Assembly (NCBI GenBank): GCA_002706765.1
Contig: PAJV01000014.1
Coordinates: 1-36,221 of the forward strand
Length of the DNA: 36,221 nucleotides
Direction: 5' to 3'
From: Gimesia sp.
Lineage (GTDB): Bacteria > Planctomycetota > Planctomycetia > Planctomycetales > Planctomycetaceae
Shown: positions 1-36,221 of the stretch, piece by piece
Layout: each line of letters opens with the position of its first letter
Position numbering within the stretch: position 1 is the first letter of the stretch
Made by a program: the position numbers and the translations under genes
The notes under the pieces: model-generated
What the model saw: the letters and a program-made list of their open reading frames with translations, nothing else
The model's database searches: none
What the model was told of the DNA's origin: nothing

Positions 1-1561
1 GATCTTCTTTCTCTGATGCGGCACGACGGCGTTCTGCATTGACTGCGATCAGGCTGTAACGATATTCGCGTTCGAAAGGCAGCCAGTCTGCATCTGTCAA
101 CATGATGGTTTCATCGCCGGGTGTCAGCAGCTGAAAATCACCTTCCGGCTCGCCGATAAATACGCCGGTCTCACCAAAATCAGGGCGATGCCGAAACCCG
201 CCGACGATCATTTCGAAGCGAACACGATGCGGTTTCCCGTCGCCGATAAATTCGATGACCTGTTCCTGGTCACCGCGATGCAGCGGTCGGATATCAGGAG
301 ACAGGCTGCGATCCACCTCGTAGACGTGTCCGTGAGCCGAACTGGAAATATTATGGAAACCGGTCTCAGCCACCAGTTTTTCATCGATATACAATCGCGA
401 GGCATTGCGGGCTCGAACCAGGATTCGCTTTTTACCCTTGGGAATCACCACATGTGACAGGGCGCGGACCAGAAACGGATCAGGTCGATCGACTTTGATA
501 CCTCGCGATGAATAGCGGTTGGGAATTTCGATGAGCGCGAAATGCGGTTGTGTAAATGATGCTGCCAGACGCGGAGGACGAAAAGACCAGGACTTCTGAT
601 TGGGAATCCCTTCCAGAATATCAACCTGGACACGATTCGCGGGAATCATGGTCCAGTCAATCTGTGGGCCGGGGAGAACATGTTGAAAGTGGGAAGCCAC
701 CTGGTCGGCAGTCAATGCACTTCGATACACGGCCACTTCATCGAGTTGCCCGTTAAAGGAACTGCTTGCGGCCCCGCCCATCGAGGAGCCAATCCAGACT
801 TCATCATTGTCGACGACAGGCGCCCGCGCGGTATCACCGCCTGCATCCCATTTTCCGGAAACAGCGTGTCCATCAATGTATGCTTTCAGGCTGTTCTTTT
901 TTCCGAAGAGATAAGTGACAGCCACATGATGCCAGCTATGGGTACTGATTCCCCCTCCCGAAGAAGTCCAGCGGTGGTAGGTGGGTTTCTCGCCTTTCTT
1001 TTCCGGCTGAGTACAAAACAGAAAACTGATTTCCGAGCCGGTCAGCCTCAAACTGTAATTCTGATTGTCCCGGGCAACTCCTTTGCGATTTGTACGGCCT
1101 TTCCCGATGATGTAGTAATATTGTCCGGACTTCGTGGATTTCGGATTGATCCACGCCTCCAGAGTAATGGCGTCCCCGGCGGCGAAATCGAGATCGCTCT
1201 TTTCACCTGGATCCACGACCCGTAAAAATCCTTGACCAGGCTCGAAAGCGGCGGCCTGATTATTGGCGGTAAACAAAGGAAATTCCGCGGGACGAGGTCC
1301 GGCGGCAGCATCGTCCAGACTGCCACGGATCAGAGCGGGAACTGGTTGTTTTTGAACCAGACTCCTGAAACCATCGTGATCGCGTTGTTGAAAGTCCCAA
1401 AAAGCCGCGGGTTTATGTGAGAGAATTAAATCCCGGTAACTGATAGAAGCTTTCGGTTTTTCCGCCTCGATTTCTGACGGTCGTTGATCTGCTGATGAAA
1501 GGTTCTGCAAGAAAAACAGAGCAAATGCCGCCAGCAAAAAAGAATGAACACATTGAGTCAC
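1..1561 (-). CDS. Secreted LamG-domain protein, 3' end missing (probable N-terminal part of a planctomycete PSD1/DUF1553-type protein)
   Basis: An open minus-strand frame with no stop runs off the left edge, so about 520 N-terminal residues are visible. It begins with a hydrophobic stretch (SFLLAAFALFFLQ) ending near SSA, which reads as a secretion signal. From about residue 97 to 290 there is a LamG/concanavalin-type fold, with DAITLEAWINP, a WHHVAVTY strand, YIDG, and a closing FNGQLDEVAVYRSALT segment. After it come beta-rich sequence and an arginine-rich helix near the edge (AERRRAASEKED). Planctomycetes often carry such LamG segments ahead of PSCyt2/PSD1 (DUF1549/DUF1553) domains beside an ECF sigma/FecR pair, as here, but those later domains lie outside the window. 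No ATG is available. I chose GTG at 1561; GTG at 1576 or TTG at 1537 are alternatives, and none has a strong ribosome-binding site. The LamG call is firm; full-length identity is inferred. Confidence 0.8.
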   Translation of the reverse strand, partial: MTQCVHSFLLAAFALFFLQNLSSADQRPSEIEAEKPKASISYRDLILSHKPAAFWDFQQRDHDGFRSLVQKQPVPALIRGSLDDAAAGPRPAEFPLFTANNQAAAFEPGQGFLRVVDPGEKSDLDFAAGDAITLEAWINPKSTKSGQYYYIIGKGRTNRKGVARDNQNYSLRLTGSEISFLFCTQPEKKGEKPTYHRWTSSGGGISTHSWHHVAVTYLFGKKNSLKAYIDGHAVSGKWDAGGDTARAPVVDNDEVWIGSSMGGAASSSFNGQLDEVAVYRSALTADQVASHFQHVLPGPQIDWTMIPANRVQVDILEGIPNQKSWSFRPPRLAASFTQPHFALIEIPNRYSSRGIKVDRPDPFLVRALSHVVIPKGKKRILVRARNASRLYIDEKLVAETGFHNISSSAHGHVYEVDRSLSPDIRPLHRGDQEQVIEFIGDGKPHRVRFEMIVGGFRHRPDFGETGVFIGEPEGDFQLLTPGDETIMLTDADWLPFEREYRYSLIAVNAERRRAASEKED

Positions 1562-1886
1562 TTGGTTCTGGTTCACAGCAGGCCATTCCGTTATCTGATT
1601 CTGGAAAAAAAGTTCACAGCAGGCGTGTTTAGCGAAATACAGGTATTCCTGACCCGACAACCAATAGTGTACGCGAGAATGTCACATCAGCGAAAACCCT
1701 GGTCTCTTAAAATATACCGAACGGCTGTCCGATCTCACGTGAAATCATATCGAGATTCATCGATTTATGTTTTTTTGTCAGGAAAAATCTGATTCTGTGA
1801 GATTTCGGATTTTCTGGTATATTACTGTAGAGAATCATTACGCTGTCGACTGGTCGGCAGTGGGGACCGTAAGGATCGGCGTCGTC
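1562..1886. other. Divergent intergenic region between the LamG gene and the sigma factor gene
   Basis: No convincing gene. The short plus frame at 1544-1792 and the minus frame continuing upstream of the LamG start lack good starts. The octamer GGTATATT occurs twice in opposite orientation: plus strand 1816-1823 facing the sigma gene, minus strand 1718-1711 facing the LamG gene. Each is preceded by a TCGGA. These may be the -10 regions of two divergent promoters. Confidence 0.4.
1815..1823 (+). promoter_or_regulatory. Candidate extended -10 promoter element of the sigma factor gene
   Basis: TGGTATATT matches an extended -10 (TGn followed by TATAAT with one mismatch). No good -35 lies 16-18 bases upstream. 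If it is used, transcription would start near 1830. That would exclude the ATG at 1767 and favour the GTG at 1860 or TTG at 1887 as the start of the downstream gene. Confidence 0.35.
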
Positions 1887-2414
1887 TTGAAACCCGCAGA
1901 GCTTGAAAATTTTGTTCAACTTCTAACTGCCCACCAGAGCAAGCTTTATGCTTATATTCGTTCACTGCTGCCTGACTCCCAGGCGGTTCAGGATGTTCTG
2001 CAGGAAACGAATCTCGTACTGTGGCGTCGTTCAGAAGAATTTGAAGCAGGCAGCAATTTTGTCGCCTGGGCCTGCAAAGTCGCCTACTTTCAGGTTCTGG
2101 CCTATTATCGCGATAATAAACGTGATTCGATGGTGTTTAATGTAGAGCTGGTAGAAATGCTGGCGAAACAGAATGAAGAAAAACTGGCAGGCGCCCAGGA
2201 TCTGCAGCGGGTACTTGCACGTTGCGTTTCCAAACTGCCGGAACAGAGCCGTAACCTGATTCAACTGCGGTATGCCTCGGGTGGCTCGGTACAATCAATC
2301 GCGGAGGCGCAGGGGCGTTCTGTCGGTGCCGTGTCACAGACGCTTTACCGTATTCGACAGTTATTACAAGAGTGCGTTCAGAAAACACTTGCCGGTGAGC
2401 AGGGAGAAATATAA
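1887..2414 (+). CDS. ECF-type RNA polymerase sigma factor (planctomycete/verrucomicrobial group)
   Basis: A small sigma-70-family factor of about 175 residues. Region 2 is visible as the segment from LLTAHQSKLYAYIRSLLPD through QDVLQETNLVLWRR and FVAWACKVAYFQVLAYYR. Region 4 is visible as LPEQSRNLIQLRYASG followed by a helix-turn-helix (SVQSIAEAQGRSVGAVSQTLYRIRQLL). The length and the DVLQETNLVLW motif fit the Rhodopirellula/Verrucomicrobium sigma group (TIGR02989-like). The frame is open from an ATG at 1767, but the first 40 residues from there do not look like the family. I prefer TTG at 1887, preceded by AAGGA at 1870-1874; GTG at 1860 is the alternative. It ends three bases before the FecR-like gene starts, so the two are surely cotranscribed. 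That neighbour is the likely anti-sigma or membrane partner. Target genes are unknown; the divergent LamG gene is an obvious candidate. Confidence 0.88.
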   Translation: MKPAELENFVQLLTAHQSKLYAYIRSLLPDSQAVQDVLQETNLVLWRRSEEFEAGSNFVAWACKVAYFQVLAYYRDNKRDSMVFNVELVEMLAKQNEEKLAGAQDLQRVLARCVSKLPEQSRNLIQLRYASGGSVQSIAEAQGRSVGAVSQTLYRIRQLLQECVQKTLAGEQGEI

Positions 2415-2417
2415 GTC

Positions 2418-3848
2418 ATGAGCCAGAAGCCAAATCCTGAAGAAACACAGAACAATACTCAGGAAATCATCTCCGCCTTTCTGGATGGCATTTTGACGGA
2501 TGAGGAAAACCAGCGTTTCCTGAAACGGCTGGAAACCGATGAAGCGGCCCGCGAACTTTATCTGGAAATGATGAATACCGATTCCCTCCTGCAATGGGAA
2601 CAGGGCCAGACCGAGCCTCTCCCCGAACTCTTCTGTCTGACTCCTGAGCGCGACACAGTCGCTCCCGCTGTCGACCCTGGCGTGGTATCAGCACGCAAGC
2701 AGTTAACCATGATGCGCTATGCACTCGCGACGACCGTCGTGGCCTGCCTGTTTCTCACCGTCCTGCTGCTGATGGACAGCACACCGGCCCGCGCTGTGAC
2801 ACGCCTCGACTCCAGTGATGGCGTACCTGCGGCCATGATTATCGAAGAACATCAACCGGTCTGGGAACGGACCGAGTGGACTCAGGATGTGAGCAAACCA
2901 CTGGTTCCCGGCTGGCTGAAACTCAAGTCGGGACGCGCACTGATTGACTTTTTAAGTGGAACAACCATCGCGCTGGAAGGCCCGGCGGAACTCGGAATCA
3001 ATTCCGATAACCGCGCGTATCTGAAAACGGGGCGGCTGGCCGTCGTCGGCAGTGCGCGCGATCATGAATTCACACTGACAACCGCAAAGCTGACACTCCT
3101 CTCTGAATCTGCCAGCTTCGGGCTGTCTGTCAATGACGATGAACAGACAGAACTTCACGTGTTTTCAGGCAGCGTCTCGATTACGCATTCCCAGGAAAAA
3201 CCAGACTCCAATATGAAACAGGATCAGACACCGGAAACCACAGACGAACTGGTCGTTTCCGCAGGACAGGCGATTCTGTTTGACAGCGCTGGCCAGGAAG
3301 TCACTCGGCAGTTGGCCGACCAGAGTCAATTCCCCACGCGGGATCAGTTTGCTGTCGCGGATCCGCCGGGTGATATCCCCGCCCTCGATTTCGCCGCACA
3401 ACAGATTCAGCCTTACAGCTTTCAGGATGGTCAATACGAATTGCCCACTGACTACCAGGTAATCGAACAGGGCAAAGGAATTCGCCTGTGGGGGAATGCC
3501 TGGAAAAAGGTGGAGATCAATAAAGAGATCACGCCGAACACCGTCATTGAATTTGATTTCCGTTCTTCCCATGAAGGCCAGATTCACGGCTTCGGCTTCG
3601 ATTCGGACGATCACTATGACAAAGATAATTATGTGTTCCAGATCTTCGGCTATGAAGTTCGTCCCGGCATCGGCCAGCAGTTCAATACTTATTCGGGAAC
3701 TGACTGGAAACGATTCCGCATTCGTGTGGGCCGTTATCTGACTGGTAAACAGCGCTATCTGCACTTTCTGGCAGATGAAGATGTGATCGCCCGGGCGGAA
3801 AGTCAGTTTCGTAACGTGCGGATTTATGAAGCGCCGACGAAACAGTAA
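2418..3848 (+). CDS. Membrane FecR-like protein with putative anti-sigma N-terminus and C-terminal beta-sandwich
   Basis: 476 residues. Residues 1-70 are acidic and helical (ISAFLDGILTDEENQRFLKRL), like the cytoplasmic zinc-less anti-sigma segment of planctomycete FecR proteins. One membrane helix lies at about 101-119 (YALATTVVACLFLTVLLLM). A FecR-type domain at about 163-255 has the usual signs: a LKSGRALIDFLSGTTIALEGPAEL strand pair (written here in pieces: LKSGRALIDFLSG, TTIALEGPAEL), a YLKTGRLAV turn, and LHVFSGSVSI. The C-terminal 120 residues form a beta-rich domain with many aromatics and aspartates (FGFDSDDHYDKDNYVFQIFG), LamG-like in character but not assigned. It starts three bases after the sigma gene and probably transmits an envelope signal to that sigma factor. 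Its ligand is unknown. It converges with the permease gene across a 9-base gap with no clear terminator. Confidence 0.85.
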   Translation: MSQKPNPEETQNNTQEIISAFLDGILTDEENQRFLKRLETDEAARELYLEMMNTDSLLQWEQGQTEPLPELFCLTPERDTVAPAVDPGVVSARKQLTMMRYALATTVVACLFLTVLLLMDSTPARAVTRLDSSDGVPAAMIIEEHQPVWERTEWTQDVSKPLVPGWLKLKSGRALIDFLSGTTIALEGPAELGINSDNRAYLKTGRLAVVGSARDHEFTLTTAKLTLLSESASFGLSVNDDEQTELHVFSGSVSITHSQEKPDSNMKQDQTPETTDELVVSAGQAILFDSAGQEVTRQLADQSQFPTRDQFAVADPPGDIPALDFAAQQIQPYSFQDGQYELPTDYQVIEQGKGIRLWGNAWKKVEINKEITPNTVIEFDFRSSHEGQIHGFGFDSDDHYDKDNYVFQIFGYEVRPGIGQQFNTYSGTDWKRFRIRVGRYLTGKQRYLHFLADEDVIARAESQFRNVRIYEAPTKQ

Positions 3849-3857
3849 CCACAGGAT

Positions 3858-5519
3858 TCAGTGGCTGACATCCGGTTTCGGATCTGGTTCTTCGGCTTTC
3901 TGAGACGCTGGTTCGTCTTTGCAGCCACCCAGTATCAGAAATGTGGCAGCGAATAACAAATAGCCGATCCCGACGCCCGTCGCATGAAATGTGAATCCGT
4001 CCACATTGTCGGCGGTAAATGCCAGGCGGAAATGAATGTCGTTATTAATGACTTCATAGGCACTTGTCAGTCCCAGAAAAGCGAACAGAGCAGCGATTCC
4101 AGACCAGAGTGCCGCTGCGCGATATTTCCCGTCAATCAGACAGGCACAGATCGCCGCCAGAATCATGCAGGTAAAAATAAAGCCCCGCTCCATCACGACC
4201 AGGCCGTGCACCAGAAAGCCATTCACCTCGGTAAACAGATTCGTCGATAAAACATCCTGCAGGGTTTTACCCCCACCCACCAGCAGCGTGCCCTGCATGA
4301 TCGTCGCGCCCCAGGCAGCGATTGCCGGGAATAAGCCCAGCGCCACCGCAGGGGCATGTCTGCCCGGAGAAGCGGTAAAGGCCTGCGCGGTAATTACCAT
4401 CCCGATCCAGAGCACAATGGCCACGCCTGCTTCCAGGGGAATGATCTTGCTGATGACCCCCGTGGTTCCAGTCAGGCAGATCAGCATAAAAAAGATTCCA
4501 TTCAGTGTGGAATACCCGGCCCGCGACCCCATTTCTTTCCAGCCCGGATGTCCAATATAAATGGTTGTGGGAAAGCAGCTGCCCAGTAACGAAGCCATTA
4601 TCGTTCCCACTCCATTGGCCATCATCGCCGGTTTCGCAGGATAGCTGTCGCCGGCTGCTTCGGCGGATTCAATATTCTGCATACTGCCGATCACATTGAA
4701 GAGTCCCATCGGGAAAATAACCGACATGTACCCGACCCATTCGCCGGGTTGTTTCAACAGCTCCCATAAGGCACCCCCTGCGAAGTGGGGAGGATACCAG
4801 CCCGCTTGTCCCCAGGCGGTTTTGATCGCATCGGCACTCATGGGCGATCCCTGCAGCAGTTGCGGAATCACTTCCGGTAAAACCCAGGCACAGATGGTCC
4901 CGACGATAATGGCCAGCAATCCGCCGGGAATCGGAACAGGCAGCTTCTTATGTGAAAACAGTGTCAACAACACAACCGCAGCCGGCAGCATTGCGATCAT
5001 CGGGCGTTGATAAATCTTCAGGACAAATGTCATCGAGATAAAGCCGATCGCAATCCCTGCGAGTGTCGAGAGCAGTGCCGCGCGTGGTGTAACCCGGCGA
5101 ACCCGATCGGCAATGAAGGCACCCGCGAACTCAATCACGCCGCTGCCAAAGCAGGCCAGCAGTCCCATCTGCCAGGCGGCTTCCGCACTGTTGGTCCGCT
5201 GGTAGACGGGCACCATCACAAAAAAGATATACACCAGCAGTGAAGGCGTGTTGATGCCGTAAGGCAGTGCACAGACATCGCTGCGATTTTCACGTTTCGC
5301 AAGTTGATGCGCCTGCCACGCGTAAAAAACATTCCCGAACAGAATACTTAAAGCAGCCCCAGGTAGAATATATTGCAGCAACAAATCGGAGTCAGCAGAG
5401 ATACCACATAAGCCGCACAAGGCAACGATGAGCAGAAGCTGGACCAGGTTATCGATCATTAAAGCGAAAAAACCGTCCAGGTCGCGTCGTACGAAGAGGG
5501 GGTAATTGCTGTGCTTCAT
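3858..5519 (-). CDS. NCS2/AzgA-like purine-type permease
   Basis: 553 residues, strongly hydrophobic, with about 12 or more membrane segments. The start has the NCS2-like pattern of a charged N-terminus ([19 protein letters not shown]) followed by [15 protein letters not shown]. The conserved [20 protein letters not shown] stretch near residues 82-101 is characteristic of the AzgA/xanthine-uracil permease superfamily. A later [19 protein letters not shown] loop also fits. The C-terminal tail is short and acidic ([16 protein letters not shown]). The exact substrate cannot be read from sequence. The gene begins one base after the adenosine-kinase-type gene, so a purine nucleobase or nucleoside is a reasonable inference. 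The usual NCS2 length is 430-550, so this is at the upper end because of an extended loop and tail. The start ATG is at 5519. Confidence 0.8.
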
Positions 5520-5520
5520 T

Positions 5521-6507
5521 TCAGTTTAACAGTTCCTGAATTTCATCCTGAGTAAACGGCTTTTTCAAGCGGGCGCCCAGTTGCGAGACGATCCGGGCAG
5601 CGGCATGCGAAGCCAGATGGCCCGCCTGATGCCAGCTCAAACCGTTGGTGATTCCGTACAGGATCCCGGCAGCGTACATGTCACCGGCACCTGTGGTATC
5701 GACGGCTTTCACTTCCACACCCTCAATGGGAATGACGCGCCCTTCGTGCATCAAAATCGAACCATCGCCGCCGAGCGTTAATGCCAGATTGGGGACATGG
5801 TTGTGGATCACCTGCGCACAATCAACGGCATCGTGTTTGCCAGTCAGGCTGCGGGCTTCTTCCAGATTACAGAACAGCAAATCCACGGGGCCTTCGATCA
5901 ACTCCTGAAATTCATCCCGGAACAGGTTGATCAGAAAGGGATCGGAAACGGTAAATGCCACTTTGACACCATGCTTTTTGGCCAGCTCAATCGCGTGGTA
6001 GGCGGCGCGTTTCTGTGTTTCTCCGGTAAACAGATAGCCTTCGACGTACACATATTTTGACTGTTTGATATGTTCTTCATTGATATCATCCACGCTCAAC
6101 GTGGCTGAGACGCCCAGATTCGTGAGCATCGTCCGTTGGGCATCGTCAGTAATAAGGACCACACAGGTGCCCGTCTGTCCCTCGGCTGCAGGAGGTACTT
6201 CAATTGTGACTCCCAGCTTTCGCATGTCTGCGAGGTCGAATTCTCCCAGCATGTCGCTGCCCACTTTACCTGCGTAGGCCGCCTTGCCACCGAAATCTGC
6301 AATTCCGAGAATCGTATTGGCGGCTGAACCGCCGGCACATTGGGAAATCGGGGCACCATCCAGTTCCCCGAGAACCTTTTGCTGGATATCTTCATCCACC
6401 AGGGTCATGATCCCCTTGGCAAAACCGAGTTTCTGGAGTGTGGCATCGGAGACGCGTGCCTGAATATCAACTAATGCGTTACCTACGCCATAAACATCGT
6501 ACTGCAT
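5521..6507 (-). CDS. PfkB-family kinase, adenosine-kinase type
   Basis: 328 residues with the full ribokinase/PfkB layout. There is an N-terminal [16 protein letters not shown] strand, the glycine pair in CAGGSAANT (58-66) that contacts the sugar, a NLEEA motif near 214-218, and the C-terminal ATP/anion-hole signature DTTGAGD (270-276), whose last aspartate is the catalytic base. The family phosphorylates the ribose 5'-hydroxyl; sequences of this style (GNALVDI start, DEDIQQKVL helix) are usually labelled adenosine kinase, making AMP from adenosine. It is the first gene of a two-gene minus-strand operon with a purine-type permease, which supports a salvage role. The ATG at 6507 is the obvious start and the protein is of normal length. 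A related sugar kinase cannot be fully excluded. Confidence 0.88.
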
Positions 6508-6657
6508 GGTTTCCCTTAACCTGATCGATTCAGAATATTTTCAATTCCCTCTTTTTTGTCACAAAGAGGTAGCCTGTCACTGCTTTTTTAATGATGTGCA
6601 GATCATAACCAATGGGACATTCAATGGGAAACCACAGAGAGTAAGCATCTAATGAGT
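6508..6657. other. Divergent intergenic region between the kinase and thiC promoters
   Basis: About 150 bases with no gene. It must hold the promoter of the kinase-permease operon, but I could not single out a convincing pair of boxes on the minus strand. Confidence 0.4.
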
Positions 6658-6688
6658 TTGAAAAAAGCACTCAGGTCACTACTATAGA
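6658..6688 (+). promoter_or_regulatory. Candidate sigma-70-type promoter of thiC
   Basis: TTGAAA at 6658-6663 (5 of 6 to TTGACA) is followed after 16 bases by TACTAT (6680-6685), or after 19 bases by TATAGA (6683-6688). It would start transcription near 6692-6696 and give a leader of about 110-125 nt, the right size for a riboswitch. Confidence 0.45.
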
Positions 6689-6695
6689 GACAAGA

Positions 6696-6818
6696 ATTCT
6701 CATCCGGGTGCTATCGCAGTCCTAAGAGATACTTCCTGAATCCGGATGCTTTAAAACACAACCCGGCGACAAATCGACTCGATTCACCGCATCACACTTA
6801 ATAAGGATGCTTTTACAC
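6696..6818 (+). promoter_or_regulatory. Structured 5' leader of thiC, possible divergent TPP-type riboswitch
   Basis: Two stems compete for the same bases. CATCCGG (6701-6707) pairs perfectly with CCGGATG (6742-6748), while the overlapping CCGGGT (6704-6709) pairs with ACCCGG (6761-6766). Between them lies CTAAGAGATAC at 6722-6732, reminiscent of the CTGAGA box of TPP riboswitches, and TCCTGAATCCGGATGC, loosely like the ACCTGAT...GGATAATGCC box. The canonical THI-box is not fully matched, so this is only a candidate. The ribosome-binding site AAGGA (6803-6807) lies downstream of both stems. Control of thiC by TPP riboswitches is common in bacteria. Confidence 0.4.
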
Positions 6819-8636
6819 ATGACAAACTCCTCCTCTGCGAACGACTTGCTGTACTCACTGCCACCCATTGGTGGAAACCCCTCGACACGTCCGAATCAGA
6901 CCAATCCGGGGAGTTTCGCAAATCCGCCACAGATTGCTCCCGGAGCAAAAGGAGCGTTAACGTTCTCATCTCCCGACACACCGGGCATGCCCGCCCCCTC
7001 AGAAAAAACGGCCTGGGATTTCATGCCCGCAGGCTGGGAACTGAAACCGGGTTTTGAAGAAAATTATGAAACCGCGGATGCCTGGACGCCCCCGGCTGAC
7101 TTTCTGCCTGTCACGCAACTGGAATTTGCCCGCTGTGGAACAGTCACACCGGAAATGGAACGGGTCGCCGAGCGGGAACCCCATCTGCTCGCCGAACAGA
7201 TTCGAGACGAAATTGCTTCCGGCCGGATGATTATCCCTGCCAACAAAGTGCATTTGGGATATCAACTCGATCCCATGGCCATCGGTCGGGCCTCCAAGAC
7301 CAAAGTCAATGCGAACATGGGTGCTTCACCTGTGTCCTCGGGTACGGATGAAGAAATCGAAAAGCTCAAATGGGCACAACAGTGGGGTGCCGACACCGTG
7401 ATGGACCTTTCCACCGGTGGCGATATCGACGGCTGTCGACAGGCGATTATCCAGAACAGCTCGGTTCCCATTGGTACGGTTCCCATTTATTCCATGATCA
7501 TTGCCCGTCGACTGGAAGACCTGGATCATGCCAGCATTCTGCAGATGCTCCGACATCAGGCCAAACAGGGTGTCGACTATTTCACGATTCACGCCGGCGT
7601 GCTGCAGGAACACCTCTCACTTGTTGCCCAGCGTCTGATTGGAATTGTCAGCCGCGGCGGTTCACTGCTGGCAAAATGGATGCTCCACAACAAACAGCAG
7701 AACCCTATGTATGAACTCTGGGATGAAATCTGCGAAATCATGCGGGAATACGATGTCAGTTTCTCGATCGGTGACGGCTTGCGTCCGGGCGGACTGGCAG
7801 ATGGCTCAGACCGTGCACAGCTGGCAGAACTGTGTGTCCTGGGTGAATTGACCGAACGTGCCTGGAAAAAAGGGGTGCAGGTCATGATCGAAGGACCCGG
7901 GCATATTTCCTTCGACCAGATCGAATTCAACATGAAACTTCAGAGGACTCTCTGTCACGGAGCTCCTTTTTATGTGCTGGGTCCCTTGGTCACAGACATC
8001 TTCCCCGGCTACGACCATATCACCAGCTGTATCGGCGCCACCGCAGCCGGCTACCATGGTGCGAGCATGCTCTGCTACGTGACTCCGAAAGAGCACCTGG
8101 GTCTGCCTAAGAAAGACGACGTCAAGCAGGGCTGTATCGCCTACAAGATCGCCGCCCACGCAGCTGATGTGGCGTTGGGCATCCCTGGAACCCGGGACCG
8201 GGACGATGATCTTACCGAAGCCCGGGCTGCCCTCAACTGGGAAAAACATTTCGAGCTGAGCTTTGACCCTGATACCGCACGGGCTTTACATGACGAAGAC
8301 CTGGATGTGGATACCGACTTCTGTGCGATGTGTGGACATGACTGGTGTAGCGTTCGCATCTCCAAGGAAATTCAGGAATTCATGTCAGGTAAATCAGAAG
8401 ACTATGCCTGGGACAAAGCGAAAAAATCTCTGCCGCTGACAGCCGAGCAACAGGAAATTCTGGAGAAGCGCGGCGTACTCAGCCCGGACGAGATTCACAA
8501 GCTGGCATCAAAGGTCAAAAAGGAAATGACGGGCGAACAGGATAAAGCATCCTGTCATAGTGACTATGTCGCTCCCGATGAAGCACAACAGATGCAGACC
8601 TCAAAACAGCTGCCTGTTTTGAATGAACGACCCTGA
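6819..8636 (+). CDS. thiC: Phosphomethylpyrimidine synthase ThiC
   Basis: 605 residues. The radical-SAM enzyme converts 5-aminoimidazole ribotide to HMP phosphate, the pyrimidine half of thiamine. Clear family blocks are [60 protein letters not shown], and [10 protein letters not shown]. The C-terminal CAMCGHDWC near residues 502-510 is the C-x2-C-x4-C motif that binds the 4Fe-4S cluster. The frame is open from an ATG at 6807, but AAGGA at 6803-6807 overlaps that codon and sits 11 bases before the ATG at 6819, so I use 6819. The N-terminal 90 residues (before the core) are a proline/asparagine-rich variant of the usual ThiC N-domain. It is monocistronic and closed by a strong terminator at 8668-8707. 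No other thiamine gene is visible in the window. Confidence 0.97.
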
Positions 8637-8667
8637 TTTTCGCTACGAAGCATCTAAAACCAGATAA

Positions 8668-8707
8668 AAAAACGCGGGTAAATCTTTTATGATCTACCCG
8701 CGTTTTT
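8668..8707. terminator. Bidirectional intrinsic terminator between thiC and the SHD1 gene
   Basis: AAAAACGCGGGTA (8668-8680) and TACCCGCGTTTTT (8695-8707) form a perfect 13-bp inverted repeat around a 14-base loop. A T-run follows on the plus strand, and the A-run gives a T-run on the minus strand. It serves thiC (ends 8636) and the convergent gene ending at 8711. Confidence 0.92.
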
Positions 8708-8710
8708 ATT

Positions 8711-10792
8711 TTAACCTCGCAGTTTCATGGCACCGGCGATGAAGCCGACAAACATCAGAATCCAGGCAAATACTTTGCCCATCGCGCGTCCCGAGCGATA
8801 AGCAGAACCGCCAGACCGAGCTGAGGAACCCGCCTCCTCATTACTGGAATCGGAATTGTTTGACCATCCGTTGCTGGATGAAGCTGGGAAGGGGCTCCTG
8901 TTATTGTTGGCGGCAACCTGCTGCTGCCTGCCCTGGTTACAATGGGGACAAGGCGCGGTAAGCCCGCCTCCCGGTGATCGGAATTTCTGACCACACTTGC
9001 CGCACTTGTAAATCATTTCGCCTGATTTACCCCCGCAGTGGGGGCACTGTTTCATAAATGGTGATTCTGAAACATGTGTTTTATCGCAGAAACTGCACCG
9101 AAGATCATATTTCATGACAGGCATGCCTGGAGTGTTCATTCCAGAAGGTTCTGCAGGCATATTCATACCAGGGTCACCGCCTGGGAAATTATTTGGAAAC
9201 GGATTGCCGCCGCGCATTCCCATCTGTCCGGGAAACCCTGGATTCCCCCCCCCGTTCATGGCCAGTTGATCGGTCTGTTTCTGCCTGTGCGGCTTGATCA
9301 GGCTCATATCAGGGGCACTGAAGAATTCGGTAATGAACAGCTCTTCTTTCTTACCGGTATTCAGGACAGCCACTGATTCACCATAAGCCAGGCGAACAAA
9401 CTTTCCTTTCAGCTTTCGCTGATTTAAATCGGTAAATACGTAAAACCCTTTTTCCCGTTCCTCCGGGGTGAGTGTCACCTCAGTCACTTCAGGAAAGAAG
9501 TTTCCCGGAATTTCTTTGCCCAGACGTTCCTGTACATAGATCTGATCTTCAGCACTGAAATTCTGATAGGGAAATTCCTGAACCATTCCGGTTTTTGTGA
9601 TCAACAGGGTGACATTTCCATCTTCCATTTTAACATAAGAGGCAGCGACCGAATTGCCGGTCAAATCGGTCCACTTACGTTGAAAATTGAGCTGCATGAA
9701 CTGTTTCAACCGGGTGGGTGACAGATTGGGATCGGGATCCTCACGATAGGCCAGTGGAATTTCATCAAATCGACCATGCATTTTCAAAGCATCCCGCAGC
9801 AGTTGCAGATCTTCGGGGATCAGCTTTCCAATATGGACATTAATAAACCCTGTCAGTTTGCCTACGAAAATCACTTCACGACCATTGACCCGGGTAAACT
9901 TCACTTCTGACTTCTGCCCCTGCTTGTCCGTCCAGACACGATAGTCATTCAAAGCGGCAACCAGTTTGGGATCAATTTCCGTATCTGCTTTTTCGATGTC
10001 CGCATCCTCGTCGGCTTTCGCCAATCCGGTGGTATCCTTCATTTCAGAGCCCGCTTCCATTTTGGCGGGAACATCTGCAGGCTCGGTTTTCGCTCCCAGT
10101 TCAGCTGCTTTGGCTTTCAAATCTTCAGGAAGCAGAGAAACCAGATTATTGTGGCTGTGATACCTGATGATCCATTCCACGTCTTTTTCAATGAGATCAT
10201 CCAACGCCACCTGGATAGAACCGCCGCCATCCTTCAGCAGTGTGACTTTTCCTTGTGGGCTCACCGAAAGCAGTTTGGCGGAATAGCGGGTTCCGTCTTT
10301 CAACACGAATTCGCGGAGTGTAAATGGTTTATATGATTCTTTTTCAGCAACGTTTTGTTCTGTCTCCGCCGGCATCGTTTCTGCTGCGGACTTCGTCGGA
10401 GACGGTTCGGAGTCAGGTTGTGCAGGCGCCGGTTTCGCAGTCGGAGAACTGTCGGGCTCCTCCTTCGTCACCACTTCTGTTTGTGGTTTTCGATATTCCG
10501 GTGGCAGAAAACTTAACAGTTTTTTTCGCTTGTGATATTCGTAGATCCAGTTCAGATCTTTAACACTTAATTTTTCCAGTGGAACACGCACCGTTCCCTG
10601 ACCATCCAGGCTGAGAGTGGCGGTCGGACCAGTTACAGTAATCAGCTTCCCGGTCGCCTCAGTTCCATCGCGATAAGTCCAACTACGCACGGCAAAACGT
10701 TCGTAGCTCTCTTCTGCTGATACCGGTTGTGAGAATATCAATGAACATAGCATTGCCCACAATACAGCAAATTGTGTTTTTGTCGTCTTCAT
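8711..10792 (-). CDS. Secreted/membrane SHD1-repeat protein with two zinc ribbons
   Basis: 693 residues. A signal peptide (residues 1-26, ending PVSAEE) is followed by repeated SHD1-like units (Sla1 homology domain 1 type) at about 33-97, 156-222, 284-340 and 372-426, with a weaker one near 452-500. The first two share the pattern of an RxW/EF...DGT start, LxxVxL beta hairpin, V.L..L...D..WI..YH, and a following LPPE/LPED. They are joined by Pro/Glu/Ala-rich linkers. A Gly/Pro/Met-rich stretch (513-560) leads to two zinc ribbons: C566-x2-C569 with C583-x2-C586, and C597-x2-C600 with C615-x2-C618. A Ser/Asn-rich linker and one membrane helix (VFAWILMFVGFIAGAMKL, 674-691) end the protein. SHD1 repeats are expanded in planctomycetes; their role there is not established. 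The terminator at 8668-8707 closes the gene. Confidence 0.8.
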   Translation of the reverse strand: MKTTKTQFAVLWAMLCSLIFSQPVSAEESYERFAVRSWTYRDGTEATGKLITVTGPTATLSLDGQGTVRVPLEKLSVKDLNWIYEYHKRKKLLSFLPPEYRKPQTEVVTKEEPDSSPTAKPAPAQPDSEPSPTKSAAETMPAETEQNVAEKESYKPFTLREFVLKDGTRYSAKLLSVSPQGKVTLLKDGGGSIQVALDDLIEKDVEWIIRYHSHNNLVSLLPEDLKAKAAELGAKTEPADVPAKMEAGSEMKDTTGLAKADEDADIEKADTEIDPKLVAALNDYRVWTDKQGQKSEVKFTRVNGREVIFVGKLTGFINVHIGKLIPEDLQLLRDALKMHGRFDEIPLAYREDPDPNLSPTRLKQFMQLNFQRKWTDLTGNSVAASYVKMEDGNVTLLITKTGMVQEFPYQNFSAEDQIYVQERLGKEIPGNFFPEVTEVTLTPEEREKGFYVFTDLNQRKLKGKFVRLAYGESVAVLNTGKKEELFITEFFSAPDMSLIKPHRQKQTDQLAMNGGGNPGFPGQMGMRGGNPFPNNFPGGDPGMNMPAEPSGMNTPGMPVMKYDLRCSFCDKTHVSESPFMKQCPHCGGKSGEMIYKCGKCGQKFRSPGGGLTAPCPHCNQGRQQQVAANNNRSPFPASSSNGWSNNSDSSNEEAGSSARSGGSAYRSGRAMGKVFAWILMFVGFIAGAMKLRG

Positions 10793-11114
10793 TGTAACTG
10801 GCCCATGTAATAAAATGAGGATCGGAACGCTTATGATTTATTTGAAAATCCGCCAGTGGACATCACCTACCAGAATAGCCAACATCCGTTCAACTTGAAA
10901 TACTGAAAATTGAATATTTTGGTCTCCAGAAAAGAGAGCTACCTCGGAATTGAACTGATCCGTAAAATCCCCATGATAAGCCTTACAGGAAGGGCGCTTC
11001 GGTTCTGAAAATCTAACTCTGTTTTTTCGGCTTTTGTCCAGATATAATACTTTTTGTGCAGTTATTCCTTTTTTTATTCCTGGAACGACAAACCAAAGGA
11101 GAGTGATTCGCTTT
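10793..11114. other. Divergent intergenic region between the SHD1 gene and yqgE
   Basis: About 320 bases. A perfect TATAAT at 11043-11048 is a likely -10 for yqgE; the -35 side is only a T-rich tract (about 11021-11026). A minus-strand frame at 10838-11173 overlaps the yqgE start and has no family features, so I did not call it a gene. Confidence 0.4.
11043..11048 (+). promoter_or_regulatory. Candidate -10 box of yqgE/algH
   Basis: A perfect TATAAT, 67 bases upstream of the yqgE start codon. The matching -35 is poor (T-rich), so this is tentative. Confidence 0.4.
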
Positions 11115-11681
11115 ATGCTGAAATCTTTGAAGGGGCATTTTTTAATCGCGTCCCGAAAGCTGAATGATCTCAATTTTTATCGATCCGTTGTGCTGATTGT
11201 AGAACATAACGAACTGGGAGCGACCGGTCTGATTGTCAATCGCCCTTCTTCCTTTTCGATTACAAATGCGTTATCCCGCTATTTTGACATGCCCAAACTG
11301 GAAGACATGGTATTTATGGGCGGGCCTGTCGAGCCGAACGGTATGTTTGCCCTGCATAACGCCGGGGATCTTGAAAAACCAACCGAGGCGATCGTCCCGG
11401 ATTTATTCATGGGCAGCAGCCCTGAGATCTTCGAACAGGTGATCTGGCGCATCTCCGAAGGCGATCCGAATCTGGATTTTCGGATCTTTTTCGGTTGTGC
11501 CGGCTGGGCACCTTTGCAGCTGGAATCCGAAATAAATCGGATGGACTGGCTCTATACCCCGGCCATGACGGAAGACATCTTTGAAATCGACCCTTATGAT
11601 ATCTGGGACACCCTGCTGGAACGTGCCATGGCGGAACGACGTTTTCTGCCTCAAGAGACGGCACACCCCGAGTGGAACTGA
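11115..11681 (+). CDS. YqgE/AlgH family protein
   Basis: 188 residues, the usual length for the family. It starts with the typical LKGHFLIASRKLNDLNFYRSV, then VVLIVEHNELGATGLIVNRP, a FMGGPVEPNG turn near residue 72, and the late GCAGWAPLQLESEI block near 137-150. The molecular role of YqgE/AlgH is not settled; it was once described as a transcriptional regulator in Pseudomonas. The ATG at 11115 is preceded by AAAGGAGAG at about 11095-11103, 12 bases upstream, so the longer frame from 11034 is not used. It is the first of a plus-strand series with the epimerase-like gene 64 bases downstream. Confidence 0.93.
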   Translation: MLKSLKGHFLIASRKLNDLNFYRSVVLIVEHNELGATGLIVNRPSSFSITNALSRYFDMPKLEDMVFMGGPVEPNGMFALHNAGDLEKPTEAIVPDLFMGSSPEIFEQVIWRISEGDPNLDFRIFFGCAGWAPLQLESEINRMDWLYTPAMTEDIFEIDPYDIWDTLLERAMAERRFLPQETAHPEWN

Positions 11682-11745
11682 AGAATACTGCTGACTGAAC
11701 TCTAGACCGACCTGTTAATCCCACTGATGAAAAGTATCCCCTCGC

Positions 11746-12711
11746 ATGACGCCCATTCAGATTAAAGATCCGGAGACTGGCTCCTTCGCTAAAATTCTGC
11801 CCGAACTGGGTTTCAACTGCTTTGAATTCCAGGCAATGGTAGATGGTCAGCCGGTCGATGTCATCGACGCGCATCCTGATTTCGCGTCAGGGAATCAGCG
11901 TCCCAGCAGTGGGGGGATTCCCATTCTGTTCCCCTTCCCGAACCGCATCGCCCATGGGCAGTTTCAGTGGGATGGTGTCACATACGAACTCCCTGCTGAC
12001 AAAACCTACTACGACAAAACCGGCAACGCGATTCACGGCTTCTGCCTGGACCTGCCCTGGCGGGTCATTTCGCAGGAAGAGTCTTCTGTGACAGGCCAGT
12101 TTCAATTGAGTATTGACGGGAAACACCGGCTGCAATACTGGCCCGGCGATATCTTCATTGAAGTCCGTTATGAAGTCAAAGGGACCGCGTTACGAGCGGA
12201 AATCCGCGTGGGAAATCCGGGTACAACTTCGATTCCCTGGGGGCTGGGTACACATCCTTACTTTAAAGTTCCCCTCTCTCAAAACAGCGAAAAGAAACAT
12301 TGCCTGGTGGAAGCCCCGGCCAGTGAAGAATGGGTGCTGGAAAACTGTGTTCCCGTCGGTGTGAAAAAGTCGATCGGAAAATCACATGACCTGCGCGAAG
12401 GGATCTGGCTGGATCAGTTGCAGGCAGATGATATCCTCACCGGCATGCCTGAAGAAACCGACCAGTACGAATGCCTGATCATGGATGAAAAAGCGGGGCT
12501 CGTCGTCACCCAGGACTATGATGCCATTTTCTCTGAACTGGTTGTCTTTACCCCGCCTGACCGAGATTGCGTCTGCCTGGAGCCATACACGTGTGTGACA
12601 AATGCCATCAATCTGCTCAGCGCTGATGTAGAAACCGGTCTCCGGGTGCTGCCACCGGAATCGGAAATCAAAACCTGGATTGAAATCCGGGCCGGAAAAG
12701 TACTTGTCTGA
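11746..12711 (+). CDS. Aldose 1-epimerase (galactose mutarotase) family protein
   Basis: 321 residues of the galactose mutarotase-like beta-sandwich family. Visible signatures are GIPILFPFPNRI (the conserved Asn-Arg that holds the sugar), AIHGF with the His near 97, GLGTHPYF near 168-174 with the catalytic-type His, and CLEPYTC near 278, whose Glu is the expected general base. The family interconverts the anomers of free aldoses, or of sugar phosphates in YeaD-like members. Which substrate applies here cannot be told. It is cytoplasmic, with no signal. The stop at 12711 lies 21 bases before the ATG of the HEAT-TPR gene, so the two are likely cotranscribed. Confidence 0.88.
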   Translation: MTPIQIKDPETGSFAKILPELGFNCFEFQAMVDGQPVDVIDAHPDFASGNQRPSSGGIPILFPFPNRIAHGQFQWDGVTYELPADKTYYDKTGNAIHGFCLDLPWRVISQEESSVTGQFQLSIDGKHRLQYWPGDIFIEVRYEVKGTALRAEIRVGNPGTTSIPWGLGTHPYFKVPLSQNSEKKHCLVEAPASEEWVLENCVPVGVKKSIGKSHDLREGIWLDQLQADDILTGMPEETDQYECLIMDEKAGLVVTQDYDAIFSELVVFTPPDRDCVCLEPYTCVTNAINLLSADVETGLRVLPPESEIKTWIEIRAGKVLV

Positions 12712-12732
12712 TTGAATGTCGGGAGAAACGGG

Positions 12733-15700
12733 ATGACAATTCGAATCTGTCTGCTGGCGTGTCTGACACTCTTCACCCTGCTTCCCGCCCAGGCCTACTC
12801 CCAGGCGGAAGCTCAGCGAAAAACAACACAGCAGACCTCTTCCGAAAGTCCTCAGACCAGCACCCAGAGTCTGCAACTGCTTAAGGACATTGAAGCCCGC
12901 CTCAAGGCTGGCAACAAGCCGTCTGCACATCAGCCTGCCGTGACAGCGCAGTCCGATGCCTTCATTGTACTTGAGGATTCCATCAGGGGCGTGGCTCAAC
13001 AGAACGCGGCTGATGGGATGCAGTTTTTCCTGACTCGACTGGTTTTGATTAATCAGAGCGCGCAGCCCCTGAAACTGAGCCGCAGCCAGATTAAAGCTGA
13101 GGTAGATGGCCAGCAGGTTCCCACCCGGACTTTGCCTTCCAATCTGAATTACCAGACTGTCCAGTTGGGAAAACGCACCCTGCGACTCAATAGTTTAAAT
13201 TTCCGCGACGAAGTCATCATACCGGCCGGACAGCAGGACAGTCTGTGGATTATACTCACTGACTTACCCCCGGCGCCCCGCATACCGGAAATTGATTTCC
13301 AGGTCTCGGTCAATGATCAAGTTCTGACGCTGAATGTGAACCGCTTCGAACTTGGTAAACTGAATTATGCGGTTAAATTACTGGGCCCCAGCCAGTGTCT
13401 GGCAGAACTGACAGTGACTGGTGAGTTGAATTCGATCAATATTGGAAGCCTGATCCAGGCAGTAGATCAGCTGACGACCCGGAATATCAAACGCTTCGTC
13501 CTGCATTTTCCGGATGCAGATACACAGATCGACTCCTCCCTCAAAACCTGGCTCTCCCGCGCTGCGAATCAGGTGGGGGTGAATGCCATGGTGAACTCTC
13601 CCTTCCCCGCCTTTCCCAACATGATCTCGGAAATGCACCTCTCTGGAGAGATATTCAAAGACACAAAAGTGACTTTTCTTGGATATAACAAAGGCCAGGT
13701 CACACATGAGACAGAAGCATCCGCCATTCATGCTGCACTCGACAGTGCCATGAGTGCACTGACACGGGAAAAAGTAGCGGAACAGATCCGGACAGGACCA
13801 CCGGCAGTAAAAATTGCGGCACTCATCAGTGGCGGACGACAGCTGACCAGTGAAGAGCTGCCGCTGATCCTGGAACTCACATCAGATCCGGACCCTCTAG
13901 TGCAACAGGCAGCCTTATTCGCTTTACGTTATCTGGGAGACCCTCGTGCCTATGAACGATTGACCCAGGTTGCGAAAACGGTCGGTCCGCAGTCGGAAGT
14001 CGCTATTGCCAGCCTGGCAGAATCCCGGTTTGCCCGGGGCCAGGAGGTTCTATTGAAACTGCTGCAGGAAAGCCCCCCGGCTTCCCAGAAAACAATGATC
14101 GGCATTATCGCACAAAGCCCGCGTCCGCAATGGGGTGATGCCATCTATGAATTCGTCTCCAGCGACAATCTGGAACTCCGCAAAGCGGCGATCAAAGCAC
14201 TGGTCCTCAACGGTCACCCGCGACTCATTGAAATACTGACGGCAGGCCTCAAGTCTTCCAATCCGGAAATACGCGAAGTCGCCTTCCAGGAACTGATTCA
14301 ACAGAAAGACAACCAGAGTGAAACACTGGCATTAAATTATGTACTCTCACAGCTGGAACAGACGCCACCAACCCAGACCATGCTGGCATTTCTTGATCGA
14401 CTGAAAGATCCGCGTGCCATCCCCCTGCTGTTTCACCACCTGGAAAACCTGAAACTCGATTCCGGATCACGGATCGCCATAATTAATACCCTGGCTTCCA
14501 TCGGTGATCAGACTTTGGAAACCGGTTTCCTTAAAGTGTATCCCCAGGTGAACTCCCAGGAAAAACAGCTCATCCTGTCCGCTCTGCAGAAAGTCGACTC
14601 GCCTCACTATTTCGAACTCGTAGAGCAGGCATTGCATGACAGTGACTTGCAGGTCGTGAGTGGGGCCATCAAAAGCTTACGGGCTTCCGGTTCGATTGAA
14701 GCAGTAAAAATATTACAGAAAACCTTACGCAAAACCGATCAGCCTTCTACCTGGAATGACATCTATGCATCGCTGGTTTCCATAGGAACCCCCGAGGCGC
14801 GACAGACCATCATGGCTGCCCGTTTTGAAGGAGAACACGATGAGAAAAAACGAGCCGCTGCCAATGCGCTGAATGATATTTATTCGCGTTCGCCGGCTAA
14901 CCAGTACGTGAAAAAGGGGGATATGGAGCAGAGTCGAAAACAATACGAGGCAGCGCTGGAAGAGTATCAGACGGCCCTCAGCATCGATTCCCTGCTCGTA
15001 CCCGCCTATCAGGGTATCGTCAACGTTCAGAATGCAATGCAGAAATATGAAGAAGCCCTCAAAACCGCAGACCAGGGACTGGCAATCGATGGCATGCACG
15101 CGCGGTTATATGTCTCGAAAGGGATGATCTACAGCAACCTGTCACAATCGGAAGAAGCGCTGCAGCAGTTTCACAAAGCGATTGAAATCGCGCCGCTCGA
15201 TCATTTCGCTTATGTGATGCTGGCTTCGCATTATTCGAAACACAATCAAAACGAAAAAGCGCTGGAAGCCTACGATGGCGCCATCCAGGCGAACCCGCGC
15301 TATATGAATCTGTACGATTTCAAAGCCGATCTCCAGCTCTCCCTGAAACGGCCCGACGAAGCCCTGAAAACCTATGACCAGGCCATCCAGGTCAATCCCG
15401 GTCAGATCAAAGCCTATATCAGCAAAAATACCGTACTCCGTAAACTCAAACGCGATCACCAGATTCTCGCCGTTTGTGATGACATCTTAAAAGAAAACAG
15501 CCTGAAGCGAGATCCCCGGTATGTGATCTATGCCTATCTGACGAAAGCCAATACCTATCAACAGCTATCCCAACTGGAGAATGCGATTGCCGCCTGTGAC
15601 GCCGCGATCAAAACCAGCCCCGGTGAGATGCAGCCCTATCTCACCAAAGCCCAGATTTATACCGAAGCCGAGCAATGGGAAAATGCGTTGCACACGTATG

Positions 15701-16194
15701 ATCAGATGATTCAGAAAAATGATCGTTACCTGGATGCCTATACCGGACGCGGTCATATGAATTTACAGCGGATGGACTGGCAGGCAGCTCAGAAGGATTT
15801 TCAACGGGCTTTTGAGATAGACAATAAAAGTTCGCAGGCGATTACCGGACTGGCGATCTGCATGGTCTATAATCACCAGGAAGAGAAAGCCATTTCGTTC
15901 GTCAAAGAACAGTTGGAAAACTTCAAAGAGGATGGCCTGTTTCACTACAACGTTGCCTGCGTCTACGGACGGGCGTTGATCAATCTGAAGGATCAGAAAA
16001 AAACACCTGACGTCCAGAAAACCATCAAGGAGTATCAGGATACAGCGATCCAGCATCTGAGCAAGGCTTCCGAAGTGGGATTTCAAGATGTGGAGTGGAT
16101 GCAAAAGGATCCGGATCTCAGTGAATTACAGGCACTCCCCGCTTTCAAAACCCTGGTTCAGACTCTCGAAAAGAAACAGAACTCACTCCAGTAG
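12733..16194 (+). CDS. Large secreted HEAT-repeat and TPR protein
   Basis: About 1153 residues. I start at ATG 12733, preceded by GGGAGA at 12721-12726 (good spacing), not at the upstream TTG. A signal peptide (MTIRICLLACLTLFTLLPAQAYS) leads to a beta-rich N-domain of about 300 residues without a recognised family. Residues 340-715 are a run of HEAT/PBS-type helical repeats (for example LTSDPDPLVQQAALFALRYL, DNLELRKAAIKALVLNGHP). From about 720 to 1140 follow tandem TPRs (YEEALKTADQGLAIDGMHA, SEEALQQFHKAIEIAPLDH, NEKALEAYDGAIQANPR, PDEALKTYDQAIQVNPG and more). It is probably a periplasmic or exported scaffold; no catalytic motif is seen. Its partners are unknown. Confidence 0.8.
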   Translation: MTIRICLLACLTLFTLLPAQAYSQAEAQRKTTQQTSSESPQTSTQSLQLLKDIEARLKAGNKPSAHQPAVTAQSDAFIVLEDSIRGVAQQNAADGMQFFLTRLVLINQSAQPLKLSRSQIKAEVDGQQVPTRTLPSNLNYQTVQLGKRTLRLNSLNFRDEVIIPAGQQDSLWIILTDLPPAPRIPEIDFQVSVNDQVLTLNVNRFELGKLNYAVKLLGPSQCLAELTVTGELNSINIGSLIQAVDQLTTRNIKRFVLHFPDADTQIDSSLKTWLSRAANQVGVNAMVNSPFPAFPNMISEMHLSGEIFKDTKVTFLGYNKGQVTHETEASAIHAALDSAMSALTREKVAEQIRTGPPAVKIAALISGGRQLTSEELPLILELTSDPDPLVQQAALFALRYLGDPRAYERLTQVAKTVGPQSEVAIASLAESRFARGQEVLLKLLQESPPASQKTMIGIIAQSPRPQWGDAIYEFVSSDNLELRKAAIKALVLNGHPRLIEILTAGLKSSNPEIREVAFQELIQQKDNQSETLALNYVLSQLEQTPPTQTMLAFLDRLKDPRAIPLLFHHLENLKLDSGSRIAIINTLASIGDQTLETGFLKVYPQVNSQEKQLILSALQKVDSPHYFELVEQALHDSDLQVVSGAIKSLRASGSIEAVKILQKTLRKTDQPSTWNDIYASLVSIGTPEARQTIMAARFEGEHDEKKRAAANALNDIYSRSPANQYVKKGDMEQSRKQYEAALEEYQTALSIDSLLVPAYQGIVNVQNAMQKYEEALKTADQGLAIDGMHARLYVSKGMIYSNLSQSEEALQQFHKAIEIAPLDHFAYVMLASHYSKHNQNEKALEAYDGAIQANPRYMNLYDFKADLQLSLKRPDEALKTYDQAIQVNPGQIKAYISKNTVLRKLKRDHQILAVCDDILKENSLKRDPRYVIYAYLTKANTYQQLSQLENAIAACDAAIKTSPGEMQPYLTKAQIYTEAEQWENALHTYDQMIQKNDRYLDAYTGRGHMNLQRMDWQAAQKDFQRAFEIDNKSSQAITGLAICMVYNHQEEKAISFVKEQLENFKEDGLFHYNVACVYGRALINLKDQKKTPDVQKTIKEYQDTAIQHLSKASEVGFQDVEWMQKDPDLSELQALPAFKTLVQTLEKKQNSLQ

Positions 16195-16418
16195 TTCCTG
16201 ACAGGCAATCGCTTCTTTTTCACTTAAACCTCTGGTCAGACTGCGCTTAAAGCATCCGTCCCGAACAAACCTGCAACCGCTTTTCCGTCTGAAGATTGCC
16301 GTTTTCTCAAATCCTGCTTTCTGCTACATTTCCAGCCCCATCATTCCGGCATCTCATCGTTGAATTTCCATTCCAGGTGAGGGCTATTTCTGCTTCCCAT
16401 TTCAGAGTGAGTCCTGTG
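16195..16418. other. Intergenic gap of about 220 bases
   Basis: There is no gene or clear hairpin. An open frame continues upstream of 16419 to 16296 but lacks a ribosome-binding site. Confidence 0.3.
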
Positions 16419-17564
16419 ATGCGCCGTCATCCTTTTCTGAATCCTAATTCGATCCTGCTGACACTGCTGGCAGTCACACCGCTGGCGGCTGAAAATCCCC
16501 CTGCGACACTGGTGAAAGCAAAAGTCACTCAAACGGCTGGCCAGGACAACCAGAGTGATTCAAGGCAGATTTTGACGCAATGGGCGGCTGCTTCCAGCTT
16601 TCTGTCACCCATCGGCCCCCAGTCCACGGTCGAAAAATTCAAAAAACAGAATCAGGCTTATTTCAGCGGACATGAGCTGACACTGATTTCCCAATTTCAA
16701 CAACCCGTCTCAGCTCAAACATTACTGTCAGAATACCAGTGGCGGATCCTCAGAAAAACCGAATCGCAGATCTCCCTCAAAGGGACGCCCAGCGACCCCC
16801 TGACCCGGCATCTGTGTCGATCCTTTGAACTGCAGATCAATACCCGCTCCATGCTGCCCGAAGCATTAACATTTCTGCCCGGTAAGACAAAATCACTTTC
16901 GGGTTTTGCAGCCGTTGAATTAACTGCGTTAAATGAAGTACACAAGTCTGCTGTCATTGCTGCCCCCCCGGAACCAAAATTCGTATCACAAACCGTTGCT
17001 AAAGCGATTTTCCCGCAAGCGGGTTCACCCCTTAGACCAGCAGCAGAAAATCCGATCCGTCGCATCTCCTTTTCCCAGACCAGTTCCGGTAATAAGAATG
17101 AAACGGAGCTGCTGGAAATCGAAAAGCTGGTGCAGCGCTGGGTCACTGTCTCTCGCAGGATAGGTTCGGTCAAACTCGCCAACGGGATTACCCTCTATCC
17201 ACGCAGCGAACAGCAGAAATCGCTGGATGCGCAAGCGGGCCAGAACGAGGTAGAGCTCTCGGCAAGAGCGATTTACCTGTCGGCCATGCAAAACCTGTCC
17301 TCGTGGTTGATGAATGTTGATCAGGGCACTTTTGTGATCGACTCGTTTACCATCGAATTATCAACAGACGAGCCGGGACCGGTGGCAGCGAAATTTATTA
17401 CTCTGAAACTGAAGCCACACCCAGATCAGCTTCAATCCGGCTGGCAGTCTGTCGAGTTGGAATTCCACACCTCACGATCACTGCCGATTAAAATCAGTGA
17501 AACCAGAAACCAGCAGGTGGTTCAGTTTCTCCTGTCAGGCATGGATGTGAGTTATACCGAGTAA
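16419..17564 (+). CDS. Secreted protein of unknown function
   Basis: 381 residues from ATG 16419, chosen because it begins a clean signal peptide (MRRHPFLNPNSILLTLLAVTPLAAENP) and follows GAGTGAG; the frame itself is open from 16296. The mature part is a Ser/Thr/Gln-rich mix of helices and beta strands with no motif I recognise. I see WAAASSFLSPIGPQSTV near 45-60 and a C-terminal half with beta-strand periodicity (DSFTIELSTDEPG, AAKFITLKLKPHPD). The stop codon at 17562-17564 abuts the stop of the converging exonuclease gene with no gap. Function is not assigned. Confidence 0.65.
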   Translation: MRRHPFLNPNSILLTLLAVTPLAAENPPATLVKAKVTQTAGQDNQSDSRQILTQWAAASSFLSPIGPQSTVEKFKKQNQAYFSGHELTLISQFQQPVSAQTLLSEYQWRILRKTESQISLKGTPSDPLTRHLCRSFELQINTRSMLPEALTFLPGKTKSLSGFAAVELTALNEVHKSAVIAAPPEPKFVSQTVAKAIFPQAGSPLRPAAENPIRRISFSQTSSGNKNETELLEIEKLVQRWVTVSRRIGSVKLANGITLYPRSEQQKSLDAQAGQNEVELSARAIYLSAMQNLSSWLMNVDQGTFVIDSFTIELSTDEPGPVAAKFITLKLKPHPDQLQSGWQSVELEFHTSRSLPIKISETRNQQVVQFLLSGMDVSYTE

Positions 17565-18380
17565 TTATTCGCTCGGCGGTTCCCAGTCGCCCCAGTGTTC
17601 CAGGTAGTGCTGATACGCCTTGTTGGACTTTGCTTCCTGCTCCAGATAACGGTAAGCTTCCGTGACGATCTCCTGCTCAGCATTAATACTCAGGAATCCC
17701 GCCAGGACCCGGGAGCGGAGAAAAACAAAATAGGTATCCAGAACATCACATCGGCAGTAATCGTTGACTTCTTCCACTCTGCCGGAATCATACATCGCCT
17801 GCACCTGCGAACCATCAATTCCGGTTTTACCAGGTTTGCCGATCAGATTTGCCAGCAGGTTCAACCCGCCAGTGACGCGGGCGGCACCAAAGTTGGAAAA
17901 CAGATCCATCAGATCGAGATGAGCGCCGGTGTTATAACGGTTGCGGGACTGATCAAAACTGCGCGCGTCCACATTGAACCATTCCGGCAGTGAAATTCCA
18001 TATCGATAGGCGGCCAGTTCCAGAACCGGCAGATCATAACCACGACCATTAAACGTGACTAACGTCGGTTGACCATAGTGGACCCAGCCCTGCCAGAATT
18101 TCCTGGTGATGACATGCGGCCGAAAATCCGGGGCATCCAGTACGGTCAGATCCTGCAGCCGATAGTCTTCAGAAAGTTTTGCCACCGCGACAGAAACCGG
18201 CAGCATATAGGTAGACGGGATGAAATCGCTACCGGTGGCTTCAACCTGATCGGCCTGATAGCGGGACAGGGCTTCAGCCGGGGTTAATTCCTCGCCTGGA
18301 TAACGAACACGGGAAATCAGATCTCCATCGGCGATCGCTTCCACATCAAATACAAGATACGATACTGGGGGCTGGGGCAC
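17565..18380 (-). CDS. Predicted PolB-type 3'-5' exonuclease (DEDDy)
   Basis: 271 residues of the RNase H-like 3'-5' exonuclease family related to the proofreading domain of family B polymerases (PF10108-like). Exo I is FDVEAI with D12 and E14. Exo II is [15 protein letters not shown] with D116. Exo III is [13 protein letters not shown] with Y208 and D212, the DEDDy arrangement. All four metal-binding acids are present, so it should be active. No polymerase domain follows, so it is a stand-alone nuclease. It is convergent and abutting with the plus-strand gene ending at 17564. The start at 18380 gives the expected short lead into Exo I. Confidence 0.88.
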
Positions 18381-18580
18381 GTTCTGACTCGCATTTTAAA
18401 GGTGAAGTGATGATAATATCAGCATAATACATGTTGACTGACGAACAGGATTCAGAGCCAGGCCGGTCGGGATTTCCACTCCTCTAAAATGGCCCCTTCC
18501 ATTCGGTTCTGCTGACCAGTATAAACAATAAGAAGCGTTTCGAGTAGTTTGGACTTTTGTTGCAAAGGCAGTCAGGGTTT

Positions 18581-19654
18581 ATGACCGACCATGAAGAGCA
18601 TCTGATGGTTCAGGAAGATGATGAGGCACAACGTGATCTGGAAGCACAGGCCATCCGCGGTCTGTCTAATGCTTACCTGCTGATGCGCGACGAAATTGGC
18701 AAAGTCATCATCGGTCAGTCGGAAGTGGTGGATGAAATCCTCATTTCACTGTTCAGCCGGGGACACTGTCTGCTGGTCGGTGTGCCTGGACTGGCGAAAA
18801 CGCTGCTGGTCAGTACGATTGCCAAGATTCTGCACCTCTCATTTCGGCGCATCCAGTTTACGCCGGACCTGATGCCCTCCGACATCACAGGCACCGACGT
18901 TCTGCAGGACGATCCGGAAACCGGGCACCGATCCTTTCAGTTTATGCAGGGGCCACTTTTTACTAACGTTCTACTGGCCGATGAAATCAACCGGACCCCT
19001 CCCAAAACTCAAGCCGCCCTGCTGGAAGCCATGCAGGAACGCCACGTGACCGTGGGTTCGAACACGTATCGTCTGCCGGAACCGTTTTTCGTTCTGGCCA
19101 CACAAAACCCGATCGAGCAGGAAGGGACTTATCCGCTGCCGGAAGCGCAGCTGGACCGTTTTATGTTTAACGTGGTCGTAAATTATCCCTCTGCTGCGGA
19201 AGAGCTGATGATCCTCAAACAGACGACCGGTAATCAGAAACCGGAACTGGAAGCCGCTTTAACAGGCCGCCAGATCCTGGCACTGCAGGAAGTCGTCCGT
19301 AAAGTTCCCGTCGCCGAGCATGTCTTTGTATATGCCCGGGACCTGGTACGGGCCACACGTCCGGGTGAAGCAACCGCTCCCAAATTCATCAAAGAATACT
19401 TGTCATGGGGTGCAGGACCGCGCGCCGGTCAGTTCCTGATTCTGGGTGCCAAATCCCGGGCCATTCTGGAAGGCCGCTTCCATGTTTCAACCGAGGATAT
19501 TAAATCAGTCGCCCATGCCGTTCTCAGACATCGAATTGTCACAACTTTTCAGGCCGACAGCAAAGGACTTGCTCCCGACGACATTATTGACATGCTGATT
19601 GAACATGTTCCAAACCAGCTTAAATCTCAGGCGAAAGAAGCCGCAAAAGGGTAA
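18581..19654 (+). CDS. MoxR-family AAA+ ATPase
   Basis: 357 residues. Walker A is GVPGLAKT (67-74), Walker B is LLADEINR (131-138), and the sensor region is [28 protein letters not shown] (split: [28 protein letters not shown]), all diagnostic of MoxR/RavA-type ATPases. They usually act as chaperones for metal-centre or envelope-protein assembly together with a DUF58/von Willebrand A partner. Here no such partner follows; the next gene is a cysteine desulfurase. I start at ATG 18581, the first ATG in frame (the TTGs at 18557 and 18560 are weaker). An N-terminal acidic extension ([14 protein letters not shown]) precedes the domain. Confidence 0.93.
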
Positions 19655-19694
19655 CGGTTTCCCCGGACTACCGATTTTAAAATACTGACCTCTC

Positions 19695-20840
19695 ATGTCG
19701 ATACCAGCTTCACAACGGATCTTTCTGGATAACAATTCTACCACGCGCCCCCTGGACGATGTGGTGGACCTGGTCGCAGAACAGTATCGAACCCACTACG
19801 CCAATCCCGGCAGCGCACACGCCGATGGCCGCCAGGCGCGCCGAGTACTGGAAGATGCCCGCGAGCAACTGGCGTCGCTTCTGGGCGCGCATCCCCAGGA
19901 AGTGATCTTTACCAGCGGCGGTACGGAATCGATTAACCTGGCGATTCAGGGATTCTTATCCGGTTCCCCGGGAGAGATTGTATTACCGGCCGGCGAGCAT
20001 CCGGCAACCGTCAATACCATCCGTCGCCTGGCACCGCGAGGCCTCAAACAGGTTCAGCTGCCATTAGACAACGCAGGCAGAATAAAGACCCGTTCTCTCA
20101 CTGAGCTGAACTGGGAACACGTTCAACTGGCCACGGCCCTCCTGGCCCATAATGAGACCGGCGTGATTCAGGATATCGCCCCGCTGGCAGACTTGTGCCT
20201 GAAACATCAGATCCCACTACATCTGGATTGTGTGCAGGCGATCGGGAAAATTCCGTTTCATTTTGATGAGTCCGGCGCAACCGCTGTCAGTCTGGCGGCT
20301 CATAAATTTCATGGTCCGCGCGGCATCGGTGCTCTGATCGTCAAAGCCGAAGCACGCCTGCTGCCTCAAATCGCTGGTGGCCATCAGGAGCGGGGCAAAC
20401 GGGCGGGAACCGAACCAGTAGCCTTGGCGGCTGGCTTGGCAAAAGCCCTGGCGGCGGCTGTCCAGGAACAAGAGCAACGTTCACGTCAGATGGCTGCACT
20501 CAGAGATCGTCTGCAGGAGGGACTGCAGGAACTCTGTTCGCCTGCGGTGGTTAATGGCAGTCAAGCGCATCGGCTTCCCAATACCCTCAACATCTCCTTT
20601 CCCGGCCTGGATGGAGAAGCCCTGCTGATCTCACTCGATCTGGCAGGCATCTCCTGCTCACTGGGCAGCGCCTGTGCCAGCGGTTCACGGGATCCGGCTC
20701 CCGTACTACTGGCAATGGGCTGCGAGGAACGCGTCTATCGCTCTGCTGTTCGTTTAAGCCTTTCATTCCTCAATACAAACGAGGAAATCGAAGCAGCTAT
20801 TATTCGAATCAGCAAAGTGGTTAACCAACTGCGGTCCTGA
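19695..20840 (+). CDS. Cysteine desulfurase (NifS/IscS-like), class V aminotransferase fold
   Basis: 381 residues. It frees sulfur from cysteine as an enzyme persulfide for Fe-S cluster or thio-cofactor synthesis. The start IFLDNNSTTRP is the family hallmark. PLP-site residues are visible: the His in GEHPATVNT (H102), N153 in AHNETG, D178 and Q181 in HLDCVQ, and the Schiff-base lysine K204 in AAHKFHGPRG. The persulfide cysteine is C327 in CSLGSACASGS. No scaffold (IscU), regulator or SUF genes are adjacent. It starts 40 bases after the MoxR stop and may be cotranscribed. ThiC in the same window needs an Fe-S cluster, but a direct link is only a guess. A ThiI/tRNA-thiolation partner role is also possible. 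Confidence 0.92.
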   Translation: MSIPASQRIFLDNNSTTRPLDDVVDLVAEQYRTHYANPGSAHADGRQARRVLEDAREQLASLLGAHPQEVIFTSGGTESINLAIQGFLSGSPGEIVLPAGEHPATVNTIRRLAPRGLKQVQLPLDNAGRIKTRSLTELNWEHVQLATALLAHNETGVIQDIAPLADLCLKHQIPLHLDCVQAIGKIPFHFDESGATAVSLAAHKFHGPRGIGALIVKAEARLLPQIAGGHQERGKRAGTEPVALAAGLAKALAAAVQEQEQRSRQMAALRDRLQEGLQELCSPAVVNGSQAHRLPNTLNISFPGLDGEALLISLDLAGISCSLGSACASGSRDPAPVLLAMGCEERVYRSAVRLSLSFLNTNEEIEAAIIRISKVVNQLRS

Positions 20841-22815
20841 CCTGATCCCAGGGTATTGTCGATTTTGTCAGGTGCTTGTGTTTCGGTCTCTGTTCCAGGG
20901 ACCGCGTTGGTTTTGAAAGGACATTGTTCCAGGCCGGGCAGCCGCTACTCTCCCGGATCATCAAAAATCGTAAACTGCGGCATTGGCAATTCCGACTGCT
21001 CCAACGCTTTGAGCTGAGTTTCGATCAACTCAATGCGACTGGCGATCAATTCGCGACGGTGACCACTTTTGTTCCCAGTCCTGAAACATGGTTGCGACAT
21101 TCTCTGATGCGACTGTTGAGGCGTGACGGGTTGTTTGGATTTTTACAAGCGATCGTCCTAATCTTGAGTGGGCTTCTTTAACCTGATGACTAGTGTGTTG
21201 GGGACACAAAGGCATGCGATGCTGCTCCCTAAGGTATGCGATTCGTGAATATGGTCTTCTTAGGATGAATACATCTTGAAAGTGAAACTGATCAGCGCAG
21301 GTGCAATATGATCTGTAATATTTATTCCATCAACTGTTGAGACTTCAATTGTCTGCTTATTCAACCACCTGCTGTGGCATGTTCGCTTTTGGCAAGATAT
21401 GAAAGATGGATCGTCATTGCCGATCAGTGATCTTGAGCAATAAGCGTTGACTTTTCACATGAAAAAATGAGACTCCGCAAACACTGAGTTCATTTGTTAC
21501 GACCAGCATTCATCAGAACAATTATCATCAACCCGCATAATCAATAACTCTGCAATAGCAGTCATAAAATGCATACGGTTGGAATCCTCTACAAAGAAGC
21601 CGCCTGCATACCATTCATTTAGAGGTGCACTGCAGGAAGCCGCAACAGGTCTAATACGATTTGAAGCTAACTGTATCCAGTTTTACTGTAGCGTCTCCAG
21701 GGTCAATTGGGCCTGGTATAATAGATTGAGAGACGCTTTGATTAAGTGTGATGCGCTCTAGAATAATCGAATCTCGTGCACTCGGAATATACAGACTGCG
21801 TCTACTTCTCTGGATGATCAAAGCACATGACACATACCGGAAAACTGGCAAGATTACATCCAAACGAGAGCCGCTCCATCACTGGAGCAATTACTCTGAT
21901 TTAAAATGACGACAGAATCAGAGCCGGGCTCTTACAACCTGGGCTGTCAAAGTAGTGGGGACGTTTTCTCTTCCATCACTTCCCCGTGGCTTCATATGAT
22001 GTAGATTCCAGCTCTGAAATTCAGCACAAGTATCTTCACAAGAGAAATCAGAGAAATTTCAGTACGTTGATTTCGGGTGGCAGTTTTCCTCAGCCTGGAG
22101 AGTGATGAGGTCACTGTCTACGTGGTTGCTTCGTCTCTTCTTTCCATTGATCCTTCTTTTAAAGCGAAGAACACAACCAGGTCTCTCAGTACTGCCTGCC
22201 GGTCTCATTGAACAGACGGGAGAGCCGCTAACTGGAGAAATACCAGGGGGAATTTACCTCACGGCAAAGTTTAACAGTTACGCTGCGGTTGCGCGTTCCG
22301 CAACCCGGGCAGGGTCCAGTTAGGCAAACAGAAACGATCCTGCAGCCAGCCTTAACATAAATATTCATTTACCTGAAACGATCCCCACTTTCCTCTCCCA
22401 CGCTAATAGAGTTACAGCCGAACTTTTGATGAAGGAACGGATAACAGTTACAACTCGTCCTTTCCCGAGTGCGATACCGGAGAGATCGGTTTATTTTCAA
22501 AAAAACACCAAAGACACTCAGATTACCTAAAGTAACATTCCGATAGAATATGAGCATGAATGCGCAGCTTCCCTCTGCACCTTCACTGCGTCAGCTGAAT
22601 CTGGAATGGTTTTGTTATGGAAAGATAAGCCACATCAGTTCGAGGAATCCTGTCAGAATGTATCGCTTTGATTTCACATTTATCGGATTTGGCAGGATCA
22701 AAAACTAATGTCTTCGGGTGGTTTCAGCATCATTCGAAACCTAAATCATATAAGTAGCTAACCCCCATTAATCCCTTGGGAAGCTTTTATTTACAAGTGA
22801 GAAAGGCTGTTTGCC
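20841..22815. other. Two-kilobase region without a convincing intact gene
   Basis: The region looks less coding than its neighbours: frames are short, stops are frequent on both strands, and the composition is AT-richer by eye. A few frames read like real protein but lack starts or are interrupted: minus 20945-21100, minus 21497-21682 (contains NEWYAGGFFVEDSNRMHF), minus 21651-21863, and plus 22550-22708 (52 codons). They could be relics of decayed genes. No tRNA, insertion-sequence ends or array were seen. The part near 22700-22815 must contain the flagellin promoter; I could not pin it down. Confidence 0.5.
20945..21100 (-). CDS. Possible small protein or gene remnant, 51 residues
   Basis: A minus-strand frame starting at ATG 21100, with HRRELIASRIELIETQLKAL near its middle and a tail of PQFTIFDDPGE. 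The sequence is amphipathic-helical and coding-like, but it has no recognised family and only a weak AGAGA ahead of the start. The frame stays open upstream for another 16 codons without a start, which is compatible with a truncated 3' end of a larger gene. Low certainty. Confidence 0.25.
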   Translation of the reverse strand: MSQPCFRTGNKSGHRRELIASRIELIETQLKALEQSELPMPQFTIFDDPGE

Positions 22816-24627
22816 ATGACACGAATTAATACTAACGTTGCCTCGCTGAGAGGTCTGCGTAGTTTAAACAAATCTACAAATCTTCTGGATACCTCACTGA
22901 CACGATTGTCAACCGGTTTGAAAATCAACTCGGGTAAAGATAATCCATCAGGTCTGATCGCCAGCGAAACTCTGCGATCTCAGGTATCTGCTATTGAACA
23001 ATCCATTAAAAACAGTAACCGTGCCAGCAACGTAATCGCGACTGCTGACTCGGCTCTGGGCGAAGTCACTAACCTGTTAAACCAGGTACGTGGTCTGGTC
23101 CAGGAAGGTTTGAACAAAGGGGCATTGTCCCAGGACGAAATCGCTGCAAACCAGTTGCAGATCGATACTGCTTTGTCAGCCATCAACCGAATTTCCGCCA
23201 ATACATCTTTTGCTGGTGATAAACTGATTGACGGAAGTAAAGCGTTCCGTACTCAGTCTTCTGCAGTTGACTCTGCAAAACTCTCCGACTTTCAGGTAAA
23301 CGAAGCCGTATTTGGTTCCAGCAGTTCCATCACCCTTGACGCCACCATTGTTACAGCTGCCACCCAGGCCAGTCTGGATTACAGTGCCGTTGATGGCGGC
23401 CTGGCATCGGCATCCACAATTGAAATTGGCGGTTCCAGCGGTTCACAGGTGCTCTTCCTGGGTGCCTCCAGTACTCTGGACAACGTTAAAGATGCTGTGA
23501 ACGGCGTGACCGACATTACTGGTGTCACTGCCGCAAAGACGAACAAGGTGGCCAGCAACCTGACCCTCGCTAACGCCAACGCGACGAACTCAGGCCTGAC
23601 ATTTACCGATGCCCGTACTTCAGACAGTATCCTGGGTGATACAGGACAGAATATTCGCGTACAGTTTGTAGACCCTGCTACGAACAGTGCTGCTGCGAAC
23701 ATTTCCTTCAGCAATACGAATACAGATATTACGATTGTCGTCAGTCTGGCGACCGATGGTTCAAGTGTTATTACATCAGACGCTGCCTCCATCAAAACTC
23801 TGCTCGATGGTAACGCCGATGTGAACTCTCTGATTTCTACCGCTGCGGAAGGTGACGGTTCCGGTGTCGTTGAAGCCGAAGCTGCTGCTGCTTTGGCTGG
23901 TGGTACCAATGCCTACCTGACATTCAGTGCTTCCAACTACGGTGCAGATGAATTCGTCGATGTTAACGTGCTGTCTGGTACGTTTGACACCGTCGATACC
24001 ATTGCCACGGGCAACTCGCTGAAGCGTGCCATTGGTTCGGACATCGTTGCCCGTATCAACGGTCAGGTCGCTCAGGGTTCCGGACTTACGGCTAACCTGC
24101 GGTCTCAACAGTTGGATGCTTCGTTCTCCTTCACCGCTGCTGCGAACACAACCAATAATACTGCCAGCATGACAATCACCGGTGGTGGATCACTGTTCCA
24201 GATTGGACAGGACGTATCAGCCGCTGGTCAGGTCGGTATCGGAATCGAAGCCGTCAACACAGCCCGTCTGGGTGGTGTTTCCGGTAAATTGTTCGAACTC
24301 GGCTCGGGTGGTGGTAAGAGTCTGCTGGACGTCGGTCCTTCGGTTCCCGGTTCTGACCTGGTGAACATCATCGAAGAAGCCGTCAACCGTGTTTCGACTC
24401 TCCGTGGTCGTCTGGGTGCGATTCAAAAGAACGTGATCGAAACCAACGTCTCATCACTGGGTGTTGCCCTGGAAAATATTTCTGAAGCACGCAGCCAGAT
24501 TGTGGACACCGACTTCGCTGTCGAAACCGCAAATATGACCAAAGCTCAGATTTTGAACCAGGCTGGTATTTCGGTTCTCTCGATTGCCAACCAGAACCCA
24601 CAGCAGGTATTGAGTCTCCTCGGTTAA
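22816..24627 (+). CDS. Flagellin
   Basis: 603 residues. The N-terminal D0/D1 half begins TRINTNVASLRGLRSL and has LDTSLTRLSTGLKINSGKDNPSGL, and the C-terminal D1/D0 half ends with SLGVALENISEARSQIVDTD and ILNQAGISVLSIANQ. Both fit bacterial flagellin, and the ends stack into the filament core. The central region (about 145-510) is long, Ser/Thr/Asn-rich and beta-like, with hook-IN-type motifs such as STIEIGGSSG followed by VKDAVNGV. It is surface-exposed and a natural target for O-glycosylation. The start has GAGAAAGG upstream at about 22799-22806. It is followed by a terminator and by a glycosyltransferase/methyltransferase gene set, then fliD and fliS. Length is above the minimal about 280 residues and within the range of long flagellins. 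Confidence 0.96.
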   Translation: MTRINTNVASLRGLRSLNKSTNLLDTSLTRLSTGLKINSGKDNPSGLIASETLRSQVSAIEQSIKNSNRASNVIATADSALGEVTNLLNQVRGLVQEGLNKGALSQDEIAANQLQIDTALSAINRISANTSFAGDKLIDGSKAFRTQSSAVDSAKLSDFQVNEAVFGSSSSITLDATIVTAATQASLDYSAVDGGLASASTIEIGGSSGSQVLFLGASSTLDNVKDAVNGVTDITGVTAAKTNKVASNLTLANANATNSGLTFTDARTSDSILGDTGQNIRVQFVDPATNSAAANISFSNTNTDITIVVSLATDGSSVITSDAASIKTLLDGNADVNSLISTAAEGDGSGVVEAEAAAALAGGTNAYLTFSASNYGADEFVDVNVLSGTFDTVDTIATGNSLKRAIGSDIVARINGQVAQGSGLTANLRSQQLDASFSFTAAANTTNNTASMTITGGGSLFQIGQDVSAAGQVGIGIEAVNTARLGGVSGKLFELGSGGGKSLLDVGPSVPGSDLVNIIEEAVNRVSTLRGRLGAIQKNVIETNVSSLGVALENISEARSQIVDTDFAVETANMTKAQILNQAGISVLSIANQNPQQVLSLLG

Positions 24628-24661
24628 TCCGCGGCTGAATCAGTAACCAACTGAAATTATG

Positions 24662-24700
24662 AAAACACTATCCATCTTCTGGTGGGTAGTGTTTTTTATT
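24662..24700 (+). terminator. Intrinsic terminator after flagellin
   Basis: AAAACACTA (24662-24670) pairs with TAGTGTTTT (24687-24695), with a further CCA/TGG pairing inside, followed by a T-rich tail. It separates the flagellin transcript from the downstream glycosyltransferase gene. Confidence 0.85.
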
Positions 24701-24876
24701 TATCCCCCCACCTCCCCCCAGCCTGACATGCCAGCTTGAGTCAAAAGACCGTGATTGCACCTGATTTGCCCTTGTCTGAAGAATCCACTTATCTCTCCCC
24801 TCATCGCAGCCGATACAAACAGAATAACCGGAAAAGTCTGTCTGGGATTCCGTATCCGGCAGTTTTGCTCAGCACC

Positions 24877-24895
24877 GATTGAAATATTTTCAATC
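24877..24895. promoter_or_regulatory. Perfect inverted repeat upstream of the GT41/methyltransferase gene
   Basis: GATTGAAA-TAT-TTTCAATC is an 8-bp perfect inverted repeat with a 3-base centre, ending 25 bases before the start codon at 24921. Its size and place suit a dimeric repressor operator, or a small hairpin. No regulator gene is adjacent. Confidence 0.4.
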
Positions 24896-24920
24896 ACCAA
24901 CGTGATTCAAAGAAAATCTC

Positions 24921-27900
24921 ATGCCTTCACTTAAGGAACTATTGGGAACTGCGGTTCAACAGCACCAGGCGGGAAATCTCCCCCTGGCGGAGCAACTCTA
25001 CCGTGAAGTGCTGCAACACGATCCCGGTCAGGCTGACGCCCTGCACCTGCTAGGCGTGGTTTATCTGCACCTGAAACAGTTTTCCAAAGCCATTGATTTC
25101 ATCACGCGGGCGATCAGCCAGAACGACGGCATAGGCGCTTTCTTTTCAAATCGCGGTGCCGCCTGTAAAGGCCTGGGAAAATTTGAAGACGCGATTACCA
25201 ATTACCAGCGCGCCATTGAACTGGAACCCCGTAATGCCGCCTTCACTTATAATCTGGCAATTACCCTGGCGCTGACGGGTGAAAAACAACAGGCGATCAA
25301 AGCCTATCGAAAAGCGCTGGAACTGAAACCGGGCTATCCGGATGTTCTGATCAACCTCGGCAACCTGTTACTGGAAACCGACGAGATCGAGGAAGCCATC
25401 CAGATCTGTCAGCGGCTCGTGCAGTTGTCACCAGATCTCCACACTGCTCAATTCAATCTGGCCAACGCACTGGCAAAATCAGATGCTCCGGAATCGGCAG
25501 AAGCAGCCTATGAGCGCGCTTTACAGCTGGCTCCCCATCATCTGGATACCATGAAGAATTACGCCGTATTTCTTTCTGCACAAGAGAAATACGAAGCTGC
25601 GATTTCCGTCCTGAGGAAAGCGGCCGTTCTGGAACCGAGAAACTGGGAAGTCCTGAATAATCTGGGAATTGTTTATACCGAACAGGAGGCTTTCGAGTCG
25701 GCCATCTCCTGTTTTGACGAAGCATTAAAGTATGCGCCGGAAAACTGCGATATCCGTTTTCATCTGGGTAAAGCCCTCGAAGCGTCAAAGCAGACCCACG
25801 AGGCCATGATCGTGTTCCGGGACGTTTTGAAAAAACAACCTCACCATCCGGGAGCCGCATTTCACCTGGGATCCCTGGTCGCCATGCTGGGCGATTATGG
25901 ACAGGCATACGATATCTTCCAGCGACTGTATCAGAGTGATCCGACCAATACAGCTTCATTGTTCGGGATGGGATCCGTCAGACTCAAGCAGGGAAAAGTC
26001 GGTTCTGCTGTCGGTTATTTCGAAACACTGGCAGGCCTCGAACCCGACCATCTGCCTTCCCGTCTGCACCTGATCGATCTCTATTCGCGCCAGATGCGTA
26101 ATCATGAAGTCGAAAAACATGTCGAAGAGGCCCTGGTAACTCACCCCGAGAATGCAGTGCTCTGGAACTACAAAGGACACATCCAGAATCAGAAGAAGCA
26201 ATTCAAGAAAGCACTCAAAAGTTTTCTCCAGGCTGTCGAACTCGATGATACCTATTTGCATTCCTACAGTAATCTGGCAACCGTCTACCAGTCTATGGGT
26301 ATGTTTGCGGAAGCAAAACAGGCTCTGGAAAAAGCATACGAGCTGGCTCCCCTCCCGGAATATCGACTCGCCCTGGCCAGCTTACTGCCTCCCATTCCGG
26401 CCTCGCTGGATGAAATCCAGGAAGTTCGCGACACATTCGTTCAAAACATTGAAGAGATGCACGATGATAAAGTTCAGATTGACGCATCAATCAAATTAAC
26501 TCCGGGAACCTTTTACCTCGCCTATCAGGGTTACAATGACCGCCCCATCATCGAACGGATGGCAGAGTTGTATCGGGTCAAAAACGATCTCAGCTGGAAC
26601 CCCGAGGCACCGACGGTCGAGCGGAATGGAAAAATTCGTATCGGATTTATTTCCAGTCTGTTTTACAACCATACCATCGGCTCTCTGATGAAAGGCATCA
26701 TCCGGAATTTCGACCGGGAAAAGTACCATGTCATCACGATTTCCCCGACGAAATATATGGATGCCGTTGCTACGGAAATTCGCAGTGATTCGGATGAATA
26801 TGTCTTTCTGGGAATCGAATTACGCCAGGCCAGCCAAGTCCTGCAGAGCCTGGAACTGGATGTACTCTTCTATGCCGACATCGGCATGGATCCGTTTATC
26901 TTCTCACTGGCGACCACCAGACATGCTCCCGTACAATGCGTGACCTGGGGACATCCCATCACGACCGGGCTGAAGACCATTGATTATTTCATCTCCAGTA
27001 AACTTATTGAACCGGAAGACGCACAGGAACACTACTCTGAACAACTGGTTCAGCTGGACTCGTTGCCTTCCTATTATTATCGCCCTGCTCTGCCGGAAAA
27101 AATCAAAAACCGGGCAGCCTTCGGTCTGTCCGATGACGAACATGTTTACGCCTGCCCCCAGACCCTGTTTAAGATTCATCCCGAATTTGATCAGATCCTG
27201 GCAGGAATCCTCGAACGGGACTCGCAAGCCCGGATCGTAATGATTCGGGACCAGACTTCAAAATGGAAAGACCTGCTGGTAACCCGGTTTAAAAAATCAT
27301 TCCCGGAACTGGTAGACCGGATTCTCTTCCTGCGGGGCATGTCGACTCCCGACTTTTTGAACCTGATTTATATCTCAGATGTATTGCTCGACCCGCTGCA
27401 CTTTGGTGGGGGAAACACATCCTATCAGTCAATGGCGATCGGCACTCCGGTTGTCACCCTGCCGGCAAAATACATGCGTGGCCGGGGCATGCTCGCGATC
27501 TACAATAAAATGGGACTGCAGGACTGCGTGGTCAATTCCATTGATGAATACATCGAACTGGCCTGTCGCATCGGTTCTGATGAAACATTCCGCGATCAGC
27601 TTCGCCTGAAGATCCTCTCCAAGAGCCACCTGGTCTTTGAAGACATCAACACGATTCGTGAATTGGAAACATTTTTCGTCTCCGCTTTAGAACACTGCAA
27701 CACGCGGCAGCCTGTCAATCAACCACTTCTCAGTCTGAGCAGCTCGGACAACAGCAAGGAACCCAGCATGGATGCTTCAATCAATCAGCCAGGAAACGCT
27801 GATCACATTAAAATCCTGAATTCTGCCATGCAGAATTACACTTGCCCCGCCTGTGGTTATCATATCGCAGTCCAGTTTTACGATGGGGGATTACTCCCCT

Positions 27901-29123
27901 TGACCACACTGGCCTGGCCGCAGAGCAGTGAAGAAGCTCAGGCAATGGAGCGACTGCCGCATGACTTTATGCGATGCGTTGACTGTGGTCATATCTCAAA
28001 TGCCGCCTTCGATTATGCCAAGGTCCCTTATTCAGACAAACCCAACCTGATGTTTAATAAAGGTGCGATCTGGTCCGAACACCTGCAGAAGGTCTGTGAT
28101 CTGATTGCCGTCAGACTGCCGGAAAATCCCACCGTCGTCGAAATTGGTTGCGGCGAGGGACACCTGTTGCGGTCGCTGGCAAAAAAGATCCCTTCTGGTA
28201 AATTCATTGGCTTTGATCCCAATGCAGAAATCGAAACGGAAGACGGCTTGATCGAAGCGCGTACAATGCTGTTCGAGCCCGGGCTGCATCTGTCTGAACT
28301 GCAGCCGGACCTCATCATCAGTCGTCACGTTTTTGAACACCTGATGAATCCGCTGGGCTTTGCCCAGGAAGTGGCCTTTGCCGCCAATGTGGCCGAATGT
28401 GCAACCAGTCTGTTTATAGAAGTCCCCTGTATTGATGGTGTGCTGGCAGCGGGCCGGACTGTGGACTTCTTCTATGAACATAATTCTCACTTCACGACAC
28501 AATCACTGGAACGCTTACTGAAACGCTGTGCCACCAGCGTCGACCTGATTGAAACCAGTTATAATGACGAAGTCATTTACGGAATCGCCAGCTTCCAGCC
28601 TCAGAGTCACCAGGTTGAACTGGCGCGGCAGGCAATTGCCTTTCAGGAAAAAGCACGGCTGTCAGCAACACAACTTGCTGTGCAATTTGATGAACTGGCA
28701 GAATCCGGCACGCGGACTGCCATCTGGGGAGGCACCGGAAAAGCAGCTGCCTTTATCAATCAACACAAGCTGGACAAACAACGTTTCCCGACAGTCGTTG
28801 ATTCAGACATGAATAAAGTGGGCACATTCGTCCCGGGCACCGGTCAGGAAATTCTGTTCCGTGACGGGCTTGTTGAACAACCAGTCGATGTCATTCTGAT
28901 TGCCACACAATGGCGGGCCGCTGATATCGTGCTGGAAATTCAACGAAATCAAATCCCCTTCGAAACAATCCTGATCGAATATCAGGGAAAACTCATTGAT
29001 TATTTTCAGGATCAACATCCCTACCGTAGTTCAGAGTCACCATCGGAAAAGCAGGTACCACGCCCCCAATTTCTCTCGCAGAAAAATCGTCAGCGGGAAT
29101 CAAATGAGCTGGATCTGAATTAG
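24921..29123 (+). CDS. TPR / O-GlcNAc-transferase-like (GT41) / sugar C-methyltransferase-like fusion protein
   Basis: 1400 residues in three parts. Residues 1-490 are tandem TPRs (FEDAITNYQRAIELEPRN, QQAIKAYRKALELKPGYP and about ten more). Residues about 569-925 are a GT41/SPINDLY-type glycosyltransferase: RIGFISSLFYNHTIGSLMKG aligns with the OGT segment around its catalytic His, LFKIHPEFDQIL with the OGT nucleotide-binding Lys, and LDPLHFGGGNTSYQSMAIGTPVVT (in pieces: LDPLHFGGGNTSYQ, SMAIGTPVVT) with the nucleotide-sugar loop. After a linker, residues 974-1370 match C-methyltransferases of deoxysugar pathways: a zinc-binding pair (C974-x2-C near CPACGYH; RCVDCGH near 1018), a SAM motif VEIGCGEGHLL (about 1072), FEHLMNP, and a C-terminal WGGTGKAAAFI domain. 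GT41 enzymes transfer sugars to Ser/Thr; the position right after flagellin suggests flagellin as acceptor. The frame is continuous; no stop separates the modules. Confidence 0.9.
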   Translation: MPSLKELLGTAVQQHQAGNLPLAEQLYREVLQHDPGQADALHLLGVVYLHLKQFSKAIDFITRAISQNDGIGAFFSNRGAACKGLGKFEDAITNYQRAIELEPRNAAFTYNLAITLALTGEKQQAIKAYRKALELKPGYPDVLINLGNLLLETDEIEEAIQICQRLVQLSPDLHTAQFNLANALAKSDAPESAEAAYERALQLAPHHLDTMKNYAVFLSAQEKYEAAISVLRKAAVLEPRNWEVLNNLGIVYTEQEAFESAISCFDEALKYAPENCDIRFHLGKALEASKQTHEAMIVFRDVLKKQPHHPGAAFHLGSLVAMLGDYGQAYDIFQRLYQSDPTNTASLFGMGSVRLKQGKVGSAVGYFETLAGLEPDHLPSRLHLIDLYSRQMRNHEVEKHVEEALVTHPENAVLWNYKGHIQNQKKQFKKALKSFLQAVELDDTYLHSYSNLATVYQSMGMFAEAKQALEKAYELAPLPEYRLALASLLPPIPASLDEIQEVRDTFVQNIEEMHDDKVQIDASIKLTPGTFYLAYQGYNDRPIIERMAELYRVKNDLSWNPEAPTVERNGKIRIGFISSLFYNHTIGSLMKGIIRNFDREKYHVITISPTKYMDAVATEIRSDSDEYVFLGIELRQASQVLQSLELDVLFYADIGMDPFIFSLATTRHAPVQCVTWGHPITTGLKTIDYFISSKLIEPEDAQEHYSEQLVQLDSLPSYYYRPALPEKIKNRAAFGLSDDEHVYACPQTLFKIHPEFDQILAGILERDSQARIVMIRDQTSKWKDLLVTRFKKSFPELVDRILFLRGMSTPDFLNLIYISDVLLDPLHFGGGNTSYQSMAIGTPVVTLPAKYMRGRGMLAIYNKMGLQDCVVNSIDEYIELACRIGSDETFRDQLRLKILSKSHLVFEDINTIRELETFFVSALEHCNTRQPVNQPLLSLSSSDNSKEPSMDASINQPGNADHIKILNSAMQNYTCPACGYHIAVQFYDGGLLPLTTLAWPQSSEEAQAMERLPHDFMRCVDCGHISNAAFDYAKVPYSDKPNLMFNKGAIWSEHLQKVCDLIAVRLPENPTVVEIGCGEGHLLRSLAKKIPSGKFIGFDPNAEIETEDGLIEARTMLFEPGLHLSELQPDLIISRHVFEHLMNPLGFAQEVAFAANVAECATSLFIEVPCIDGVLAAGRTVDFFYEHNSHFTTQSLERLLKRCATSVDLIETSYNDEVIYGIASFQPQSHQVELARQAIAFQEKARLSATQLAVQFDELAESGTRTAIWGGTGKAAAFINQHKLDKQRFPTVVDSDMNKVGTFVPGTGQEILFRDGLVEQPVDVILIATQWRAADIVLEIQRNQIPFETILIEYQGKLIDYFQDQHPYRSSESPSEKQVPRPQFLSQKNRQRESNELDLN

Positions 29124-29130
29124 AAATAAA

Positions 29131-29166
29131 GTAAAGCAAACCGCCGCTCCGTTCTGTCAGCTTTAC
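29131..29166 (+). other. Small hairpin between the fusion gene and the sulfotransferase-like gene
   Basis: GTAAAGC (29131-29137) pairs perfectly with GCTTTAC (29160-29166) across a 22-base loop. There is no T-run, so it is not a normal terminator. It may be a weak processing or attenuation element. Confidence 0.25.
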
Positions 29167-29193
29167 AGGGCCAACCCTTTTACAGGAACTATT

Positions 29194-29883
29194 ATGATTA
29201 TTTTCAATTTTGGCATCCCCAATTCCGGTACCGACTGGTCACAGGCCGTCTTTCAGAAAATCTGGCAGCATCAAAGCTTTGAATTCCGTTCGGAAAAAAC
29301 AAACTCGATGGAAGAACTGAACCAGGTAATTGGAAGTATGGATGTAGAGGAACGGTTGATCCTGCAGTTTGATTTTTTAACTCAAGAGGCGATTGCAGCC
29401 GCCCAGCAGGATGCAGTACGTCCTTTTTATCACTATCGTGATCCCCGTGATGTCGTGTGTGCCGAAATGGAATACCGGGACATGACATTTGCAGACGCTG
29501 TTGACCAGACGGTTGCCGCGTATCAGGAAATTCATCACGCTCTCTGCCTGCCTGGAATCATGGTGATTCCCTACGAACATCTGCTAGGTAATGCGGAAAG
29601 CCTGATTTTCCAGATGGCAACCAAGCTGGGTGTCCTGCTCAAGCTGGCTGACGTCGCTGCCATCGCAGAGGAAATGAAGGACCTGCTGTCAGGTTCACCA
29701 ACCGTCAACAGCGCCCAGGCTTCATCCCAGGCACTGCGAATCGATGCGGAGCATACAGAAGAATCTGCACCGGTTCACTCATTACACATCGGGAAATGGC
29801 GGGAACGACTTTCACAGTCTGAACAGGCGATGGTCACCCGATTTTTTAAGCCGCTCGTGACGCAGTTTGGTTACGGCGAATAA
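29194..29883 (+). CDS. Sulfotransferase-like protein with altered PAPS loop
   Basis: 229 residues. The start IFNFGIPNSGTDW (residues 3-15) parallels the PAPS 5'-phosphosulfate loop, usually written PKSGTTW. The segment YHYRDPRDVVCAEMEY (79-94) matches the 3'-phosphate loop (R-x-P-x-D). HIGKWRERLSQSEQ (198-211) resembles the C-terminal G-x-W segment that closes the PAPS site. The lysine normally seen in the first loop is Asn10 here, which could weaken sulfuryl transfer or mark a divergent subgroup. The gene follows the GT41 fusion by about 70 bases, with AGGA at 29184-29187. In context it may sulfate the flagellin glycan; substrate and activity are inferred. A degenerate, inactive or binding-only role is possible. 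Confidence 0.65.
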   Translation: MIIFNFGIPNSGTDWSQAVFQKIWQHQSFEFRSEKTNSMEELNQVIGSMDVEERLILQFDFLTQEAIAAAQQDAVRPFYHYRDPRDVVCAEMEYRDMTFADAVDQTVAAYQEIHHALCLPGIMVIPYEHLLGNAESLIFQMATKLGVLLKLADVAAIAEEMKDLLSGSPTVNSAQASSQALRIDAEHTEESAPVHSLHIGKWRERLSQSEQAMVTRFFKPLVTQFGYGE

Positions 29884-29920
29884 TTCTCTCTATCAGCAAA
29901 ATAAACCAGGGAGGGAGACC

Positions 29921-30772
29921 ATGCTGCCCCTTAATCAATTGTGCACTCTGGACTGTCACCGGGACGGTTTTGAACTGACAGAGAAACTCAAAAATCAATA
30001 CACAGAAGAGGGTGCCATCCTGGTAAAGGGGCTGTTCTCGCCTGATGAGTATCTCCCCCTGCGCAAAGACCTGTCGGGGCGACTCTCGCTGCTGGAAACT
30101 CACTTCGGTGCTGCCAGCCTGCAGAACGAAAATGAGATCACACAAATCAGCGATCGCCTGCGTGATCTCGAATCGAGTCACCCGGGCGCACAGAGTATTT
30201 TATATGACTCCATGAATGCCGCGCCGTCATTACATACCATGGGAGCACATCCAAAATTACTGGCGATCCTGGAAGCACTGCTTTCACCGGAAATCTCCCT
30301 CCATGATCGCTACATTATTCTCATGAGTATGCCCCAGGCTGAGTGGCACCTGGCCACCTGGCATCAGGACTGGTATTACAACGAAGGCCCTTATTCTACG
30401 ATTACCCTCTATGCACCTCTGCAGAAAACAGATCAGAATAACGGAAGCCTGACACTCGCGCTGGGAGAGCACCGGAAAGCGCCTGTCGCCCACGATGAAC
30501 ACGACCATGGCATCAACACCAAGTGGCATTCCCTGCCTCCCGAGGTCGTTCAGCAATATGATCGGGTGGTCCCGACCGCCCTGGAAGTCGGCGATGTCCT
30601 GTTGTTTCACAGCCTGACCCCCCATACACCCTGCAAAAATCAGTCTGATTATGTCCGGTTCGTCTTAAACCTGCGGTATCGTGATCTGCGAGATCCCCAG
30701 TTTCTGAGAGATGGCTGGCGCATCAAAGACATTACACATGCCAGACGGGCCATGCAGCGAACCGCATCATAA
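29921..30772 (+). CDS. Phytanoyl-CoA dioxygenase (PhyH)-family 2-oxoglutarate/Fe(II) oxygenase
   Basis: 283 residues. The metal triad is visible as WHQDW (H148-x-D150) and a distal His in LFHSLTPHTPC (H235, less likely H230). A later R246 (DYVRFVLNLRY) fits 2-oxoglutarate binding. N-terminal EEGAILVKGLFSPDE is the usual start of the fold. Family members hydroxylate lipids, small metabolites or sugars and halogenate some substrates. I start at ATG 29921, preceded by the strong AGGGAGGGAGA (29908-29918), not the TTG at 29867 that overlaps the sulfotransferase-like gene. Between a sulfotransferase-like gene and an O-methyltransferase, it plausibly oxidises the flagellin glycan or a precursor. 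Confidence 0.85.
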   Translation: MLPLNQLCTLDCHRDGFELTEKLKNQYTEEGAILVKGLFSPDEYLPLRKDLSGRLSLLETHFGAASLQNENEITQISDRLRDLESSHPGAQSILYDSMNAAPSLHTMGAHPKLLAILEALLSPEISLHDRYIILMSMPQAEWHLATWHQDWYYNEGPYSTITLYAPLQKTDQNNGSLTLALGEHRKAPVAHDEHDHGINTKWHSLPPEVVQQYDRVVPTALEVGDVLLFHSLTPHTPCKNQSDYVRFVLNLRYRDLRDPQFLRDGWRIKDITHARRAMQRTAS

Positions 30773-30837
30773 CCAGAATTTTCACACGACTTCCTGTCTG
30801 ATTTCACTTTCTACATCATAAATAAAGCGTATTTCAA

Positions 30838-31620
30838 ATGTCAGAAAAAAAAGGGCTGTTAAAAGGAAACGTAGGCGAGTCACAAAATCAGTCGAACAGT
30901 GACCTGAATGCGTTGAATGCGGTCGAAGAATATTGGGAATCGAGCGTCGGCTCGAACCTGAACAAACTCGATGCGTTTACCAAGTATGTCTCCCGCCAGT
31001 CCATTACAAAACTTCTGGCCCGCTACGAAATTTTCCGACAGCAACTCGAAGTCAATGGATCAATCGTCGAACTGGGCGTGCACCGCGGTGCCAGCCTGAT
31101 GGCATGGGCGCAATTCAGCGCGATCCTGGAACCGGTCAACTATCTCCGCAAAATCATCGGCTTTGATACCTTTGAGGGCTTCCCTTCATTGAGCGAAAAG
31201 GACACCACGGGTACCAGCGAGCACCTGGAAGTGGGCGGGTTTAAATCAGAAGAAAACGCCATGGAAGACCTGGAGAAAGCAATTCAGGTTTATAATTCCA
31301 CTCGTTACCTGAATCATATTTCGAAAGTCGAACTGGTCAAAGGAGATATCAGTGCCACTCTGCCGGCGTACCTGGAAAAGAATCAGCACCTGGTGGTGTC
31401 CCTGCTGCACCTGGATGCCGATCTGTATGAGCCGACCAAAGTCGCGCTGGAACTGCTGATCCCCCGGATGCCTAAGGGGGCGATCATCGCCTTTGATGAA
31501 CTCAATATGGATCTATTTCCAGGTGAAACATTAGCAGCCATGGAAACCCTCGGGCTGCCAAATCTGCGATTGAAACGTTTCCCGTTTGCGACTTCGCTTT
31601 CTTACGCCGTGATCGAATAA
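30838..31620 (+). CDS. TylF/MycF-type SAM-dependent O-methyltransferase
   Basis: 260 residues. SAM binding is shown by SIVELGVHRGASLMAWAQF (motif I at about 77-86) and IIGFDTFEGFPS (107-117). The later LLHLDADLYEPTKVALELL (about 189-207) and MPKGAIIAFDELN carry the acidic residues that bind the metal in TylF/MycF sugar O-methyltransferases. Those enzymes methylate hydroxyls of sugars on natural products; similar genes also occur in glycan clusters. The ATG is at 30838; no strong Shine-Dalgarno is present (AATAAAG lies upstream). It lies between the PhyH gene and fliD, so methylation of a flagellin-linked sugar is the inferred job. An alternative is a precursor pathway. Confidence 0.85.
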   Translation: MSEKKGLLKGNVGESQNQSNSDLNALNAVEEYWESSVGSNLNKLDAFTKYVSRQSITKLLARYEIFRQQLEVNGSIVELGVHRGASLMAWAQFSAILEPVNYLRKIIGFDTFEGFPSLSEKDTTGTSEHLEVGGFKSEENAMEDLEKAIQVYNSTRYLNHISKVELVKGDISATLPAYLEKNQHLVVSLLHLDADLYEPTKVALELLIPRMPKGAIIAFDELNMDLFPGETLAAMETLGLPNLRLKRFPFATSLSYAVIE

Positions 31621-31623
31621 ACC

Positions 31624-31678
31624 ACACCACCCAGCCGCTATAATCCACAGAAACTGACTCCGAAGCCAGGGTGGTAGT
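31624..31678 (+). other. Weak imperfect hairpin after the O-methyltransferase gene
   Basis: ACCACCC (31626-31632) pairs with GGGTGGT (31669-31675), extended by CAC/GTG across a one-base bulge, loop about 36 bases, no T-run. The loop contains a TATAAT (31639-31644). Function is uncertain. Confidence 0.25.
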
Positions 31679-31697
31679 GTGCCAGCTGGTACTCCGT

Positions 31698-31726
31698 TCA
31701 AGCAGCAACCTTTAACTAACCGATAA
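31698..31726 (+). promoter_or_regulatory. Candidate sigma-28 (FliA)-type promoter of fliD
   Basis: ACCGATAA at 31719-31726 matches the flagellar sigma-28 -10 consensus GCCGATAA at 7 of 8 positions. TCAA (31698-31701) could be the -35, but the spacer of 17 is about two bases too long. The box is 82 bases before the fliD start. Confidence 0.4.
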
Positions 31727-31808
31727 ATACTTAGATGCAGCAGTCCTGCATGCGCGGACTGATTTCTGAGGACTCTCAGCTAATTTATCTTGAAACAGGC
31801 TTGGTAAC

Positions 31809-34538
31809 ATGTCAGGCATCAGTTCCGGTGTCGGTCTGGCAACCGGATTGAATATCAATGAGATTGTGGACGCGATCATCGGCGTGCAACGCAATGCCCT
31901 GGTGAAACTTGCGAACCGCGCTTCTGCCTTTGAAGCAACCGAAGGGGGTATTAAAACCCTCGAAGCCAACCTGCTGACCCTCAACAATTCAGTCAAGAAA
32001 CTGGGTCTGAAAAGTACCTTTGAAACCCTGCAGGCCACCAGTTCTGACACCAGCCAGTTCAATGTCGCCGCCAACAGTACGGCCACCGCCGCATCTTACC
32101 AGTTGCAGGGGCTGCGTCTGGCTTCGAACCATCAGGTCGTTTCGAAGGGCTTCGCCGATGCCGACTCCACTCCCATCGGAACGGCAACGACCATCACGCT
32201 TTCACAAGGCGGAAAGCTGAACGAATCGAAACTGCTGGAAGAATTAAATAATGGCCTGGGAGTCCAGCGTGGCAGCATTCGCATCACTGACCGCGACGGT
32301 CAGACCGAAGTCATCGATCTGACGAGAACACTCAACATCCAGGATGTGGTCGATGAAATCAACGGTTCCGCCACTTCCATTGTTGCCAGTATCGAAGACG
32401 ACCACCTCGTGCTGACCGATACCAGTTCCGGGCTCGGAACCCTGAAAGTCTCCGAAGTCGCGGGGGGAAAAACCGCCGCCGACCTGGGAATACTGCAATC
32501 TGTCGCAGGCTCGACATTAACGGGCGATTCCGTCTATCGCGTCACCAGCGATTTCAACCTGTCGCAGATCAACGATGGTAACGGCATTAATACTGTCAGT
32601 GGTTTAGAAGATCTGCAGATCACGGCCTCTGATGCATCGACTTTCAATGTCAATCTGGATTCAGCCCAATCACTGGGTGATGTCGTCGATCTGATCAATA
32701 ATAATGCCTCTAATGGCGGTATAGTCACTGCAGAAATTACCAGTGCTGGCAAACTGAGTCTGACCGACAACACCGGTGGAGTTGCCACGACGTTTGAAGT
32801 GACCGCCTTGAACGGCTCACTGGCGGCCCGTGAACTGGGAATCGAGACCACAGGACTGGGCGGCACAATAACAGGTACATTATCAGGAGGCCTGAACTCG
32901 GTTTTACTGCGAAATTTAAATGGCGGCGTCTCGGCCAGCGGTCCCGTCCTGAATGCCGGCCAGGTTTATTTTGAAGATGGCGCAGGCGGAAATGCGACTA
33001 TTGATTTTACAGGTGTCGAAACACTGGATGATGTAATTGATGCCATCAATGCGAACGGCAGCATTCAGATCGAGGCCAGTCTCAACGCCACCAAAACTGG
33101 TATCCAGATTAAAGACACTTCCGCGGCTTCAGGAACGTCGATCGAAATCCAGGATACCTCGGGTAATCTGGCCAGCTTCCTGAAAATCGATACGCTCCTG
33201 GCCGACTCCAAACACACTGTTGATTCCGGTTCCCTCGATTTACGTTACATCAATCAGGACACCTCACTGTCAACTTACGGGAAAAACGGGACAGCCGTTT
33301 CCCTGGGCAGTATCCGCATCACCGACCGCGCCGGGGTCAGTTTCAACGTCAACCTTTCTGATCCTGAAACAACGAAAACCGTCGGAGACGTGCTTACAAA
33401 AATCAATGATGCTGCAGGCACCGCCGGTGCCCAGGTCATAGCACGGCTGAACGACACCGGTGACGGCTTTATTGTGGAAAGTACCGGCGGCAGCGCTTTT
33501 GACGTTAAAGTGGAAGAAGTTTCCAGCGGTACCGTTGCCGCCACCCTGGGAATTAAGGGATCGGGAACGATGGGAGTCACCAGTCGCCAGGTCACAGAAA
33601 TTTCTGTGGAAGCGACTGATACACTTGAAGACATTACAGAAAAGATTAATGCCACTGGAGTTGCTTCCGCCACGATCATCGATGATGGAACCGCGTTTAA
33701 TTCCGCACGTCTTTCGATTACCTCGTCCCGCAGTGGCGCTGCCGGCGGGTTGACTCTGGAAAGCGATTTTAATTTCGGATTCGCCACTTCGGTTGAAGCA
33801 GATGATGCATTAATCCGTATCGGAAGTAATCCCCAGACTTCATTTCTGTTGACCTCTTCTACCAACAGTTTCAATGACGCCATCACCGGCCTGGAGATCG
33901 ATCTGAAGTCGGTCGGGACCTCTCCGTCAACCATCAACGTCGCCCGGGATACCTCGGGAATCAAAAGTACAATCAATTCGTTTATCACGTCTTATAACAG
34001 TTTTGTAGACGCGACAAAAACACTGACCAGCTACAACGTCGACACCAATCAGCGGGGAGTGCTGAACGGAAACAGTGTGGTTCTGACCACAGTTTCCCGC
34101 CTGGAAGGAATGCTGACCAAAAAACTTTCCATCAGCAACAGCGCCATCAAAAGCATGTCTGAACTGGGAGTCCAGTTTAACGGTAATGGAAAACTGGAAT
34201 TGAACAGCGCGACCCTCGAAGCGCTCCTGGCGGACGACCCCGATTCCGTCACCGAGTTCTTCCAGCAGGAAGACACCGGTTTTGCAGTCGTCATGGACGA
34301 AATCATCACTGCGATGACCGATCCGTTTACCGGAACACTTAAAGCACAGTCCGATTCCCTGCAGGCTTCAGCACTGGCATTGAATAACCGCGTTGACGAA
34401 TTGAACACGATTCTGGAAGACCGGCGTGAACGCCTTATTCGCCAGTTCACGCTTCAGGAGACCATCGTGAACCAGTTGAATTCGCAACAGACTGCGCTCG
34501 AAAGTCTCACATTACTGAATACGAACAAAAAGAAATAA
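31809..34538 (+). CDS. fliD: Flagellar hook-associated protein 2, filament cap (FliD)
   Basis: 909 residues; FliD is usually 450-700, so this is long. The N-terminus SSGVGLATGLNINEIVDAII is a standard FliD start, and the C-terminal third (about 690-905) with TDPFTGTLKAQSDSL and late coiled-coil LNTILEDRRERLIRQF is FliD_C. The extra length comes from a central array of flagellin hook-IN-like units: GSIRITDRDG near 154, LQITASDAS near 268, VYFEDGAGG near 386, GSIRITDRAG near 499, TEISVEATD near 596, each with a V..[VI]...IN pattern. FliD caps the growing filament and folds flagellin. It is followed 51 bases later by fliS, the flagellin chaperone gene. Confidence 0.95.
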   Translation: MSGISSGVGLATGLNINEIVDAIIGVQRNALVKLANRASAFEATEGGIKTLEANLLTLNNSVKKLGLKSTFETLQATSSDTSQFNVAANSTATAASYQLQGLRLASNHQVVSKGFADADSTPIGTATTITLSQGGKLNESKLLEELNNGLGVQRGSIRITDRDGQTEVIDLTRTLNIQDVVDEINGSATSIVASIEDDHLVLTDTSSGLGTLKVSEVAGGKTAADLGILQSVAGSTLTGDSVYRVTSDFNLSQINDGNGINTVSGLEDLQITASDASTFNVNLDSAQSLGDVVDLINNNASNGGIVTAEITSAGKLSLTDNTGGVATTFEVTALNGSLAARELGIETTGLGGTITGTLSGGLNSVLLRNLNGGVSASGPVLNAGQVYFEDGAGGNATIDFTGVETLDDVIDAINANGSIQIEASLNATKTGIQIKDTSAASGTSIEIQDTSGNLASFLKIDTLLADSKHTVDSGSLDLRYINQDTSLSTYGKNGTAVSLGSIRITDRAGVSFNVNLSDPETTKTVGDVLTKINDAAGTAGAQVIARLNDTGDGFIVESTGGSAFDVKVEEVSSGTVAATLGIKGSGTMGVTSRQVTEISVEATDTLEDITEKINATGVASATIIDDGTAFNSARLSITSSRSGAAGGLTLESDFNFGFATSVEADDALIRIGSNPQTSFLLTSSTNSFNDAITGLEIDLKSVGTSPSTINVARDTSGIKSTINSFITSYNSFVDATKTLTSYNVDTNQRGVLNGNSVVLTTVSRLEGMLTKKLSISNSAIKSMSELGVQFNGNGKLELNSATLEALLADDPDSVTEFFQQEDTGFAVVMDEIITAMTDPFTGTLKAQSDSLQASALALNNRVDELNTILEDRRERLIRQFTLQETIVNQLNSQQTALESLTLLNTNKKK

Positions 34539-34589
34539 CAGCGAACGAAATTACGATCTATTTCAATTACATAAAGGGCCACCAGGGAG

Positions 34590-35063
34590 ATGAACGGAAA
34601 AGACTATCTCGAAAATCAGGTACTGACAGCAAAACCACTTCAGTTACATCTCATGGTCGTCGACGGTGCACTGCGTTTCGCCAGAAAAGCAGCGCTGGCT
34701 GCAGCAGATAAACATTTTGAGCAGGCACATTTCGCGCTTGATAAAAGTCGTGACCTGGTAGCCGAACTGATTGGCGGACTGGACCCTTCCCAGCAGCCCG
34801 AAATGGTGGAACAACTGAAGGCACTGTTTGTGTTCGTCTATGAAAATCTGCATCACGCTGATGTGAAACAGGATGCCAGTTTTATCCAGAGTGCAATCAA
34901 AGTTCTTGAGATCCACCGGGAAGGCTGGTGTGATCTGATGGCAATGCTCAAGGATGAAACTCCGGAAGCACAGGCTGTAATCCACTCCCACGAGTCTCTA
35001 CAACGGCCACACCATCTGGAGCAGGCCGAACAGCCACATCAAAGCCGCTCCTGGTTAACCTGA
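34590..35063 (+). CDS. fliS: Flagellar protein FliS, flagellin chaperone
   Basis: 157 residues. It begins MNGKDYLENQVLTAKPLQLHLMVVDGALRFARKA (read in pieces: NGKDYLENQVLTAKP, LQLHLMVVDGALRFARKA), the expected FliS pattern of an N-terminal helix, a T-A-x-P hinge and an aliphatic helix with a charged G-A-x-R/K-F segment. The remaining helices fit its four-helix bundle. FliS binds the flagellin C-terminus in the cytoplasm and prevents early polymerisation. The C-terminal 30 residues (HESLQRPHHLEQAEQPHQSR) are a His/Gln-rich extension beyond the usual 125-130. The ribosome site is odd: AGGGAG (34584-34589) touches the ATG, while AAAGGG lies 12 bases upstream. Confidence 0.92.
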   Translation: MNGKDYLENQVLTAKPLQLHLMVVDGALRFARKAALAAADKHFEQAHFALDKSRDLVAELIGGLDPSQQPEMVEQLKALFVFVYENLHHADVKQDASFIQSAIKVLEIHREGWCDLMAMLKDETPEAQAVIHSHESLQRPHHLEQAEQPHQSRSWLT

Positions 35064-35091
35064 TCCTTGTACGGATAAATTGCTGCCGCGC

Positions 35092-35127
35092 ATTAAAAAA
35101 GCACTCTCACCCGTTTGATGAGAGTGC
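35092..35127 (-). terminator. Intrinsic terminator for the minus-strand pilin genes
   Basis: GCACTCTCA (35101-35109) and TGAGAGTGC (35119-35127) form a 9-bp stem. On the minus strand it is followed by a T-run (plus-strand A6 at 35095-35100). There is no T-run on the plus side, so it terminates the small pilin genes, not fliS. Confidence 0.8.
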
Positions 35128-35188
35128 CTGAGGTGGAGACCTCCGCCTCGATGCAAGCCTGCTTCCTTTCGGAAACTCTTAACGTACC

Positions 35189-35506
35189 TTAGTAGTAGCC
35201 GTTACCTTCTTTGCGTGGAGAACGGTCGCAGACGATATCGTTCTCGCCATCACAGAAATCAGCCTGGTCATTAAAGCTGCTGCCGTCCGTGCAGGCTTTA
35301 TGGCCGTGGGCTCCTGCGACGTAGAAGCTCTGGTTAATCCGCCCGAAGGCACTGCCGACATCTTCCAGTTCCTGGTTGACGCCATGGGCCACTTCACTCA
35401 GCCCGACAATCATGGCCAGCACGGCGATGGTGGAAATCAGGACTAATTCTGAGGAGACAATAAAGCCGGCCTCGTCATTCATTAAACGGATCAGCATGGT
35501 TTTCAT
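35189..35506 (-). CDS. Flp-like mini-pilin, paralogue A
   Basis: 105 residues from ATG 35506, chosen because GGAG lies 9 bases upstream in the same context as its neighbour and because the start leads straight into the pilin-like segment. The longer frame to 35659 is not used. MKTMLIRLMNDEAGFIVSSE then a hydrophobic helix (LVLISTIAVLAMIVGLSEV) resembles Flp/TadE-type prepilins (short leader, D-E-x-G, then a helix with a Glu). If cut after Gly14, the Glu (E20) falls at +6, not the usual +5. The soluble part has three cysteines (72, 85, 93) and ends RSPRKEGNGYY. It probably builds a fibre or sits in the inner membrane; no Tad assembly genes are in view. Confidence 0.7.
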   Translation of the reverse strand: MKTMLIRLMNDEAGFIVSSELVLISTIAVLAMIVGLSEVAHGVNQELEDVGSAFGRINQSFYVAGAHGHKACTDGSSFNDQADFCDGENDIVCDRSPRKEGNGYY

Positions 35507-35558
35507 GGTGAAAGACTCCAGAAAGAGAGTTGGTTCGGATGGTTTATGGTGTTCGGGA

Positions 35559-35587
35559 GCCTGCAGGGGTGGTGAAGCCCTGCAGGC
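35559..35587 (-). promoter_or_regulatory. GC-rich hairpin between the two mini-pilin genes
   Basis: GCCTGCAGGG (35559-35568) and CCCTGCAGGC (35578-35587) form a perfect 10-bp stem with a 9-base loop. No T-run follows, so it is more likely an mRNA-stability or processing element, or a leaky attenuator, in the gap between the paralogues. Confidence 0.6.
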
Positions 35588-35643
35588 GGTTGTCGTCGGA
35601 AAGAAAGCACGTTTCGGGGTAGTCGAAGAATTCCGCGTGAGGA

Positions 35644-35922
35644 TTACTGCACGTCCCACTGACCTGAGCAGAAGTCAGGGCAGTCATTGAAGCTGCTGGA
35701 ATCGGTGCAGGCTTTGTGGCCATGTGAGTAGCTGAGCTTGTAGGACTGATCGATACTGGAGAAGGCACTGCCGACATCTTCCAGTTCGTTATTGATGTTG
35801 TTGGCGACTTCAGACAGTCCGACAATCATGGCCAGCACAGCAATGCTGGAAATGAGTACGAGTTCTGCAGAAACAATGAAGCCGGCTTCGTCGTTGATCA
35901 GCTGGTTAAGAACATTTTTCAT
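35644..35922 (-). CDS. Flp-like mini-pilin, paralogue B
   Basis: 92 residues from ATG 35922, with GGAG ahead of the start in nearly the same context as paralogue A. The first 60 residues are about three quarters identical to A: NDEAGFIVSAELVLISSIAV, then LAMIVGLSEVA and ELEDVGSAF. HGHKACTD is also shared, so the C-terminal part is conserved around the first cysteine. B ends sooner (DFCSGQWDVQ) and lacks the RSPRKEGNGYY tail. The cysteines are at 72, 81 and 85, so the later spacing differs from A. It is the upstream gene of the pair; the promoter is expected in 35923-36100. Confidence 0.7.
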   Translation of the reverse strand: MKNVLNQLINDEAGFIVSAELVLISSIAVLAMIVGLSEVANNINNELEDVGSAFSSIDQSYKLSYSHGHKACTDSSSFNDCPDFCSGQWDVQ

Positions 35923-36221
35923 CGTGGTAGTCTCCAAAGTTGTATAAAAGGTTTTGCATCGAGTTGTCTGGGTTTCAAAGTTGATAAAGGGATGTAAAGC
36001 AAGCTGAATACCAAAGGTGCCAAACCGTAAATCTTTTTTGACAAACTGTTCAGAATCAAAACTGTAAGTGATTACTGTAAAGGGAGATAAAAAAAGGAGG
36101 CGAGATAGAGATTTTCCGCAACAGGCAGGAAACGGCACACAGCCGCTTGAGGCGAAAAAGCAACGCGCCCGGAGCACCAGTCGGTTAATATCACGTAACC
36201 TGTTGAAAGTTTTTAAGTTAG
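35923..36221. other. Upstream region of the mini-pilin pair, to the window edge
   Basis: About 300 bases with no gene that I can support; an open minus frame from 36177 is only the upstream extension of paralogue B. A TATACA on the minus strand about 20 bases before the start of B could be part of a promoter, but the boxes are weak. Confidence 0.35.

Follow-up and report, generated by a model that had tools for sequence, protein, structure and literature searches.

A predicted GT41-type flagellin glycosylation island with tailoring enzymes in the planctomycete genus Gimesia

Flagellin islands and the Gimesia locus

The flagellin islands described for Enterobacteriaceae carry GT41 proteins of the SPINDLY/OGT type, most of them with a methyltransferase domain (De Maayer and Cowan, 2016; PMC4875605). 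The words sulfotransferase and dioxygenase do not occur in the main text of that paper. Sulfotransferases act on glycans in Halobacterium salinarum, including those of the archaellin (PMC11980604). Within the openly licensed literature, which omits most subscription journals, we found no sulfated bacterial flagellin, no study of planctomycete flagellin glycosylation, and no description in planctomycetes of the enzyme set reported below.

The locus analyzed here lies in a 36,221-nucleotide stretch of a Gimesia sp. contig (PAJV01000014.1, positions 1 to 36,221; hereafter the window). It resembles the enterobacterial islands in having an enzyme block beside flagellin, GT41 proteins with a methyltransferase, and further tailoring enzymes, but its block lies between fliC and fliD rather than between fliC and fliA, lacks the sugar-biosynthesis genes that the enterobacterial islands carry, is stable across the genus except for one lost gene pair where the enterobacterial islands vary within species, and has an ordinary rather than a foreign G+C content (PMC4875605). 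This likeness is drawn from the published description. The first-pass annotation of this DNA did not mention these enterobacterial GT41-methyltransferase islands. The archaellins of H. salinarum share with the Gimesia locus the involvement of sulfotransferases with the glycans of a swimming filament, but they are archaeal, carry an N-linked tetrasaccharide, and belong to a different filament and glycosylation route (PMC11980604). The general kind of locus, a GT41-methyltransferase flagellin island, is already known; the tailoring set found in Gimesia looks new. We read the Gimesia locus as a GT41-type (OGT-like) island for flagellin glycosylation, with predicted tailoring of the flagellin sugar, and put the probability of this reading at about three in four.

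Genes and predicted enzymes of the island

The annotation had placed seven genes in a row on the + strand between positions 22816 and 35063, and all seven are present in the order given:

22816..24627, + strand: flagellin FliC, 603 aa (PF00669 and PF00700 above cut-off; Flagellin_N 88 bits, Flagellin_C 80 bits)
24921..29123, + strand: TPR-GT41-methyltransferase fusion, 1400 aa (TPR, PF13844, PF13489 and PF08484 above cut-off)
29194..29883, + strand: sulfotransferase-fold protein, 229 aa (fold search and conserved motifs; Pfam sub-threshold)
29921..30772, + strand: PhyH-family Fe(II)/2-oxoglutarate dioxygenase, 283 aa (PF05721, 45.3 bits)
30838..31620, + strand: TylF/CalS11-type sugar O-methyltransferase, 260 aa (PF05711, 46.4 bits)
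31809..34538, + strand: FliD filament cap, 909 aa (PF07195, 145 bits; PF02465, 49 bits)
34590..35063, + strand: FliS flagellin export chaperone, 157 aa (PF02561, 88.7 bits; TIGR00208 above cut-off)

Domains were called by Pfam and NCBIfam scans, in which flagellin, FliD, and FliS all exceeded the Pfam cut-offs. The remaining open reading frames of at least 80 aa listed in 22816-35063 all overlap these seven genes. Four modification enzymes had been counted between flagellin and the cap and chaperone genes; the gene count is correct, but the predicted activities number five, because the glycosyltransferase is fused to a sugar C-methyltransferase-like domain. No sugar-biosynthesis gene was found among the seven genes in the open reading frame list or by Pfam or NCBIfam. 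The G+C content of the enzyme genes is 0.50-0.53 compared to 0.51 for the window; a recent foreign island was rejected, given this ordinary composition and the retention of the island throughout the genus.

The fusion gene places a glycosyltransferase among filament genes, between fliC and fliD. Its product comprises TPR (residues ~1-480), GT41 (~560-930), and sugar C-methyltransferase-like (~965-1400) parts. The GT41 core scores 87.8 bits against PF13844 (cut-off 25), TPR families also match, and nothing else in the 7.9 Mb genome matches PF13844. Segments of the form SSxFxNH and LxKIxP align with human OGT, and SPINDLY and bacterial OGT were also aligned; the His and Lys at these positions correspond to the OGT catalytic residues. 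The protein is thus like O-GlcNAc transferase, SPINDLY, and bacterial GT41 (5djs, 8dtf, 3pe3) in its TPR, its GT41 core, and its aligned catalytic positions, and differs from them by the additional C-terminal methyltransferase fusion. In that part, the C-methyltransferase C-terminal domain PF08484 scores 38.8 bits (cut-off 23.5), and there are weak matches to the solved D-mycarose 3-C-methyltransferase and TcaB9, which, like CalS11, are antibiotic-pathway enzymes. A Maf-type system was rejected on the absence of PF01973 from all 17 genus genomes (0/17); the controls that matched were four archaeal genomes, and sensitivity for bacterial Maf proteins is thus unproven.

For the PhyH protein, the genus alignment favors ATG 29921 as the start codon; the listed open reading frame begins at TTG 29867. 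Residues H150, D152, H237, and R248 (numbering of alignment A2, which runs two residues ahead of a count from the ATG) are invariant in 14 rows; the HxD motif and the distal His correspond to the metal-binding facial triad of the family, and the Arg to its 2OG ligand. The best solved relative of the TylF-type protein is CalS11 (4gf5), a TDP-rhamnose 3'-O-methyltransferase, matched at 138.8 bits over query residues 49-252. CalS11 belongs to the calicheamicin (antibiotic) pathway; the Gimesia gene stands at a flagellar locus instead. The genome also contains an RmlC gene, which together with the CalS11 match makes dTDP-rhamnose a candidate sugar.

The sulfotransferase-fold protein falls short of the Pfam Sulfotransfer_1 cut-off (18.8 compared to 22 bits; a relative in genome G034 reaches 21.6), and a sequence search among solved structures gave nothing at E<=1. 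By contrast, a fold search with its AlphaFold2 model (mean pLDDT 68.6) returned, as all of the best 50 matches listed, sulfotransferases or retinol dehydratase, a related protein with the same fold that is not named as a sulfotransferase (best E 6.9e-8). The motifs GIPxSxTxW and RxPxDV, which correspond to the PAPS-binding (cofactor-loop) motifs of sulfotransferases, are invariant in 17 rows extending from Gimesia to G034, and an APS kinase is encoded in the genome. Together, fold and cofactor motifs make sulfation of the flagellin glycan plausible. Activity is nevertheless uncertain, because residue 60, which matches the SULT catalytic His by topology only, is Asp in 10 of 17 rows, including that of the window, and His in the other 7. 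The protein is also the least conserved enzyme of the island: across the genus, its identity to the copy in the window is 64-83%, compared to 92-97% for the TylF-type protein. That it is inactive as a sulfotransferase, acting as another transferase or as a scaffold and leaving the glycan unsulfated, is therefore a serious alternative, to which we give somewhat less than even odds and which is compatible with the glycosylation reading of the locus; besides the invariant cofactor loops, the uniform fold, and the APS kinase, retention of the gene in 16/17 genomes speaks against it.

The methylated, oxidized, and possibly sulfated glycan proposed in the first-pass annotation is thus borne out unevenly: methylation at the level of the enzymes, oxidation by the conserved metal ligands, and sulfation just as far as fold and cofactor motifs reach. 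FliC is the presumed acceptor of this glycan. Its center had been described as Ser/Thr-rich; the content is in fact ordinary, at 23.5% Ser+Thr compared to 23.3-27.3% in five flagellins of other genera that do not have these enzymes as neighbors, and the idea of a specially Ser/Thr-rich flagellin was dropped.

Conservation and transcription signals in Gimesia

The genus sample comprised 17 genomes, that of the window included. The fusion and the sulfotransferase-like gene each occur in 16/17, and the genome without either is G015, which is 74% complete; in G011, only the C-terminal part of the fusion is present on a cut contig. Flagellin lies upstream of the enzymes in 14/14 contigs that reach that far (those of G006 and G011 are cut), and FliD followed by FliS lies downstream in 16/16 loci, with FliS truncated by a contig end in two. 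Gene order is thus kept throughout the genus, and the arrangement is more than chance.

The PhyH and TylF-type genes are present in 14/17 genomes and absent from G015, G001, and G009. In G001 and G009, the sulfotransferase-like gene is followed directly by FliD, and no orthologue of either missing gene was found elsewhere in these two genomes, where G009 has just a 32% PhyH match. The methyltransferase-domain tree groups G001 with G009 as sisters (98/97) and places them beside G005 and G012, both of which carry the two genes; the grouping is weaker in the FliD tree (69/68), where the sisters share a starred clade of four genomes. Most simply, the two genes were lost together in a single event, which would argue that the dioxygenase and the O-methyltransferase work together.

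Four noncoding features of the locus bear on its expression or stand out by their conservation:

22608..22643, + strand: 36-base block upstream of flagellin, identical throughout the genus
24661..24696, + strand: terminator-like hairpin after flagellin (16 pairs, then a T run)
24788..24816, + strand: conserved CTTATC-N15-GCCGATAC site 5' of the fusion gene, possible sigma-28-type promoter
31698..31726, + strand: conserved TCAAGC-N15-ACCGATAA site 5' of fliD, sigma-28-like, function inferred

An exact copy of the 36-base block is present in 14 of the 15 genus loci compared; the exception, L045, is a contig that is cut within flagellin. Of the other loci in the comparison, only L001 (the same genome) and L111 (another contig from the genus) have it. 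The hairpin is a consensus match only, in a region with 21 terminator-like sites compared to 13.0 expected. Of the 14 genus loci spanning the site upstream of the fusion gene, 13 match CTTATC-N15-GCCGATA exactly and one, L036, differs at the first base of the pattern; TCAAGC-N15-ACCGATA precedes fliD in 16/16 genus loci. Both CCGATA sites were found by alignment; a scan of the window with a sigma-28 pattern gave only one match, inside the TylF gene on the opposite strand. A FliA-family sigma factor homologue is present in the genome. The two sites may be sigma-28-type promoters, but this assignment is weak because their spacing is looser than the sigma-28 consensus; if true, it would tie the enzymes to late flagellar genes. 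A sigma-70-type scan of 22400-35300 was uninformative, since its 7 promoter-like sites were fewer than the 11.1 expected. Given the hairpin at 24661-24696 and a conserved site 5' of both the fusion gene and fliD, fliC to fliS probably do not form one operon.

Relatives elsewhere and the target of the enzymes

The comparison set comprised 59 genomes, 42 of them outside the genus. At E<=1e-5, no match to the methyltransferase, sulfotransferase, PhyH, or TylF protein appeared in 33 flagellin-centered loci, several of them cut by contig ends, that represent 28 of these genomes, all of the same class, and the sole GT41 match there was weak (L096). FliC, FliD, and FliS are contiguous without enzymes in L078 (G024), L095, L099, L102, L103, and L106, which represent the empty arrangement. 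Outside those 33 loci, a further flagellin locus chosen for its GT41 content, L069 in G026, holds two TPR-GT41 genes around flagellin, FlaG, and FliS. Genes for GT41, methyltransferase, and a sulfotransferase relative (33% identical) adjoin in G034, in an unrelated gene neighborhood ~0.94 Mb away from flagellin, and G030 has GT41 and methyltransferase in neighboring open frames with a TylF fragment behind them. Among the 42 other genomes, the only sulfotransferase relative besides that of G034 is in G052 (30%, E 1.6e-6), and the only TylF relatives are that of G021 and the fragment in G030.

Named genomes searched by the methyltransferase domain alone, with patterns from alignment A3, gave 85 relatives, of which 80 were kept and their loci scored with profiles from planctomycete flagellar and GT41 proteins. 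A GT41 gene is present in 65 of the 80 loci, six of these fused to the methyltransferase. Full FliC or FliD occurs in 27, with GT41 also in 24 of these (29/80 have any flagellar match at a looser setting); with the four genus contigs excluded, the count is 23/76, uncorrected for kinship and with many loci contig-cut. The 23 flagellar loci outside the genus come from Burkholderia/Paraburkholderia (14), Janthinobacterium (2), and others (7). The other 53/80 loci lack full FliC and FliD in the DNA examined, some being cut by contig ends. The GT41-methyltransferase pair adjoins flagellin or FliD in several other lineages. The Burkholderia, Paraburkholderia, and Janthinobacterium clusters resemble the Gimesia island in having, beside fliD/fliC, relatives of the methyltransferase together with one or several GT41 genes, but their GT41 and methyltransferase are separate, GT41 is often in multiple copies, and there is no sulfotransferase or PhyH match. 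In Burkholderia, a distant TylF-type gene (27-30% identical) occurs in 8 loci, 7 of them with FliD. L120, from another planctomycete (methyltransferase 58% identical), has fliC, fliD, and a fused GT41-methyltransferase gene in a row, with fliS next on the other strand.

A similar set occurs in Prochlorococcus. L183 contains GT41, methyltransferase, a TylF relative (61% identity along the full length), and an adjoining PhyH relative (36%). It also has a second PhyH gene and a gene of the NDP-sugar dehydratase/epimerase family, and it showed no flagellar match within the 21 kb examined, which implies that such enzymes can serve another acceptor. L186, also from Prochlorococcus, has a TPR-sulfotransferase near GT41 and methyltransferase. 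The TylF family alone is not flagellar either: a search of 392 genomes of the phylum gave 26 matching at E<=1e-20, 10 of them within the genus, and none of 17 TylF loci outside it (16 plus that of G021) has a flagellar match; PhyH adjoins in two (L212, L214) and GT41 in two (L213, L217). A TylF search of phage records matched 14/50,697, all below 60% identity and none covering 80%. Taken together, these enzymes look like a general kit for tailoring glycans, repeatedly put to use beside flagella.

These comparisons, a check that the earlier annotation had itself proposed, support its flagellin-decoration island as the best reading and at the same time qualify it: the set stands beside flagellin in every Gimesia contig that shows the place, but the closest homologues outside the genus lie mostly away from flagellar genes. 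The ordinary Ser/Thr content of the flagellin and the lack of sugar-biosynthesis genes in the island also count against this reading. The cassette could decorate another surface protein, such as a stalk, fiber, or pilus protein, and owe its place between fliC and fliD to history or shared regulation. The Prochlorococcus set of L183, the G034 block among unrelated genes, and the hairpin after flagellin with the fusion gene's own upstream site, which would permit separate expression, all fit this alternative. We consider it improbable, since the adjacency is held in every genus contig reaching flagellin, the GT41-methyltransferase pair recurs beside FliC/FliD in other lineages, and the fusion is the genome's only GT41 match. 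Less probable still is that the target is not flagellin but a free nucleotide sugar, lipopolysaccharide, or a small molecule: both methyltransferase parts have their best solved relatives among small sugar methyltransferases (strongly for CalS11, weakly for D-mycarose 3-C-methyltransferase and TcaB9), but the island has no other biosynthetic genes, the fusion to TPR-GT41 is a protein-acting architecture, and the context is flagellar. Tailoring of a nucleotide sugar before its transfer is still compatible with flagellin as the target.

The flagellin glycosylation reading draws on gene content and order, conserved GT41 and PhyH active-site residues, conservation across the genus, the joint absence of the PhyH/O-methyltransferase pair from two sister genomes, and the repeated association of GT41 and methyltransferase with flagellin in other lineages. 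The empty FliC-FliD-FliS arrangement elsewhere, the CalS11 match, the absence of PF01973 from the genus genomes, the RmlC and APS kinase genes, and the published enterobacterial islands speak for it as well. In the pathway we propose, the TPR part of the fusion would hold flagellin in the cytosol, before export, while the GT41 part would move a sugar from a housekeeping nucleotide sugar onto Ser/Thr of the exposed flagellin center, and the fused methyltransferase would methylate the attached sugar. PhyH and the CalS11-like enzyme would act as a coupled pair, the first hydroxylating the sugar and the second O-methylating it; the sulfotransferase-fold protein may add sulfate, or may formerly have done so; and FliS would deliver the decorated flagellin for export beneath the FliD cap. 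A more specific version is tentative and, on balance, less likely than not: Gimesia filaments would bear a sulfated glycan made by the OGT-methyltransferase fusion and finished by a removable module, in which a hydroxyl from the dioxygenase receives the CalS11-like methylation, and the glycan of G001 and G009 would be lighter.

If the flagellin glycosylation reading is correct, OGT-type flagellin decoration extends to planctomycetes, with five activities and no sugar-making genes, a set so compact that its chemistry should be small enough to reconstitute. The two natural genomes without the PhyH/O-methyltransferase pair would offer a ready mass-spectrometric comparison without genetics, if the strains are at hand. 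A sulfated flagellin glycan, if true, would be new for bacterial flagellins within the openly licensed literature, and the locus thus bears on whether bacterial, besides archaeal, swimming filaments can be sulfated.

DNA flanking the flagellin island

Features outside the seven genes of the island (positions in the window) include the following.

20841-22815: region without a convincing gene, between the IscS-type aminotransferase gene and flagellin
22608-22643: conserved block of 36 bases, some 170 bases ahead of the flagellin gene
35189-35659 and 35644-36177 (both on the minus strand): a pair of adjacent genes for small proteins that are alike

The region upstream of flagellin spans almost 2 kb, and the sole ORF listed in it (101 aa) is not convincing as a gene. 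The 36-base block showed no differences among the tested loci of the genus that reach it (14 of 14), with variable flanks, and is probably regulatory. At the other end, the two small proteins share the hydrophobic stretch NDEAGFIVS and give the impression of being pilin-like.

GT41 proteins beside flagellar genes in other lineages

TPR-GT41 proteins lie on both sides of flagellin, FlaG, and FliS in another genus of the same family (G026, locus L069, 7725-17944), and TPR-GT2 proteins adjoin three flagellins at a second locus of that genome (L079). In seven Burkholderia flagellar clusters (L165, L170, L171, L174, L179, L180, and L182), an MT gene (sugar C-methyltransferase-like) sits amid four GT41 frames, and fliD adjoins this group.

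The PhyH and TylF genes as a probable module

Relatives of PhyH and TylF adjoin each other in two further lineages within the phylum (G411, L214, 7348-10290, where an MT relative also occurs; G173, L212, 944-2490), which supports their treatment as one module. Outside the genus, a short TylF fragment (75% identical) lies directly 3' of GT41 and MT frames (G030, L048, 2969-3121), which suggests that a formerly longer cassette has decayed. A Prochlorococcus locus (L183, 6411-13837) encodes TPR-GT41, MT, two PhyH proteins, and a TylF relative with 61% identity to that of the window; no flagellar match was found at this cyanobacterial locus. Judged from gene content, the kinds of enzymes found in the island would serve a different target there.
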